Assembly: GCA_020850225.1 (NCBI GenBank)
Contig: JADZFD010000072.1
Location: forward strand, 1 to 64,000
DNA: 64,000 nt
Source: Saprospiraceae bacterium
GTDB taxonomy: Bacteria > Bacteroidota > Bacteroidia > Chitinophagales > Saprospiraceae
Reading direction: 5' to 3'
In this document: positions 1-64,000 of the stretch, piece by piece
Position numbering within the stretch: the first letter of the stretch is position 1
Layout of the letters: each line of letters opens with the position of its first letter
Position numbers and translations under genes: made by a program
The notes under the pieces: model-generated
Database searches by the model: none
The model's input: the letters and a program-made list of their open reading frames with translations, nothing else
Told to the model about the DNA's origin: nothing

Positions 1-8
1 AACGTCTG

Positions 9-32
9 TATATGCGCAATCTTGCGCATATA
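9..32. repeat. 24-bp near-perfect palindrome beside integrase remnant
   Basis: Two 11-bp arms (TATATGCGCAA and TTGCGCATATA) are perfectly complementary around a 2-bp centre. The palindrome lies about 45 bp past the stop codon of the tyrosine-recombinase remnant. That is where an attachment site or a terminator might sit, but no T-tract follows on either strand. The palindrome is seen directly; any role is inference. Confidence 0.6.
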
Positions 33-75
33 TTCCATATGTATACTGTGTTATATTCCGTGTAAAAATATGGTG

Positions 76-300
76 TCATTTTGTTAAATCCAAATTATCC
101 AGAGGAGAAATTATATTGTTTTTCATAGGGTCGGTTATGTATGAGTAGATTGCGGTAGTTTTGATAGAATTATGACCCAATAATTCCTGTACACGCCTGG
201 ATATCCATACCATCCAGTATCAGATGCGTGGCATAGGTATGCCGTAGGGTATGTACTGTTGCATTTTCATCAACATCGTAATCATCCGATCAAATACCTA
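76..300 (-). pseudogene. tyrosine recombinase/integrase, C-terminal remnant (frameshifted)
   Basis: Read on the minus strand, the segment encodes the C-terminal catalytic part of a phage-type integrase. HTLRHTYATHL (the conserved HxxR box) is followed, after a one-base frame change near 195-203, by RRVQELLGHNSIKTTAIYSY, which holds the second histidine and the catalytic tyrosine region. The remnant then reads to a TGA at 76-78. Upstream of about 300 the frame meets a stop, and the homology ends just before the IS-like tip at 304. The N-terminal domain and the first catalytic arginine are missing, so the gene is dead by truncation and frameshift. The family assignment is secure from the motifs; which element it came from is unknown. 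Confidence 0.85.
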
Positions 301-303
301 ATT

Positions 304-437
304 GTAAACAAGGTTCTCATGTATCTAACTTTTCAAAAAATACCAGAGATATGAGATACGATAGAGAACAGATAGACTATTGGATGAAAGAATGGGAAGA
401 ATCAGATTATAGCATACTTATCTTTTGCAGGGATAAT
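304..437 (+). mobile_element. Terminal fragment of an insertion sequence (IS66-like?)
   Basis: The segment starts GTAAACAAGG and its first 69 bases match the minus strand of 54866-54798 with only five differences. Homology continues, with a 1-nt indel, for about 110 bp. A start codon at 351 opens a frame beginning MRYDREQ in this copy and MRYEREQ in the other, so this looks like the left end of an IS plus the start of its first gene. GTAA is the usual tip of IS66-family elements, and the ORF resembles their small accessory protein, but that family call is tentative. The copy is cut at 438 by the next element. Confidence 0.7.
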
Positions 438-467
438 GTGCGTATAACAAATTGCACAAAATTTTGA
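351..467 (+). pseudogene. Fragment of IS-encoded small protein (IS66 TnpA-like?)
   Basis: A 38-codon frame begins MRYDREQIDYWMKEW and continues SILIFCRDN before running into the inverted repeat that starts at 438. The pattern of an amphipathic helix followed by 'S..IFCR.N' recalls the short HTH accessory protein of IS66-type elements, in which a '[AT]FC[RK]..' segment is common. The final codons derive from the inserted downstream element. It is a remnant and probably not expressed. The second copy of the same start codon and frame is at 54819 on the minus strand, where a 1-nt indel breaks it. Confidence 0.45.
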
Positions 468-867
468 TAATATAATTTACCTAATAATACATGTAACAAA
501 AAGCGAAGTATATCATTTTTTCTTAATATTGTTAAAAGCTATTGATTTACGCTATATGAATTATAATAAACCCGGTCAAAAACAAGCGATAGTGATCGTA
601 ATGTCAAAAGTGCGTCTATCGCAAAAATAGCAGTAAATACAGGAAAATACCACTACATGCGAAAGAAAAAGCATTTTGACCATGAAGAGAACGGTGCCCT
701 GCAATCGCCTTTTTTAACCTGGACTTTTTGTTCACTTTTTTGGCAATGAAAAAAGTAAAAGCCAAGCCCACGTTAGCATTCCAAAGGAATAGGTGAGAGC
801 AAGAAAAGGCGATATAATATAGTGAAGCAATAAGATTTATTATAAAAGTGCAATTTGTTATACACAC
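438..867. repeat. 430-bp MITE-like element with 20-bp terminal inverted repeats
   Basis: The left end (438-457) and right end (848-867) are inverted copies of each other over 20 bp with a single mismatch; the left end reads GTGCGTATAACAAATTGCAC. Inside are further perfect inverted repeats: GCGATAG/CTATCGC (586-592, 616-622), ATCGCCTTTT/AAAAGGCGAT (704-713, 804-813), and ACTTTTTT/AAAAAAGT nested within the latter. No convincing gene is present. The left end interrupts the IS-derived reading frame, consistent with insertion into it. A non-autonomous transposon is the simplest reading. A recombination cassette is an alternative. Confidence 0.6.
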
Positions 868-904
868 CATTCACATCCATGACTTCAATCTCATCAGAAA
901 ACCA

Positions 905-912
905 TATATTTG
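905..912 (+). promoter_or_regulatory. Bacteroidota -7 promoter element for the HemC-like gene
   Basis: TATATTTG matches TAnnTTTG exactly and lies 33 bp upstream of the ATG at 946. A TTG inside the element (910) would open the same frame 12 codons earlier, but it cannot be the start if this is the promoter. No clear -33 TTG is seen. Confidence 0.65.
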
Positions 913-945
913 CAGGGTATTTATAATTCAAATGAATTGATTGTA

Positions 946-1749
946 ATGGACAATAAAATTAATATTTGTACATGCACTGAATCTGCATTTTTAAAAGACG
1001 AATTGGAAAGATTCAGGCAATTTATATCTCAGAATGCTGAGGACATGACCTTGTTTTCGTCGCAGTGCAAACAAGAAAATATAACTGATTATCTGCATAC
1101 AGCTAAAGCAAGTGCAGTCTTATTACCTTTACATGACTTACCTGTTCAATTGCCGGATGGGATTTCAATTGCTGCGTTAAGTCCGCGTTATGCACTAAGA
1201 GAAACACTGGTCATTAAATCTGCAAGTATTGATCTGAATCTGGAGTTCAGAGTTAAAAGAGGTGCTGCCGTATTTGTGTCCCTGGACAGGCAACGCTTTC
1301 AACTGTCTTCTATCAGACCAGACCTCATTTTTGTGGATTCAAAGGAGTTGGCAGATGCTTTTTTTTCAGATGTATCGACAGAAATCCCTGATGGTATGGA
1401 GTCTGTTTTACTCAATCCCAAGGAGTTTCTGCCTCAGCCGGGATACGGTGTGTTTGCTTGGTTAACTTTGACTGAAAATATCAGTCTGAGGAAGTTGCTA
1501 AAGACTTTTCATCATAAGGAAACTGCTGTTCTGACCAATATAGAGCGAAAAATCAGCAAGATCAATGGTGATCAGGACATAAACATATCCGGAGCCTATG
1601 CATGGACTGGACATGATAACAACATACATCTATACGCTGGTGCAGTCATTCATGGTGGTTGGGCATCCAAACGTATTTCCCAGACATCGGTAGTTAGTAT
1701 CTGCGAAAATCTGCTGGAAGAATTGAGTTCAACTACCATACATTCATAA
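946..1749 (+). CDS. Divergent hydroxymethylbilane synthase (HemC)-like protein lacking the cofactor cysteine
   Basis: The 267-residue protein follows the porphobilinogen deaminase fold order. HDLPVQLPDG (63-72) matches the HemC box S-M-K-D-[VL]-P and keeps the catalytic-type Asp (D64). SLDRQRFQLSSIRPDL (112-127) matches SLRRQ..L...RPDL. HHKETAVLTNIERK (189-202) and SGAYA (215-219) match the start of the third domain. However, the GGC loop that carries the dipyrromethane cofactor reads NGDQDINIS (207-215) with no cysteine, and the RGNV..R segment is replaced. A functional HMB synthase is therefore unlikely; a regulatory, scaffold or substrate-binding paralogue is possible. No other haem gene is in the window. 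The gene is followed after 19 bp by the exonuclease-like gene, so the two are probably cotranscribed. The start was chosen because the upstream TTG sits in the -7 box. Homology is judged by eye. Confidence 0.75.
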   Translation: MDNKINICTCTESAFLKDELERFRQFISQNAEDMTLFSSQCKQENITDYLHTAKASAVLLPLHDLPVQLPDGISIAALSPRYALRETLVIKSASIDLNLEFRVKRGAAVFVSLDRQRFQLSSIRPDLIFVDSKELADAFFSDVSTEIPDGMESVLLNPKEFLPQPGYGVFAWLTLTENISLRKLLKTFHHKETAVLTNIERKISKINGDQDINISGAYAWTGHDNNIHLYAGAVIHGGWASKRISQTSVVSICENLLEELSSTTIHS

Positions 1750-1768
1750 TCGAAAGACATCTAAGAAC

Positions 1769-2362
1769 ATGTACCTGATTTTTGATTGTTCGGCCCTGGC
1801 CGGATATACCAATTATAAAGCCAATTTTACAGAAACGGAAGCTTGGCCTAGACTTATTCATATCAGCTGGATACTCCTCAACGGTGAATTTAAGCCTGTG
1901 GAAGATGCCGATTATATACCAATTCCAGAAGGATTTGTTATTGATATTAAGTCCAGGGAGAAGGCACATATTGATGAGGAAGATATAGAAAAAAAGAGTA
2001 AAAATCTAATGGATATTCTGGATTTGTTTGACAATGCTGTCGGTAAAGCAGATTATATCTTTGCACATAATCTCAATTATAATGAAAATATCCTGGGTGC
2101 TGAGTTTGTCAGAAATAAGAAAAGTATATCCATGTTTTCCAAAAAGAGATTTTGCCTGATGGAAGAAGGTACATATTTCTGCAAGATTCCGTCAAAAGGT
2201 GGAGGTTTTAAATTCCCGACCTTACCGGAATTACACGCATCCTGCTTTGGTCAGTCGTATGGCCCATCCGGCAATGCAAGAGCTGACGTTATAGCGGCAA
2301 CACGTTCATTCATAAAGCTCATGAAGACTCGCCAACTGGAAGATATCTTCGAGGAGGATTGA
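1769..2362 (+). CDS. DEDDh 3'-5' exonuclease-like protein with degenerate active site
   Basis: The 197-aa protein has the layout of the short Bacteroidota exonucleases related to DnaQ/ExoX: MYLIFD at the N-terminus, WPRLIHISW (26-34), FAHNLNYNENILGAEF (98-113), and a C-terminal GNARADVIAAT segment (168-178). In active relatives these read FDTET, AHN..FD, and HNA.AD. Here the second acidic residue of DxE is Ser8, the Asp after AHN is Asn105, and the catalytic His is Gly168; only D6 and D173 remain. Loss of two metal ligands and the general base predicts an inactive nuclease that may still bind nucleic acid. It sits 19 bp after the HemC-like gene, which is also missing a key residue. The family call is good; lack of activity is inferred from remembered family sequences. 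Confidence 0.75.
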   Translation: MYLIFDCSALAGYTNYKANFTETEAWPRLIHISWILLNGEFKPVEDADYIPIPEGFVIDIKSREKAHIDEEDIEKKSKNLMDILDLFDNAVGKADYIFAHNLNYNENILGAEFVRNKKSISMFSKKRFCLMEEGTYFCKIPSKGGGFKFPTLPELHASCFGQSYGPSGNARADVIAATRSFIKLMKTRQLEDIFEED

Positions 2363-2557
2363 TCAAATTGGGAGCCTGATTATTTATATAAAAGTCAGAT
2401 TTTGTAATTTCAAATGGATTATGAAATCAGATATAATATTCCCGATTATGTCCAAACACTACATTTTTAATGCATTATGTAAAATTTTTATTAATTTTTT
2501 ATAAAAGTAACATACATCTTAATATAAAGCATTATATTCGTATCAAATACTATTGAT

Positions 2558-5176
2558 ATGAGTACCCAAATACCCAATATTGAGCAATTGAATTATAAGT
2601 TTAAGGAACTCAAAGTCTATGCTTCAACGGAATGGCTGGCAGATAACAAGAAGAAGTACAGACAGGTTTTTGATACTAAAAAGACGACTTACGTTTACAT
2701 AGAATTATCCTTGATCAATAAAGCTTTTGACCAGGAAGCATGGGATATTGAGGGTGTTCTTAAATGCTATGAAATAAAAAACTCAAAAAAGAAAATATGT
2801 GAACTTCCTTTTAAAAAGAAGGTAAATAAACATGACCATATTCTGTATATCCGTGAAGGATGGGGCAATAAAAAAGAAGGGTCTTACTGGAAGAAAGGCA
2901 CCTATAGCTGGGAAGCATGGGTTGATGGCGTGCTGGTAGGTACCAAGTTTTTCTATATAGAAGATTTTGAAGTAAAAGGTGCTGGAGAAGAGGAGCCGCC
3001 TGTCAAACTCAGACACATCAGGTTATATGAAGGCCCCTATGATGAAGTTATTGAAGAGGAACGCAGGTATGTGACTGCATTTTCTATAAATGAAACCCGC
3101 TATATCTATGCCGAAATCCTTCTGGACAACCAGCTGTTGAATAACCCATGGAATTTAGAGGCATTCGTCCGGTTTTACAATGGTAGCAAAGATCTGAAAG
3201 GTCAGGTCAACAGATTGGAAAAAATTAATAAAGACCAGACGCAGATTATGATTTCTGCCGGATGGGGTTCCAATACAACCGGATCCTGGAATCAGGGACA
3301 GTACAGTATTGATTTGATCATTTTGGATCAGCTGATCGCCAGTGTGAGTTTTGAAGTAGGTGATGACTTTGTAAATGGAATACCAGTTTTACAGTTAGGA
3401 AACTCTCAGTTTATGATAAGTCAGAAAATGGATTATACGCTATATACTCAACAAGAGGTGGTAGAGCAGTTGAATAATCTTATAGGACTGGAGGATATTA
3501 AAAAACAGGTGCATGACCACTTCCGATATCTTGAATTTCTGAAGCTGAGAAAAGATAAGGGTTTCAGGGAAACAGACAGGATGAATCTCCATGCAGCTTT
3601 CAAAGGTAATCCAGGTACCGGTAAAACTACCGTAGCTAAAATGATGGCAGCCATTTATCACAAAATGGGTTTGTTGTCCAAAGGACATACAGTCGAGGTG
3701 GACAGGGGCGATCTTGTAGGTGAGTACATAGGCCAAACAGCACCGAAAACGAAGGAAATTATTGAGAAAGCACGCGGAGGTGTACTATTTATTGATGAAG
3801 CATATGCTCTGGCAAGAGCGAATGATGATAGTAAGGATTTTGGTAAGGAAGTTATCGAAATACTAATCAAGGAACTCTCAGGTGACAAAGGAGACCTGGC
3901 AGTCATTGTTGCCGGTTATCCGGGTGAGATGGACTTCTTCCTGAATTCCAATCCGGGACTTAAATCCAGATTCAAACATCAGTTTGAATTTTCAGACTTT
4001 TTACCGCAGGAATTATGCGATATTGCATTGCTTAAAGCCGGGGAAAAGGAAATTGTACTCAATGAGAAAAGTAGAACACTTCTCATGGAGATTATCACCC
4101 GCGCTTACAGAAACAAAAACAAGACCTTTGGCAACGGAAGGTATATTAACGATCTGTTGGATAAGATCAAGATGAATATGGCACTGCGTATTATGTCCAG
4201 AGAAAACCCTGCAAAACTCAGTAAAGCAGAATTGTCAACAATACTGGCAGCAGATATTCATGCATTGCAGTTGGATACAAAACGCAGATCTCCTGAATTG
4301 CACATCGATGAAGAAATGCTTCATACTGCTATGACGGAACTGAACGCAATGACGGGTATCGATAATATAAAAACACAAATCAATGAATTGGTAACAATCG
4401 TCAGATATACGCTGCGGTCAGAAAAAGACGTTTTGCATCAACATTCTTTCCATACGGTGTTGGTAGGCAATCCCGGCACCGGTAAAACGACTGTCGCCAG
4501 GTTGCTGGCAAGAATTTTTAAAGCACTGGGTTTACTCGAACGTGGTCATATAGTGGAAACAGACAGACAAGGTCTCGTCGCAGGGTTTGTCGGTCAGACG
4601 GCTATAAAAACAGCAGAAAAGGTAGATGAAGCGCTAGATGGAGTACTCTTTATTGACGAAGCACACGCATTAAGTTCGTATGGTAGTAACAATGACTTCG
4701 GAAATGAAGCCATTCAGATACTGCTCAAAAAAATGGAGGACTACCGTGGAAGGATTTTTGTAATCGTAGCCGGGTATATTGATAATATGGAACAGTTTCT
4801 GAAAGCCAATCCCGGCCTGAGCTCAAGATTTGACAAGACCATGGTATTTAAGGATTATACACCGCATGAACTCGTAGAGATAGCCAAAGCTTACATTCAA
4901 ACAGAGTCTTATAAAATATCCAAATCTGCGGATTCTGTTCTCAAAACTTATCTGACAGAAATGTATAAGACCCGGGACAAGCATTTTGGCAACGCAAGAG
5001 TTGCAAGGAGCATAGTGAATGAAGCCATCAGAAGACAAAATCTACGATTGAGCAGAATGGACCCTGAACAGATTACTGCGAAAATCAAACTTACACTGGA
5101 GGCATCCGATTTTCTGGATGTCATAAATAAAAAAAATGAGGAAGTACCTGTCAGAGCACGGATTGGTTTTAAGTAA
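2558..5176 (+). CDS. Double CbbX/SpoVK-type AAA+ ATPase with tandem N-terminal domains
   Basis: The 872-aa protein has two CbxX/CfqX-type AAA+ modules. The first has Walker A GNPGTGKT near 350 and Walker B GVLFIDEAYAL near 407. The second has GNPGTGKT near 636 and GVLFIDEAHAL near 694. Both contain the CbbX-like GxxxGxTxxKT segment after Walker A (YIGQTAPKT, FVGQTAIKT) and a conserved SRF arginine region. The first 300 residues hold two copies of a beta-rich domain: each has a Y[IV]Y.E start, a W.[IL]E motif, GWG (about residues 104 and 242), and a final F.[IV]...F. Related proteins remodel Rubisco (CbbX) or act in type VII secretion (EccA) and sporulation. Here no Rubisco or T7SS gene is nearby, so the substrate is unknown. 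It is probably a cytosolic hexameric remodelase whose N-domains recognise the client. Intact, with all nucleotide-binding residues present. Confidence 0.9.
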   Translation: MSTQIPNIEQLNYKFKELKVYASTEWLADNKKKYRQVFDTKKTTYVYIELSLINKAFDQEAWDIEGVLKCYEIKNSKKKICELPFKKKVNKHDHILYIREGWGNKKEGSYWKKGTYSWEAWVDGVLVGTKFFYIEDFEVKGAGEEEPPVKLRHIRLYEGPYDEVIEEERRYVTAFSINETRYIYAEILLDNQLLNNPWNLEAFVRFYNGSKDLKGQVNRLEKINKDQTQIMISAGWGSNTTGSWNQGQYSIDLIILDQLIASVSFEVGDDFVNGIPVLQLGNSQFMISQKMDYTLYTQQEVVEQLNNLIGLEDIKKQVHDHFRYLEFLKLRKDKGFRETDRMNLHAAFKGNPGTGKTTVAKMMAAIYHKMGLLSKGHTVEVDRGDLVGEYIGQTAPKTKEIIEKARGGVLFIDEAYALARANDDSKDFGKEVIEILIKELSGDKGDLAVIVAGYPGEMDFFLNSNPGLKSRFKHQFEFSDFLPQELCDIALLKAGEKEIVLNEKSRTLLMEIITRAYRNKNKTFGNGRYINDLLDKIKMNMALRIMSRENPAKLSKAELSTILAADIHALQLDTKRRSPELHIDEEMLHTAMTELNAMTGIDNIKTQINELVTIVRYTLRSEKDVLHQHSFHTVLVGNPGTGKTTVARLLARIFKALGLLERGHIVETDRQGLVAGFVGQTAIKTAEKVDEALDGVLFIDEAHALSSYGSNNDFGNEAIQILLKKMEDYRGRIFVIVAGYIDNMEQFLKANPGLSSRFDKTMVFKDYTPHELVEIAKAYIQTESYKISKSADSVLKTYLTEMYKTRDKHFGNARVARSIVNEAIRRQNLRLSRMDPEQITAKIKLTLEASDFLDVINKKNEEVPVRARIGFK

Positions 5177-5207
5177 AGCAATGCCTGTCTTCTTTTGACA
5201 TTTTATG

Positions 5208-5215
5208 TATCTTTG
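5208..5215 (+). promoter_or_regulatory. Bacteroidota -7 promoter element for the alpha/beta hydrolase
   Basis: TATCTTTG fits TAnnTTTG exactly, 50 bp upstream of the hydrolase frame. A TTG at 5194-5196 is too close to be a normal -33 element. Confidence 0.6.
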
Positions 5216-5264
5216 TACTAATTATTATAATATCTGATAAAACCAGCTAAACCCCTTATACGTA

Positions 5265-6056
5265 TTGAAAAGTATAGTTAATAACTTATTGCATAGTATT
5301 TTATTGCCAAGAGGAAAGAAGTTTGTGCCCGACATGTCACTTCAGGTTGGCTGGGAAAAGGAGCGAATAGTTAATAATAGAAGGAATGTTCAGGTATTGT
5401 ACAGAACATCGCCCGCTGCAACGCATACAGTTATTCTGGCACATCCATATCTGGCAGATGCCAGACAATTTTATCTAAAGCGTGGATATACGGACATGTA
5501 CTCCACGCTGGGATGCAATGTTGTATTATTCGATTTTAATGGTTTTGGCGAGAGCCCGTTCAAGGACTTCAACTATGAGAAAGACTGGGCTGCCGTAGCT
5601 GCATTTTGCAGACTGACTTTTCCCGATACACAGTTGACAGGGCACGGTATTTCATTTGGCGGAAGCCACACAATAACCTATGCGACCCATAATATACATG
5701 GTGTAGACAAATTCATCATCGAAAACACCCTGGACAGTAATCTGTCCTATTATAAAAAAAGGAACATCCGGCTGTACAGACTGATGAAGTTTTTGATGCG
5801 ACTTTCGTCAAAAGTAAACGCTAATCATGATTATATTCAAGCTGCTTCCTCGATGCAGCACCAAGGTGTATTGTTTATATATAACTATTCGGATGACCTT
5901 ACAACTATAAGTATGGGTAATGCAATAATGGAAAAATGTCCTGAACCAAAATTGATGGCTAAATTTCCGGGAAAACACCTTGAAGCAATTACCCTCAATC
6001 CGGATTTGTACAAAAATACCATCCGAAATTTTATCTTTGATAGAAGCTCAACATAA
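5265..6056 (+). CDS. alpha/beta hydrolase family protein
   Basis: The 263-aa protein carries the serine-hydrolase nucleophile elbow GISFG (GxSxG) in GHGISFGGSHT near residue 127. Before it lies a HPY oxyanion-type turn (AHPYLADARQFY) and DFNGFGES. A late KHLEA is a likely source of the catalytic histidine. The fold resembles the BEM46/YqkD-type 'extended' hydrolases. No signal peptide is clear; the N-terminus has a short hydrophobic stretch (LLHSILLP). The frame opens at TTG 5265; an in-frame ATG at 5334 follows a GAGGAAAG purine tract and is an alternative start giving 240 aa. Substrate unknown. Separate promoter from the AAA+ gene. Confidence 0.75.
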   Translation: MKSIVNNLLHSILLPRGKKFVPDMSLQVGWEKERIVNNRRNVQVLYRTSPAATHTVILAHPYLADARQFYLKRGYTDMYSTLGCNVVLFDFNGFGESPFKDFNYEKDWAAVAAFCRLTFPDTQLTGHGISFGGSHTITYATHNIHGVDKFIIENTLDSNLSYYKKRNIRLYRLMKFLMRLSSKVNANHDYIQAASSMQHQGVLFIYNYSDDLTTISMGNAIMEKCPEPKLMAKFPGKHLEAITLNPDLYKNTIRNFIFDRSST

Positions 6057-6375
6057 TATATGACTATAATTGCTGCATAATGCATACAGTATCTGAATAG
6101 CACTTGCATTCTGAAAATGTGGTATTTTATTGCTTTTCTTTCTTGACATACCCGAAAATGTGATGCTGTGATTTCAATAAATTGTCTTTATTATCGAATG
6201 CATTATTATCCCTGTTTTATTCTAATAAAACAGTCTGCTTGAAACATTTAGTTAGCGAAAACAAGTAATAAGTAACCTATGTCACCGTGATCCGTAAAAA
6301 ATTAGTGTATTTTTGCATGAATTTATTAACAACTTCTTCATATTTATATATGAATAATGTAAACACGATGGAATT
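6057..6375. other. Intergenic region upstream of thioredoxin
   Basis: The 319-bp AT-rich spacer holds no gene. A -7 element TATTTTTG at 6308-6315 is the only clear signal; it lies 60 bp before the thioredoxin ATG. I see no strong terminator for the hydrolase gene. Confidence 0.6.
6308..6315 (+). promoter_or_regulatory. -7 promoter element for thioredoxin
   Basis: TATTTTTG fits TAnnTTTG. It predicts a leader of about 50-55 nt. No -33 TTG is seen at the expected distance. Confidence 0.5.
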
Positions 6376-6744
6376 ATGAGTACTATACAGTTAACAAAAG
6401 CTATGTTTTTAGAGAAGATTGCCAATTATGAAACGAACCCTGCAGAGTGGAAGTATTTGGGAGACAAGCCATGTATTATTGATTTTTATGCGGACTGGTG
6501 TGGCCCGTGTAAGATGGTAGCACCCATCTTTGAAGAACTCTCAAAGGAATATGCAGATGATGTATACATCTATAAGGTAGATACAGAAGCGGAGCAGGAA
6601 CTTTCGGCTGTTTTTAATATTAGAAGCATTCCATCTATTCTGTTCTGTCCGATGGAAGGCGCTCCACAGATGGCTGCAGGTGCATTGCCCAAACAAACCC
6701 TGATTAATGCCATAGAAGATGTGCTACTGAATAAGGCTGAATAA
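6376..6744 (+). CDS. trxA: Thioredoxin
   Basis: The 122-aa protein carries the classical redox motif WCGPCK at residues 41-46, preceded by DFYAD, and the cis-proline loop IRSIPSILF in the second half. It has no signal peptide, so it should be a cytosolic general disulfide reductase working with thioredoxin reductase (not in the window). Its length is slightly above the usual 105-110 because of a longer N-terminal segment (NPAEWKYLGDK), which is common in Bacteroidota thioredoxins. It stands alone between spacers of 319 and 201 bp with its own promoter. Confidence 0.93.
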   Translation: MSTIQLTKAMFLEKIANYETNPAEWKYLGDKPCIIDFYADWCGPCKMVAPIFEELSKEYADDVYIYKVDTEAEQELSAVFNIRSIPSILFCPMEGAPQMAAGALPKQTLINAIEDVLLNKAE

Positions 6745-6922
6745 TAGATGTTACATTATATATGAACAGTCTATAGGTGAATATCATATTCATCAATTAT
6801 GTTGAATGCATAACATCTGGTCATTCAAATTATTTTAATAAATATCAATACATTGGATATTATTAAAATAATTATATAAATATTTTCACGATTTATATAA
6901 ACAAATTGCAATAACATACATT

Positions 6923-6940
6923 TAGTTAGTGTACTAATTA
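6923..6940. promoter_or_regulatory. Inverted-repeat operator candidate for the MarR regulator
   Basis: TTAGT-GT-ACTAA is a perfect 5-2-5 inverted repeat, with further symmetric bases at the ends of the 18-bp segment. It ends 5 bp before the marR start codon. A site with the same geometry, 6-2-6, sits before hpd (8572-8585). MarR-family dimers usually bind such palindromes and repress their own operon. Binding is inference. Confidence 0.45.
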
Positions 6941-6945
6941 TTGTT

Positions 6946-7407
6946 ATGGCAAGTATTTTAGAAAATCGGCTTCAGAAAGCAGAATTTTCAGGTTTCAGAC
7001 TTGAAAAAACAGTCAAACTGATGAAGTTAACCTTGTCCAGGCTATTGAGTCAGCATCCTGAACTGGATACAACCGTAGATCAGTGGGTTATCATGTATTT
7101 ACTTGAAAAGTACAGTGTCCTGAGCCAGCAGGAAATAGGCGATTATGCTTTTAAGGATGCACCGACAATAACGCGGATGATAGACCTGATGGAATCGAAA
7201 AGTCTCGTAGTACGCATACCGGACATCACCGACAAAAGACGGTTGATGATTCAGCTCACACCGACAGGCAAAAATAAATTTCACCTGATGCAACCTATTG
7301 TGAATGCATTTCGTGAAGAAGCTTACGTTGGGCTGTCAGATGAGCAAATCAATGTTTTGGACAGTACACTTAATATAATATTTAACAACTTATCGAAAAT
7401 CAATTAA
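6946..7407 (+). CDS. MarR family winged-helix transcriptional regulator of tyrosine catabolism
   Basis: The 153-aa protein has the MarR layout: a dimerisation helix, then a winged helix with LSQQEIGDYAFKDAPTITRMIDLMESKSLV and the wing DKRRLMIQLTPTGK. The DxRxxxxxLTxxG signature is clear. Its stop codon is one base from the hmgA start, and hpd follows, so it most likely senses homogentisate, 4-hydroxyphenylpyruvate or a related aromatic acid and represses the operon. This resembles the known HpaR/HmgR logic, although the ligand is inferred from context only. A palindrome lies just before its start codon. Confidence 0.88.
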   Translation: MASILENRLQKAEFSGFRLEKTVKLMKLTLSRLLSQHPELDTTVDQWVIMYLLEKYSVLSQQEIGDYAFKDAPTITRMIDLMESKSLVVRIPDITDKRRLMIQLTPTGKNKFHLMQPIVNAFREEAYVGLSDEQINVLDSTLNIIFNNLSKIN

Positions 7408-7408
7408 C

Positions 7409-8563
7409 ATGCATTATCACCATTTAGGAAAGTTTCCGCACAAACGGCACATTCAGTTCAGGAAGCCGGACGGAGGTTTGTACAATGAACAACTGTTTTC
7501 TACTGAAGGATTCAGCAACGTATATTCCACGCTGTATCATAATTATCCACCGACAATGGTCTCGCAGATAGGCGATCCGGTATCGGTAGCACCCAAAACA
7601 GTACATGACAAGCAGTTGAAGCCACGCAGCCTGCAGGGCTTTAAAATAAATCCTGAGGATGATTTTCTTGCCAGTCGCAAGCCGGTATTTGTTAATGATG
7701 AGACTAAAATTGTGCTGGCAGCACCCCGTAAAAGTATGACTTCATATTTTTACAAAAATGGTGACTCAGACGAATGTATTTTTATCCACGTAGGTAGCGG
7801 AACACTGAAAACCATGTATGGCAACCTTAAATTTGGTTACGGAGATTATCTGGTAATCCCAAGGGGTACAATATATCAGATGGAATTTGATACTGAGGAC
7901 AACCGCATGTTGATTGTAGAATCTACCTCTCCGATAGTTACACCGCGAAGATACCGTAACGACTTTGGGCAGTTTTCGGAAATGTCTCCCTTTTGTGAAC
8001 GTGATATCCGCAAGCCAGAAGAATTGATAACACATGATGAAAAAGGTGACTTTCTGGTCTATGTCAAAAAGCAGGAACAGATGTATCCGTATCATTATAA
8101 GGCACATCCTTTTGATGTCGTAGGGTGGGACGGATATTTGTATCCTTATGCATTTTCCATTCATAATTTTGAACCAATTACAGGTAGGATTCACTTGCCA
8201 CCACCGATACATCAGACCTTCGAATCCCGTGGTATGGTTATATGCTCCTTTGTACCTAGAATGTACGACTATCATCCGCTATCGATTCCTGCTCCTTATC
8301 ACCACAGCAACATAGATAGTGAAGAGTTACTCTACTATGTGGATGGTGAATTTATGAGCCGTAAACATGTCGAAAAAGGAATGATAACACTGCATCCGGG
8401 AGGATTGGCACACGGACCACATCCGGGAGCCATAGAGAAAAGTATCGGTAAGACCGAAACACGTGAACTTGCAGTGATGGTGGATACATTCAAACCATTA
8501 CTGATGACAGAATTTGCAGCTGGTATTGAAGATAAGGATTATTACCTAAGCTGGTTATCTTAA
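7409..8563 (+). CDS. hmgA: Homogentisate 1,2-dioxygenase
   Basis: The 384-aa enzyme opens the ring of homogentisate to maleylacetoacetate in tyrosine and phenylalanine breakdown. Family motifs are PPPIHQTFESRG, YHHSNIDSEELLYYVDGEF and ITLHPGGLAHGPHPGA, which contain the iron ligands (His, Glu, His of the cupin core). The protein is shorter than the roughly 430-445 residues of proteobacterial and human enzymes but keeps the whole C-terminal catalytic cupin. It starts one base after the marR stop and is followed by hpd after 61 bp. Fumarylacetoacetase and maleylacetoacetate isomerase are not in this window and must lie elsewhere. Confidence 0.95.
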   Translation: MHYHHLGKFPHKRHIQFRKPDGGLYNEQLFSTEGFSNVYSTLYHNYPPTMVSQIGDPVSVAPKTVHDKQLKPRSLQGFKINPEDDFLASRKPVFVNDETKIVLAAPRKSMTSYFYKNGDSDECIFIHVGSGTLKTMYGNLKFGYGDYLVIPRGTIYQMEFDTEDNRMLIVESTSPIVTPRRYRNDFGQFSEMSPFCERDIRKPEELITHDEKGDFLVYVKKQEQMYPYHYKAHPFDVVGWDGYLYPYAFSIHNFEPITGRIHLPPPIHQTFESRGMVICSFVPRMYDYHPLSIPAPYHHSNIDSEELLYYVDGEFMSRKHVEKGMITLHPGGLAHGPHPGAIEKSIGKTETRELAVMVDTFKPLLMTEFAAGIEDKDYYLSWLS

Positions 8564-8571
8564 TAAAATTT

Positions 8572-8585
8572 ATTGATTCATCAAT
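8572..8585. promoter_or_regulatory. Inverted repeat between hmgA and hpd, operator candidate
   Basis: ATTGAT-TC-ATCAAT is a perfect 6-2-6 palindrome in the 61-bp gap before hpd. Its spacing matches the palindrome in front of marR. It could be a second MarR site, or a short RNA hairpin in the polycistronic message. Confidence 0.35.
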
Positions 8586-8624
8586 CTGATTGTTTTTTAA
8601 AATTTAAATTTATAAATCGTAAAA

Positions 8625-9749
8625 ATGGATACATTAACAACGACCAACGTACAGACTAATACTGATACATTCCCGATTAACGGGACGGATTATGTAGAAT
8701 TTTATGTAGGCAATGCCAAGCAGGCAGCTTTATTTTATCAGCACTGTTTTGGCTTTGAACTGGTAGCTTACAAAGGACCTGAAACGGGTTCAAGAGAAGT
8801 GGTTTCCTATGTGCTTCAGCAAGGTAAAATCCGTTTTGTCATTACTTCCGCTTTCAGTCCTGAACATGAGATTCTGAAGCATGTGGACAAGCATGGAGAC
8901 GGGATTAAAGTTCTGGCTTTATGGGTAGACAACGCTGAAGAAGCTCATAGCAAGGCACTTGAAAGAGGCGCTACTTGTGCTATGGAACCTGTAAAACTGG
9001 AAGATGAGCATGGATACATTAAAATGGCAGCAATTAAAACATATGGCGAAACAATACATGCCCTGATTGAGCGTAGTAATTATAATGGTGTTTTTATGCC
9101 GGGTTATGTGGCTAAGAAAAGTACTGCCAAGATAAAACCGCTTGGATTTAAATATGTGGATCATTGTGTAGGTAATGTTGAATTGGGAGAAATGAACAAA
9201 TGGGTAAAATTCTACGAGGATGTACTGGGTTTCAAATTACTGATAACATTTGATGATGAAGATATTTCAACCGAGTATTCAGCACTGATGAGTAAGGTAG
9301 TAAGTAATGGCAACGGATATATCAAATTTCCTATCAACGAACCGGCTCAGGGAAAGAAAAAATCGCAGATAGAAGAATTTCTTGATTTTTACCGTGGACC
9401 AGGTGTCCAGCACGTTGCCATTGCTACAGATGATATTGTCTCAACTGTGGAAGGTCTTAGAGATAACGGTGTTGAATTTCTCTATGTACCGGAGACTTAT
9501 TATGAGGATATCCTGGAAAGAGTTGGTGGTATTAAGGAAGACCTGGAAGCATTGAAACGAAATAACATCCTGATTGACAGGGATGAAGAAGGGTATTTAC
9601 TCCAGATTTTTACAAAACCACTACAGGATAGACCCACTGTATTCTTTGAAATTATTCAGCGAAACGGCGCACGTTCATTCGGTAAAGGTAATTTCAAAGC
9701 TCTTTTCGAATCGATTGAACGCGAACAGGAATTGAGAGGTAACCTATAA
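8625..9749 (+). CDS. hpd: 4-hydroxyphenylpyruvate dioxygenase
   Basis: The 374-aa enzyme converts 4-hydroxyphenylpyruvate to homogentisate, the substrate of the preceding hmgA product. It is made of two VOC (vicinal oxygen chelate) modules. The iron ligands of the C-terminal module are visible in VDHCVGNV (first His), GPGVQHVAIATDD (second His) and VFFEIIQRNG (Glu). The C-terminal GKGNFKALFESIEREQ is the family's closing helix. Length is typical. It is the last gene of the operon and is followed by a strong terminator. Confidence 0.96.
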   Translation: MDTLTTTNVQTNTDTFPINGTDYVEFYVGNAKQAALFYQHCFGFELVAYKGPETGSREVVSYVLQQGKIRFVITSAFSPEHEILKHVDKHGDGIKVLALWVDNAEEAHSKALERGATCAMEPVKLEDEHGYIKMAAIKTYGETIHALIERSNYNGVFMPGYVAKKSTAKIKPLGFKYVDHCVGNVELGEMNKWVKFYEDVLGFKLLITFDDEDISTEYSALMSKVVSNGNGYIKFPINEPAQGKKKSQIEEFLDFYRGPGVQHVAIATDDIVSTVEGLRDNGVEFLYVPETYYEDILERVGGIKEDLEALKRNNILIDRDEEGYLLQIFTKPLQDRPTVFFEIIQRNGARSFGKGNFKALFESIEREQELRGNL

Positions 9750-9774
9750 AGTTATATAATCTACAACAGATATT

Positions 9775-9811
9775 AAAGAGCGTCCCTTTTATATAAAAGG
9801 ACGCTCTTTTT
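9775..9811 (+). terminator. Intrinsic terminator after hpd
   Basis: AAAGAGCGTCC pairs perfectly with GGACGCTCTTT, with an inner TTTT/AAAA extension across one bulged C and an ATAT loop. A T-run follows. It closes the marR-hmgA-hpd operon. Confidence 0.92.
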
Positions 9812-9880
9812 GTATTATTTTATGTACTAAATCAAACATTTTTGTAAGAAGGAGTATTATATTTATACAACTATTCAGTC

Positions 9881-10387
9881 ATGCAATACCCATCCACAGA
9901 ATGTCCTCCATTTTTTCAGTTTTATGCCAACTATGTTGAAGGCGACTTATCAGCAATGTTATCAAGCCAGTTGGAAACCTATGTAACCTATATAAGGAAG
10001 ATTCCCCAAGATAAGCTACTCTTTAGGTATGCGCCCGGTAAGTGGACAATCAAGGAGGTCATCGGGCATAATACAGATACGGAAAGACTGAAATCCGGAG
10101 CGGCACTGCGTATAGCCCGTATGGATCAAACACCCATCCCGGGTTTTGAAGAAGATGATTATGTTGCAGCTACTAATTTCAATGCAAGGTCATTGGAAAG
10201 TTTGCTGGATGAGTTCATTGCTGTTCGCAAGAGTACCATTGCATTATACCAGTCACTGACTGAGGAAGAACGTATGCGAAGAGGAACAGCTTCCAACAAG
10301 ACTGTCAGTTCAAGAGTTTTGTTTGCATTCGTAGCCGGACATCTCGCACATCATATTAAAATACTGAAAGAACGCTATCAGGTATAA
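9881..10387 (+). CDS. DinB-like (DinB_2) family protein
   Basis: The 168-aa protein is a four-helix-bundle DinB/YfiT-type protein. The motifs are YAPGKWTIKEVIGHNTDTERL, with the first metal-ligand histidine, and a C-terminal AGHLAHHIKILKERY, with the other two histidines (HxxxH pattern). Members bind Ni/Zn/Mn; some are thiol transferases that use bacillithiol or mycothiol, but the role here is unknown. It stands alone after the hpd terminator and converges on the E1 gene, with a 21-bp gap. A second DinB-like gene is at 61592-62047. Confidence 0.88.
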   Translation: MQYPSTECPPFFQFYANYVEGDLSAMLSSQLETYVTYIRKIPQDKLLFRYAPGKWTIKEVIGHNTDTERLKSGAALRIARMDQTPIPGFEEDDYVAATNFNARSLESLLDEFIAVRKSTIALYQSLTEEERMRRGTASNKTVSSRVLFAFVAGHLAHHIKILKERYQV

Positions 10388-10408
10388 GTTCTGATTCTGC
10401 CTGTTCAA

Positions 10409-12820
10409 TTAATTGTACATATCAGGATACGCCTCTTTCATCATTTTCATGACAGCATCAAAGACATCCTCTCCATTAGGTTTGGAAAAATAATCCCCAT
10501 CCGATCCGAATGGTGGCCTGTTGGATGTTGCCGAAAGTGTTGCCGGTTTGGAATCCAGATACCTGTATCCATCCCATTTTTCGAGTACTTCGCGCATCAT
10601 GTATGCTGTAGCTCCACCTGGTACATCTTCATCCATAAATAACACCCGGTTGGTTTTTTTAATGGATTCCAGTATAATACCGTTTTTGTCAAAAGGTAAT
10701 AATGTTTGAACATCAATGAGTTCAACTGAAATATTAAATCCCTGTAACAGATCAATACCTTTTTGTGCTTCCCTTACACATGAACCATACGTCACCAATG
10801 TAACATCATGACCTTCCTGAAGGATCTCAGGCACGCCTAAGGGAATTGAATATTCAAGTAGATTCTGAGGTAATTTTTCTCTGAGTCTGTATCCATTCAG
10901 ACATTCTATTACAATGGCGGGATCGTCCGATTGTAATAGCGTATTGTAAAATCCAACAGCCTGTGTCATATTTCTGGGTACACAGATATAAATACCCTGC
11001 ATAGAAGTGAGCAACATACCCATAGGAGATCCGGCATGCCATATACCTTCGAGACGATGTCCGCGGGTACGTATAATGGCGGGTGCTTTTTGAATCCCGT
11101 TGCTACGATAACGCAAAGTGGCCAAATCATCAGATAAAACAGAAAAAGCATATGCCAGATAGTCGAGATACTGTATTTCAGCTATAGGCCGCAATCCACG
11201 CATAGCACCACCAAGAGCCTGACCCATGATGGTCCATTCCCGGATGCCGGTATCGAATACACGTTCTTTACCGTATTTTTGTTGTAATCCTGCAAAGCCC
11301 TGATTAACGTCGCCGATTTGACCAACATCTTCACCAAAGGCAATCACATAAGGATTACTGGCAAGTAGTTCGTCAAAGTAGTGATTAAGTACCTGATAAC
11401 CGGGTACATTTTCAGGTTCTAGGCCGTATTTTACGGGTACACCTTCAATATTCAGTGCTGCATATTTGGTTTCACTGAATAAGTGCGTATTGTATTTTTG
11501 TTTGGAGTAAGTTAAGTTATCTGCTATAAAGCTGTTAAGTGTATCGTTACCCGTATTATTCAGTCTGCTTAGCTGAATACTGAATTTCCGGGCGTTGCTG
11601 ATGATTTCAGCATAGCTGATATTAGGGGTCGTTGTAAGTTGTTTTTCAAGAGAAAGGATTGCTTCTGTTTTATGATTGTCAGGCACAGTCTGATATATAT
11701 CTTTTAGTTGATTCAGATATACACTGATGCCATCCCGATAAGCTTTCCAGGCATTTTCCCTGGCAATTCTTGTATATTCCTGCGCATTCTTTTTGACAGA
11801 TTCGACTTCTTCTATGCTGGCTATATCAGACTTTATGATCCATTCTGACATTTTTTGTATACAATCGTATTCCTTCTCCCAAAGCAGCCTTTCGGGTGAC
11901 TTATACCTTTCATGAGATCCACTTGTAGAATGTCCCTGTGGCTGGGTTGTTTCCAGTACATGTATCAGACACGGTACATGTTGTTCGCGTACCTTTTGGG
12001 CTGCTTTTTCATATACTGCGCAAAGAGTAGGGTAATCCCATGCTTTTACTGTATATATAAGTATACCATTTCCATCCTTATCCTGGAGAAATCCTTCAAG
12101 AGATTTAGATATGGACCCTTTATTGGTCTGCATTTCTACCGGTACACTGATACCATAACCATCATCCCAGACAGATACCAGAAGAGGTACCTTCATGACG
12201 GATGCCGCATTGATGGTTTCCCAGAATACACCTTCAGATGTTGATGCATCACCTATGGTGACAAAGGAAATCTCATTTCCATTATCAGAAAAGAATTCCT
12301 TGCCGGGTATATCCAACTTCCTGTATTTTTTGGATGCCATGGCTAAACCCAGACTTCGTGCCATCTGACCTGCTGTAGGTGAAATGTCGGATGAAACATT
12401 ATAATTGTCAGCCTGATTAATCCATTCACCATCCTTGTCAATCATAGGAGTAGCAAAATGATTGTTCATCTGTCGCCCTCCGGAAAACGGATCGTTGTTG
12501 GTATCGGCATACAATTGAGCAAAAAAATCTTCTACCGAACAGAGTCCACGGGCTATCATAAATGTCTGATCTCTATAATAACCCGAACGCCAGTCACCTT
12601 TTTTAAAGGCTCTTGCCATGGCGACCTGAGCCAATTCTTTACCGTCACCGAATATACCGAACTTTGCTTTTCCACTCAATACTTCCTTACGTCCTGAAAG
12701 GCTGGCTTCCCTGCTAACGGTACACAACCATAAATCATGCAATACATCCTGCTTGAAGTTAGGGACATCGTAGCCATGCGTTTCCGTGATTTCTAATGAT
12801 GCAAATTCCGGTAAATTCAT
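10409..12820 (-). CDS. 2-oxoacid dehydrogenase E1 component, fused alpha and beta subunits
   Basis: The 803-aa protein joins E1-alpha (about 1-400) and E1-beta (about 450-803) in one chain. The alpha part holds the ThDP-binding segment GDASTSEGVFWETIN near 190-204, ending in DDGYGISVP instead of NNxY. The beta part starts YQVLNHYFDELLASNP and carries AFGEDVG, FDTGIREWTIMG and DVPGGATAYM. It decarboxylates a 2-oxoacid (branched-chain or pyruvate) and reductively acylates the lipoyl group of E2. E2 and E3 genes are not adjacent, so the substrate cannot be assigned; branched-chain 2-oxoacids are my preference from family memory. Own promoter at 12849-12879. Confidence 0.92.
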   Translation of the reverse strand: MNLPEFASLEITETHGYDVPNFKQDVLHDLWLCTVSREASLSGRKEVLSGKAKFGIFGDGKELAQVAMARAFKKGDWRSGYYRDQTFMIARGLCSVEDFFAQLYADTNNDPFSGGRQMNNHFATPMIDKDGEWINQADNYNVSSDISPTAGQMARSLGLAMASKKYRKLDIPGKEFFSDNGNEISFVTIGDASTSEGVFWETINAASVMKVPLLVSVWDDGYGISVPVEMQTNKGSISKSLEGFLQDKDGNGILIYTVKAWDYPTLCAVYEKAAQKVREQHVPCLIHVLETTQPQGHSTSGSHERYKSPERLLWEKEYDCIQKMSEWIIKSDIASIEEVESVKKNAQEYTRIARENAWKAYRDGISVYLNQLKDIYQTVPDNHKTEAILSLEKQLTTTPNISYAEIISNARKFSIQLSRLNNTGNDTLNSFIADNLTYSKQKYNTHLFSETKYAALNIEGVPVKYGLEPENVPGYQVLNHYFDELLASNPYVIAFGEDVGQIGDVNQGFAGLQQKYGKERVFDTGIREWTIMGQALGGAMRGLRPIAEIQYLDYLAYAFSVLSDDLATLRYRSNGIQKAPAIIRTRGHRLEGIWHAGSPMGMLLTSMQGIYICVPRNMTQAVGFYNTLLQSDDPAIVIECLNGYRLREKLPQNLLEYSIPLGVPEILQEGHDVTLVTYGSCVREAQKGIDLLQGFNISVELIDVQTLLPFDKNGIILESIKKTNRVLFMDEDVPGGATAYMMREVLEKWDGYRYLDSKPATLSATSNRPPFGSDGDYFSKPNGEDVFDAVMKMMKEAYPDMYN

Positions 12821-12848
12821 AAATATTCAGATTGATTTAGGTCTGCTG

Positions 12849-12879
12849 CAAAGATAGTGTTTTTTTTCTTTTTGCCCAA
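12849..12879 (-). promoter_or_regulatory. Promoter of the fused E1 gene
   Basis: On the minus strand TTG (12877-12879) is followed after 20 bp by TATCTTTG (12849-12856), an exact TAnnTTTG. The ATG is 28 bp downstream. Confidence 0.8.
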
Positions 12880-13130
12880 GATTAAGGTGACAGTATGTAA
12901 AAGAATTTGATCATATTGGAAGTTCTGTCATTATTAGTCTGAACCGTCAGATATATAATACAAACCTTCCATCAGGACAAGTCCGACATGAATTGTAAGC
13001 TACCTATCCATTATTTTTAAAAATTGCTTTAATGAATAAGGAGATATTCCTTAAGAATTCTTAACCTCTGAATTAGCATTATCAGAAGAGGTCTTGATGT
13101 ATGAATTTATACCACATTTATACTACTCAT

Positions 13131-13165
13131 ATTATAGTATATAAATATATGGAATATACTATAAT
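13131..13165. repeat. 12-bp perfect inverted repeat
   Basis: ATTATAGTATAT (13131-13142) and ATATACTATAAT (13154-13165) are exact reverse complements across an 11-bp loop. All pairs but one per arm are A-T, so chance in such AT-rich DNA cannot be excluded. Confidence 0.5.
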
Positions 13166-13262
13166 GAATATTATATATAAATACATAGTAATATCACATA
13201 TCCGTAAATATTTAGTAATCAATAAAAAACAAATTAAATTATAATAGTATGTATAATATATA

Positions 13263-13371
13263 TAAATTTGCGTAATATTTAAAAGTAATATTGATGCAGT
13301 TGGTTTGGTGTTATGTGTCTGATTTTCCTTCAAAAGCTACGTTTTGTAATCAAATTATTTACAATGTGTAA
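13263..13371 (+). other. Possible small transcription unit with a 25-codon ORF
   Basis: TAAATTTG at 13263-13270 fits the -7 consensus. An ATG at 13294 opens a 25-codon frame starting MQLVWCYVSDFPSK and ending at TAA 13369-13371. No homology is recognised. It may be a leader peptide, the start of a long mraZ leader, or chance. Confidence 0.25.
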
Positions 13372-13440
13372 TTTATTTGATTATACACACTAACGAATTA
13401 TAAAAAAATAACATATAAAAATCAAAAAAATCATTTTTTT

Positions 13441-13465
13441 TGGGAGAAAGTGGGAAAAAGTGGGA
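13441..13465 (+). promoter_or_regulatory. MraZ binding repeats (operator of the dcw operon)
   Basis: Three TGGGA direct repeats start at 13441, 13451 and 13461, each separated by 5 bp (GAAAG, AAAAG). This is the pattern known for E. coli MraZ: TGGGN repeats with 5-bp spacers upstream of its own gene. They lie 10-34 bp before the -7 element, so bound MraZ would cover the -33 region and repress transcription. Confidence 0.88.
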
Positions 13466-13474
13466 ATAAGCATA

Positions 13475-13482
13475 TATCTTTG
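13475..13482 (+). promoter_or_regulatory. -7 promoter element of mraZ/dcw
   Basis: TATCTTTG is an exact TAnnTTTG, 21 bp before the GTG at 13504. The usual -33 TTG is not present at the right distance; the TGGGA repeats occupy that region. Confidence 0.75.
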
Positions 13483-13503
13483 CCTTATCAACCAACTGAA
13501 AGT

Positions 13504-13965
13504 GTGAGAACGAATCAATTTCTCGGTGAGTATGACTGTAAGCTTGATGCTAAAGGTCGGCTTAAGATGCCTGGTGCATTGCTTAAGCAGATTGGTGGCG
13601 ACGAAAATCTCAGGCTGGTTATAAACCGTGGATTCGAGAAACACCTGATGTTGTATCCCATAGATATATGGGAGATAAAGACAAAGGAAATCAATCAATT
13701 GAACATTAACATTGCCCAGCAAAGGCAGGCAATCAGGTATTTTTACCGTGGAGCGACGGAGTTGGAGCTGGATTCTTCCGAACGGATCAATCTGCCGGGA
13801 TCATTGATGGAATATGCAGGCATAGATAAAGACGTAGTATTATATGCTTATCAAAATCAAATTGAGATCTGGGCAAAAGACAAGTACGAGGAGATGATTG
13901 CGAATGAACCGGATGAGTTTACCCAACTTGCTGAATTGAATTTTAATATCAGTAAATCAGATTAA
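13504..13965 (+). CDS. mraZ: MraZ, transcriptional regulator and SpoVT/AbrB-fold protein of the dcw cluster
   Basis: The 153-aa product has two SpoVT/AbrB-like modules: FLGEYDCKLDAKGRLKMP near the N-terminus and the matching LDSSERINLPGSLMEYAG in the second half. MraZ is a ring-forming DNA-binding protein that represses its own operon. The start is taken at GTG 13504 because MraZ proteins begin a few residues before F.GEY, and because the promoter at 13475-13482 would otherwise lie inside the gene; a GTG at 13450 in the same frame falls within the TGGGA boxes. It is the first gene of the cluster, 24 bp before rsmH. Confidence 0.93.
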   Translation: MRTNQFLGEYDCKLDAKGRLKMPGALLKQIGGDENLRLVINRGFEKHLMLYPIDIWEIKTKEINQLNINIAQQRQAIRYFYRGATELELDSSERINLPGSLMEYAGIDKDVVLYAYQNQIEIWAKDKYEEMIANEPDEFTQLAELNFNISKSD

Positions 13966-13989
13966 TTCACTTCAATACTACACGTAAAA

Positions 13990-14889
13990 ATGGATGAATA
14001 TCATGTTTCAGTTCTATTGAATGAAAGTATAAACAATCTCAAAATCCGACCGGAAGGTATTTATGTTGACGTGACATTTGGTGCAGGTGGGCATACAAGA
14101 TCGATTTTAGAAAAGCTGGACGCCAAAGGGCGTGTGTATGCTTTTGATCAGGATACTGATGCTTTGAATAATGCGCCGGCAGATGACCGTCTGAAGCTTA
14201 TCAATGCCAATTTCAGATATTTACGCAAGTATCTGCGACTGGAGAAGATAGATCGTGTAGATGGAATTTTAGCCGATCTGGGTGTGTCATCACATCAGTT
14301 GGATGTTCCCGACAGGGGATTTTCATACAGATATGATGCTCCATTGGATATGCGCATGAATTCTGATTCAGATTTTTCTGCTTTTGACGTACTGAATACT
14401 TATGAAGAGGGACAACTCATTGCATTGCTTAGTCAATACGGTGAGGTTCGCAATGCGAGGACCTTAGCAGCTGCCCTGGTAAAGCAACGCAAATTGACAG
14501 CCATCAGGACTACAGGTGATCTCAATAAGGTACTTGACAGACATTTGATGGGTCCGAGGATGAAATACCTTTCGCAGGTATATCAGGCGATACGGATCGA
14601 AGTGAATGACGAAATGGGTGCATTGCGGGATTTACTGGAGGATGGTATGAAAATATTGGCTCCCGGAGGTAGATTTGCCGTCATAACTTTTCATAGTATT
14701 GAAGACAGATTGGTTAAAAACTTTTTTAAATCCGGCAACACGGAAGGTGAATTGGTCAAAGATGCATTTGGAAATATATTCAGACCTTTTGTATTGGTGG
14801 ATAAAAAAGTAATCACGGCCGGACATGAAGAGCAAAATCGGAATGTCAGGTCAAGAAGTGCCAAACTGAGAGTAGCAGAAAAACTGTAG
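13990..14889 (+). CDS. rsmH: 16S rRNA (cytosine-1402 N4)-methyltransferase RsmH
   Basis: The 299-aa protein methylates N4 of C1402 in 16S rRNA, using SAM. It begins YHVSVLLNESI, the family's usual 'H.PVLL.E', followed by the SAM-binding FGAGGHTRSIL. Other landmarks are DGILADLGVSSHQLD, PLDMRMN, and the closing FHSIEDRLVKNFF and NVRSRSAKLRVAEKL. Length is typical. Second gene of the dcw cluster, as in most bacteria. Confidence 0.97.
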   Translation: MDEYHVSVLLNESINNLKIRPEGIYVDVTFGAGGHTRSILEKLDAKGRVYAFDQDTDALNNAPADDRLKLINANFRYLRKYLRLEKIDRVDGILADLGVSSHQLDVPDRGFSYRYDAPLDMRMNSDSDFSAFDVLNTYEEGQLIALLSQYGEVRNARTLAAALVKQRKLTAIRTTGDLNKVLDRHLMGPRMKYLSQVYQAIRIEVNDEMGALRDLLEDGMKILAPGGRFAVITFHSIEDRLVKNFFKSGNTEGELVKDAFGNIFRPFVLVDKKVITAGHEEQNRNVRSRSAKLRVAEKL

Positions 14890-15022
14890 AACAAGCATCA
14901 GTGCCGGAATCAGATCAGGTATTTTTACTATACACATCAGGTGTGTATGGCAAATAATGTCAGTACGTAAACATAATAGGATTGGTAAACAAAAAATGGA
15001 ATAAAATAAATAATTCGTAAAC

Positions 15023-15343
15023 ATGGCTAATTTCCAGGATAAGAAAGCTACACTTTTTAGACTGAAATGGGTCGAGTGGATTTTTGTCAATTTGCCATTT
15101 GTATGCTACCTTGTTTTGCTCGGTGTAATCTATATTTCTAATGCGCATGCTTCTGAAAAAGCAGTCAGAAAGACTGAAGTCCTGAAGCAGGAGGTTAAGG
15201 ATATCAGATGGAGAGCCTTGAATCTGAAACAAGAGGTAATGCAGGGTAGCATACAATCGCAGATTGAAGAGAAGGTTAAGGATAGTGGCTTGAAACCATC
15301 AACCACACCTCCTTACAGGATTGTTGCAGATAAAGTGGATTAA
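15023..15343 (+). CDS. ftsL: FtsL-like cell division protein
   Basis: The 106-aa protein has a short basic N-terminal cytosolic part, one membrane segment at about 28-46 (VNLPFVCYLVLLGVIYIS), and a periplasmic coiled-coil region (KAVRKTEVLKQEVKDIRWRA). Size, topology and position between rsmH and ftsI identify it as FtsL, which bridges FtsQ and the FtsWI synthase in the divisome. Sequence conservation in FtsL is low, so the call rests on topology and context. Confidence 0.85.
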   Translation: MANFQDKKATLFRLKWVEWIFVNLPFVCYLVLLGVIYISNAHASEKAVRKTEVLKQEVKDIRWRALNLKQEVMQGSIQSQIEEKVKDSGLKPSTTPPYRIVADKVD

Positions 15344-15362
15344 TTAGTTGTATATAAATCTC

Positions 15363-17483
15363 ATGGACAGGAAAAGAGAATTACTATGGCGGGCTTATTT
15401 TGTGATGTTTTGCTTTGTAGCAGCGTCCGCGGTTATCCTCTTTAAGGTTTTTAAAGTCGGTATTATCGAAAGAGATAAATGGCGTCAGAAAGGTGAAGTG
15501 AATGTGAAGTGGAAGACGGTAGATGCCGACAGAGGTAATATATATGGTGAAGAGGGCAATTTGCTCGCGACTTCACTGCAGTTCTTTGAGGTTAGGATGG
15601 ATATGAGTGTGATTAAAGATACAGACTTTAATGATGGAGTGGACTCATTGGCTTATTTTTTGTCTGAGTTCGATCCGGCATATATCAGGCCAAAATCCAA
15701 AGAGCAATGGAAGAAAGACCTGAAGTCTGCCCGTAAAAAAGGAAACAGGTATTTCTTTATAGCCAAGGGACTGGATATTGACGCATTCAACAAATTGAAA
15801 AATGCACCAATCCTGAGATATGGCCAGTTTCGTGGTGGAATGGTTAAGAACCGGTACGGAAAACGTGTAAAACCCTACGGTGAACTGGCATCCCGTACGA
15901 TAGGTGTTGACAGGGAGAATGCGGATAAAGTCGGTTTGGAAGGTTTTTTTGATAAGATACTGAAAGGTGAAAGTGATCAGCGTCTGATGAAGCGGCTTCC
16001 CAATAATTTTGGTGAACGGGATGTATGGGTGCCAGTGTATGACCCTTCTGAAAATGAAATCAAAACCGGAGGTGATATCTACACAACCCTAAATATCGAT
16101 ATGCAGGATATCGTTCATCATGAGTTATTGAAATCACTGGTAAAAAACAAGGCTGAAGGAGGCGTTGCTATTGTAATGGAAGTTGGAACGGGTGCGATAA
16201 AAGCAATTTCAAACTTAACACGTGCTCAGGACAGTACCTATTATGAGATGTATAATCTGGGTGCAACAAGATTAAGCGAACCAGGTTCTACGATGAAGCT
16301 GGCAACTATGCTGGCAGCTATGGAAGATGGTGTTACCAATATGGATTCACTGATAGATTTAAATTACGGAGTCAAACGCTTTGCTGACAGGACCATGCAT
16401 GATTCTGAAAAACATGGAAGGAAGATGGCTACTGTGGCAGAAGCATTTGAAATATCATCCAATGTAGGTATAGCATCTATTGCCAACGATCTGTATAATT
16501 CAAGAGACGGAAGAGTACAGTGGACGAAGAGGCTTAAGCAGTTTGGATTCAAAGAGTCAACCGGTGTGGATATATTAGGTGAACCGCTTCCTGAAATCAA
16601 AGATCCTGTCAAAGATAAGATCAAATGGTACAGTACAACAATACCATGGATGGCACACGGCTATGAATTGATGATGACCCCGTTGCAAATGCTGAATTTC
16701 TATAATGCTGTTGCTAATAATGGTAAATTGATGAAGCCTTATCTGGTAGAAGAAATAAAGAAGGGCGATGAGGTTAAAAAGAAATTTGAACCAGTTGTTT
16801 TATCTAATCAGATCGCCAAACCTGCAAACATCGCTAAGGCAAAGAAACTGCTTGAAGATGTAGTACTTAAAGGTACTGGTAAAAATATTTTTTCCGAATA
16901 TGTAAGTATAGCCGGAAAAACGGGTACATCTAGGGTGAATTATGCAAATAAAGCTGATTATGCGAGATACAATGCAAGCTTTTGCGGATATTTTCCAGCT
17001 GACAATCCGATGTATTCCATGATAGTAGTGGTATATGATCCGAGAGGAGGCGTTTTTTATGGCAGTTATGTTGCAGGTCCTGTTTTCAAGAGTATTGCAG
17101 AGCGGATATATACTATGAAGACAAATCAGGTACGATCTCTTAACGAGTCTGTATATTCAGCATTCAGTGTGCCGGGCAAATCTGCAGGTTTTCATAATGA
17201 TTTCAACACCATAATGGATTATTTGAATATCAAATATAAAGATCAGTCCAGTACCCCTTTTTCAGTGCTTGATCCATCCGCCAATGTAATGATATTGGAA
17301 GACAGAAGAATAAATAATAATATAGTTCCGGATGTACGCGGTATGGGTATGAGAGATGCGGTATATCTGATGGAGTATGCCGGACTGACAGTAAAAGTAA
17401 GTGGCGCTGGAAAGGTTCAGCGTCAGTCCGTACCACCGGGCGCAGCTGCCAGGGGGAATCATGTAGTTCTTTATTTAAACTGA
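15363..17483 (+). CDS. ftsI: Division-specific penicillin-binding transpeptidase (FtsI/PBP3) with PASTA domain
   Basis: The 706-aa class B PBP cross-links septal peptidoglycan. It has an N-terminal anchor (about 8-27), a PBP dimerisation domain, and the transpeptidase motifs STMK in SEPGSTMKLAT, SSN in EISSNVGIAS, and KTGT in IAGKTGTSR. A C-terminal PASTA-type domain begins VPDVRGMGMRDAVYLMEYAG and may sense muropeptides. The start is ATG 15363; an in-frame TTG at 15348 lies only four bases after the ftsL stop and is less likely. Nearly contiguous with ftsL and 20 bp before murE. Confidence 0.96.
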   Translation: MDRKRELLWRAYFVMFCFVAASAVILFKVFKVGIIERDKWRQKGEVNVKWKTVDADRGNIYGEEGNLLATSLQFFEVRMDMSVIKDTDFNDGVDSLAYFLSEFDPAYIRPKSKEQWKKDLKSARKKGNRYFFIAKGLDIDAFNKLKNAPILRYGQFRGGMVKNRYGKRVKPYGELASRTIGVDRENADKVGLEGFFDKILKGESDQRLMKRLPNNFGERDVWVPVYDPSENEIKTGGDIYTTLNIDMQDIVHHELLKSLVKNKAEGGVAIVMEVGTGAIKAISNLTRAQDSTYYEMYNLGATRLSEPGSTMKLATMLAAMEDGVTNMDSLIDLNYGVKRFADRTMHDSEKHGRKMATVAEAFEISSNVGIASIANDLYNSRDGRVQWTKRLKQFGFKESTGVDILGEPLPEIKDPVKDKIKWYSTTIPWMAHGYELMMTPLQMLNFYNAVANNGKLMKPYLVEEIKKGDEVKKKFEPVVLSNQIAKPANIAKAKKLLEDVVLKGTGKNIFSEYVSIAGKTGTSRVNYANKADYARYNASFCGYFPADNPMYSMIVVVYDPRGGVFYGSYVAGPVFKSIAERIYTMKTNQVRSLNESVYSAFSVPGKSAGFHNDFNTIMDYLNIKYKDQSSTPFSVLDPSANVMILEDRRINNNIVPDVRGMGMRDAVYLMEYAGLTVKVSGAGKVQRQSVPPGAAARGNHVVLYLN

Positions 17484-17503
17484 TATAAACAGACAGTTTG
17501 AAG

Positions 17504-18958
17504 ATGAATAAAAAGTTGTTTGACATATTGCCGGCAGGGTTTGAAACCCGGTTAATTGGTTCGAAGGATATTCTTATCAGGGATATAACCATTGATTCAA
17601 GGTCAGTGAAGGAAGGTAGTCTGTATGCTGCATTCAGAGGAAGCAAATCTGATGGTCACGCATATATAGATAATGCGATACAACAGGGTGCTGTGTGTGT
17701 CGTATGTGAAAAAGTATCCAATAAAAAAGAGGGCATCACCTATATCGAATGTAGTGACGTAAGAGGGTTTATGGGGAGTATGATACATGAGTATTTTGAT
17801 CATCCGTCTGAAAAACTTAAACTTGTAGGCGTAACGGGTACCAATGGAAAGACAACAGTGACAACGCTACTCTACCAGTTGATGACATCGCTCGGATACG
17901 TTTGTGGCTTGATTTCAACTGTAGAAAATGTCATAGGAAGTAATGTTATACCAGCTACCCATACAACACCTGACGTAGTAAGTGTGCATAAGTTGCTTGC
18001 AAGGATGTATGAAGCAGGATGTGAATATGTATTTATGGAAGTAAGTTCACATGCTGCTGATCAGAAAAGGATCGCAGGATTAAAATTTGCTGGAGCGGTA
18101 TTTACCAACCTGACACATGATCATCTGGATTATCACGGTACGATGCTCAATTATATCAATGCGAAAAAATCGTTTTTTGACGGATTAACAGAAGATGCAT
18201 ATGCTTTGGTAAACAGTGATGATAAGAATGGGCTTGTAATGATTCAGAATACTAAAGCCCGAAAACTGACCTATGCAGTCAGGTCAATGGCGGATTATAA
18301 AGTGAAAATTATTGAAAATTCAATACTTGGATTGCATCTGCGGATCAATGATATAGAGGCGCATTTCAAAATGATTGGCGCTTTCAATGCTTATAATATT
18401 GCTGCAGTATACGGTGTTACGCGTGAACTGGGCATCGAATCGGATGAAGTATTAGCTTTGATGAGTGGGCTGAGAGGTGCCAATGGTAGGTTTGATATGG
18501 TGAAACCATCGGAAGGTTTTAAATTAGGTATCGTGGATTATGCACATACTCCGGATGCATTGGAAAATGTCCTTCGGACTATAAAGGAAATAAGGTCAAA
18601 GGACGTGCAGATTATAGTGGTGATAGGTTGTGGTGGAGACAGAGATAAGACCAAGCGGCCTGAAATGGGAAATGTAGCTTGTGATATAGCAGATATAGCC
18701 ATATTTACAAGTGACAATCCAAGGTCTGAAGATCCTGAAGTAATACTTGATGATATGGAATCACAGCTGGACAACCAGCTAAGAAAAAAAATGATTCGCA
18801 TATCAGACAGAAAAGAAGCAATAAAAACAGCTGTAATGTTAGCTCAAAGCAGAGATATCATTGTGGTAGCCGGCAAAGGTCATGAAGATTACCAGGAAAT
18901 AAAAGGAGAAAAGTTTCCTTTTGACGATAAATTGATATTAAAGGAGTATTTAGGTTAA
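17504..18958 (+). CDS. murE: UDP-MurNAc-tripeptide synthetase MurE (meso-DAP type)
   Basis: The 484-aa ligase adds meso-diaminopimelate to UDP-MurNAc-L-Ala-D-Glu. It has the N-terminal UDP-binding DSRSVKEGSLYAAFRG, the ATP-binding GVTGTNGKTTVTTLL, the carbamylated-lysine region, and the specificity motif DNPRSEDP, which marks meso-DAP rather than lysine enzymes. C-terminal GKGHEDYQ is also standard. The start is ATG 17504; an in-frame TTG six bases earlier is rejected. A 227-bp gap with a large hairpin separates it from mraY. Confidence 0.97.
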   Translation: MNKKLFDILPAGFETRLIGSKDILIRDITIDSRSVKEGSLYAAFRGSKSDGHAYIDNAIQQGAVCVVCEKVSNKKEGITYIECSDVRGFMGSMIHEYFDHPSEKLKLVGVTGTNGKTTVTTLLYQLMTSLGYVCGLISTVENVIGSNVIPATHTTPDVVSVHKLLARMYEAGCEYVFMEVSSHAADQKRIAGLKFAGAVFTNLTHDHLDYHGTMLNYINAKKSFFDGLTEDAYALVNSDDKNGLVMIQNTKARKLTYAVRSMADYKVKIIENSILGLHLRINDIEAHFKMIGAFNAYNIAAVYGVTRELGIESDEVLALMSGLRGANGRFDMVKPSEGFKLGIVDYAHTPDALENVLRTIKEIRSKDVQIIVVIGCGGDRDKTKRPEMGNVACDIADIAIFTSDNPRSEDPEVILDDMESQLDNQLRKKMIRISDRKEAIKTAVMLAQSRDIIVVAGKGHEDYQEIKGEKFPFDDKLILKEYLG

Positions 18959-19046
18959 AATGCTATATGTGCAGAAGAATACTTCAGAATTACATTTACC
19001 AAATACGCTTTAGTATCACAAAGATTTAGGTTCTATTTGTTCTCAG

Positions 19047-19140
19047 GTTGATTTAACAGTTGTAGTGAATCTTTTTTTGGAAAAAGTTTCATAAAAACTC
19101 ACTACACTGTTAAAATTTTTAATCAACTATTCTTTTTCTT
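19047..19140 (+). promoter_or_regulatory. Long hairpin with T-rich tail between murE and mraY (attenuator-like)
   Basis: GTTGATT (19047-19053) pairs with AATCAAC (19121-19127). TAACAGTTGTAGTGA (19054-19068) pairs with TCACTACACTGTTA (19099-19112) with a single bulged T; an 8-nt bulge separates the two stems. The loop holds a small CTTTTT/AAAAAG hairpin. A T-rich run (TATTCTTTTTCTT) follows. This could end transcripts from mraZ-murE or act as a leader controlling mraY-ftsZ. An imperfect -7 element (TCTATTTG) lies just before it. Confidence 0.6.
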
Positions 19141-19185
19141 AAAATCAAAAATAACAAATTCTAATAATTAAATTATATAATACAA

Positions 19186-20451
19186 ATGTTGTACCACTTT
19201 TTTGAATATATTGAAAAATATTACAATCTGCCCGGAGCGAGATTGTTTCAGTATATTACATTCAGGGCTGCATTTGCTATCATTTTGTCCTTAACTATTT
19301 CTCTGATATTTGGTGGTAGAATCATAAAAATTCTCAAAAATATGCAAATAGGCGAAACAGTCAGAGAATTGGGACTGGACGGACAAAAGGCAAAGGAAGG
19401 AACACCTACTATGGGTGGTATTATCATTATCATGGCGATATTGATACCTTGTCTTTTATTGGCTAATCTTACTAATGTATACATATGGCTGATGGTTTTC
19501 ACTACGATATGGTTAGGTCTCATTGGTGGTGCAGATGATTATATAAAGGTATTTAAAAAGAATAAGGAAGGTCTTAGTGGGCGTACCAAGGTGTTCGGAC
19601 AGATAGTATTGGGATTAATCGTAAGTATTGTAATGTTGAATTCCAATGATGTTGTGATAAGAATGACCTCTGAAGATGCAAAAGCGGGAAACTATAATAT
19701 CGTTAAAGAATATCAGATACCATTGCCTCAGGTGAATGATATCACACGGTTGACAGATATGGCTTACGTCAAGACAACACTGACAAACGTACCATTCTTC
19801 AAAAATAATAATTTTGACTATAAATATTTAGTTCAGTTTTTGGGTGACAATACTGATTTGTGGCTGTCAATCATATTTACATTAATAGTTATTTTTATCG
19901 TTACGGCAGTATCTAATGCAGCTAACCTTACAGATGGGATAGATGGGTTAGCAGCAGGTACATCAGCCGTAATTGCTGCTACATTGGGTGTTTTTGCTTA
20001 TGTTTCCGGTAATACGATTACTGCTGATTATCTGAATATATTTTATATTCCCAATTCTTCAGAGCTTGTTGTGTTTTCTGCCTGCTTTCTGGGTGCCTGT
20101 ATCGGGTTTTTATGGCATAATTCATATCCTGCCAGGGTGTTTATGGGAGACACCGGCAGCCTGACAATTGGTGGCATCATTGCTGTGCTGGCGATAGTTC
20201 TCAGAAAGGAATTGTTGATTCCTGTATTGTGTGGCATTTTTGTAGCTGAAAATCTGTCAGTAGTGTTACAGGTGAGTTACTTCAAATATACAAAGAAAAA
20301 ATATGGTGAAGGAAGAAGGATATTAAAGATGTCTCCACTACATCATCATTTTCAAAAATCAGGAATGCATGAAGCAAAAATTGCTACACGCTTCTGGATT
20401 ATAGGTATCTTATTGGCAATTGTTTCGATAATCACCCTTAAAGTTAGATGA
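19186..20451 (+). CDS. mraY: Phospho-MurNAc-pentapeptide transferase MraY
   Basis: The 421-aa multi-pass membrane enzyme makes lipid I from UDP-MurNAc-pentapeptide and undecaprenyl phosphate. Motifs are [37 protein letters not shown] and [12 protein letters not shown]. It is longer than the usual 360 residues because of an insert between the fourth and fifth membrane segments (roughly 160-220, hydrophilic, around [13 protein letters not shown]), which is usual in Bacteroidota. Its stop overlaps the murD start (ATGA), indicating translational coupling. Confidence 0.97.
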
Positions 20452-21764
20452 TGATAAAGAGCATAGCCATATTGGGAGCAGGCGAGAGCGGTGTAGGTGC
20501 TGCTTTACTTGGATTGAAACATGGTGCAAAAGTTTTTGTATCAGACTTTGGAAGGATGGATGAAGATGTCAGGCAAGAATTATCTGCCAGTAGCATTGAT
20601 TTTGAAGAAGGAGGGCATACATTTGAAAAGATTGTTACGTATGATTATGTGGTAAAAAGTCCCGGTATACCTGAAAAATCGGATATTATTCAAAAACTTC
20701 GTGCTGCCGGTAAAAAGATCATTTCGGAAATAGAGTATGCATCAATATTCTATAGAGGAATAGTGATAGCTGTAACAGGCTCTAATGGTAAGACCACGAC
20801 ATCAGGTCTGATGTATCATGTATTGAAGAATGCCGGATACGATGTTGCTTTAGGCGGTAATTATGGTAAAAGTTTTGCCCGCATAGTTGCTGAGCGCGAT
20901 TATACATATATGGTGCTTGAAGTATCTAGTTTTCAGTTGGATGATATCGATGCCTTTCGGCCGGAGATTGCTGTATTACTGAATATCACACCTGATCATC
21001 TTGACAGGTATGGATATAATATGGCAAACTACGTTGATGCAAAATTCAAAATAACAAAGAACCAGCTGGCTGAAGATTATTTTATTTATAACATAGATGA
21101 TGAAGAAATAAAGAATAAATTAAATTCCCTTCAACTGAAATCAGAGTGTTATGCTATTAAAGCCGGTCAATATTTAAACGGTATTTATTCTACCGATGAT
21201 GATTCCAGATTTGAGTTAAGTATCAAGGGAAGACATAATTTGTTGAATGGAATGTGCGTTGTCGCTGCCTGCAGAAGGTTGGGATTGAATGAAAGAGATA
21301 TTGCCGATGGCTTGTCTACATTCGTTAATCTGCCACATAGACTGGAGACATGTGGCATAATTGAAGGCGTTGAATTTATAAATGACAGCAAGGCGACCAA
21401 TGTGGATTCTGTATATTATGCATTGGATGCAATGGAACAACCTATTGTGTGGATAGCTGGTGGTACAGATAAAGGTAATGATTATGAAGTACTTTTGCCG
21501 CTCATAAACGAGAAGGTAAAGGCTTTAATTTGTCTGGGGGTTGATAACGAAAAACTCAAAACGTTTTTCCAACCCCATATATCTACGATTGTAGAAACAA
21601 CTAAGGTGTCAGAGGCGGTGGAGTGGGGACTCAGGTTTTCTCAGAAAGGAGACTTAGTCCTGCTATCACCTGCATGTGCGAGTTTTGATTTATTTAAAAA
21701 TTATATGGACAGAGGGAATCAGTTTAAAGCGGCTGTTGCAGAATTATCAATAAAAAACCAGTAA
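20448..21764 (+). CDS. murD: UDP-MurNAc-L-alanine:D-glutamate ligase MurD
   Basis: The 438-aa cytosolic ligase adds D-Glu to UDP-MurNAc-L-Ala. It has an N-terminal Rossmann start [15 protein letters not shown], the ATP loop [13 protein letters not shown], the [10 protein letters not shown] segment, [10 protein letters not shown] and [10 protein letters not shown], and the C-terminal [15 protein letters not shown]. Length is typical. Overlaps mraY by 4 bases; a second ATG follows directly at 20451 and would be an equally good start. ftsW follows after 20 bp. Confidence 0.97.
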
Positions 21765-21784
21765 TATTAACAGACAGAATAATA

Positions 21785-22966
21785 ATGAGCGCAACAAAAA
21801 TATATTATAATCTGAAAGGAGACCGGTCAATATGGCTGATAGTGATGCTGTTATCACTGTTCTCCCTGCTGATTGTATATAGTACATCAGGTAGTCAGGT
21901 ATATAAATATAATACGAGTCATGGTACAGAATATTATTTGATTCGTCAGTTGCTGTTTATTGGTACGGGACTTTTGTTGACTTATACAGCATACAGGTTA
22001 CATTATATGGTGTATGCCAAGCTGGCACCGATTCTGATGATCATAGCTGTACCCTTACTTATTTATACCGCTTTCTTTGGTACAGAGCTGAATGACGCAT
22101 CGCGCTGGATAAGGATACCTTTTTTGGATTTATCATTTCAGACTTCAGACTTTGCAAGGATAGCGTTGATTTTGTTTATAGCGAGGTCATTGGCTATGAA
22201 GCAGGAATATATCAAAAGTTTTAAAGAAGCATTTGTGCCTTTAATCCTGCCGGTAGCCGGAATTTGTGCTTTGATAGCACCATCCAATCTGTCTACTTCG
22301 CTATTACTGTTCGTTACTGCATTTACGATGATATTTATAGGAAGAATATCTTTGAAATACGTTTTTTTATTACTGGTATTGGGTATATTAATTTTTGCTG
22401 CAATTTATTATGGTGGACAATATTTTCCGGAGCACTTCAGAGCAGAAGTATGGGCAAAACGTATTCATGAGTTCTGGTATTCGGATGGTCAGTATCAGAT
22501 TGTTCAGTCCAAGATTGCTGTAGCAGAAGGTGGATGGTTCGGATTAGGTCCGGGCAATAGTATTCAACGCAATCTCCTGCCTTACGCATATGCAGACTTT
22601 ATCTATGCTATCATTTGTGAAGAATACGGGTTTTTTGGCGGTATGGTTATTTTAGGTTTGTATTTATGGTTGTTGATACGTACAGTTGGGTTGGTTACCC
22701 GGTGTTCAAAGACATTTGGAGCGATGCTGGCGTTAGGGTTGACCTTGAATATTGTAATAACCGCCTTTGCCAATATAGCCGTTTCCGTTCAGTTGGTACC
22801 TGCGACAGGGCTCACATTGCCAATGATAAGTATGGGAGGAACATCGTTTTTATTTACATGTATTTCTTTGGGAATAATCCTAAGTGTCAGCAGATACGTA
22901 GAGCAGGCTTATGAAGAGAAGAAACAACTTGAAAATTTAGAAGCCAATGCCGAGAGTAATCATTAG
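21785..22966 (+). CDS. ftsW: Septal peptidoglycan glycosyltransferase FtsW
   Basis: The 393-aa SEDS-family membrane protein polymerises lipid II with FtsI. Around ten hydrophobic segments are visible. SEDS landmarks include DASRWIRIPFLDLSFQTSDFAR in the first half, AEGGWFGLGPGNSIQRNLLPYAYADFIYAIICEEYGF, and the closing GLTLPMISMGGTS. These match FtsW/RodA/SpoVE; the dcw location makes it FtsW. Its last 20 bases overlap murG in another frame. Confidence 0.96.
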   Translation: MSATKIYYNLKGDRSIWLIVMLLSLFSLLIVYSTSGSQVYKYNTSHGTEYYLIRQLLFIGTGLLLTYTAYRLHYMVYAKLAPILMIIAVPLLIYTAFFGTELNDASRWIRIPFLDLSFQTSDFARIALILFIARSLAMKQEYIKSFKEAFVPLILPVAGICALIAPSNLSTSLLLFVTAFTMIFIGRISLKYVFLLLVLGILIFAAIYYGGQYFPEHFRAEVWAKRIHEFWYSDGQYQIVQSKIAVAEGGWFGLGPGNSIQRNLLPYAYADFIYAIICEEYGFFGGMVILGLYLWLLIRTVGLVTRCSKTFGAMLALGLTLNIVITAFANIAVSVQLVPATGLTLPMISMGGTSFLFTCISLGIILSVSRYVEQAYEEKKQLENLEANAESNH

Positions 22967-24053
22967 TGGAGGCGGAACAGGCGGGCATGTATTCCCGGCT
23001 ATAGCTATTGCAGATGCGATCATGGCAGTTGCACCAGATAGTGAAATTCTTTTCGTTGGTGCGAAGGGAAAGATTGAAATGGAGAAGGTTCCGAAAGCGG
23101 GATACAAAATTGAAGGATTGAATATAGCAGGTTTTCAGCGATCTTTTACATGGCGCAATTTTCTATTTCCATTCAAATTGATGGGAAGCATGATACAGGC
23201 GTTGAAGATAACATATGGATTCAAACCTCAGGTAGCTGTAGGTGTCGGAGGATATGCAAGCGGTCCGGTACTGAGGATAGCTAATTCAATGAGTATACCT
23301 ACAGTACTACAGGAGCAAAATTCGTTTGCAGGTATTACTAACCGGATTCTGGCAGCAAAAGCATCTTGTATCTGTGTAGCTTACGATGGTATGGAGAAAT
23401 TTTTTCCTAAGGATAAAATAAAATTTACTGGAAATCCGGTACGTAAAGACATACTGGAAAATATAATAAATCAGGATGAGGCTCTTAAGACTTTGGGATT
23501 ACATCAGAATAAGAAAACAATTTTAATCTTCGGAGGAAGCCTTGGGGCCAGAACAATCAATGAAGCAGTTCTGGCCAATACTGATTCAATAGCCGGAAGG
23601 TCAGATATCAATATTATTTGGCAGGTGGGTAAGTTGTATTATGATTCACTGAAGGATTGTACGCTGGCATCCTGTGAACATGTTCGTTTACTTCCTTTTA
23701 TAGATAATATGGATATAGCATATAGCGCTGCTGATATAGTAATTTGCCGCGCCGGAGCTCTGACTATATCAGAACTGGCTGTGTTGGGTAAGGCGTCGAT
23801 TTTGATTCCTTCTCCTAATGTAGCAGAAGACCACCAGACAGTTAACGCTCAATCATTGGTGGATAGGAATGCAGCCATCCTGGTGAAAGATACGGATGTC
23901 AAAACAATCCTTTTTACTGAAGCAGATGCTTTACTTAGTAATCAGGATAGGATAAATGACCTGCAGCAGAATATCAGATATTTTGCCAGGCCTGAGGCAG
24001 CAATAAAGATTGCTGCTGAAATTTTGAAAATTTGTACAAAGTCTGTCGCATGA
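22947..24053 (+). CDS. murG: UDP-GlcNAc:lipid I GlcNAc transferase MurG
   Basis: The 368-aa GT-B enzyme converts lipid I to lipid II at the inner face of the membrane. It starts VIISGGGTGGHVFPA (first glycine loop), has VGVGGYASGPVL and LQEQNSFAGITNR, then FGGSLGARTINEAV (second loop) and the donor-binding CRAGALTISELAVLGKASILIPSP. Length is typical. It overlaps ftsW by 20 bp and its TGA overlaps the murC ATG (ATGA). Confidence 0.97.
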   Translation: MPRVIISGGGTGGHVFPAIAIADAIMAVAPDSEILFVGAKGKIEMEKVPKAGYKIEGLNIAGFQRSFTWRNFLFPFKLMGSMIQALKITYGFKPQVAVGVGGYASGPVLRIANSMSIPTVLQEQNSFAGITNRILAAKASCICVAYDGMEKFFPKDKIKFTGNPVRKDILENIINQDEALKTLGLHQNKKTILIFGGSLGARTINEAVLANTDSIAGRSDINIIWQVGKLYYDSLKDCTLASCEHVRLLPFIDNMDIAYSAADIVICRAGALTISELAVLGKASILIPSPNVAEDHQTVNAQSLVDRNAAILVKDTDVKTILFTEADALLSNQDRINDLQQNIRYFARPEAAIKIAAEILKICTKSVA

Positions 24054-25447
24054 TACTGGATGCTTACAGACATGTGTACTTCGTTGGAATCGGAGGAATC
24101 GGGATGAGTGCCATCGCCAGATATTTTCATGCTAAAGGTGTTCAGGTTTCCGGATATGACAGAACCCGTACCCATTTGACGATAGCTTTGGAAGAGGAAG
24201 GAATGTCTATTCACTATACAGATGATACCGAACGGATACCTGATGATGTTGATTTGGTCATTTATACACCGGCTATTCCAAAGGATCATAAGGAGTTGAA
24301 CTGGTTGAAAGATCATCAGTTTCCAGTTATGAAACGGTCAGAAGCCTTAGGGATTATCTCACGCGAGAAATCTTCAGTCTGTATAGCAGGAACACATGGC
24401 AAAACGACAACAAGTTCTATGGTTACACACGTGTTGAAGCATGGAGATATGGATATAACAGCATTTGTTGGAGGCCTGATGGTGGATTATGACAGTAATT
24501 TTCTGATAGGCAGAAGCGACCTTGCAGTATTGGAAGCAGATGAGTATGACCGGTCATTTCTGCAATTGGATCCATATATTTCTGTCATCACATCGATGGA
24601 CCCTGACCACCTGGATATCTACGGTGACAAGGATACGATGGATGAAGGATTCAAGGATTTTGCAGCCAGGACCAGGGATAATGGCTATCTGATTATCCGG
24701 TACGGATTGTTAAAGCGATTTAATGCTGGTGAAATCAGTAAGCTCAGGGAAAGAAAAATACGAATACTCGAATATGGTGAAGACACGTATGGTGATATCC
24801 GTATTCATAACTTCAGGGTAGAAGAGGGTTTTTATACTTTTGACTATGAAGGACTGGGTTATCTTATTCCAAACGTAGCTGTCAATATGCCTGGACGGCA
24901 CAATGCCGAAAATGCATGTGTTGCGATAACGGTAGGATTGCTGGAAGGCATTGAAATAAGTAAAATTAAGGAATCATTACGTGGGTTTAAAGGAATCCAC
25001 AGAAGATTTGAAAGGATTTTTTCGTCGGATAATGTAGAATATATAGATGATTATGCACATCATCCGGGAGAATTGAAGGCCGCTATTGATGCAGCTAGAA
25101 AGATGTATCCCGGTCGTTGGATTACCGGTGTTTTTCAGCCACATCTATATTCTCGAACAAGAGATTTCGCAGATGGATTTGCAGAGGAACTGGATAAACT
25201 GGATGAAATCATACTGCTGGACATCTATCCGGCCAGAGAATTACCAATAGAAGGTGTGCGTTCAGAAATGATTTTTGATTTGATGAAAAATCCTAATAAG
25301 AAGTTAGCTACAAAAGCTACCCTGATGGAAGTTTTGGAGGAGAGTGAATTGGATGTACTCATGACACTGGGAGCCGGAGACATTGACATATTTGTACAAA
25401 AGATAAAAGAATTTTTAACAGAAAGGGAAAGAGTTAATTTAAAGTAA
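24050..25447 (+). CDS. murC: UDP-MurNAc:L-alanine ligase MurC
   Basis: The 465-aa ligase starts the stem peptide by adding L-Ala to UDP-MurNAc. It begins HVYFVGIGGIGMSAIARYFH, then the ATP loop AGTHGKTTTSSM, ADEYDRSFL, DDYAHHPGE and GVFQPHLYSRT. Length is typical. ATG 24050 overlaps the murG stop; an in-frame TTG at 24032 would extend it six residues into murG and is less likely. ftsQ follows after 4 bp. Confidence 0.97.
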   Translation: MILDAYRHVYFVGIGGIGMSAIARYFHAKGVQVSGYDRTRTHLTIALEEEGMSIHYTDDTERIPDDVDLVIYTPAIPKDHKELNWLKDHQFPVMKRSEALGIISREKSSVCIAGTHGKTTTSSMVTHVLKHGDMDITAFVGGLMVDYDSNFLIGRSDLAVLEADEYDRSFLQLDPYISVITSMDPDHLDIYGDKDTMDEGFKDFAARTRDNGYLIIRYGLLKRFNAGEISKLRERKIRILEYGEDTYGDIRIHNFRVEEGFYTFDYEGLGYLIPNVAVNMPGRHNAENACVAITVGLLEGIEISKIKESLRGFKGIHRRFERIFSSDNVEYIDDYAHHPGELKAAIDAARKMYPGRWITGVFQPHLYSRTRDFADGFAEELDKLDEIILLDIYPARELPIEGVRSEMIFDLMKNPNKKLATKATLMEVLEESELDVLMTLGAGDIDIFVQKIKEFLTERERVNLK

Positions 25448-25451
25448 AATA

Positions 25452-26333
25452 ATGAGCGGACACAAATTTAACAGGAAGAGAGTCAGAGATACAGCAATCT
25501 GGAGTTTGCTGTTGACTGCTATTGCAGCAGGACTTTTCTTTAGTGTCCTTAGGAAGTCCAATGCAAAAGTGCAGGACATTCAGATTGATATAACCGGACT
25601 GAATGAAGGTGAACAGCTTATAAATGAAAAAGAAATCAAACAAATTCTTCAGTTGGCTGCCGGAAAATCTATTAATAAGGCAAGTATCAAATCCCTTGAT
25701 GTTCGGAAATTGGAAGCGAAGTTGAATAATGATAAGCGTATTGAAAATGCAGATCTGTATTTTGATTCCAATGGCAAACTGCATGTAAAAGTACAACAAA
25801 AGAAACCTATCATGCGCGTAATGGAGGTTTCAGGGTCAGAGTATTACATAGATGGTCAGGGAAGCCGGGTGCCATATCTGAGAGGATCACTTGTCAGAGT
25901 GCCTGTAGTAACTGGAGTAAGAGATACTTTTTTTGATAAAATAAAAGAAACTGGAAAGCCGACAAAACTTAAAGAAGTTTTTGAAATAATGAAATACATA
26001 TCAGATGATAAATTTTTATCATCACTGGTAGAACAGGTAGATATAGGAAGTGAAATGAGTGGAGATATTGTGCTGATACCTAAAGTAGGTAGAGAAAAAA
26101 TTGTATTCGGGGATGGTTCAAACATCAAAGCCAAGTTTGACAATTTAAAGATATTTTATAAGGACGGTATGCCTAAATTGGGATGGAGCAGATATAAAAC
26201 ACTGAATCTGGCTTATGCCAATCAGGTGAGGGGTGTTTTGGCAGACCCGACTTCGGCACCTAAAATCCTTCCTGTTGAACAGGATTCATTAACAGCAGAA
26301 TTAAAATCAAGTAACAATCATAATATTCAATAA
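25452..26333 (+). CDS. ftsQ: Cell division protein FtsQ
   Basis: The 293-aa bitopic protein has a basic N-terminus, one membrane segment at about 14-34 (AIWSLLLTAIAAGLFFSV), and a periplasmic part. The latter contains a POTRA-like region (VQDIQIDITGLNEGEQLI, then KSLDVRKLEAKLNNDKRIENADLYFDSNGKL) and the beta segment VQQKKPIMRVM.VSGSEYYIDGQG typical of FtsQ/DivIB. Sequence is diverged, as is usual in this phylum; position between murC and ftsA makes the call safe. It recruits FtsL and the downstream divisome proteins. Confidence 0.9.
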   Translation: MSGHKFNRKRVRDTAIWSLLLTAIAAGLFFSVLRKSNAKVQDIQIDITGLNEGEQLINEKEIKQILQLAAGKSINKASIKSLDVRKLEAKLNNDKRIENADLYFDSNGKLHVKVQQKKPIMRVMEVSGSEYYIDGQGSRVPYLRGSLVRVPVVTGVRDTFFDKIKETGKPTKLKEVFEIMKYISDDKFLSSLVEQVDIGSEMSGDIVLIPKVGREKIVFGDGSNIKAKFDNLKIFYKDGMPKLGWSRYKTLNLAYANQVRGVLADPTSAPKILPVEQDSLTAELKSSNNHNIQ

Positions 26334-26350
26334 TTAAATAAAATTGCGCT

Positions 26351-27742
26351 ATGAACGACCAGATTAAAGTTAGAAATACAGCAGTTGCGCTGGACATAGG
26401 TACGACCAAAGTGTGCGCTATCGCAGGCCATGTCAATGAATATGGCAAGCTCGAAATCGTTGGCCTGGGTGTTGTTCGGTCTGAAGGGGTTTCCCGGGGT
26501 GTAGTTTCAAATATTGATAAAACCGTTAAGGCAATAAGAGAAGCTATAGAAATTGCTGAAAAAAATGCCCGGTGTAAATTTAAAGTTGTACATGTTGGTA
26601 TAGCCGGACAACATATTAAGAGCTTACATCACCATGGTTTACTGGTAAGACACGATTCCAACTCTGAGATCAATCAGTCTGATATCGATAAGTTGATAAA
26701 GGATATGTATAAACTCGTTTTGCCACCCGGAGATAAGATACTACATGTTGTTCCTCAGGAATATATGGTGGATGATGAAAAGGACATTTTTGATCCGATT
26801 GGAATGTCAGGAGTGAGGCTGGAAGCGAATTTTCATATCATAACCGGACAGATTTCTGCAAGCAGAAACATCCTGAGATGTGTTGAAAAAGCAGGTCTGG
26901 ATGTAGCTGACGTAACACTTGAACCTATAGCTTCTGCTACATCAGTACTTAGCAGCGACGAAAAGGAAGCCGGGGTTGCCTTGGTAGATATAGGAGGCGG
27001 AACTACTGATATCACTATATTCAAAGATGGTATCATCCGTCATACATGTGTGATACCGTTTGGAGGAAATGTAGTCACTAAAGACATACGCGAAGGATGT
27101 ACAGTCATGAATGATCAGGCGGAAAAACTGAAAATCAAATTTGGATCTGCACTGGCGGATGAAATAGTAGATAACAGAATCATTACGATTCCTGGTTTCA
27201 AGGGCAGAGACCACAAGGAAATATCTGAAAAAAACCTGTCAAGGATTATTCAGGCAAGGATGGAAGAGATATTTGATTACGTGCTTTGGGAAATCCGACG
27301 CTCCGGATATGAAGGAAAATTGTTGGCAGGAATGGTTCTCACAGGTGGAGGAAGCTTGGTTAAACACGTAGATTTATTAGCCGAATATCATACAGGACTT
27401 CCTACCAGAGTAGGGCATCCTATCGAACATCTGGCGCACGGTTATTCAAGTCAGTTGGCAAGTCCGATTTACGCTACAGCTGTTGGATTACTCAAGCATA
27501 CTATAGATAATCTGGGTGATAAAACAAGTTATGTTGAAGATTTTATAACTCAGGTATCTGGTAAGAAAGATATGAGTACAATAAATACGGATAGTGCAGA
27601 CCAGGATTTTGATCCTGCAGATGAAGACGAAAGTACTGATGATGACACAAATACAGGCAAGGAGCCTAAAAAAGGTATCTTCGGCAGGCTGTACTCACTG
27701 ACTAAAGATTTTTTTGAAACTGTACCCGATTCTGAATTTTAA
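26351..27742 (+). CDS. ftsA: Cell division protein FtsA
   Basis: The 463-aa actin-like ATPase tethers FtsZ to the membrane. ALDIGTTKVCAIAG is the phosphate-1 motif, LVDIGGGTTDITIF the phosphate-2 motif, and GMVLTGGGSLVK the adenosine motif. The SHS2 (1C) domain lies between. After the core comes an acidic linker (DEDESTDDDTN, about 420-435) and a terminal amphipathic helix GIFGRLYSLTKDFFETV that should be the membrane-targeting sequence. It is 33 bp before ftsZ. Confidence 0.97.
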   Translation: MNDQIKVRNTAVALDIGTTKVCAIAGHVNEYGKLEIVGLGVVRSEGVSRGVVSNIDKTVKAIREAIEIAEKNARCKFKVVHVGIAGQHIKSLHHHGLLVRHDSNSEINQSDIDKLIKDMYKLVLPPGDKILHVVPQEYMVDDEKDIFDPIGMSGVRLEANFHIITGQISASRNILRCVEKAGLDVADVTLEPIASATSVLSSDEKEAGVALVDIGGGTTDITIFKDGIIRHTCVIPFGGNVVTKDIREGCTVMNDQAEKLKIKFGSALADEIVDNRIITIPGFKGRDHKEISEKNLSRIIQARMEEIFDYVLWEIRRSGYEGKLLAGMVLTGGGSLVKHVDLLAEYHTGLPTRVGHPIEHLAHGYSSQLASPIYATAVGLLKHTIDNLGDKTSYVEDFITQVSGKKDMSTINTDSADQDFDPADEDESTDDDTNTGKEPKKGIFGRLYSLTKDFFETVPDSEF

Positions 27743-27775
27743 TCCATTTTAATTAACCCATGAAATTTGAAAACA

Positions 27776-29206
27776 ATGAAATTTGATATACCAACAAACG
27801 ATAAGTCGATAATAAAAGTAGTAGGTGTTGGCGGTGGTGGAGGAAATGCAGTCAGCCACATGTACAGACAAGGAATAACAGGTGTGGATTTTGCAATATG
27901 CAATACAGACGCACAGGCTATGGAGAATAGTCCGGTATCTGTAAAAATAGCTCTCGGACCAAACCTGACAGAAGGCAGAGGTGCCGGTTCTATGCCTGAA
28001 GTAGGTAAACAATCCTGTATTGAGTCTATTGAGGAAATTAGAACCTGGCTCGATGACGGTACCAAAATGCTTTTTATAACTGCAGGTATGGGTGGTGGTA
28101 CCGGTACTGGTGCAGCGCCCATCATAGCCAAGATCGCAAGAGAAATGGATATTCTTACAGTAGCCATAGTGACCCTCCCATTCAAGTTTGAGGGACTTCG
28201 CCGTCAGCGTCAGGCACACGAGGGACTTGAGCAGCTCAAAAAGAATGTGGATTCAATATTAGTCATATCTAATGATAAACTCAAGAAATTACATAGTAAT
28301 CTTGCTCTGAGTGCTGCATTTGGAGAAGCTGACAACATACTTACAACAGCGGCAAAAGGTATTGCTGAAATCATAACTGTTGCAGGATATATTAATGTGG
28401 ACTTTGAAGACGTTAACACTGTTATGCGCAATAGCGGTGTTGCAATCATGGGAAGTGCTTTCGCTGAAGGTGACGACAGAGCAGCAAAAGCAATTAGCCT
28501 GGCATTGAGTTCTCCGCTGCTTGAAGATAATGATATCCGTGGAGCACAGCATATACTACTCAATATAACATCAGGTACCAAGGAAGTAACAATGGATGAA
28601 ATCGGCGAAATTACTGAACATATCCAGGAAGAGGCAGGTTATGGCACAGATCTGATATGGGGTAATTGTCACGATGCATCTCTGGGTGACAAAATTATGG
28701 TGACACTTATAGCAACTGGTTTTCATGAGGGTAGTACCAAAAAGAAGGAAGTTGAGCCAGGTATTAAAAAAGTAGCACTGGAGTCCGAAAAAATACACGA
28801 AATCGTCGAATCTGACTATACGGTAATTGATCTTGAATTGCCAACATTGGAGAATGTTGTTGAATTTGATGACACTGAAGTCAGAAAAACAAAAATCAAA
28901 CTGGGCATCGAAGATGATGATTTTTCAGGAACCAGAAAGTCTCAGTTGAGTGAAGAATTGCGTAAAAAACAGGAAGCTGATGCTGCAAGGCGTGACTATC
29001 TGAGAAAATCCAACAGTAAACCACTGGATAGTCCTAAAATTATCGCGGATATGGAAAATGTTCCTGCATACGCACGTAGAAATGTTGTACTGGAAGACAA
29101 TGAGAATAAGAATGGAAAACAACATTCAACATATATGGTCAATATGGATGACGACAATAATATAATGATTACAAATAATTCATTTTTGTACGATAATGTA
29201 GATTAA
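27776..29206 (+). CDS. ftsZ: Cell division GTPase FtsZ
   Basis: The 476-aa tubulin homologue forms the Z-ring. It has VVGVGGGGGNAVSHM, the tubulin signature GGGTGTGAAP, and the T7 catalytic loop NVDFEDVNTVM. After the core (about residue 320) it has a long charged linker and a C-terminal segment ENVPAYARRNVVLED that resembles the FtsA-binding peptide. It is followed by about 30 extra residues ending YDNVD. The start is ATG 27776. The 11 bases at 27760-27770 (ATGAAATTTGA) are repeated at 27776-27786, so a tiny ORF overlaps the start; a TTG at 27767 is rejected. Confidence 0.97.
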   Translation: MKFDIPTNDKSIIKVVGVGGGGGNAVSHMYRQGITGVDFAICNTDAQAMENSPVSVKIALGPNLTEGRGAGSMPEVGKQSCIESIEEIRTWLDDGTKMLFITAGMGGGTGTGAAPIIAKIAREMDILTVAIVTLPFKFEGLRRQRQAHEGLEQLKKNVDSILVISNDKLKKLHSNLALSAAFGEADNILTTAAKGIAEIITVAGYINVDFEDVNTVMRNSGVAIMGSAFAEGDDRAAKAISLALSSPLLEDNDIRGAQHILLNITSGTKEVTMDEIGEITEHIQEEAGYGTDLIWGNCHDASLGDKIMVTLIATGFHEGSTKKKEVEPGIKKVALESEKIHEIVESDYTVIDLELPTLENVVEFDDTEVRKTKIKLGIEDDDFSGTRKSQLSEELRKKQEADAARRDYLRKSNSKPLDSPKIIADMENVPAYARRNVVLEDNENKNGKQHSTYMVNMDDDNNIMITNNSFLYDNVD

Positions 29207-29603
29207 TATACAACTTATTTTAGTTTTAAAAATAAGAATTGAATGATATAGAATTACGATTTGCTGAATATAACAGTTTATTTTAAATAGTTTTACTTTG
29301 TTTAAGATGAAGCAATGCCTTAACAACCTGTGTAATTGTAGAATCCATTAGTAGACAACCTGTCCGTAGTACTTTTAGCAAAGTGACATAGACAGCTTTT
29401 AATCTGGATTTTCGTCTTTATCTATAAACTTAGTGAGATTGGTTTATTGATTACAGGTTCATGGCTCCCCGCCATGAACCTTGTATTTTCTAAAAGCATT
29501 GTCCTAATCACATAGTATTTTCTCAATTCAGTCGTTTCTTAATTTGTGCATTTCGGGATATAAGTAGCTCTGGAGTATAAATTCAACAAAGAGTTGCATA
29601 ATT
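29207..29603. other. Intergenic region after ftsZ
   Basis: The 397-bp AT-rich spacer lies between convergent ftsZ and the YdiJ-like gene. Apart from the hairpin at 29455-29481 no gene or signal is recognised. Confidence 0.6.
29455..29481. terminator. Perfect 11-bp hairpin, possible bidirectional terminator
   Basis: AGGTTCATGGC (29455-29465) and GCCATGAACCT (29471-29481) are exact complements around TCCCC. The T-run after it is weak (TGTATTTTCT). It lies between the convergent dcw operon and the minus-strand dehydrogenase, so it may end both; a dispersed palindromic repeat is also possible. Confidence 0.5.
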
Positions 29604-32492
29604 CTAATCTCTAATAAATTCAACACATTCTACCCAATGTATGGCCTTTTTAGTACTGAAATCACTGATCTGGTGCCGGCAACTGAAGCCATCAGACACT
29701 ATAACCGTAGAATCACTGCTTTTCTCAATCTCGGATACTAAAACTAGATCTGCAATTTTTTTAGAAACTTCATAATGATTTTTTTCATAGCCAAAGGCCC
29801 CGGCCATTCCACAACACCCTGTATCAGGTTCGTGCCATTTCAGTCCTTCTATGGTGTTGAAGATAGATTTTATGCCATTGTAACCATAACCTGACTTTTG
29901 ATGACAATGTCCGTGTAACAGGATTTCATTGGATACAGCACGGAATGTACCTTTTAGATCTCCTTTTTCAAGCGCTTCAGCCAGAAATACATCAATTCCC
30001 AATACATTGTTTTGGAGAGAAGTTGCCAGATTTTCATCATCCAGCAAATCAGGAAGATCATCTAAAAATGAAGATGTACAGGAAGGTTCACATACTACGA
30101 TTTTCAATCCCTGATCTATAAAATATTGCAATTTTTGAGCAACTATAGTTCCAGCTTCTTTTGCCTCTGTTAAAAAACCATTGGAAATCCTGGGACGCTG
30201 ACAACAACCGACTGAGGCCAGCACAACCTCATATCCACACTGATTGAGTAACCGGATTGCTGCTTTTCCGATATTGGTTTCGTGATAGTTTATATACGTA
30301 TCTGCGAATAATGCTACCTTTCTTGTATATTTACCAGGAATATTGTTTGCTCTATACCATGATTCGAGTGTTACATTGCTGTATTGTGGAAGTATTCGCC
30401 TTTTATCTGTATTTAGTATTTTTTCCGCCAGATACCGGAAGGGTTTTGAAGATAAGATTGCATTTATCAACGGAGCTTTCCAGCCTGCGAGATGACGTCC
30501 CATATCTACATTCATACTGATAGCCCGCTCAAAAAGGGTGGTATTGCCGGCTTCATGTTTTTTTTGCAGTACTTCGCTCTTGAGCTTGGCCATGTCTACG
30601 TTGGATGGACATTCGGATTTACAGGCTTTGCATGAAAGACATAAATCGAGCGTGTCCATAACCATGGGGCTGGTTAATCCATCGAATCCCAATTGACCGG
30701 AAATGGCCAGTCTCAGTGCATTGGCTCGTCCGCGTGTAGAAGATTTTTCATCAGAAGTGGCTTTGAAACTCGGACACATTGTGCCAGCAAAATGGTTGCG
30801 GCAAACGCCTATTCCTGTACAATTGTGTACGATGGCTTCAAAAGAGTGATCGTGTCTGTAATTATAAACAAAATTATACGATTGTTCTCTATAGTCAGCT
30901 CCGTAACGCAAATGTTGATCCATTGGAGGTACATCAATAATTATATTAGGATTTAACAAATGTTTGGGATCGAATATTTTCTTTACTTCTTCCAGGCAAT
31001 GATATACTTCATCTCCAAAAAATGTCTTCAGTTTATGACCCCGGTTTCTTCCGTCACCATGCTCTCCTGACCAGGAGCCTTTGTGTTTTTTTACCAATTC
31101 AAACACTTCGTCAGAAATGCGGTTCATCAGATAGATATCATCCTGCTTTCTGATGTCCAGTTCCGGTCGTACGTGCAATACACCCACGCTTGCATGTGCA
31201 TACAGGATGGTATCAACATGATACTTACTGCATATAGCGAGTAAGGATTGAATATAGGAATATAGATTATCCAACGGAATGGCAGCATCTTCTATAAATG
31301 GTATTGGCTTGCGTCCGGATGGATCGCCCATTATCAAACCCAATCCCAACTTTCTGAGCATGGATGATGCATCCAGGTCGGCTACATCCCGAATGACTGG
31401 ATATGCATAGGCTGTACTCTCATTTTTTAGCCATAGTATAAAACTATTAATTTTGTGTTCCAGCTCCATGGAAGTCAGGCAGTTAAACTCTACTGTCAAA
31501 GTAGCTTTAGGTCTTCCCTGAATAAGCCGTTGATAATATTTACGTGTTACATTGTTTTTTAAACTGAGGTCAAGTACGTTGTAGTCCAGCATTTCAATTG
31601 AAGCAGGACTGAAGGATGTCATAGAGTGCACTTCCCCGATAGCTTGCATTCTGTCGTCATAATGTACAGTAACGGCACCTTTGAATTTGGGTAGGGGTTC
31701 GAGATGCAGGGTTGCTTCCAGGATAATGCCAAGTGTACCTTCTGAACCACAAAATAGTTTTGCAAGATTCCATGTGTCCTTATAAATAAAGGCATCCAAC
31801 GGATAACCCTGTACTCTTCTCTTTACCTTAGGGTAGGCATTGTCAATAGCTGGTGTGTGGTCAAAAATGATTTTTCTGAATTGTCTGTATATTTCGCCTG
31901 TCCTTGTTTTTTGCTTGCATATTATATCAAAAAATTCCTGATCTATGTCTTCCATCTGCATAATAGTGCCGTCCATAAGTAAGACTTTAAGGCCAAGAAT
32001 ATGATCTATGGTCATACCGTAAAGTATACTTTTAGTCCCGGACGAATTGTTGGCTATCATACCACCAATGGTTGCTCTGCTGGAAGTTGCAGGATCAGGA
32101 GCAAAATGAAGGTTGTGTGGTTTTAGCGTGCGGTTGAGATAATCCAGTACCACACCGGGTTGTACTACTACTTTCTGGTGTTCAATATCTATATGAATTA
32201 TCCGGTTATAATATTTGGTAAAATCTATAACCAAAGCATTATTAACGGTTTGTCCGGCAAGACTTGTACCTGTACCACGAGGCAAAACAGGCAGATTGTA
32301 CTGGTTGGCAATTCTGATTGTTTCAATAATGTCCTGTTCTGTTCCGGGAATTACAACAGCCAAAGGTCGCATCTGATATAATGATGCATCTGTAGCATAA
32401 AGCCCAAGATGTAAATCGTCCAACAGTATTTCTGCCTTTGTCTTTGACTTCAGTAAGTTCAGCACTTCCCCGGAAATGGAAATATCTGCCAT
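29604..32492 (-). CDS. YdiJ-like FAD-linked 2-hydroxyacid dehydrogenase with Fe-S and CCG domains
   Basis: The 962-aa protein combines three parts. An N-terminal PCMH-type FAD-binding domain has LPRGTGTSLAGQTV and SRATIGGMIANNSSG, followed by a C-terminal FAD-oxidase cap ending GEHGDGRNRG. Then come iron-sulfur motifs: CTGIGVCR..F.GTMCP and CLSCKACKSECPSNV near 615-632. Last is a GlpC-like region with two CCG motifs (VGCCQRP, DTGCCGMAGAFG). This matches E. coli YdiJ, reported to oxidise D-2-hydroxyglutarate; D-lactate is another candidate. It probably passes electrons to the quinone pool at the membrane surface. Single gene with its own -7 element. Confidence 0.9.
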   Translation of the reverse strand: MADISISGEVLNLLKSKTKAEILLDDLHLGLYATDASLYQMRPLAVVIPGTEQDIIETIRIANQYNLPVLPRGTGTSLAGQTVNNALVIDFTKYYNRIIHIDIEHQKVVVQPGVVLDYLNRTLKPHNLHFAPDPATSSRATIGGMIANNSSGTKSILYGMTIDHILGLKVLLMDGTIMQMEDIDQEFFDIICKQKTRTGEIYRQFRKIIFDHTPAIDNAYPKVKRRVQGYPLDAFIYKDTWNLAKLFCGSEGTLGIILEATLHLEPLPKFKGAVTVHYDDRMQAIGEVHSMTSFSPASIEMLDYNVLDLSLKNNVTRKYYQRLIQGRPKATLTVEFNCLTSMELEHKINSFILWLKNESTAYAYPVIRDVADLDASSMLRKLGLGLIMGDPSGRKPIPFIEDAAIPLDNLYSYIQSLLAICSKYHVDTILYAHASVGVLHVRPELDIRKQDDIYLMNRISDEVFELVKKHKGSWSGEHGDGRNRGHKLKTFFGDEVYHCLEEVKKIFDPKHLLNPNIIIDVPPMDQHLRYGADYREQSYNFVYNYRHDHSFEAIVHNCTGIGVCRNHFAGTMCPSFKATSDEKSSTRGRANALRLAISGQLGFDGLTSPMVMDTLDLCLSCKACKSECPSNVDMAKLKSEVLQKKHEAGNTTLFERAISMNVDMGRHLAGWKAPLINAILSSKPFRYLAEKILNTDKRRILPQYSNVTLESWYRANNIPGKYTRKVALFADTYINYHETNIGKAAIRLLNQCGYEVVLASVGCCQRPRISNGFLTEAKEAGTIVAQKLQYFIDQGLKIVVCEPSCTSSFLDDLPDLLDDENLATSLQNNVLGIDVFLAEALEKGDLKGTFRAVSNEILLHGHCHQKSGYGYNGIKSIFNTIEGLKWHEPDTGCCGMAGAFGYEKNHYEVSKKIADLVLVSEIEKSSDSTVIVSDGFSCRHQISDFSTKKAIHWVECVEFIRD

Positions 32493-32516
32493 AGTGTATT
32501 GATTTGCTATATCCTA

Positions 32517-32524
32517 CAAAGATA
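32517..32524 (-). promoter_or_regulatory. -7 promoter element of the YdiJ-like gene
   Basis: On the minus strand TATCTTTG is an exact TAnnTTTG, 24 bp before the ATG at 32492. Confidence 0.7.
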
Positions 32525-32616
32525 CAAAGGATGAAACAAAAAGATGCTTTAATTCAGCCAGCAAAATTTTGATACGGATAGATATTGTTGTTAATCGTAT
32601 ATAATTATAGTTGAAC

Positions 32617-32663
32617 AAAAAAAAAAGACCTTAATCCATAAATCCGGAAAAGGTCTTTTTTTT
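32617..32663 (-). terminator. Intrinsic terminator after the cyclophilin-FKBP gene
   Basis: AAAAAGACCTT and AAGGTCTTTTT are complementary across a 17-base loop and are flanked by A- and T-runs. The position 32 bp past the minus-strand stop fits termination of that gene; the symmetry would work in both directions. Confidence 0.88.
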
Positions 32664-32694
32664 ATATTAAAATCTGTAAAATTCAGATTATATA

Positions 32695-33738
32695 TTATTC
32701 GTTGACTTTGATAAGTTCTACTTCAAATATAAGGTCACTTTTGGGAGGAATTGCACCCGGATATCCTCTTTCTCCGTAGGCTAAGTCATAAGGAATAAAA
32801 AATTTGTATTTGGATCCTTCCTTCATTAACTGAACGCCCTCAGTCCATCCCGGGATGACCTGGTTCAGGTTGAAATCTATCGGTTGCCCTCTTTGTACAC
32901 TGGAGTCAAATACCTTGCCATCCAGGAAAGTACCTGTATAGTGTACTGTGACATTAGTAGCAGGAGAAGATGGCTTTTTACCTTCTCCTTCCTTTTCGAT
33001 TATATATCTCAATCCGCTCGGTGTTGAATTGGTAAATTCTTTTTTGATTGATTCGGCTGCTGCTGCCATCTGAGCGGCTTTTTCATCTGCTTTTTTAGCT
33101 GCCATCAGTTTGGCTTCTTCAAATACATGAGGTGCATCAAATGATTCTGCTTCCTTTCCTTTGCGTAGGATGGTCAATGTTTTTAATGTATCGCCCTGAA
33201 CGATAGCATCTACAACATCCTGTCCTTTAACAACGTGGCCATATACAGTATGTTTCCCATCCAGCCATGGAGTTGCAACATGTGTAATGAAAAACTGAGA
33301 GCCATTTGTTCCTGGTCCTGCATTTGCCATACTTAATATACCGGGACCAGTATGCTTGAGACTTTCGTCAAATTCATCATCAAATTTGTAACCGGGACCG
33401 CCTGTGCCTGTACCTAATGGACATCCACCCTGAATCATAAAATTAGGAATTACTCTGTGGAATTTCAAGCCGTTATAATAAGGAATACCGGTTTCTTTAG
33501 CGGTGTTTTTTATGGTGCCTTCGGCGAGACCTACAAAATTGGCTACAGTCATCGGTGTCTTCTTAAACTCCAGGGTTGTGTAAATATTGCCTTTTGAGGT
33601 TTCAAATTTAGCATACATCCCTTCAGGCTGTGTCATCAAAAATTCTTTGTCCATACTGTTGGTTTTATTGTTTTTTTGTGCGTGAGCTACCATTCCTAAT
33701 CCCATGGCAGCTATGATTAATAATGTTCTGAATTTCAT
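32695..33738 (-). CDS. Exported dual peptidyl-prolyl isomerase: cyclophilin-FKBP fusion
   Basis: The 347-aa protein has a signal peptide (about 1-20, ending VAHAQ). A cyclophilin domain (about 40-195) has [45 protein letters not shown]. An FKBP domain (239-347) has [45 protein letters not shown] and IPP. An Ala/Lys-rich helix ([21 protein letters not shown]) links them. Both active sites look complete. It should catalyse prolyl isomerisation of exported proteins in the periplasm. Dual-family immunophilins of this kind are known from some Bacteroidota and protists. Own promoter and terminator. Confidence 0.93.
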
Positions 33739-33776
33739 TTTTGAATTTAAATTGTTAACAAATCAAATTGAAGACG

Positions 33777-33784
33777 CAAAAGTA
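33777..33784 (-). promoter_or_regulatory. -7 promoter element of the cyclophilin-FKBP gene
   Basis: On the minus strand TACTTTTG fits TAnnTTTG, 38 bp before the ATG. Confidence 0.55.
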
Positions 33785-33857
33785 AAGAAAAGTTCTCATG
33801 ACAGACTCATATATAACTTAATTTTAACCTTTAGGATTTTATCCAATGAAATATGAA

Positions 33858-34979
33858 TTATAATTTTTGTACAATTTTTTCAGCTAACTGGTCACCGAGA
33901 TAACTGCCGATAGCCACACCCATGCCTCCAAGACGTACACCAGTGAGCGTATAGTCGTCTATCCAATCGGTAACCGGTCTTTTAGACGGACCCACACCCA
34001 TAATGCCACTCCACCAGCATTCGATTTGTCCGGATGCACCCGGATAGATTCTGTCCAGTATATCTGTAAGATAGTCCTGAATGATAGCAGTATGACCAAA
34101 AGTGTCAGTTGTTTCCCCTGCAATATCCATATTCCTGCCACCACCCAACAGAATCCTGCCCTGATATTGTCTGAAATAAATGTAGCCTTTGTCAAAATGG
34201 TAGCCCGAATGTAGCGGATTATCCTTTAATGGTTTGGTTATCAGCACCTGATTTCTGGCAGGATACACATCTAAATCTGGTAACAGTCTTTGTGTAAACC
34301 CATTCGTACATACAATAAGGTGCTTATAGTTGATTTTAAGCTGATTGGCTGTCGTCAGAATATGGTTTTTAGTATCAATTTCAGTAATATTGTGACCAAA
34401 TAGTATGTGGATACCCGCATGAACAGCAATACGATAGAGTTGATTCATCATACTTACCGGGTTGATAATACCTTCATGGCTGTTGAAAATACATTTATCA
34501 TGAAATGCATTGAGCATTTTGTTGGGTTGAATGCTGTAACAGGTTTGTATACCAAGATGATCATCCATCAATTGATTGAGATAGGATATTTGATCAGCAT
34601 AATGTTCCTGAACCACATTGTTGTTTTTGTCAAACAATTCTGTACCACCTGCAAGCTGATATTCGAGATGTAACGGAGTCACTCTTGCAGTCAATTTTTT
34701 TAAACCATGCCATCGCATTCTGACTATTTCCATACAGGCGCTTTCTCCGTTTTGATCTATGTCGTCCAGAAGTTCCGATACTGATCCGAAACATGAAAAA
34801 CCTGCATTTTTAGTACTGGCTCCATTTGGTGAACAGCTCCTTTCAATTATTTTAACATCGAGATCAGGGCGTGATTCTTTGATAGAAATTGCTGTACTCA
34901 AACCTACTATGCCGGCTCCGATAATGGTGATATCTGCTGGTGATTCAATAAAATATTTTTCCCAAAAACTATAATTCAT
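33858..34979 (-). CDS. FAD-dependent oxidoreductase of the D-amino-acid oxidase (DAO) family
   Basis: The 373-aa protein has a dinucleotide fold near the N-terminus, DITIIGAGIVGLSTAISI (after FIESPA), and the acidic end of beta-2, VKIIERSC. It has the FAD-linked TKNAGFSCFGS and a C-terminal GVGPSKRPVTDW..GVRLGGMGVAIGSYLG. Relatives oxidise amines or amino acids (glycine oxidase ThiO, DadA, YurR). Substrate cannot be named. The start is ATG 34979: the earlier in-frame TTG at 35003 sits inside the -7 box TAAATTTG (35001-35008, minus), so it is not a start. Divergent from the DUF4293 gene. Confidence 0.85.
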   Translation of the reverse strand: MNYSFWEKYFIESPADITIIGAGIVGLSTAISIKESRPDLDVKIIERSCSPNGASTKNAGFSCFGSVSELLDDIDQNGESACMEIVRMRWHGLKKLTARVTPLHLEYQLAGGTELFDKNNNVVQEHYADQISYLNQLMDDHLGIQTCYSIQPNKMLNAFHDKCIFNSHEGIINPVSMMNQLYRIAVHAGIHILFGHNITEIDTKNHILTTANQLKINYKHLIVCTNGFTQRLLPDLDVYPARNQVLITKPLKDNPLHSGYHFDKGYIYFRQYQGRILLGGGRNMDIAGETTDTFGHTAIIQDYLTDILDRIYPGASGQIECWWSGIMGVGPSKRPVTDWIDDYTLTGVRLGGMGVAIGSYLGDQLAEKIVQKL

Positions 34980-35000
34980 TATCTTGCACCCAATTTGGGT

Positions 35001-35008
35001 CAAATTTA
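35001..35008 (-). promoter_or_regulatory. -7 promoter element of the DAO-family gene
   Basis: On the minus strand TAAATTTG fits TAnnTTTG, 21 bp before the ATG at 34979. Confidence 0.65.
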
Positions 35009-35029
35009 TTAATTATTATCGATAAACAT

Positions 35030-35467
35030 ATGATACAGAGAATTCAAAGTGTTTTTTTATTGCTGGCAGGAAGTGCATTTTTCAGTTTATTTGCGTTGCC
35101 TTTTGCTACGAGCCGAGTGCCAATACCGCATATTTTTGACGATCTGGTATATAATATTATGGATAATCCATTGTTGTTGATTTTGACAATCCTTGGTGGT
35201 TCAATCAGTATTGTGGCCATCTTCCTGTATAACAACAGATCTGTTCAGGCTAAACTTTCCAATATAGTTATCGTATTGTCAATATTGCTGGTTATTCTGG
35301 CTTTTTTACTGGTATATAACGAAGGCACGACAGCAAAAGGTGCTGAAACTATAACAGAAAGCGCAGGAATAGGAATGCCGTTTCTAAGTCTTATATGCTC
35401 AGCACTGGCCTCCAGGTTTATCCGTAAAGACGACAATACAGTCAAGTCTATGGACAGACTCAGGTAA
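35030..35467 (+). CDS. DUF4293 family membrane protein
   Basis: The 145-aa protein begins MIQRIQSVFLLLAGSAFF, the characteristic opening of the Bacteroidota DUF4293 family. Four hydrophobic segments are visible at about 6-25, 43-65, 78-97 and 110-130, then a basic tail with IRKDDNTVKSMDRLR that is also family-typical. Function is unknown. The gene is divergent from the DAO oxidoreductase and convergent with the AhpD-like gene. Confidence 0.88.
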   Translation: MIQRIQSVFLLLAGSAFFSLFALPFATSRVPIPHIFDDLVYNIMDNPLLLILTILGGSISIVAIFLYNNRSVQAKLSNIVIVLSILLVILAFLLVYNEGTTAKGAETITESAGIGMPFLSLICSALASRFIRKDDNTVKSMDRLR

Positions 35468-35530
35468 ACAGAATCCGGTAGAATATAAATAATTTGATTG
35501 TATAAACACTTGGTTATTCCAATGCAGGAA

Positions 35531-35875
35531 CTAACTGTTTTTAGATAGTTCGTCCCAGTATTCAACGGCACGACGTGTATGCGGTATACATATGGAACCG
35601 CCTACAATATTGGCAATGGAAAATACCTCAAAAACTTCTTCTGTGGATACACCTGCTTGATAACAAGTTCCTAAGTGATATTTGATACAATCATCACATC
35701 TGAGTACCATAGAAGCTACGAGACCAAGTAGTTCCTTGGTTTTTACGGACAATGCACCTTCCTGATAGGATTGGTTGTCCAGACTGAAAAATCTTTTTAA
35801 AACGACATTGTCCTGTTCCATGATGCGGTCGTTCATTCTCTTGCGGTATTCATTAAATTCCTGTATTAAAGCCAT
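35531..35875 (-). CDS. Carboxymuconolactone decarboxylase/AhpD-like protein
   Basis: The 114-aa protein has the AhpD-type redox motif in LRCDDCIKYHLGTCYQAG: a CxxC pair followed three residues later by His, as in alkylhydroperoxidase D. TKELLGLVASMV precedes it and EVFEVFSIANIVGG follows. Members act as small peroxidases or decarboxylases; with CxxC...H present, a redox role is more likely than decarboxylation. Monocistronic as far as can be seen. Confidence 0.88.
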   Translation of the reverse strand: MALIQEFNEYRKRMNDRIMEQDNVVLKRFFSLDNQSYQEGALSVKTKELLGLVASMVLRCDDCIKYHLGTCYQAGVSTEEVFEVFSIANIVGGSICIPHTRRAVEYWDELSKNS

Positions 35876-36027
35876 GCTTTTTGGTTTATTGATTCTATTG
35901 AAAATTACATATCTGTCTTTAGTGATATACTTGTTAAGTACAGAATTGAAGATGTAAAGTTATAAGATTTGTTGTATATTTTGGTGCTCTGTAGATTTAA
36001 TAATCGGTATGTTATTTTTACTTCAGG

Positions 36028-36058
36028 TTTGTCTGTCAGGCAGAAATGACTATCTTTG
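36028..36058 (+). promoter_or_regulatory. Promoter of the acyl-CoA dehydrogenase gene
   Basis: TTTG (36028-36031), a 19-bp gap and TATCTTTG (36051-36058) match the full Bacteroidota -33/-7 consensus. The ATG is 40 bp downstream. This is the best promoter in the window. Confidence 0.88.
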
Positions 36059-36098
36059 CATTATCGTAATAATCATAACCTAAAATAAATAGTATTGT

Positions 36099-37244
36099 AT
36101 GAATCCTGAAGCAATAGATAACCTGATGATGATCGAAGAGTCAGCGCGGACTTTTGCCGGGCAAAACATTCTTCCGCATGTGATGGAATGGGACGAAGCA
36201 CAAACTTTCCCTGTAGAAACAATGAAAGCTTTGGGACAACACGGATTTATGGGCGTACTTGTACCTGAAATATACGGAGGGTCCGGATTGGGATATCAGG
36301 AATATGTCAGTATTATCGTAGAAGTAGCCAAAGTTTGTGGTTCAGTAGGATTGAGCCTTGCTGCACATAACAGTTTGTGTACAGGACATATTCTTGCCTT
36401 CGGCAATGAGGAACAAAAACAAAAGTATCTGCCTAAATTAGCTTCAGCTGAATGGATTGGTGCATGGGGACTCACCGAAGCCAATACAGGTTCTGATGCT
36501 ATGCGTATGAAGTGTGTTGCTGTACAGGATGGCGACTATTGGGTGATCAATGGCTCCAAGAACTGGATAACGCACGGAATCTCCGGCAATGTAGCAGTCG
36601 TACTGGCCAGAACAGGTGAATTGCTGGATAGCCGTGGTATAACTTCTTTTGTTGTAGAACGGGATACACCCGGGTTTCATGCTGGCAAGAAAGAAAATAA
36701 ACTGGGGATGAGAGCATCCGAAACTGCAGAAATGATATTCGAAAATTGCCGAGTACACAAGTCGCAAATACTTGGTGATATCGGTGAAGGCTTTATACAG
36801 GCGATGAAAGTACTGGATGGAGGACGTATAAGTATAGCCGCACTCGCATTGGGTATAGCTAAAGGCGCATATGAAGCCGCTGTCAAATATGCTGGGGAGC
36901 GTGAACAGTTTGGACAACCTATAGCCAATTTTCAGGCCATCGGATTTAAACTTGCTGATATGGAAACCAAAATTCAGGCAGCTGAATTATTGATTCGTAA
37001 AGCTGCACATCTTAAAAACAACGGTCAGCCCATGACTACTATATCAGCAATGGCCAAGTATTATGCATCTGAAATCAGTGTCCAGATAGCAACCGATGCC
37101 GTACAGATTTTTGGAGGGTATGGTTATACCAAAGACTTCCCGGTAGAAAAATTCTACAGGGATTCAAAACTATGTACAATAGGAGAGGGTACATCTGAAA
37201 TACAGAAGCTGGTTATCAGCAGGAATATCCTTAGAGGAGAGTAG
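36099..37244 (+). CDS. Acyl-CoA dehydrogenase
   Basis: The 381-aa flavoprotein makes the alpha-beta double bond in acyl-CoA oxidation and passes electrons to ETF. It has GAWGLTEANTGSDA (FAD/substrate region), WVINGSKNWITHG, REQFGQPIANFQAIGFKLADM, and the C-terminal catalytic segment IGEGTSEIQ in which E363 is in the position of the catalytic base of short- and medium-chain enzymes. Length matches the butyryl/isovaleryl group. Chain-length specificity cannot be read. Single gene with a strong promoter. Confidence 0.95.
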   Translation: MNPEAIDNLMMIEESARTFAGQNILPHVMEWDEAQTFPVETMKALGQHGFMGVLVPEIYGGSGLGYQEYVSIIVEVAKVCGSVGLSLAAHNSLCTGHILAFGNEEQKQKYLPKLASAEWIGAWGLTEANTGSDAMRMKCVAVQDGDYWVINGSKNWITHGISGNVAVVLARTGELLDSRGITSFVVERDTPGFHAGKKENKLGMRASETAEMIFENCRVHKSQILGDIGEGFIQAMKVLDGGRISIAALALGIAKGAYEAAVKYAGEREQFGQPIANFQAIGFKLADMETKIQAAELLIRKAAHLKNNGQPMTTISAMAKYYASEISVQIATDAVQIFGGYGYTKDFPVEKFYRDSKLCTIGEGTSEIQKLVISRNILRGE

Positions 37245-37308
37245 TGGTTTGGAATTGATACATAGATAAATGGTTGTACTGAGGTTTTTTGTGAAGCAGC
37301 ATACATTA

Positions 37309-38334
37309 CTATACAATTATTGGAAGTTTTGATAATACTTCATCAATCATAGCTTCCGTGATATCTGCATGCGTTACAAACCGTATTGTATTGTCACCAA
37401 ATGGCGAAGCAAGAATTCCGTTATTCTTAAGTTTTTCCAGATAAACTATGTCTCTGATATCATCCTGCAACCTGAATATGACGATATTGGAAGAAACGGG
37501 TTTGAGTTCTTTTACATAACTCACGTGTGACAGAACTTCTGCGATATTCTTAGCGCGGTCATTGTCTGTTTTGAGATTTGGGATATGATACTCCAGCGCA
37601 TATATGCAAGCAGCTGCCAGATATCCGGCCTGACGCATTCCACCACCCATAACTTTTCTGTAACGTCGGGCCATACGTATTATTTCTGTATCACCAATGA
37701 GCAGTGAACCAACAGGAGCACCAAGTCCCTTGGAAATGCAAATTGATATAGTATCAAAATATCGACCCCAATCCAATGTAGATTCACCCGTTTCTACCAA
37801 AGCGTTGAACAGCCTTGCTCCGTCCAGATGCAATTTTAGATTTTTCTGGCGACATAATGCAGCGATGGGTTGTACCTCATTCAGTCTGTATATGCTGCCT
37901 CCACCCTTATTGCATGTGTTTTCAAGAACGACAAGTTTGGAAGTCGGTTGCCAGTCGTGTCCGGGTTTGATTGCAGATTCAATTTGCTGCGCATTGATTT
38001 TTCCGTATTGTCCCTGAATCAGGGTGATGCCTACACCGCTGTTAAAACTATAACCTCCCGTTTCGGATTGATATATATGTGAGTCTGTATCGCATATGAT
38101 ATCGTCAAGAGGTTGTGTATTTACCTTAATCGCAATCTGATTGGTCATCGTTCCTGAAGGACAGAACAAAGCGGCTTCCTTTCCAAACATCTCAGCCACC
38201 TTAGTCTGTAAAGTATTTACGGACGGATCTTCGCCAAATACATCATCTCCTACTTCAGCCTGCATCATATATTGAAGCATCTGAGGTGTAGGCTTTGTGA
38301 AGGTGTCACTGATAAGGTTGATTGCTGAAGTCAT
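37309..38334 (-). CDS. ltaE: Low-specificity L-threonine aldolase
   Basis: The 341-aa PLP enzyme cleaves L-threonine or L-allo-threonine to glycine and acetaldehyde. It begins NLISDTFTKPTPQML, has VGDDVFGEDPSVN, ALFCPSGTMTNQIAI, LHLDGARLFNA and the PLP lysine in SICISKGLGAPVGSLL. These match the GLY1/LtaE family closely and length is normal. It lies 90 bp downstream of the coiled-coil protein gene on the same strand, but a terminator separates them. Confidence 0.93.
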   Translation of the reverse strand: MTSAINLISDTFTKPTPQMLQYMMQAEVGDDVFGEDPSVNTLQTKVAEMFGKEAALFCPSGTMTNQIAIKVNTQPLDDIICDTDSHIYQSETGGYSFNSGVGITLIQGQYGKINAQQIESAIKPGHDWQPTSKLVVLENTCNKGGGSIYRLNEVQPIAALCRQKNLKLHLDGARLFNALVETGESTLDWGRYFDTISICISKGLGAPVGSLLIGDTEIIRMARRYRKVMGGGMRQAGYLAAACIYALEYHIPNLKTDNDRAKNIAEVLSHVSYVKELKPVSSNIVIFRLQDDIRDIVYLEKLKNNGILASPFGDNTIRFVTHADITEAMIDEVLSKLPIIV

Positions 38335-38358
38335 ACATTTATTTTTTTGTAAAAATAC

Positions 38359-38394
38359 AAAAAGAGCAGGAATGTATTATTACCTGCTCTTTTA
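38359..38394 (-). terminator. Intrinsic terminator after the coiled-coil membrane protein gene
   Basis: AAAAGAGCAGG and CCTGCTCTTTT are exact complements around a 12-base loop; on the minus strand a T-run (TTTTTGTATTTTT) follows. It is 30 bp past the stop of the gene at 38424. Confidence 0.9.
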
Positions 38395-38423
38395 TAAGGT
38401 TGTTCCTGAAGTAAATCAAGTGT

Positions 38424-39374
38424 TTATTTAAGTTTAAATGTATTTTTGCCAACTAAAAATCCATTGTTAAACATTTCTACTTTGTAGTCACCTTTGACCA
38501 GTTGAAGTGGCAGAGACCAGTCTATACAACTATTGGTGTCTTCATTTTTATAATCCAATTCCCCTGAAAAAGAGTAACGCACCTGAGAATTATCAGATTT
38601 GTTGGTTATAACACCGCCTCCGTTATCTTCGACGTATATCGTTTCACCAACAGGATTTATGACACGGACCTGAAAGGTTTTACGACCTGCAGATGTGACC
38701 ATATTTGTCTCAGTCGTAAAACATACCCGTAACATCTGAACATCTTTGGCTTTGGATCTTTCTTTAAGTTTTCCTCCTTTTTTAATTTCAAATCCTTTAA
38801 CATCAATCAGATTAATTTTAATGGCATTGGCCATATCTACTTTTGATCCCAGTAAAGCATTGGATTTAGCTAAGTTTTCTTTTTCCTGAGTCAGATTATT
38901 TTTTTCCAGAATGACGGCTTCTTTAGCAGAGACCTCTTCTTCAACCCGCTGCGTAAGAACCTGATTTTTATCCGTCAGATCTTTATTTTTATCCTGTAAA
39001 GCCTGAAGTTCTGTAAGGTATTTGGATACATTGGTATTCAGGGATTTGATTTCTTCCTTAGCTTTATCCAATTCCTTTTTTGTCCAGATAAGATTATTTA
39101 TTTTTTCTTTCTGAGTCCGAAGTTCTTCTTTTTGCTGATCAATCAAAGAATTTAACTGCTCATTATTGCCCCGCATTTCTTCCAGACTTTCCAATGCCGT
39201 CTGATAGTCCTGATCCAGTTCTTCCTGTACTTTTTGAAGTTCGAGTGTTTCCGTTTTCTGAACCTGAAAGTTGGATGTTAATTTGTTGTTGACATACCAC
39301 TGGTATCCATTCAAACCCAGCAGTGATATAATAATTGTAATGGCTATTGCCTGAAAATTTTGACCTGTACTCAT
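38424..39374 (-). CDS. Membrane-anchored coiled-coil protein, function unknown
   Basis: The 316-aa protein has one N-terminal membrane segment (about 8-26, FQAIAITIIISLLGLNGYQWY), then a long predicted coiled coil (about 40-180) rich in Glu, Lys, Leu and Gln. A C-terminal beta-rich domain (about 200-316) has FTTETNMVTSAGRKTFQVRVINPVGETIY and ends GFLVGKNTFKLK. The layout, cytosol/membrane/periplasm with a stalk and a compact head, suggests an envelope scaffold. Similar uncharacterised proteins occur in Bacteroidota. No enzymatic motif is visible. Ends in a strong terminator. Confidence 0.75.
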   Translation of the reverse strand: MSTGQNFQAIAITIIISLLGLNGYQWYVNNKLTSNFQVQKTETLELQKVQEELDQDYQTALESLEEMRGNNEQLNSLIDQQKEELRTQKEKINNLIWTKKELDKAKEEIKSLNTNVSKYLTELQALQDKNKDLTDKNQVLTQRVEEEVSAKEAVILEKNNLTQEKENLAKSNALLGSKVDMANAIKINLIDVKGFEIKKGGKLKERSKAKDVQMLRVCFTTETNMVTSAGRKTFQVRVINPVGETIYVEDNGGGVITNKSDNSQVRYSFSGELDYKNEDTNSCIDWSLPLQLVKGDYKVEMFNNGFLVGKNTFKLK

Positions 39375-39498
39375 TTTAAAATATTATTTTATAAAATTAA
39401 CGATGTAAATATATGATGTTATTGTTTATTGTAGTATCTTTATTACGAAAAATGGATATAAATCCTGATTTTTTTATCCGTATAAACCCTGATGTTTT

Positions 39499-40266
39499 AT
39501 GTTTTTAAATGCAAATATTCTAAAAAGATGCCTGTTTGTTGATATAGAAACAGTAAGTGAGTTCCCTGATTATGATTCGTTGCCTGATGCCAAAAAGATT
39601 TTTTGGGATTTAAAAGTTGCTCAGATTAAAAAATATGCAACTGAGGAAGAACAACAGCTTACATCCGCTGAAATGTATAGGTTAAAGGCTGGTATTTTTT
39701 CAGAATTTGCCAAAATTGCATGTATTTCCATGGGCTTTTTAAATTTTGAGCAGGATGAACCATCCCATATCCGTATAAAATCGCTTGCAGGAGAAGATGA
39801 ATATCAACTACTTTCTGACTTTTCGAGATTGTTGACCAATCATTATAATGATCCGGAAAACAGTTGTATATCAGGCCACAACATCAAAGAATTTGATATT
39901 CCGTTTATATGCCGAAGAATGGTGATACATCAAATCCGAATACCAAACATACTGGATATAAGTGGCAAAAAACCGTGGCAAACACAACATCTGCTGGATA
40001 CATTGGATATGTGGCGTTTTGGTGATTATAAAAACTATACTTCCCTTGGACTTTTAGCAACTACTCTGGGAATTGCGTCTCCCAAGGATGATATTGATGG
40101 GAGCATGGTGAGTCATGTGTTTTGGGTCGAAGAAGATATAGACAGAATCGTTACTTACTGCCAGAAAGATGTGGTGACTACTATAAATATTGCGCTAAGA
40201 TATGCAGGTAAACCAATAATTGTAAATGAAAATGTAGAGTTTATCAACCATAAACAGGAAGAATAA
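39499..40266 (+). CDS. PolB-like predicted 3'-5' exonuclease
   Basis: The 255-aa protein matches the PolB-like exonuclease family (DNA_pol_B_exo2 type). It has the DxE motif in LFVDIETVS, the second acidic motif in SGHNIKEFDIPFICRR, and the third in TYCQKDVVTTINIALRY (YxxxD, so DEDDy class). All catalytic acids are present, in contrast with the degenerate exonuclease-like protein at 1769-2362. It may act in DNA repair or RNA processing. Single gene, 136 bp before lepA. Confidence 0.88.
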   Translation: MFLNANILKRCLFVDIETVSEFPDYDSLPDAKKIFWDLKVAQIKKYATEEEQQLTSAEMYRLKAGIFSEFAKIACISMGFLNFEQDEPSHIRIKSLAGEDEYQLLSDFSRLLTNHYNDPENSCISGHNIKEFDIPFICRRMVIHQIRIPNILDISGKKPWQTQHLLDTLDMWRFGDYKNYTSLGLLATTLGIASPKDDIDGSMVSHVFWVEEDIDRIVTYCQKDVVTTINIALRYAGKPIIVNENVEFINHKQEE

Positions 40267-40389
40267 AGAGCTTCATAACTGCATTTATATCAGTAAATCA
40301 TAGCCTGTAACAGGTATATGTGCTAATGTATGTTTTATTGTCAGATGTACTTTTTTTGAATGGATATATAATAGATAGCAAGTAATAAT

Positions 40390-40397
40390 TATCTTTG
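40390..40397 (+). promoter_or_regulatory. -7 promoter element placing lepA at the 5' end of its mRNA
   Basis: TATCTTTG is an exact TAnnTTTG and ends only 5 bp before the lepA ATG (40403). Transcription starting about 5-7 bases after the element would give a leaderless or nearly leaderless mRNA. Confidence 0.6.
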
Positions 40398-40402
40398 CGG
40401 CA

Positions 40403-42196
40403 ATGAAGAATATAAGAAATTTTTGTGTAATAGCCCATATAGATCACGGTAAGAGTACTTTGTCTGACAGACTTTTGGAATTTACTAAGACTATATCTGA
40501 ACGTGATATGCAGAATCAGGCACTTGATGACATGGATTTGGAGCGGGAACGAGGTATTACGATTAAAAGTCATGCCATTCAAATGTATTATAATCATACG
40601 GATGGAGAAATATTTACTTTCAATATGATTGATACTCCCGGACACGTAGATTTCTCTTATGAAGTCAGTAGGTCGATTGCAGCATGTGAAGGTGCATTGT
40701 TATTGGTGGATGCCACTCAGGGTATTCAGGCGCAGACTATATCCAATCTGTATCTTGCTATCGAAAACGATCTGGAAATCATCCCGGTGTTGAATAAGGT
40801 AGATATGGATTCAGCTATGATTGAAGAAGTATCAGATCAGGTTATGGATTTAATCGGGTGCAGAAAGGATGAAATTCTGTTGACAAGTGGCAAAACGGGA
40901 ATCGGTATTAGTGAATTGATGGCAGCAATAGTCGACAGGATACCACCACCAGTGGGAGATGCTGATGCGCCGTTGCAGGCGCTGATATTCGACTCCATGT
41001 TCAATTCATTCCGTGGAGTAATCGCTTATTTTCGGATAATGAATGGAACTATTAAAAAAGGAGAAAAAGTCCGTTTTTTTAATACAGGAAAGGTATATGA
41101 TGCAGATGAAATAGGCGTCTTACAAATGTCACAGGTGCCCAAAGATAAACTATCAGCAGGCAATGTTGGTTATATCATAACAGGTATTAAAGAATCCAAG
41201 GAAATTAAAGTTGGCGATACCATTACAACTCATGATAAGCCTTGTGCTGAAGCGATTCATGGTTTTGAAGAAGTAAAACCAATGGTATTTGCAGGGATTT
41301 ATCCCATTGAAAACGAAGATTTTGAAGATTTGAGAGATAGTCTTGAGAAATTGCAACTCAACGACGCATCCTTGATTTTTGAACCGGAATCATCGATAGC
41401 TTTGGGTTTCGGATTCCGATGCGGATTCCTCGGTATGTTGCATCTCGAAATAATTCAGGAACGCCTATCCCGGGAGTTTGATATGGAGGTTATTACTACT
41501 GTTCCCAACGTTTCCTATTATTCTTACGATCAGAAAGGCGTCAGGACAATTCTAAATACGCCGAATGAGCTTTCTGATCCTACCCTTATTTCCAAAATTG
41601 AAGAACCCTATATTCGCTCCAATATCATTACAAAACCTGAGTATATTGGATCTATCATGACGCTTTGTATGGAGAAAAGGGGTGTACTGATAAAGCAGAC
41701 CTACCTGACTACCGAAAGGGTAGAATTGACTTTCGAAATGCCACTGGCAGAAATCGTTTTTGACTTTTATGACCGGTTGAAATCAATTTCCAGAGGTTAT
41801 GCATCCTTTGATTATCATCCTATTGATTACCGGGCTTCGGATTTGGTTAAACTGGATATCAGGCTGAACAGTGAGCCTGTGGATGCCCTGTCTTCTCTGG
41901 TTCACCGTGCCAAAGCAGATTATATAGGAAGGAAAATGTGTGGTAAGTTAAAGGAATTGTTGCCGAGACAGCAGTTTATGATTGCCATTCAAGCCTCAAT
42001 CGGCGCCAAGATTATTGCCCGTGAGACGATTTCTGCACTCCGGAAAGACGTAACAGCCAAATGTTATGGTGGTGACATTTCGCGAAAGCGTAAACTCCTT
42101 GAGAAGCAAAAGAAAGGTAAGAAGAAAATGCGACAGATCGGAAATGTAGAGGTGCCTCAGAAAGCATTTTTACAGGTATTGAAATTGGAAGATTAA
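40403..42196 (+). CDS. lepA: Elongation factor 4 (LepA)
   Basis: The 597-aa translational GTPase has G1 [10 protein letters not shown], the switch [15 protein letters not shown]4 NKVD, and the LepA-specific C-terminal domain ending in [29 protein letters not shown]-type sequence ([23 protein letters not shown]). Length is exactly family-typical. EF4 acts on stalled or mis-translocated ribosomes and initiation. The secreted thioredoxin-fold gene follows after 11 bp and may be cotranscribed. Confidence 0.98.
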
Positions 42197-42207
42197 ACCC
42201 TGAAATC

Positions 42208-42843
42208 ATGAAATATTATTTTGTAATAGTAATTGTGTTGTTATGGAGTTATAGTTCCTTTGCACAGCAGGATGTTGAATTGATGGATGTAAAGCAGGAT
42301 AATGAAGTGCTGCTATATGCGCAGAATAACCGAAGTGAGGAAGTAGAAATAACACTGCATGCTGATATAAAAGGATATACTTCTTCAGTTAGTATTCCAC
42401 ATACCATGAAGATAGCTACCAAGACCAGGGAAAAGGTGCTTACACTGACACCAACACAGGAGATAGAACATGGATATCAGTTTTCTGTGTCCTATAATTT
42501 ACCTGGAAAATATTCAATCAGGGAGATAACACCTGTTCAAACACATATTCAGTCACAATCTGTAAGTACAGAAATAGATCCTTCAAAGATTTATGTTTTT
42601 TCTAAAAATGGATGTGGCAGGTGTGCTCTCGTTACAAAATACCTCAAGGACAATACAATCGGTTATATAGAATTGAATACTACTGAACAACAATCCAATA
42701 ATCGGTTTATGTTTGACCAACTCGAAAAATCCGGATTTAAAGGTGGATCAGTTACCATGCCTGTTATTCTGTATAAAAATAAGGTTCATTACAATATACC
42801 TGACCTGACAGCACTATTGAAATCATTGGATGAGGAAAAATAG
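42208..42843 (+). CDS. Secreted protein with C-terminal glutaredoxin-like domain
   Basis: The 211-aa protein has a signal peptide (about 1-20, ending SSFAQQ). A beta-rich N-terminal domain (25-115) follows, and then a glutaredoxin-like domain from about 127: IYVFSKNGCGRCALVTKYLKD carries a CxxC (CGRC) motif at the helix start, and GGSVTMPVILYKNK carries the cis-proline loop. A periplasmic thiol-disulfide role is likely. Glutaredoxins are usually cytosolic, so an exported one joined to an unknown domain is unusual. It lies 11 bp after lepA. Confidence 0.8.
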   Translation: MKYYFVIVIVLLWSYSSFAQQDVELMDVKQDNEVLLYAQNNRSEEVEITLHADIKGYTSSVSIPHTMKIATKTREKVLTLTPTQEIEHGYQFSVSYNLPGKYSIREITPVQTHIQSQSVSTEIDPSKIYVFSKNGCGRCALVTKYLKDNTIGYIELNTTEQQSNNRFMFDQLEKSGFKGGSVTMPVILYKNKVHYNIPDLTALLKSLDEEK

Positions 42844-43049
42844 GATATCGTAGTTCGAATCACCAGCATATTCTGGTTAGGCAAAAAAGTAATGAATGAA
42901 AGCGGGATCAGTATAAATAGAATATATTAAAGATTATAGCACTTGTACAGGATTTGCAAGGAATTAATCTGAGATAAATCTTTCATCAAAATTTGACGTT
43001 TTCATAACCACTTTTGAAAACTTTTCAACCTGAGGTTGTTTAAAAGAAT

Positions 43050-45659
43050 ATGAATGAAGAAGAAAAACGTCTGATAGATAAGGACTGGAAAATCTGGGGA
43101 CCGTATGTGAGCCATCGACAATGGGGGACAGTACGGGAAGATTATTCTGCCAACGGCGATGCCTGGAACTATACCAATCACGATACCGCTGAGGCTCGTA
43201 CATATCGCTGGGGAGAAGAAGGCATAGCAGGCATATGTGATGACCAGCAATACCTCAACTTTGCTTTAGGTTTTTGGAATGGCAAGGACAAAATGATTAA
43301 GGAACGTTTTTTTGGTCTTAGTAATTATCAGGGTAACCATGGCGAAGATGTGAAAGAGCTGTATTATCATCTTGAGAGCAGCCCTACACACAGTTATATG
43401 AAAATGCTGTATAAGTATCCTCAACTTGCTTTTCCATATGATGATTTAATTAAAACCAATGGTCAGAGAGGCGTTGATGAACCTGAATATGAGCTCATTG
43501 ATACCGGAATTTTTGATCAGGACGAATACTTTGATATATTTATAGAATATGCCAAAGCAGCTCAGCACGATATCCTTATAAAAATAACCGTGACAAATAA
43601 GGGGCAAGAAATAGCACCTCTTGTAGTGCTGCCAACGCTTTGGTATAGAAATACATGGTTGTGGGGATATGATGATTATAAACCTCAGTTATCACATGGA
43701 CAGGACGGCATAATCATAGCTCACAAAAAACTGAAAGTACAGCGACTTTATGTAGACGGCAATTTTGAGCAGATGTTTACCAATAATGAGTCCAACACCG
43801 AATTGCTCTACAACTGGGACGACTGCCAGCCATATGTAAAAGACGGAATCAATCGGTATATAATGACAGGAAACCCTGCAACTATTACTCCGGAAAATGC
43901 AGGCACAAAAGCTGCTTTTAAGATAACTACTAACATTGCACCCGGTACTTCCCAAACTTTTAGATTGAGGATCAGTGAAGAGACCCAAAATCCATTTGCT
44001 AATTTTGATGAAATCTTTCAACAACGAAAAACTGAAAACGATAAATTTTATGACACTATTCAGCAGGAAATTACCGATGAAGACGAACGGAGGATACAGC
44101 GACAGGCCTTTGCAGGTTTAATGTGGAATAAACAGTTTTACTATTTTGATGTGAGCCAGTGGCTGGATGGAGACCCCGGCAATGTACGTCCGCCGGAAAG
44201 CAGGGAACATATTCGTAATACCGACTGGCGAACGCTGAACAACCGCGATATCATCTCTATGCCGGACAAGTGGGAATATCCGTGGTATGCTACGTGGGAT
44301 CTGGCCTTCCATTGCGTAGCCCTGGCATTGATAGACCCTGATTTTGCAAAAGCGCAGATGCACCTTTTTACGCGTGTATGGTATATGCATCCCAACGGTC
44401 AGTTGCCGGCCTACGAGTGGGAATTCAATGAGGTCAATCCGCCGGTTCATGCCTGGGCAGCCTTCAGGGTTTTCAAGATTGACGAAACACTCAACGGCAA
44501 AGCTGATTTACAATTTCTGGAAGCCGTTTTTCAAAAATTATTGCTCAATTTTACCTGGTGGGTCAACCAAAAAGATAAAAACGGACATAATATTTTTGGA
44601 GGTGGATTCCTTGGATTGGATAATATCGGAGCATTTGACCGAAATACAGTATTAGGTGAAGGAGAGCAGCTGGAGCAGGCCGACGGTACGAGCTGGATGG
44701 CTATGTATGCATTGAATATGATGCGAATTGCCCTTGAACTGGCCCAATATAATAGGGTTTATGAAGATATGGCCACCAAATTTTTTGAACATTTTCTGTA
44801 CATTGCCAATGCTATCAATAATTTAGGTGAGCAAGAGAATGGCCTTTGGAACGAAGAAGATGGTTTCTTTTATGATGCTCTTAAGTTTGAGGGCAGGCAA
44901 TCTGTTTCTCTCAAATTGCGAAGTATTGTAGGATTAATCCCTCTTTTTGCTGTTGAGGTTTTTGAGCATGATTTTCTGGAGAAACTTCCTGATTTTAAGA
45001 ACCGAATGGATTGGATGCTAAAATACAAACCCAAAATAACGGACTTGGTTTCACATTTTGATGAGGAGAGGAATGAAGGGAAACACTTGTTGAGTATCCT
45101 GCAAAAAGATAAATTGGAGAAAATACTCAAAAGAATGCTTGACCCTGGAGAGTTTTTAAGCGATTATGGCATACGCGCTTTATCAAAGGTTTATGAAGAA
45201 AGCCCATACCATTTTAAAACTCCCTTTCATGAATATAAAGTAGCATATCTGCCTGCTGAAAGCGACAGCAATATGTTTGGTGGCAACAGCAACTGGCGGG
45301 GACCGATATGGGCACCTATTAATTTTCTGATAATAGAAAGCCTGGAAAGATTTCATTTTTACTTTGGTGAAGACTTTAAAGTTGAATTTCCGCAAGGCAG
45401 TGGGCGACAATGTACGCTGGATGAAATAGCCGATGATCTCAAACAACGGTTTTGCAGTATTTTTAAGCAAGATGCACAGGGTAGGAGGGCTTTTAACGGG
45501 AATGTAGAAAAATTCCGGACAGATCCCGACTTTAAAGATTATATTCTGTTTTATGAGTATTTTAATGGTGACAATGGTCGTGGAGCAGGAGCGTCTCATC
45601 AAACCGGATGGACTGCTCTCGTTGCTAAATTATTGCATCCGAGATTGTCCAAGGTTTAG
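43050..45659 (+). CDS. GH63-like glycoside hydrolase (MGH1-type glucosidase)
   Basis: The 869-aa protein resembles the bacterial GH63-like glucosidase family. It begins RLIDKDWKIWGPYVSHRQWGTVREDYS and has the acid-rich WGEEGIAGICDD. The (alpha/alpha)6 catalytic half holds GLMWNKQFYYFDVSQWL, KWEYPWYATWDLAFHC, DGTSWMAMYALNM, and the C-terminal NSNWRGPIWAP. In GH63 the acids lie in segments of this kind (the WxxWD and late E/D regions). No signal peptide is visible, so it should be cytosolic, perhaps acting on mannosylglycerate-like or glucosyl compounds. Stands alone after a 206-bp spacer. Confidence 0.88.
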   Translation: MNEEEKRLIDKDWKIWGPYVSHRQWGTVREDYSANGDAWNYTNHDTAEARTYRWGEEGIAGICDDQQYLNFALGFWNGKDKMIKERFFGLSNYQGNHGEDVKELYYHLESSPTHSYMKMLYKYPQLAFPYDDLIKTNGQRGVDEPEYELIDTGIFDQDEYFDIFIEYAKAAQHDILIKITVTNKGQEIAPLVVLPTLWYRNTWLWGYDDYKPQLSHGQDGIIIAHKKLKVQRLYVDGNFEQMFTNNESNTELLYNWDDCQPYVKDGINRYIMTGNPATITPENAGTKAAFKITTNIAPGTSQTFRLRISEETQNPFANFDEIFQQRKTENDKFYDTIQQEITDEDERRIQRQAFAGLMWNKQFYYFDVSQWLDGDPGNVRPPESREHIRNTDWRTLNNRDIISMPDKWEYPWYATWDLAFHCVALALIDPDFAKAQMHLFTRVWYMHPNGQLPAYEWEFNEVNPPVHAWAAFRVFKIDETLNGKADLQFLEAVFQKLLLNFTWWVNQKDKNGHNIFGGGFLGLDNIGAFDRNTVLGEGEQLEQADGTSWMAMYALNMMRIALELAQYNRVYEDMATKFFEHFLYIANAINNLGEQENGLWNEEDGFFYDALKFEGRQSVSLKLRSIVGLIPLFAVEVFEHDFLEKLPDFKNRMDWMLKYKPKITDLVSHFDEERNEGKHLLSILQKDKLEKILKRMLDPGEFLSDYGIRALSKVYEESPYHFKTPFHEYKVAYLPAESDSNMFGGNSNWRGPIWAPINFLIIESLERFHFYFGEDFKVEFPQGSGRQCTLDEIADDLKQRFCSIFKQDAQGRRAFNGNVEKFRTDPDFKDYILFYEYFNGDNGRGAGASHQTGWTALVAKLLHPRLSKV

Positions 45660-46035
45660 ATGGATATCTGATTTTTTTAACTTCTCAGGTTATTCCTTCC
45701 ATAATATCGATTAGTCTCAATTTTGTACAAATCACATACATATCTTCATATTTTTACCTGATAATTACGGTTCGGACTCAAATAAAACGCTTTGGGTAAT
45801 TGTGAACTGTGCGGTAACAAATTTTCAGATAATATTTTGATTACTAATAGAATACGAGCTACATTCTCATGAAGAATGAGTTTGTCCTTTTTGGTTAGAC
45901 AGTAACCTTACTGTAAAATATCTATAATTTTAATTTATAATGTCTGATATATACAATTTTTTCAGTTAACATTCACTGCATATTTGTATTTTGATATATA
46001 TAGAATAAAAACAGTAAATAGTGAATCATTGAAGT
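45660..46035. other. Intergenic region upstream of the large T9SS protein
   Basis: The 376-bp spacer has no gene. It contains a perfect 7-2-7 palindrome ACAGTAA-CC-TTACTGT at 45899-45914, a short CATTCT/AGAATG hairpin just before it, and a near-consensus -7 element CATATTTG at 45979-45986 that probably drives the downstream gene, 50 bp before its ATG. Confidence 0.6.
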
Positions 46036-48432
46036 ATGAAAAAGAATGATAAACATGGTTGCATTATGCATCAATTTGCAATAAAATTTTGCTTTATATT
46101 TTTTTCGTGTTTTCCTTATTTTTTGTTGCATGCACAGACTTGGGATGGCAGCGTGAATACTTCATGGAATGAACCGGGTAACTGGTCCACGAATACGGTA
46201 CCTATTTCAAGTAGTGATGTAACTATTCCCAACACTACAAATAAACCGGTACTTGACAACGATGTAACCATTCACAAGTTTTATATGTCCAGCGGAAGTG
46301 AACTGGATTTTAATGGTAATAAATTATCTAATACATCTGATATTGACATCAACGGGGCTACCTTAAATAATAGTAATGCTTCGACAGATATTGTAATCAG
46401 TTCTAACAGTTCCAGTGATCTAAGATATTTTCGAACTAATACAGTTAATGATAATATCACTTTTAACATAACGGGCAGCGGCGATTTTTATGAATCTAAT
46501 GCCGGAGCCAATTCCTTTAATGGCAATACAACTTTTAACATAGCTGGAAACGGTAAATTCCAGATGGGTGACAATACTTCAACTGCATCCAATGCCTCAG
46601 CTTATAATGGAAATGTAACCATCAACCGCACAGTAGGCGGGACCAGTTATATTTTTAATAATGGTTTTACTGCACTTACCGGCGACTTTAGTTATACAAA
46701 TCATAGTGGTGGCGAATTACGAATTAATTTTGATCATTTAGCAACTGCAACTATTGGCGGCCAGGTAAATATCGTTTCAGACGGCGGTGGTTATCCCTAT
46801 ACCGTTATAAAAGGACTTAAAAATACTACACCCGGAGGTTCGGTATATGTAGAAGACTGTGGTGCATTCAATGCTGCTTTCAATGAACTGAATGTAACAT
46901 CGTTCACAGTAAACAGGTTTTGGAGTGTAGGATCAGACTATATATTTTATAGCACCATCAACGGAGATTTAAATGTTACTGACGGTTCTTCAAATGGGGC
47001 TATTTTTTATCTCAAGGGAAATACAATCAATGGAAATACAACGCTTACCAAAAATTCGAATGCCGAATGGCGTGATGCCGATGTAGATCCAGATATATAT
47101 AACGGTGATCTGACGCTCATACGGAATTCGGGTGGTTCATTTCACATGGCTTATGGCAGGCCCATTACTATCAACGGTAACTTAACAATTAATTCGTCAG
47201 CCAATGTAACCTTTACAGATTATGTACATTTTGGCGGTAGCAGTAATTCCACTTTTGAGCAACAAGGAACGCAAAGTATCACCATACCGAAGATGCAAAT
47301 GGAAAAGACGGGTTTTACAAGCCTGATATTGAATGACCCTCTAACTATTTCAACTGACCTTATCTTCAATTCCGGAGTAATTTACAGTTCAACATCCAAT
47401 TATCTTCAGTTATCGGATAATGCTACTTCTACCGGTGCTTCTGTTGGTAGTCATGTTGTAGGTGTTGTCAAAAAAAAAGGAAACGACAATTTTGTTTTTC
47501 CAATAGGTACAGATTACACAATCAATACTGTAGAAATGTCAGCACCTGCTGATATAAATGATGTATTCAGTGCAGAATACATTTATGAAAACCCCGATTC
47601 AGATGGATATGATACAAGCCAGTATACTTCACCTATTAAGAAGATCAGTCACTGTGAATACTGGAAAGTTAACAGAGAAGTAGGTACGAGTAATGTAACA
47701 TTATCCTTTTCATATCAGGCTCCATGTGCAGGCAATTCAGGTTATATCAATGACTATGCGGATATCCATATAGTACACTGGAATGGAACTGATTGGGATG
47801 ATCTGGGCAATGGTGGTGGTTCCGGAGGAATGACTGGTACTGTGCAAACAAATGGTGTAGTGAGTAGTTTTAGTCCATTTACCTTTGGTTCTACGAATTT
47901 GATGAGTAGTCCATTACCGTTGTCTATCGTACAGTTTGAAGCTGTTCAACAACATGATTTTGTTGCGTTACACTGGAAAACGGTTGAAGAAACCAACCTG
48001 GAAAACTATGAGATAGAACGTAGTTGCAATGGTTCAGATTTTACTCCTATGACAAGTGTACAACCAAAGAATACAGAGGAAGTACATGAATATAATGTGA
48101 TAGATAAGTATCCGTTTTCTGGTACAACTTATTACAGATTGAAGGTATATGATTATAATGGCATGATAAGTTATAGCAATATAGCTGCAGTTCGCATATC
48201 CGACTTAGCTGGTATTACCATCTTCCCGAATCCTGCTTCAGATGTATTTCATGTCAACTCTGATAGCGAATTAATAAAAATTGAGATATATGACATGGGA
48301 GGTCGATTGGCAAAATCTTTATCTCCCAATACAGATAACAGTTATTCAATCCAATCTCTTCCAAAAGGACTATATACTATCTGTGCTATATCTGACAGAG
48401 GATTGAAAAACGCATTAATATTAGTACAATGA
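46036..48432 (+). CDS. Large secreted T9SS type A cargo, repetitive beta-rich protein
   Basis: The 798-aa protein has a signal peptide (hydrophobic stretch IKFCFIFFSCFPYFLL, ending HAQTW). A repetitive Asn/Thr/Ser/Gly-rich region (about 40-430) has recurring 'x-G-[DN]-[LTV]-T-[IF]-N' turns such as FNGNTTFNIAG and INGNLTINS, consistent with a beta-helix. A fibronectin-like region starts FEAVQQHDFVALHWKTVEETNLENYEIERS. The last 70 residues form a type A T9SS sorting domain: IFPNPASDVFHV, IEIYDMGGRLAKS, LPKGLYTI. It should be secreted across the outer membrane and fixed to the surface. Possible adhesin; function unproven. Confidence 0.9.
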   Translation: MKKNDKHGCIMHQFAIKFCFIFFSCFPYFLLHAQTWDGSVNTSWNEPGNWSTNTVPISSSDVTIPNTTNKPVLDNDVTIHKFYMSSGSELDFNGNKLSNTSDIDINGATLNNSNASTDIVISSNSSSDLRYFRTNTVNDNITFNITGSGDFYESNAGANSFNGNTTFNIAGNGKFQMGDNTSTASNASAYNGNVTINRTVGGTSYIFNNGFTALTGDFSYTNHSGGELRINFDHLATATIGGQVNIVSDGGGYPYTVIKGLKNTTPGGSVYVEDCGAFNAAFNELNVTSFTVNRFWSVGSDYIFYSTINGDLNVTDGSSNGAIFYLKGNTINGNTTLTKNSNAEWRDADVDPDIYNGDLTLIRNSGGSFHMAYGRPITINGNLTINSSANVTFTDYVHFGGSSNSTFEQQGTQSITIPKMQMEKTGFTSLILNDPLTISTDLIFNSGVIYSSTSNYLQLSDNATSTGASVGSHVVGVVKKKGNDNFVFPIGTDYTINTVEMSAPADINDVFSAEYIYENPDSDGYDTSQYTSPIKKISHCEYWKVNREVGTSNVTLSFSYQAPCAGNSGYINDYADIHIVHWNGTDWDDLGNGGGSGGMTGTVQTNGVVSSFSPFTFGSTNLMSSPLPLSIVQFEAVQQHDFVALHWKTVEETNLENYEIERSCNGSDFTPMTSVQPKNTEEVHEYNVIDKYPFSGTTYYRLKVYDYNGMISYSNIAAVRISDLAGITIFPNPASDVFHVNSDSELIKIEIYDMGGRLAKSLSPNTDNSYSIQSLPKGLYTICAISDRGLKNALILVQ

Positions 48433-48505
48433 ATATATTATAATGAACCAAAGAATTTATAATCTCAAAGAATATTTAAAGAATAACTTTTAAAAATTTT
48501 AAAAA

Positions 48506-49573
48506 ATGAAAGTATTTAAAAAATCAGTTTTTGCAAACATTGCATGGGTTATTTCTCTTTTTCTGTTTGCAGGTTTTATTTCCTCATGTGATAAGGAAGA
48601 TGATACGCCTAAGAAACTTGTTGTTTCAACAGTAGCACAAGGTATAGCCGGATCTATCGGAATAGAAGTAGATTCAAAAGGGAATATTTGGGCTACTGAA
48701 ACTGGAACAGCTACACCTGATTCCACAGGAGATACACACAATGACAACGGAAAGGTTGTTTTGATTACTCCGGATGGCAAAAAGCAGGATGCCGTAATCA
48801 ATCTTTCATCTTACGCCAATGCGCTTTCACATGAAGTTCAGGGAACGGTTCACATCATGCTGGATGGTAAAATTTTATATATTCTTTCCGGAGATTATCT
48901 CTATCAGGCAGATGTATCCAGCTATAAATTTGGTGATGCAGCTATTGATGCCGGAAAACTGACAAAAGAAGATGTTGCTGGAGCTGTAAGACAGATAACC
49001 TATGAAAGTAATCCGGATAAGGATTCTCACCCATATAATATGACCAAGGGGCCCAATGGAGATATATACATTGCAGATGCAGGTTCAAATGCAATAATTC
49101 ATCGTGAAGCACCTAATAAGTTTTCAATATTTGCAGGAATTCCTGTTCAGGACAACCCTTCTTTTCCAGGATTAGGAGGGCCAAAAGTTCAGGCTGTACC
49201 TACATCCATAAGATTTAATGGCACTGATTTTCTGGTAACTACGCTTACAGGATTCCCATTCCCGGCAGGGAAGGCAGCAGTATATAAAGTTTCAACAGCT
49301 GGTATTGTGTCATTGTATCAGGGCGACCTGACAATGCTTGTTGATCAGGCTGAAGGTAATAATGGCGGATCTATGGTATTACAACATGCAGCTTCATTTA
49401 GTCTGCCTGCAGGATTTGATACTGGAACAGGTTCATTATTGCAGATAAATGGAACAACATCAAAGATTATACAGGATGGTCTGCATTTGCCAACCGGAAT
49501 TAAACAGGTCGGAGATGATACATGGTACATAAATTCTCTTACCGGGAGCATAACCAAATTACATTATGAATAG
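48506..49573 (+). CDS. ScyD/ScyE-like NHL beta-propeller lipoprotein
   Basis: The 355-aa protein has a lipoprotein signal peptide (hydrophobic stretch then FISSCDK, with the lipobox cysteine at about 28). Repeated propeller blades follow: GIEVDSKGNIWATETG, NMTKGPNGDIYIADAGSNAI, LPTGIKQVGDDTWYINS. These resemble the ScyD/ScyE family, named after cyanobacterial scytonemin clusters but common in many phyla. No enzymatic residues can be assigned. The Cys followed by Asp and Lys suggests retention in the periplasm or inner membrane in some bacteria; that rule may not hold in Bacteroidota. It is 73 bp after the large T9SS gene and may be cotranscribed. Confidence 0.85.
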   Translation: MKVFKKSVFANIAWVISLFLFAGFISSCDKEDDTPKKLVVSTVAQGIAGSIGIEVDSKGNIWATETGTATPDSTGDTHNDNGKVVLITPDGKKQDAVINLSSYANALSHEVQGTVHIMLDGKILYILSGDYLYQADVSSYKFGDAAIDAGKLTKEDVAGAVRQITYESNPDKDSHPYNMTKGPNGDIYIADAGSNAIIHREAPNKFSIFAGIPVQDNPSFPGLGGPKVQAVPTSIRFNGTDFLVTTLTGFPFPAGKAAVYKVSTAGIVSLYQGDLTMLVDQAEGNNGGSMVLQHAASFSLPAGFDTGTGSLLQINGTTSKIIQDGLHLPTGIKQVGDDTWYINSLTGSITKLHYE

Positions 49574-49604
49574 CTGATTTGTTATATTTAATAGTAATAA
49601 TTTT

Positions 49605-49637
49605 ATGGCCGGATGTTTATGGTAAATATCTGGCCAT
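49605..49637 (+). terminator. Probable terminator hairpin after the ScyD/ScyE-like gene
   Basis: ATGGCCGGAT (49605-49614) pairs with ATCTGGCCAT (49628-49637) with one G-T wobble around a 13-base loop. The following TATTGTAAAT is only weakly T-rich. Confidence 0.6.
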
Positions 49638-49863
49638 TATTGTAAATACTGCTAATGAATCAGGTAAGTTAGATTGTTAAATGATTCATTTTTTTATTTT
49701 TATTCTACTCTTTTCAAAGTATGTTAGATATGGTAAGGACTTTTTAAGGTTAGTCTTTTTAATTGGATGTGGTACCTCATGATTAATTGTGCGTAATTAC
49801 AGAATACATATGTCCACAAGGCGTCAAATTTCTGTAAATATCAACTGTATTTTTATTTTTATA

Positions 49864-49894
49864 TTGTACAGAATGGTGTTTGAATCTATATTTG
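49864..49894 (+). promoter_or_regulatory. Promoter of the small T9SS protein and beta-helix pair
   Basis: TTG (49864-49866), 20 bp, TATATTTG (49887-49894): an exact -33/-7 Bacteroidota promoter. The ATG is 34 bp downstream. Confidence 0.85.
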
Positions 49895-49928
49895 CGTATT
49901 ATTTTTAAATGATGTAAACAAATCAACC

Positions 49929-50435
49929 ATGCTGAAATTTCGGAAATATCAAAGAATCAAAGTTTTTTCCGTTTCTTTATTGCTGTTCAATGTCATATTT
50001 GCATTTGGTCAATCGGAAGTTAAGGTAACTTTATGGGACAATACAGAACAAACCTTTTCTGTGGAACCAAGCGGCAAATTATGGTTTGACATCAGTGATT
50101 TGATCATAAATACAGACAATGTCGTCGCCAGGATTAATATTTCATTGTCGGAAATCCGAAAAATCACGCTCAAGGAAAAAGACCCTACTTCAGGATCATA
50201 TGAAACATCAGATAATACATCATCGATATATATTTCCCCTAATCCTGCCGGAGACTACTTTGATTTGATAGCTACCGGAGATATTCAGTTTAATGTTCGT
50301 ATTTTTGATACAAATGGCGCTCAGGTTGCAAGCGGCAAGTATGAAAGTGGTAACAAGGTTAACATTGCCCATTTGAAAAAAGGACTTTATGTAGTCATTG
50401 TAAATAATCAATCCTTCAAACTCATCAAACAATGA
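49929..50435 (+). CDS. Small secreted protein with T9SS type A sorting domain
   Basis: The 168-aa protein has a signal peptide (about 9-30, ending AFGQSE). A short domain of about 60 residues ends ISLSEIRKITLKEKD, and a complete T9SS sorting domain follows: ISPNPAGDYFDLIA, VRIFDTNGAQVASG, LKKGLYVVIV. The short domain resembles the N-terminal segment 'xxxIDSITF' of many Bacteroidota secreted proteins and of the next gene. ATGA overlap with the beta-helix gene (50432-50435) means the two are translationally coupled. Little besides the sorting domain is present, so it may be an anchor or chaperone for its partner. Confidence 0.85.
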   Translation: MLKFRKYQRIKVFSVSLLLFNVIFAFGQSEVKVTLWDNTEQTFSVEPSGKLWFDISDLIINTDNVVARINISLSEIRKITLKEKDPTSGSYETSDNTSSIYISPNPAGDYFDLIATGDIQFNVRIFDTNGAQVASGKYESGNKVNIAHLKKGLYVVIVNNQSFKLIKQ

Positions 50436-52564
50436 AATATTTTTTCTTACAACTGTTAATTCTGCTTGCATTGTTTGGTTCACATGTACATGGACAGGAT
50501 ATAATGCGTGTTCACAACAATAATAATCTTATATTTCAGCACCGGGTAGATAAGATAGATAGTCTGAAATTTGCCAAAAGCTTATCTTCCTTTTATCCCA
50601 ATACAGGTAACTTTTCAATACCGTTATCAGGCATTGATAGTATCACATTTGCAGATAATATTGAAGGTAGTGAAATATATATTATTTACAATGATACGAA
50701 AACTACAATTATAAATCCATTTGCGGATGCCGGTGTAACTATTACTGATAATGCAGGTCATGTTATGGTAACGTCAGTATATCCGGATTCTGGTTTGAGA
50801 TATCATATTCTCGGAGCGACTTCCAATGGTTCCCTGAATCTGACAAGCAGTCAATCCGTAAAACTGATAATGAGTCATGCAACCATCACTAATCTCAGTG
50901 GTGCTGCCATTTCTGTTAATGGAACAACTGTAAGCGAAATGGTACTGTCTGCAGGTACAGTTAATACACTCAGTGATGCATCAGCATCAACTGCGAGTGG
51001 AACCTTGTTTGCGACAGGTGATTTAACCATTTCAGGAAAGGGAGCACTGAATGTAAACGGGTATAAAAAACATGGTATACTGGTAAATGCTTCCCTAACC
51101 ATAGAGTCAGGTATTATCAATATCGCACAGGCTGCTTCTGATGCTATTCATTCCAAAGCCTATATTCAGCATGGCGGTGACATTACCCTGATCGCCACAG
51201 GAGACGGTGTTGATGCCGAAACCGTTGATTTCAATGATGGAGAAATATCTGTAATGTCGTCTGCAGATGACAACAAAGGTATCAAGAGTGGCGATTATAT
51301 CAATATCAACGGTGGATCAATCACTGTTGCACTTTCAGGAAAACAATCCAAGGGTATAAGTGCTGAATCAGACATTACTGTCAATTCGGGTATTGTATCG
51401 GTTACTGTATCTGGTTCAACAGTGCTGGAAGCATCAGGCAATGGTTTTGATCCTTCTTATGCTACAGGTATCAAGACCGACGGGAATGTTATAATCAACG
51501 GAGGTGACATTTCCATTTCCTGTCCTTCAACCAACGATGGTGGCAGAGGAATTTCTTCTGACGGAAACATTACAGTTAATGGTGGCATAATGCGTATTAC
51601 AACAGCAGGCAGCGGTAAGACCTATAGGGATGAATCAGGCATACTTGATTCCTATTCTCCGGCATGTCTGAAGTCGGACGGACATATTTTACTTTCAGGT
51701 GGTAATATTACAGCCACAAGTACAGGTGCAGCCGGTAAGGGAATATCTGCTGACAGCACATTGACGATAGGCCTACCCGGAGCTTCCGATTCATTGCTTG
51801 TAATACAGGTATCTACTTCAGGTAATCGGTTTTTGATAAGTGGATCCGGACAGAATGCAGACTATGCCAACGCCAAGGCAATCAAATCGGAAGGCATATT
51901 AACAGTCAACAGTGGAATAATCAACCTTACGACCACTAAAGAAGGTGGCGAAGGTCTGGAAAGCAAAGACAAGGTGTATATAAAAGGCGGCCAAATAACG
52001 GCAAATACCTACGATGATGGCATTAATGCCAAAAATTATGTTGAAATATCAGGAGGAAAGCATAGTCTGAAAGCAAGCAATAATGACGGAATCGACTCCA
52101 ATGGCAATCTAACTATATCCGGTGGCTTGATAATTTCCAAAGGGGCAGGAGGATTTGAAGAGGGGTTTGATTGTGATAATAATACGTTTATGATAACGGG
52201 AGGTACAATGGTAGGTACAGGTGGTAACACCAGCACACCGACGATAAACGTATCTACACAGCATTCTCTGAGATTGTCCATCAATCCGAACCAAAATATT
52301 TGTATAAAAAATGCATCCAACGAGATAATTTTGATATACTCCTTACCGACGTTGACCGGAGGAGGCGGTTTTCCAGGTGGAAGCAATAAAATGGTAGTAC
52401 TTTTCAGTGATCCTGCATTCGTAAAAGGCACATACACGATTCAGTATGGAGGTACAATAAGTGGTGGAACCAATTTTAACGGATACTATACCGGTGCCAC
52501 TTATTCCGGTGGCAATAGTAAAACTTTTACAGTAAATTCGTTGTATACTACCTTAAATCTGTAA
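50432..52564 (+). CDS. Cthe_2159-like (DUF4353) right-handed beta-helix, carbohydrate-binding protein
   Basis: The 710-aa protein has a signal peptide (about 1-21, ending VHGQD). A short N-terminal segment has SGIDSITFAD, like that of its coupled partner. A long repetitive region has strand-turn repeats such as GISAESDITVNSG, GISSDGNITVNGG, GLESKDKVYIKGG, GIDSNGNLTISGG. These are characteristic of the Cthe_2159 family, whose founder binds cellulose and pectin-type polymers and calcium. No T9SS sorting domain is visible at the C-terminus (which ends FTVNSLYTTLNL), although the partner has one. Function as a polysaccharide- or ion-binding surface protein is likely. Confidence 0.88.
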   Translation: MKYFFLQLLILLALFGSHVHGQDIMRVHNNNNLIFQHRVDKIDSLKFAKSLSSFYPNTGNFSIPLSGIDSITFADNIEGSEIYIIYNDTKTTIINPFADAGVTITDNAGHVMVTSVYPDSGLRYHILGATSNGSLNLTSSQSVKLIMSHATITNLSGAAISVNGTTVSEMVLSAGTVNTLSDASASTASGTLFATGDLTISGKGALNVNGYKKHGILVNASLTIESGIINIAQAASDAIHSKAYIQHGGDITLIATGDGVDAETVDFNDGEISVMSSADDNKGIKSGDYININGGSITVALSGKQSKGISAESDITVNSGIVSVTVSGSTVLEASGNGFDPSYATGIKTDGNVIINGGDISISCPSTNDGGRGISSDGNITVNGGIMRITTAGSGKTYRDESGILDSYSPACLKSDGHILLSGGNITATSTGAAGKGISADSTLTIGLPGASDSLLVIQVSTSGNRFLISGSGQNADYANAKAIKSEGILTVNSGIINLTTTKEGGEGLESKDKVYIKGGQITANTYDDGINAKNYVEISGGKHSLKASNNDGIDSNGNLTISGGLIISKGAGGFEEGFDCDNNTFMITGGTMVGTGGNTSTPTINVSTQHSLRLSINPNQNICIKNASNEIILIYSLPTLTGGGGFPGGSNKMVVLFSDPAFVKGTYTIQYGGTISGGTNFNGYYTGATYSGGNSKTFTVNSLYTTLNL

Positions 52565-52655
52565 CCTTAAATAAGTAACTTCATAATACCAGGTAAATAC
52601 TTTATGGTATGCCAACATAAGTTGAAGTCAGTTTCCTACTATACATTGCAATTTG

Positions 52656-52692
52656 TTAAGTGTCTGAAACTATTTTGATTTCAGACACTTAA
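52656..52692. terminator. Strong bidirectional terminator
   Basis: TTAAGTGTCTGAAA and TTTCAGACACTTAA are 14-bp perfect complements around a 9-base loop, with T- and A-rich flanks. It lies between the convergent beta-helix and VOC genes and can serve both. Confidence 0.9.
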
Positions 52693-52735
52693 TTTTGAAA
52701 TCCTCAATATTTTTTTCAGGTTAAATCCCGATAAG

Positions 52736-53170
52736 CTATCTTTGATAATTTTCGTTAAAGCTCACCATCCAGTTGATTCCGAATTTATCTGTTAACATAC
52801 CGAAGTAATCACCCCAAAATGTATTTTGCATAGGCATGACAGTTTGTCTTCCTTCTGACAAACCATCAAATAAATGATCAGCCTCCTCTTTAGTGTCAGC
52901 GGTTACTGATACCGAAAAATTATTACCTTGAACAAAACCGGGTGCCCAATCACCACCAACATCAGAACCCATTAAAATAGATTTTCCTATGGGTAATGAT
53001 ACATGCATTACTTTGTTAAGGTCACTTTCAGGTACAGAGTATCCTTCACCTTGGGGCATTTCTCCGAATTTACTAAGATAATTAAATTCACCACCGAATA
53101 CAGATTTGTAAAAGAGAAAAGCATTTTCACAGTTACCGTTAAAATTGATATAAGTGTCTGTTGTTGCCAT
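52736..53170 (-). CDS. VOC family protein (PhnB-like)
   Basis: The 144-aa protein has the glyoxalase/PhnB layout: YINFNGNCENAFLFYKSVFGGEF at the N-terminus, VMHVSLPIGKSILMGSD in the middle, and the C-terminal QNTFWGDYFGMLTDKFGINWMVSF. The last is the 'W G x x x G x x x D p F G x x W' signature of the YjdN/PhnB subgroup. Members have unclear function and are often annotated as 3-demethylubiquinone methyltransferase by old transfer, which is not supported here. Cytosolic. Confidence 0.92.
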   Translation of the reverse strand: MATTDTYINFNGNCENAFLFYKSVFGGEFNYLSKFGEMPQGEGYSVPESDLNKVMHVSLPIGKSILMGSDVGGDWAPGFVQGNNFSVSVTADTKEEADHLFDGLSEGRQTVMPMQNTFWGDYFGMLTDKFGINWMVSFNENYQR

Positions 53171-53349
53171 TGAACTATATTTATTTGGTTAAAAAATTAT
53201 TGCTGACTCCAAACTATAGGCTAAATCTTGAATTCAGGTATTATTAAAAAAAAGTTGTTAACAGTATAAAAATAGCATCCTTATCCGAAGTACATATATC
53301 GTTAATGTTCAATGTTACCTGCATCCTGTATATATTCTCGTATGCAAAG

Positions 53350-53814
53350 TTATGCCGGTTTTTCCAATCGCTCTATTCTCTTTAATATTTCAAGAATCAA
53401 TTCGTTTTGATTTTCAAGATGTTTAAGTATAGTTTCGACCTCGGTTTCTGATTTTTTATTTATCTGAAAATCTTCTTCAGCTCTTAACTCAGCATGTTTC
53501 GATTGCAGGTTTTGCCCTATCATTATTAAAGGCATTAGAAATATCTGGATCATGTTTGAAATAAATAACCACAAAACGAATGCCGGATAAGGATCAAATC
53601 TAAGTGAATCTGGTGCCAAGGTGTTCCAGCCAAGCCATAAAACAGTCCACATAAAAATAAGAAAGAAAAAATTCATACTCCCGACGTGATCTGTAATCCA
53701 TAAGGCCAGTTTGTCAAGTACAGTTAAATCTTTTTTATGTTCAACATTAATATTGTGTGCCTGAGCAAATTTTTTCTTTATATCTTCCGTGGATAGTATT
53801 TCCAGGTGTTTCAT
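53350..53814 (-). CDS. DUF1003 family membrane protein
   Basis: The 154-aa protein has the DUF1003 core: LDKLALWITDHVGSMNFFFLIFMWTVLWLGWN, then FDPYPAFVLWLFISNMIQIFLMPLIMIGQNLQ. It has two membrane segments with a PYP loop and a C-terminal cytosolic coiled-coil tail (ETEVETILKHLENQNELILEIL). Function is unknown, perhaps an ion-related membrane protein. Single gene. Confidence 0.9.
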   Translation of the reverse strand: MKHLEILSTEDIKKKFAQAHNINVEHKKDLTVLDKLALWITDHVGSMNFFFLIFMWTVLWLGWNTLAPDSLRFDPYPAFVLWLFISNMIQIFLMPLIMIGQNLQSKHAELRAEEDFQINKKSETEVETILKHLENQNELILEILKRIERLEKPA

Positions 53815-54068
53815 GCTGCTTGTTTTTTTGAGATAAATGTGATTAAATTCTATGTGATGATTGTTGATTTTTCTTACATCTGAATTTGGAATATATGTTA
53901 TACCTGAATAGATTGTTAGCCGATCAGGATATTGAATTTTGTTAATACTAATATTATTTTATTTTGTCCAATGTTTGTTTATTTTTGATAAAATTATTGT
54001 AATTGTTTTATTATCACATTTTTTAAAGTCCCGGGAATTCTCTGTCATAACAACAGGAATCTGTGCTA

Positions 54069-54572
54069 TTACGATAAAAAAAATACACGACCAAAAAGAT
54101 AATCTCCAAAGATTGACACACCCGGATTTCGTACATTTTCCGATAATTTTGACCGGCCAATCATTATAGCATCTGATTTTTCCAATACCTGTAAATCAAC
54201 ATACTGTTTTTCGTCCAATATTTTAATGATTATTTCATAAGTCAACCTGACCGCACAGTTTCTGATCCTGAGTTCTTTTCTGTTGTCCAGTGCATCCTGG
54301 TCAAGGTAAAGGCTTCTTCTTTTATACTGACTTTCAGTAGAACAAGTGTAAAATACAAATACATCTTTCTGTATGTCATAAGTGATTATATCCTGTCCTT
54401 CTACGTTTTTTACCAATTGGGTGATTGACTGCAATTTATAAGATTGATGAACCAATCCGGAGTAAACATCACTCCAAATCAAGAACATTTGTCTGTGGAT
54501 GTTTTTCTTAAGACGCTGTTTCGAAATGTTAAGCATGTTTGCTTCTTTGGATGCTGATATTTTTATTTTCAT
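54069..54572 (-). CDS. Hypothetical protein, no recognised family
   Basis: The 167-aa protein is fairly basic and rich in Gln, Lys and Arg (LNISKQRLKKNIHRQMFLIWSDVYS). No domain, signal peptide or membrane segment is visible. It has a continuous frame with normal codon use, and no longer ORF competes in this stretch, so it may be real. It sits 182 bp from the second IS fragment and could belong to a transferred segment. I cannot name a function; a DNA-binding role is only suggested by composition. Confidence 0.5.
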   Translation of the reverse strand: MKIKISASKEANMLNISKQRLKKNIHRQMFLIWSDVYSGLVHQSYKLQSITQLVKNVEGQDIITYDIQKDVFVFYTCSTESQYKRRSLYLDQDALDNRKELRIRNCAVRLTYEIIIKILDEKQYVDLQVLEKSDAIMIGRSKLSENVRNPGVSIFGDYLFGRVFFLS

Positions 54573-54754
54573 TGTGAATACTGCATTATATTGTGCATTG
54601 AGATATGAACAACTACATAATATTATCCGAATAGTATGAAATTTACTTCAAATGTATGGTTTTAGTTCACACGAAGGAAAAAATTTGAATTTATTTTTTA
54701 TTGATATTTTTTAAACGTATTATTGTTGTATACAAATGTCAATATATTTGAACC

Positions 54755-54866
54755 TATGCTCTTACCTGATTCTTCCCATGCTTTATTCCGATGATCTTCT
54801 GTTCTCTTTCGTATCTCATTTCTCTGATATTTTTTGCAAAGTTAGGTACATGAGAACCTTGTTTAC
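54755..54866 (-). mobile_element. Second copy of the IS terminal fragment, inverted relative to 304-437
   Basis: Read from 54866 on the minus strand it starts GTAAACAAGG and matches the fragment at 304 with 64 identities in the first 69 bases. The start codon at 54819 (MRYEREQ) is kept, but a 1-nt indel shifts the frame, which stops soon after. Homology fades near 54755, so only the left end is left. Two scattered ends show that this element was once mobile in the genome. Confidence 0.7.
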
Positions 54867-55417
54867 AATATGCATATGGTCGGAATCTTACTGTATTATG
54901 TTTTAAACCTGTGTAAGACGGAGGTGAAGGTATCCCGATAGCTAACGGGTAGGGTAGTCAGGTTTATCTATGAGATTTTAATCCGGTTTCTTATGGAGAT
55001 GCTTGTAGTTCTGATAGTTTTTTTTATCTTTTTTGATGCAGACATCATATTCACTATCGGTTTTTTTACCAAATATTTATATTTCTGTTCAGCATCTTGA
55101 TTCCGCTTATCATATCCTTCCGACTTGTCAATATATAATATGCTCGGAACATGCCGATTATTCAGTGTATTATACGGAGACTATATACAAAACTGTACAA
55201 TTTTCAGGAAAAATTCCCAATAAACTTTGTGTTAATCCCGATGGCAACTGCTATATCTTCCTGCCGAATCTTAAGATCTGAATCTTCTATGGTTTGGATA
55301 TTCATGACCAACAATACATCAATCAGCCAACATCTGTAGAAAGTAAAGGTCTAAAAACAGCATAATTGTATCTCAATGAAAATATATGATAAATACAACA
55401 ATTCAAATCTCTTTTAT

Positions 55418-55425
55418 TAGATTTG
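55418..55425 (+). promoter_or_regulatory. -7 promoter element of the PaiB-like gene
   Basis: TAGATTTG fits TAnnTTTG exactly, 64 bp before the ATG at 55490. Confidence 0.6.
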
Positions 55426-55489
55426 TACAAGAATTATTATTTTCAGCCAATTCTGGTAATCATTGAATTCAGGAATAAAAAAAATAGAA

Positions 55490-56134
55490 ATGTATAATAT
55501 TAATTACTTCAAAGAAAAGGATAAGCAGTCAATTATGGATTTTATAGAAGATTACCCTTTTGCATTTATGACCGGCAGCTTCTTATCCGGTATGCAGGTA
55601 GCTACTCAAATACCGATTCTTTCAGAACAGCGTAACGGTGAATTGTATTTTCAAGGGCATATTATGCGCAACACAGACCATCATAAGGCATTTGCTGAGA
55701 ACCCTGAAGCTTTACTTGTTTTTTCGGGTCCCAATTGCTATGTCAGTGCTTCATGGTATAGTAATCCTGCAACTGCTTCCACCTGGAACTATATGAGTGT
55801 ACATGTATCCGGACAGGTAAACTTTATGTCAGATAATAAATTTATTGAATTTATGCGTAAACTTACGCTGAAGTTTGAAAATTACGACACGCTATCACCA
55901 ACAATCTATGATAATTTATCAGATCAATATCTGAGTAGGATGTTACCTGCTATCGTCGGTTTTGAAATAAAAGCTGAGCAATTTGAAAATGTATTCAAGT
56001 TAAGTCAAAACATGGATAAAAATAGTTATATCAGTATTATTTCAAAGCTTTTGGAAAGAGGTGGTTTCAGTGCATTAATAGCCAATGAGATGTTGAAAAG
56101 AAAAAATGAAATTTTTCCGGAAAGTGAAACATAA
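55490..56134 (+). CDS. PaiB-like FMN-binding protein
   Basis: The 214-aa protein resembles Bacillus PaiB (split-barrel flavin-binding fold). It starts MYNINYFKEKDKQSIMDFIEDYPFAF and has YFQGHIMRNTDHHKAF, ALLVFSGPNCYVSASWY, TWNYMSVHVSGQV and MLPAIVGFEIKAEQFENVFKLSQN. In Bacillus PaiB was linked to repression of sporulation and protease genes. Its role here is unknown, and an FMN/haem-binding oxidoreductase is possible. The start is ATG 55490, which fits the family start MY; an in-frame TTG at 55463 is less likely. Confidence 0.88.
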   Translation: MYNINYFKEKDKQSIMDFIEDYPFAFMTGSFLSGMQVATQIPILSEQRNGELYFQGHIMRNTDHHKAFAENPEALLVFSGPNCYVSASWYSNPATASTWNYMSVHVSGQVNFMSDNKFIEFMRKLTLKFENYDTLSPTIYDNLSDQYLSRMLPAIVGFEIKAEQFENVFKLSQNMDKNSYISIISKLLERGGFSALIANEMLKRKNEIFPESET

Positions 56135-56349
56135 AAATAGTAACCATTTAACCACCTTACTACATTTAAACTTATTAATAACAAATAACTAATAATCTTT
56201 ATATTATAGATATTAGGCTATAGTAATATATATACATTAGTTTCATAACATTCGGTTGATACTGATATAGGAATTCGATATTACAGGGATTTAATATTTC
56301 TGTTTAGTCAGATATTGTTATCTTCGCTCAATTTTTGCTTTGAACACTT

Positions 56350-56886
56350 ATGATACTTTCGGATAAAGAAATACTGAAATCCATTGAAGAAGGGCTGATT
56401 GTAATCGATCCCTTCAGACCTGAATGCCTTGGTACCAACAGCTATGATGTACATCTGGGCAAATATATGGCTGTATATGCAGAACGTGAGTTGGACGCCC
56501 GAAAACACAATATAGTCCGGCATTTCGAAATAGGCGAAGAAGGCTTTTTGATGATGCCCGGCACACTTTATCTCGGTGTAACGGAAGAATATACGGAGAC
56601 ACACCATACTGTTCCATTTCTGGAAGGCAAATCAAGTATAGGCCGATTGGGTATCGATATACATGCCACAGCAGGCAAAGGCGATGTAGGATTCTGCAAT
56701 ACCTGGACGCTGGAATTATCCTGTGTTCAGCCTGTACGTATCTACGCCGGTATGCCTGTGGGGCAATTGATTTACTTCAGGGTTGAAGGTGATATTGACC
56801 ACTACTACAATACCAAACCGGGTGCCAAATACAATCAGAGGACACAAAGACCTGTTGAAAGTATGATGTGGAAAAATGCATTTTGA
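56350..56886 (+). CDS. dcd: dCTP deaminase
   Basis: The 178-aa enzyme deaminates dCTP to dUTP, feeding dTTP synthesis. It has LSDKEILKSIEEG, LGTNSYDVHLG, PFLEGKSSIGRLGIDIHATAGKGDVGF and WTLELS with the catalytic-type Glu. The order and the SSIGRLG loop are diagnostic. It should act as a trimer. No dUTPase is adjacent and the sequence does not clearly show the bifunctional type. Near-consensus TATCTTCG sits 30 bp upstream. Confidence 0.95.
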   Translation: MILSDKEILKSIEEGLIVIDPFRPECLGTNSYDVHLGKYMAVYAERELDARKHNIVRHFEIGEEGFLMMPGTLYLGVTEEYTETHHTVPFLEGKSSIGRLGIDIHATAGKGDVGFCNTWTLELSCVQPVRIYAGMPVGQLIYFRVEGDIDHYYNTKPGAKYNQRTQRPVESMMWKNAF

Positions 56887-56989
56887 TATATCATCTTTTT
56901 CAGCACCTGAAATTGACTGTAATGTTGTACCGGTTACTTATTGATTTTCAAAAATTGATTTCTATTCCAGCTTTAATCAGAGAATTAAT

Positions 56990-57433
56990 TTAAGAAGGAG
57001 TTAATTTACTGTTTTCGAAATCGGCTATATAGAAATCTTCCTTTACACGCATCAAAGCTGATTCTTCATCCGTTACATCATTATAACCGATTAGGTGTAG
57101 TAAACCGTGTACCATTACTCTTCTCAATTCTTCTTCAAAGGCTACACCATAGTCATGTGCATTTTCCTTAACCCGATCTGTACTGATATATATATCGCTC
57201 TCGATGTTATCTCCTTCCTTATAAGGGAATGTTATGATATCCGTATAATAATCGTGGTTCAGATACTCAATATTAATTTGCTTCAGAAACGCATCAGAGC
57301 AAAATATATAGTCAATTTTAGATATATACTTGTTTTCGGCCAGTGCTACTGCTGACAACCAATGGCTGTAATGTTTTTTATCATTGAAGGGTAAAGGTGT
57401 ATTTTCTGCTGTATGAAACTGAATCCTGTTCAT
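56990..57433 (-). CDS. ybeY: Endoribonuclease YbeY
   Basis: The 147-aa protein is a metal-dependent RNase for 16S rRNA 3'-end maturation and ribosome quality control. It has YYTDIITFPY (the family DVLSFP-like box), SDIYIS, and VMVHGLLHLIGYNDVTDEE. The zinc site HGxLHLxGYxH has its third histidine replaced (GYNDVTDEE), a variant often seen in Bacteroidota with Asp as ligand. It lies 18 bp after the anti-sigma-type ATPase on the same strand. Confidence 0.94.
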   Translation of the reverse strand: MNRIQFHTAENTPLPFNDKKHYSHWLSAVALAENKYISKIDYIFCSDAFLKQINIEYLNHDYYTDIITFPYKEGDNIESDIYISTDRVKENAHDYGVAFEEELRRVMVHGLLHLIGYNDVTDEESALMRVKEDFYIADFENSKLTPS

Positions 57434-57451
57434 TACTAATCTACACCTAAA

Positions 57452-57853
57452 TCACAGGTTTTTAAACACCATTTCGACACATCTTCCATCTTCACAAAAT
57501 GTGATTTCGTCTGCCAGTGCTTTCATGATATACACACCTCTGCCACCACAGGTTTCGATGTTTTCTGAGCAGGTTGGATCCGGAACTTTAATATGATTGA
57601 AACCGTTTCCTTCGTCTTCTACACGGAAAGAAACCCCTGAAAGCACCTCTTTAACAGAAATATGCACGTGCTTCGTTTCGTCATTTTTATTGCCGTGGAT
57701 GATGGCATTATTCACTGCTTCTGTAAGACTGATTAATATATCAGCATATTTTTCATCATTGAATCTAAAATCTGCATCCAGTGCTTTCAGATACGATTCT
57801 ACCTGAGGTAAATTTCCGGGATTTGAGGTTATTGTCAACATACGATATTTCAT
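57452..57853 (-). CDS. Anti-sigma-factor-type HATPase (RsbW-like serine kinase domain)
   Basis: The 133-aa protein is a stand-alone GHKL ATPase domain: ILISLTEAVNNAIIHGNKND holds the N-box and FRVEDEGNGFN the G1 box. GGRGVYIMKALADEI is the G2-like glycine-rich lid. These match the RsbW/SpoIIAB HATPase_c_2 group, which binds a sigma factor or anti-anti-sigma partner and phosphorylates it. No sigma factor or STAS protein is adjacent. Upstream of and close to ybeY, so probably cotranscribed. Confidence 0.88.
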   Translation of the reverse strand: MKYRMLTITSNPGNLPQVESYLKALDADFRFNDEKYADILISLTEAVNNAIIHGNKNDETKHVHISVKEVLSGVSFRVEDEGNGFNHIKVPDPTCSENIETCGGRGVYIMKALADEITFCEDGRCVEMVFKNL

Positions 57854-57936
57854 TTTTAAAATAAAACTGACTTTAAATGATTACCAAATACTGTGCCGAC
57901 ATAGGTTGTACAATCAGTACTGAGAGAAATAAAAAG

Positions 57937-60900
57937 CTACTCATGTTTCAGTGACTTATAATAATCATCCACAAGCGACTTATAATAAGGTCTTAATGCA
58001 GGAGACACATTTTTATACATATCAATCTCTGCCTGTCTTTTCTTCAGATAATCCTGAATAGCAGGTGGCAGTTCCTTTCGTTTGTCTTCAGCCGTTTTAG
58101 ATTCCCTTTTTTGATCCAGTTCACGCTGCATTTCTGCTTTTTCTGCTTCCAGCAATCTTGTTTCTATGTCCTTCATCCGTTTCAATGTTTCATTGTTCAG
58201 GCGTTTATTAACCAGTTCTGTCTCGATTCTGTCCATATTACCGATGATTTCTTCCAGTGCTTTTGAGCCTTTGCCCTGTTCTGTTTTTTCTTTCTGTAAG
58301 GCTTCCAGAGCTTTGCGGAGTGCAGCTTGCTGAGCTGCAGCCTGTGCATAATCTTTGGCAGAAAGGCCTTCTTTTTTGTTATCGCCGTTATTCCCTTTGC
58401 CGTCTTTCTCACCTTTCCCTTCCTTATCGCCCTTATCTTTCTTTCCCTGCATCTCCTTCAGTTTATCTGAGAGTTGTTGTTGTCCCTCAGTGATTTTATC
58501 CATAGGTACTTTGGAGTTACCAGGTTTCTGTCCCTTTCCACCTGGTTTGTCACATGATCCGCTACCCGGCATTCCTGCTGACTGCATAGCCTTGTCCAGA
58601 GATTCATTCATCATCAGTGCCAGGTCATTGAGATTCTTCATGGTTCGGCGTTGTTTTTCCTGACTTTGAGGTATCTGTCTCTCTTCCAACGTCTTCAGAA
58701 TTTCTTTGAAATTGACCTTTATTTCAGCTACTTTATCCATAACATACGATTCGATATCCGGATTGCGGTTGGACAATGCTATCAGGGTGTCTTCAATCAC
58801 CTTGAAGTCATTCTGCAGCTTAAACTGCTTTCTGATCTGTGCAGGATACATGGCACTGTTTACCGTGTAGGGACTGATTTCCTGGAACAGGTTTTCCTGA
58901 TCGAAGGATGCTTTTACCAGATTTTCCAATAGCTGCCGTATGGTCTTAATGTCTTCAGTTGCCTGTTCCTTAGCCTTACCTTCCATGCCGGAAGCCATAC
59001 TTTTGGCCTGATCTTTCATTTTACTTGCAGCTTTCTTTTGTGATTTAGCTGCTGCTTTATTGTCTTTTTTATCTAACTGCTCCTTGCTCTTCTCCATATC
59101 CTTTTTGGCATCATCCATTTGCTCCTGATTCTTTTCACCCATGTCTTTAGGTGGAGAAAGTTGTTTATTCTGCTTTTCAAGTTCTTCCTGTTTCTTCTTG
59201 AGATCGTCCATTTTTTTATTCAACTCTTCCTGCAACTTGGCCAATTCTTTATTGGAAAGCTCCTGTTTATCAGTTTTATCTGCCAGTTTCTCCTGCTGGT
59301 CAGCCAGTTTTTCAAGGTCTTTTATCTGATCCTTGATATTTTTTTCCATTTCGAGTTGTTTGTACAGTTCAAGTAACCTATTCGTCTCTTTCTGCTTGGT
59401 ATCGTTGCTGTTTTCAAACTGATCCAGCATCTGAATGGCATCTTCCTTATCCAGTTCCTGCAATAACTCCTGAATCTTATCCATAAGTTCCTTAGTTTCC
59501 GAATCGGCAGCCTTATCAAACAGTTCCTTCAGTTTTTCCTGTTGCTCCTTCAGTTCTTCAGGCATATTTTTCAGATCTTCCTGATTCTTCATGTTTTCCT
59601 CAAGCTTTTGCTTTGCCTTCTCAATCTGATCCTGCAATTTTTTATGCTCTTCGAGGATTTTATCCATCTCTTTTTTATCCTGCCAGTTCAATTGCTTGCT
59701 TTGGAGTAGTTTTTCACGGAGTTTACGCATGTTTTCCTGAAGTTTATCCATTTTATTGAGTGCGTCCTTCAGTTCATCCTTGATAGCCTGATCATTGAGG
59801 CTCTCCTGCTTGCGCATTTCTTCAACAGTTGGCTTATTGTAGGTCATTACTGAAGTTTTGGATGTTTTGCTGCCATTTACACCATCATTATCCGACACTT
59901 CAAAATAAAACGACACCTTATCTCCCGGTTCGGTATTGATTTTCTTTAAATCAAAAACATGACTGAATTGAATCTCTCTTCCATCTTCCTTGTTCAGTCT
60001 TACTTTCTGTGCCGGCATTTCCTTTCCATTCTGTTTGGTAATGGTGTAGTTGAATGACAGGGCATTCAGTCCGTAATCATCAGAAGCCCTTCCTACAAAA
60101 TACACTAAACTGTTATCCAGACTATCAACAATCTTATCGGCAGAAATAGCAGGATACTGATCTTTAATCACTGAAATAGTGTACATCATACTATCTTCAT
60201 CCGATACATATTTATTGGACATGAATAGTTTGTAGATGATGTCATTTACTGCCCTGTACTGGTAAGTAAATGTTGTTTTGCTTTTCTGATCTGCGGGATG
60301 TACTTCGGGTTGATTGCCGAATACAAAATGTATCTTATCCGTATTGAGTGCATCAAAGGTCCATGCCAGCTTAGTCCCTTCCGGAACGACAATATCACCC
60401 GTATTTCTTATGATTTCGTCCTTTCTGCCTACATAGGAAGGATAGTTGAGATTCAGTGTAAACGCTGTCATATTGGGTTTTGCCAGTACTTTCAGAGTAT
60501 AGGGCAATGATACCACATTACCAGAGGACAAGGTAAATTCCTGATCTTTCTGAACGTTTTTAAAGGTATAGGTAAATGTTGACTTGTCTTTCTTGGTCAT
60601 TGGATACTGAAAATGATCCAGATTGACATATACTTCATTGGGAAGTACACTTCCTTCAACATTTACAGTCAGTTCATAATCCTTAAATTGGACCACTTCC
60701 AAACGTTGATCTGACAGCAGATATGAAAAAGGTGCAACACGGGCAAACTTCTGATCATTATGTATAATTCTGTTTGTACCATCCGTGATGATGCTGGGTG
60801 CAGCAAACAGGATGAACAACAATAGTAAAAATGGAGGAAGTGCATATCTCAGATATTTCCTGTTCTTATTCAGGTCAATGGCTGACTGAAAGGGTACCAG

Positions 60901-61326
60901 CCTGATCGCATTGGTTTTTTGTTCTATGGATGCATTCAGTAAAGCAGAATCTTCAATATCACCCATTTTTTTTAACTGCAGAATATTGAGCAATTTATCC
61001 CTGACATCCGTAAAGTGTTCGCCAATAATCCGTGCCGCATCTTCATGTGAAATGGTCGTACCCAATTTGAAATAACGCACCAGCGGATTTACAATCCACC
61101 AGCCCAGACCTGCAAAGGTAACCAGTAAAAAACTGTAAAACAACATCTTACGCATACCCATACCGAAATACAGGTAGTATTCGGCTACATTAAACAGGAT
61201 AAACAGTGCCAGAATCGTACCGACAGAATATAAGCTGCCCTTTATAAGCTTATTGATGTAATATTTTCTTATAAAATTATCCAGTTTCTGGATTAATTCC
61301 TGATAATTATTCAAATTTTGATTCAT
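57937..61326 (-). CDS. Large DUF4175 family membrane and coiled-coil protein
   Basis: The 1129-aa protein begins with two closely spaced membrane segments (about 30-50, 58-77) and another near 160-180, matching DUF4175. A periplasmic beta-rich region (about 190-500) follows. The second half is an extremely charged coiled coil, rich in Lys, Glu, Gln and Leu (KMDKLQENMRKLREKL, KLADQQEKLADKTDKQ), with a Gly-rich break near 940-1000 (SAGMPGSGSCDKPGGKGQ). The C-terminus repeats Glu/Lys/Arg-rich helices. Bacteroidota members are often near BatA-type (aerotolerance) genes, not visible here. Function unknown; an envelope scaffold is likely. Confidence 0.88.
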   Translation of the reverse strand: MNQNLNNYQELIQKLDNFIRKYYINKLIKGSLYSVGTILALFILFNVAEYYLYFGMGMRKMLFYSFLLVTFAGLGWWIVNPLVRYFKLGTTISHEDAARIIGEHFTDVRDKLLNILQLKKMGDIEDSALLNASIEQKTNAIRLVPFQSAIDLNKNRKYLRYALPPFLLLLFILFAAPSIITDGTNRIIHNDQKFARVAPFSYLLSDQRLEVVQFKDYELTVNVEGSVLPNEVYVNLDHFQYPMTKKDKSTFTYTFKNVQKDQEFTLSSGNVVSLPYTLKVLAKPNMTAFTLNLNYPSYVGRKDEIIRNTGDIVVPEGTKLAWTFDALNTDKIHFVFGNQPEVHPADQKSKTTFTYQYRAVNDIIYKLFMSNKYVSDEDSMMYTISVIKDQYPAISADKIVDSLDNSLVYFVGRASDDYGLNALSFNYTITKQNGKEMPAQKVRLNKEDGREIQFSHVFDLKKINTEPGDKVSFYFEVSDNDGVNGSKTSKTSVMTYNKPTVEEMRKQESLNDQAIKDELKDALNKMDKLQENMRKLREKLLQSKQLNWQDKKEMDKILEEHKKLQDQIEKAKQKLEENMKNQEDLKNMPEELKEQQEKLKELFDKAADSETKELMDKIQELLQELDKEDAIQMLDQFENSNDTKQKETNRLLELYKQLEMEKNIKDQIKDLEKLADQQEKLADKTDKQELSNKELAKLQEELNKKMDDLKKKQEELEKQNKQLSPPKDMGEKNQEQMDDAKKDMEKSKEQLDKKDNKAAAKSQKKAASKMKDQAKSMASGMEGKAKEQATEDIKTIRQLLENLVKASFDQENLFQEISPYTVNSAMYPAQIRKQFKLQNDFKVIEDTLIALSNRNPDIESYVMDKVAEIKVNFKEILKTLEERQIPQSQEKQRRTMKNLNDLALMMNESLDKAMQSAGMPGSGSCDKPGGKGQKPGNSKVPMDKITEGQQQLSDKLKEMQGKKDKGDKEGKGEKDGKGNNGDNKKEGLSAKDYAQAAAQQAALRKALEALQKEKTEQGKGSKALEEIIGNMDRIETELVNKRLNNETLKRMKDIETRLLEAEKAEMQRELDQKRESKTAEDKRKELPPAIQDYLKKRQAEIDMYKNVSPALRPYYKSLVDDYYKSLKHE

Positions 61327-61591
61327 AAATCGTCTCTATACTGTTGCTCTGAATTTTCTAAATCTGTCAAATACGATATACCGGAATATAAAACATACAT
61401 TTTACTCAAATCGTTCATTACTTGTTTTTTACAATCAAATAATGCTATATTTCTGATAAAAAACGTAAGTTAGCATATTAATTCAACAATTTCAACCCAT
61501 AGCGGTTCAGATTATTAAAAATTAACATATTTAATGCGATAATTCAGGTTGATTACATTCCTTTAAGTCATGAATTGTTCCTGATATCCAA

Positions 61592-62047
61592 CTACTTCCT
61601 GAAATAAATATAATCCGTAACCAAAGGTTCGATACCTGTATGTCTGAATACAGTTGCTATCTGTCCCCTGTGGTAGGTAGTATGATTGATAACGTGGAAC
61701 AGTATGTCCCTGACTGTACGTTTAAAGGATTCACTACGGCTATTCACATATACAATATGATCATTGAAATCATACTGATGAAGAATCCGGACAGAATGGT
61801 TATAGTTTGTTTGGTCTATATCACTCAAAGCCTGTAAATCATGTATTTGCCAAACTCCGAACGGGGTGCTTTCCGATTGTATCCTGTTATTCCAAATCTG
61901 ATGTGCATTCAATATATGATTAATCAGTTGCAATGCCTTATCTGTCACTTTATGTTCATTATTCATGATTATCTGTATCAGATTTTGATTACATTGGTGA
62001 CTGTAATCCAGTAATTCTTCAAAAAATTCCACCATTGGATTATTCAT
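61592..62047 (-). CDS. DinB-like (DinB_2) family protein
   Basis: The 151-aa four-helix bundle protein has LLDYSHQCNQNLIQII with the first conserved His, INHILNAHQIWNNRI, and the C-terminal LFHVINHTTYHRGQIATVFR carrying the HxxxHRGQ signature of DinB. All three metal-ligand histidines can be seen. Role unknown. An alternative start is ATG four codons later (MVEFFEE). It is a different subgroup from the DinB-like protein at 9881-10387. Confidence 0.88.
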   Translation of the reverse strand: MNNPMVEFFEELLDYSHQCNQNLIQIIMNNEHKVTDKALQLINHILNAHQIWNNRIQSESTPFGVWQIHDLQALSDIDQTNYNHSVRILHQYDFNDHIVYVNSRSESFKRTVRDILFHVINHTTYHRGQIATVFRHTGIEPLVTDYIYFRK

Positions 62048-62210
62048 CTTTTATTCTTGGAATAACATTTTAATTAATATAGCATGGAATTACATCAAGT
62101 TATTAGCTATTTGTAATTTGTTATATTTGAAGATTTATATATGGCAGCAACATTAATCATACTTTAAACAACTTCAATAACAATATATAATTTAATTAAA
62201 GTAATTTAGT

Positions 62211-62660
62211 TTATCCCTTATTAACGGAAGCTATCTGTTCAGTCACTGCATTCCTGAATCCGAAGGGCTTGTCAATATTATTGAATAAACTCCCTGTACC
62301 GCCCGTACCGATGACGGTTATGGTTCCGCTATTGAGCATTCTGTCTATTAGTCCCTGCTTTACATGTATTGCCTCTATCTTGTTAAGCATGGTTTCCAGG
62401 GTATTGATATTGATAATACCTGTTTTGATGAGTACCCGTCTGTCCGTGATGACAAACTCAGATGATGAGATAATCAAATAAGTCCATAAGGCCATAATCA
62501 GACCCAGCGCGACCAGTCCCAATGCTATATATTTATTGTAACCTGACACTGCCATTCCTGCTATAATAAACAATACGCCCTTTATGTATAATGACCAATT
62601 CAGTTGTGTACGAAATATAATCCTTTCATCTGCCATAAGATTCTTGTCGACATAACTCAT
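62211..62660 (-). CDS. PH-domain (bPH2/YdbS-type) membrane protein
   Basis: The 149-aa protein has a short N-terminal segment DERIIFRTQLNWSLYIKG, two membrane helices (about 27-43 and 45-68), and a bacterial PH domain: FVITDRRVLIKTGIININTLETMLNKIEAIHVKQGLIDRMLNSGTITVIGTGGT. The phrase ITDRRV and G-T-I-x-V-x-GTGG are diagnostic. Likely a membrane-associated PH domain; ligand unknown. Single gene. Confidence 0.9.
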   Translation of the reverse strand: MSYVDKNLMADERIIFRTQLNWSLYIKGVLFIIAGMAVSGYNKYIALGLVALGLIMALWTYLIISSSEFVITDRRVLIKTGIININTLETMLNKIEAIHVKQGLIDRMLNSGTITVIGTGGTGSLFNNIDKPFGFRNAVTEQIASVNKG

Positions 62661-62799
62661 TTCTATATATATTAAGATGTTAATAAAAAATTTTGAATAT
62701 CAAATCGATATACAGATGCCATTCGAATACAAAATTATAAAATTATACCTGAATATCAAACAAACAGAACATTTCTGTTTACGTAGTATTCAAAAAAAT

Positions 62800-62811
62800 C
62801 GTAATATTACG
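62800..62811. promoter_or_regulatory. 12-bp perfect palindrome CGTAATATTACG
   Basis: It lies between the divergent PH-domain gene and the YfhO-like gene, 23 bp before the latter's ATG. It could be an operator or chance in AT-rich DNA. Confidence 0.3.
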
Positions 62812-62834
62812 CCTTAAATATCGAGTTAGCCATT

Positions 62835-64000
62835 ATGAAACCAGATTTCAAAAGTTTAAGACCCTATATCTTACCGGTTATTGTAATCATATTAGCCAAT
62901 ATATTGTATTTCCTACCCCAGTTTGAGGGTAAGATCGTTAGGCAGGGCGATATCATCCAGCATGTAGGAATGTCCAAGGAAGCCACTGATTACCGTGAAA
63001 AAACGGGTGAGGAAGCATTATGGACCAATTCTATGTTTGGTGGAATGCCCACTTATCAGATATCAGCAAGACCTGCCAACAACCTGCTCAGATATGTAGA
63101 GAATGCCGGACAATTGTTCTTACCACGTCCTGCAGGATATTTTATATTCGGAATGATCGGCTTTTATCTGTTGCTTTTATTATTGGGAGTGAATCCATGG
63201 TTAAGTCTCTTTGGAGCATTATTATTCGGGTTTTCTACCAACAACTTTATACTCTTTGAAGCCGGCCACAATTCCAAAGTCATGGCTATCATGACAAGTG
63301 CACCTGTTATAGCCGGCGTATTGCTTGTACTGCGTGAAAAGTATCTTTTAGGAGCTGCCATATTTGGGGTTGCCTTAGGTCTCAATATCGCTGCTAATCA
63401 CCCGCAGATGACCTATTACCTGGCAATATGTATCGGATTGCTGGTCATATTCCATTTTGTCAATGCTGTCCGTGAAAAGAAAACCAATGCTTTCCTGAAA
63501 GGTATGGGTATAATGTTGCTTACTGCTATTTTGTCTCTGGGTGCTTCCGCATCCAAATTATGGACAACATATGAATACACCCAATTTACAATGCGCGGCG
63601 GACAGATCATCAAGGACGATAGTCAGTCTACATCGCATGCAGATAAAAAAGGTGGTCTTGAATGGGAATATGCCATGCAGTGGAGCAATGGTATAGGTGA
63701 TATATTAGCCGGTTACATTCCGAAGGTTGTAGGTGGTGGTTCGGGTGAATGGTTGGACGGATCATCTGAAATCGGTAAGGCTGCAGGTCAGCGTCAGCCA
63801 TTTCAGTTTGGCACCTATTTTGGTTCTCTACCTTTCACAAGCGGCCCGGTTTATTTCGGTGCTATCGCATTTTTTCTCTTTATATTGGGGCTCTTCATCG
63901 TCAAAGGTGAAATCAAATGGTGGATTCTTTCCGCTGTGCTCCTTACCGTACTCATGTCTCTGGGTAAGAATTTCGAAACCTTCAATCATATTTTGTATAA
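62835..64000 (+). CDS. YfhO-family membrane protein, partial (cut by window end)
   Basis: An open frame runs from ATG 62835 to the end of the window (388 codons, no stop). It begins MKPDFKSLRPYILPVIVI and has hydrophobic segments at about 10-30, 95-120, 125-140, 155-175, 180-200 and 215-235. YfhO/glycosyltransferase-like features are GKIVRQGDIIQHVGMSKEA, NSMFGGMPTYQ, FEAGHNSKVMA and NHPQMTYY. These are typical of the long Bacteroidota YfhO proteins, thought to act in surface glycan or lipoteichoic acid-type modification. The C-terminal portion is outside. The neighbouring PH-domain gene is divergent. Confidence 0.9.
   Translation, partial: MKPDFKSLRPYILPVIVIILANILYFLPQFEGKIVRQGDIIQHVGMSKEATDYREKTGEEALWTNSMFGGMPTYQISARPANNLLRYVENAGQLFLPRPAGYFIFGMIGFYLLLLLLGVNPWLSLFGALLFGFSTNNFILFEAGHNSKVMAIMTSAPVIAGVLLVLREKYLLGAAIFGVALGLNIAANHPQMTYYLAICIGLLVIFHFVNAVREKKTNAFLKGMGIMLLTAILSLGASASKLWTTYEYTQFTMRGGQIIKDDSQSTSHADKKGGLEWEYAMQWSNGIGDILAGYIPKVVGGGSGEWLDGSSEIGKAAGQRQPFQFGTYFGSLPFTSGPVYFGAIAFFLFILGLFIVKGEIKWWILSAVLLTVLMSLGKNFETFNHILY

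Follow-up and report, generated by a model that had tools for sequence, protein, structure and literature searches.

At positions 946-1749 of the window, i.e., the whole 64,000-nucleotide stretch of Saprospiraceae DNA analysed here, an open frame with an ATG start encodes a 267-amino-acid protein related to HemC, the hydroxymethylbilane synthase (HMBS). The window consists of ordinary chromosome and carries genes for the cell wall and for division at 15-29 kb. The features of the locus are the following:

905-912, forward strand: TATATTTG, tentatively a Bacteroidota -7 element (TAnnTTTG)
946-1749, forward strand: hemC descendant without active site (HMBS-fold pseudoenzyme), 267 aa, assigned on profile, fold and single-copy evidence
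1117-1161, forward strand: VLLPLHDLPVQLPDG, counterpart of the HSMKDLPT catalytic-Asp motif, by alignment
1276-1344, forward strand: VSLDRQRFQLSSIRPDLIFVDSK, counterpart of GTSSARRKAQL..RPD, after which the RGNVPTR segment is deleted, by alignment
1411-1548, forward strand: LNPKEFLPQPGYG...HHKETAVLTNIER, the most conserved segment, by alignment
1561-1593, forward strand: INGDQDINISG, the cofactor-Cys loop (GGC in HemC), Cys-free here, by alignment
1769-2362, forward strand: DEDDh (RNase_T-like) exonuclease-like gene, 197 aa, by synteny and motifs

Membership of the HMBS family, proposed in the initial annotation from the order of motifs, is borne out by both profile and structural comparisons. 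Pfam profile search returns PF01379 (E=1.5e-6, 28.3 bits, above the cut-off of 22.1), TIGR00212 hemC matches significantly (E=7.6e-11) with 41.6 bits, below its equivalog cut-off of 164, and phmmer against E. coli HMBS structures gives 7e-4. The AlphaFold (AF2) model, built with five relatives (pLDDT 86.8, pTM 0.80), displays the three-domain HMBS fold, and its best 32 Foldseek matches in the PDB are all HMBS, with E down to 8.7e-20 and TM of about 0.75. Type 2 periplasmic-binding-protein folds, such as LysR effector domains and LAO, share the architecture of domains 1-2 but are weaker Foldseek matches (E of about 1e-8, TM 0.3-0.45), and sequence together with the full-length fold assigns the protein to HMBS. 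The profile and fold matches thus indicate that the resemblance is real and spans the whole protein, and the risk that no HMBS match would be found did not materialise.

Compared with HemC as described by PF01379 and TIGR00212, the window protein retains the overall fold, the domain order, the ancestral genomic locus and the conserved PxE, PGxG, H and TNxER segments, whereas the cofactor Cys, the RGNV..R segment, most pocket Arg/Lys residues and the surrounding pathway are missing, and its score falls far under the hemC equivalog cut-off.

Loss of the active site

Cys242 of E. coli HMBS bears the dipyrromethane cofactor; the enzyme has a catalytic Asp and a cavity lined by arginines (PMC7242693). 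The window protein was aligned with 19 intact HemCs of Saprospiria, E. coli residue numbers being assigned by motif. Both losses noticed in the initial annotation are confirmed: the loop NGDQDINISG, which stands in place of the HMBS GGCxxPLG, is Cys-free, the four Cys of the protein (8, 10, 41 and 253) all lying away from it, and the RGNV..R segment is deleted. Equivalents of R11, S13, K55, K59, K83, R132, R149 and R155 are also missing, so that most of the pocket Arg/Lys set is gone while the catalytic Asp (D84 equivalent, in HDLP) is retained.

The missing Cys is common to the Cys-less relatives read in sequence (pseudo-HemCs), in which the Cys242 column holds a Cys in 0/23. A cofactor Cys displaced within the loop was considered and is ruled out by the lack of any consistent position among these 23 copies; in one of them, from genome G014, the loop does contain a Cys a few positions further downstream, but other active-site residues are missing. 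Seven positions are invariant in 23/23 copies, and within the segment at 1411-1548, E160, G168, H189, N198, E200 and R201 are invariant among 14 pseudo-HemCs. Some changes recur, the R132 equivalent being Q in 13/23 and the S81 equivalent P in 11/23. Among columns with a conservation of 95% or more in true HemC, taken as invariant, retention averaged across the 23 copies is 0.16 for cofactor and catalytic columns vs 0.47 for the others (p=2e-5). Active-site columns are lost preferentially, and fold positions are retained.

An active, unusual HMBS that would hold dipyrromethane without the Cys could be argued from the Asp of the window protein, but this residue persists in just 17% of pseudo-HemCs, R149, R155, K55, K59 and R11 are lost, and the genome has neither hemB to supply porphobilinogen nor hemE downstream; such an enzyme is scarcely credible.

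Descent of the gene and its surroundings

HMBS works in the tetrapyrrole pathway after hemB and before hemE, and neither gene is detected by profile searches in any of the ten genomes of the genus, that of the window included. These genome-wide profile tests covered hemB, hemC and hemE, hemD being judged from the locus. In comparison, hemB is present in 20 of 27 other Saprospiria members sampled. COX1 heme-copper oxidases are found in all 24 genomes tested, including 10/10 of the genus, the window's genome alone giving five matches. Because hemB and hemE are absent while heme-copper oxidases are kept, we infer that members of the genus are heme auxotrophs relying on uptake. The relatives that bear names are three MAGs, Bacteroidetes bacterium OLB9, Chitinophagales bacterium UW1SPNA035 and an assembly labelled Aureispira sp., together with Phaeodactylibacter xiamenensis, a member of class Saprospiria, order Saprospirales, whose HemC is intact.

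The gene had been taken for a repurposed paralogue, with a true hemC to be sought elsewhere in the genome. The genome that contains the window (3.25 Mb, 100% complete) has no second hemC-like gene, and the single copy occupies the locus of true hemC in relatives. In heme-making relatives, an ABC-lpxA-lpxC/fabZ-lpxD cluster is typically divergent from hemC, which is followed by hemD, and in several genera the exonuclease-like gene sits between hemC and hemD. The heme-less genus retains the pair formed by the hemC relic and the exonuclease-like gene, has lost hemD, and has lpx genes adjoining in most species; upstream of the relic in the window's genome, the flank has been swapped for a region that holds what is left of a broken tyrosine recombinase. 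This frameshifted remnant (76-289, reverse strand; DENATVHTLRHTYATHLILDGMDIQ ... RRVQELLGHNSIKTTAIYSYITDP), near the contig end, occupies the place of lpxD in relatives.

A different kind of paralogy, in which a single duplication before the Saprospiria radiation was followed by retention of either copy, makes a prediction about phylogeny. In the rpoB tree, lineages with a pseudo-HemC are scattered among sister lineages that have a true HemC: the starred sister pairs join the genus with G011, G014 with G012, and G010 with G029, the pair G026 with G034 being weak, and the starred branches cannot be reconciled with fewer than five changes of state. The HemC tree built from all columns under a simple model is compatible with one origin, a single pseudo clade not being rejected (p-AU 0.256), which is ascribed to long branches meeting in this tree. 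With shorter-branched copies, a mixture model and active-site columns left out, a single pseudo clade is rejected (p-AU 0.021), and G010 groups with G029 (support 97/94). An ancient duplication would further demand many reciprocal losses on the rpoB tree; both types of copy lie at the same locus, and none of the genomes examined carries a true and a pseudo copy of ancestral type together. It is, on this evidence, very unlikely. The paralogue reading is rejected on three grounds, the single copy, the locus and the trees: the window gene is a descendant of the ancestral hemC at its locus, and the active site was lost independently in at least five Saprospiria lineages.

The initial annotation had also reported a second degenerate enzyme gene next door, and this description holds. 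The protein encoded at 1769-2362 has FDCS for the DxE of DEDDh exonucleases, with HNLNYNE and NARAD where HNxxFD and HxxxD are expected, its catalytic residues being partly lost. The orthologue in G025 has these motifs intact (FDVE, HNYNFD, HNAAVD) and matches PF00929, a profile matched by 3/10 orthologues; the window copy has no match. A structure model of this neighbour is of low confidence (pLDDT 50) and was set aside. The degeneration of this gene predates heme loss, the degenerate form being already present in G011, which has an active HemC. As for whether the neighbour is common to relatives, the pair is kept in the genus, while G010, G014 and G036 have a pseudo-HemC without it. An obligate pair is rejected by these three genomes and by G013, which has the exonuclease-like gene without HemC. 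Each of the two is thus found on its own in some genomes, which makes a strict two-protein machine unlikely, and no partner gene is conserved across all pseudo-HemC loci.

Directly downstream, positions 2558-5176 encode a protein of 872 aa carrying two CbxX/SpoVK-type AAA+ domains, a 55% identical homologue of which adjoins the intact hemC, in convergent orientation, in the distant G022 (L085). An HPPD-like dioxygenase gene (8625-9749) lies near the hemC relic and has a homologue near hemC in G014 and G034; this closeness may be due to chance. The promoter first attributed to the hemC relic finds no support. Sigma-70-like sites occur in the window at chance number (8 found vs 7.8 expected), none of them upstream of 946-1749, and TAnnTTTG, the motif at 905-912, is just slightly above chance in the window.

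Retention without heme synthesis

The distribution of the gene was surveyed in 284 Saprospiria genomes, each at least 90% complete, with tallies made by hand from profile results. hemB is present in 187 and absent from 97, of which 57 have a pseudo-HemC profile match. Ten of these 57 carry a full-scoring, true-type HemC, and in them hemB is probably missing from the assembly. Among the 87 genomes without hemB and true hemC, 47, spread over 18 genera, have a degraded HemC (19 read as Cys-less in sequence, the rest called by profile score), and 40 have no HemC-like gene, from which it follows that any second function is dispensable in some lineages.

Further genomes with hemB have two HemC matches each. 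In G010 and G296, a Cys-less copy read at the lpx locus coexists with hemB and a second, better-scoring HemC; this second hemB/hemC set is divergent and located elsewhere, and is thus presumed foreign. A foreign hemB/hemC set has seemingly been re-acquired in L089, L090, L210, G113, G133, G147, G155, G169 and G296, with hemD adjoining it in L210, and the dead hemC is also kept in some such lineages. Other genomes show different states of the ancestral gene. G109 and G110 (L204, L205) lack the Cys, RGNV and hemB, with hemD adjoining and much of the active site kept, and look like an early stage of hemC degradation. In G013, hemC is cleanly deleted between lpxD and the exonuclease-like gene.

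The proposal that the frame is kept under selection is upheld by the relatives. None of the 23 Cys-less copies read has an interrupted frame, some of them starting at a codon other than ATG, and in the closest pair (46% identity), whose pS is near saturation, pN/pS is 0.44. More distant pairs give pN/pS of 0.6-0.8 with pS saturated. Counting against a retained function, pseudo-HemC evolves fast, and much faster than its exonuclease-like neighbour: identity to genus relatives is 20-46% for the HemC relic vs 61-81% for the neighbour, which is far better conserved.

This rapid divergence, together with the high pN/pS of distant pairs, is what would be expected of the main rival explanation, namely that hemC is slowly decaying after the loss of heme synthesis and that the copies are functionless snapshots. 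The 40/87 genomes already devoid of the gene, the clean deletion in G013 and the intermediates G109 and G110 are consistent with such a fading relic. However, a neutral simulation at the divergence of the closest pair predicts about 10 stops, against 23/23 open copies; fold positions are retained while active-site positions are lost, and hemB and hemE vanished without trace from the same genomes. Simple decay is therefore rather unlikely.

It has to be considered, too, that the HMBS pocket turned into a binder or sensor of heme or linear tetrapyrroles in heme scavengers. The hosts still need heme, as judged by COX1 in 24/24 genomes, and linear pyrrole chains are naturally held by HMBS (PMC7242693). 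Yet the pocket arginines and loops are lost, in ways that differ among relatives; the heme-needing G013, G021 and G035 are without such a gene, and pseudo-HemC is also kept in genomes with a second hemB and hemC. A role in tetrapyrrole handling seems improbable in view of these observations.

A proposed second function for the HMBS scaffold

The explanation that we favour, and regard as probable, is that a vertically inherited hemC lost its role along with heme synthesis and that the HMBS-fold pseudoenzyme is kept for a second function. In this Saprospiria lineage, which stopped heme synthesis, hemB, hemE and a true hemC are missing, and the gene left in what remains of the ancestral hemC locus has been stripped of the cofactor Cys and most catalytic residues, its frame and HMBS fold being maintained. 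Judging from its residues and the missing pathway, pseudo-HemC would no longer be able to build hydroxymethylbilane, and its scaffold would be kept for a function independent of the cofactor. The most likely mechanism would be the binding of a protein partner or regulator by a putative binding face in domains 2-3, with the retained P-x-E, PGxG, H and TNxER segments at its core.

This second function was probably already exercised by the active HemC of the ancestors, each loss of heme synthesis then leaving it as the sole reason for gene retention. Parallel retention, and retention beside another HemC, point to a function of the scaffold itself. That an old second function of HMBS exists in Saprospiria, exposed by the repeated loss of heme synthesis in HMBS-fold proteins without catalysis but under selection, and for which a foreign HemC is no substitute, is a proposition on which we hold the balance to be even.

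Pseudoenzymes in general are homologues that have lost catalysis and serve in regulation or as scaffolds. Pseudo-HemC is like them in that the fold is kept, catalytic residues are lost and the frame is constrained; it differs in that the housekeeping orthologue itself went dead, repeatedly, after pathway loss. No matching report of an HMBS pseudoenzyme or of Saprospiraceae heme auxotrophy was found in the limited library of literature searched. For annotation, such genes may pass as hemC, and hence as a sign of heme synthesis, in apparent heme auxotrophs. Textbooks present HMBS as a housekeeping enzyme, a single role being known for it in bacteria, and dead HMBS copies kept after many losses of heme synthesis would represent natural separation-of-function mutants, which would make a hidden second role of HMBS directly testable.
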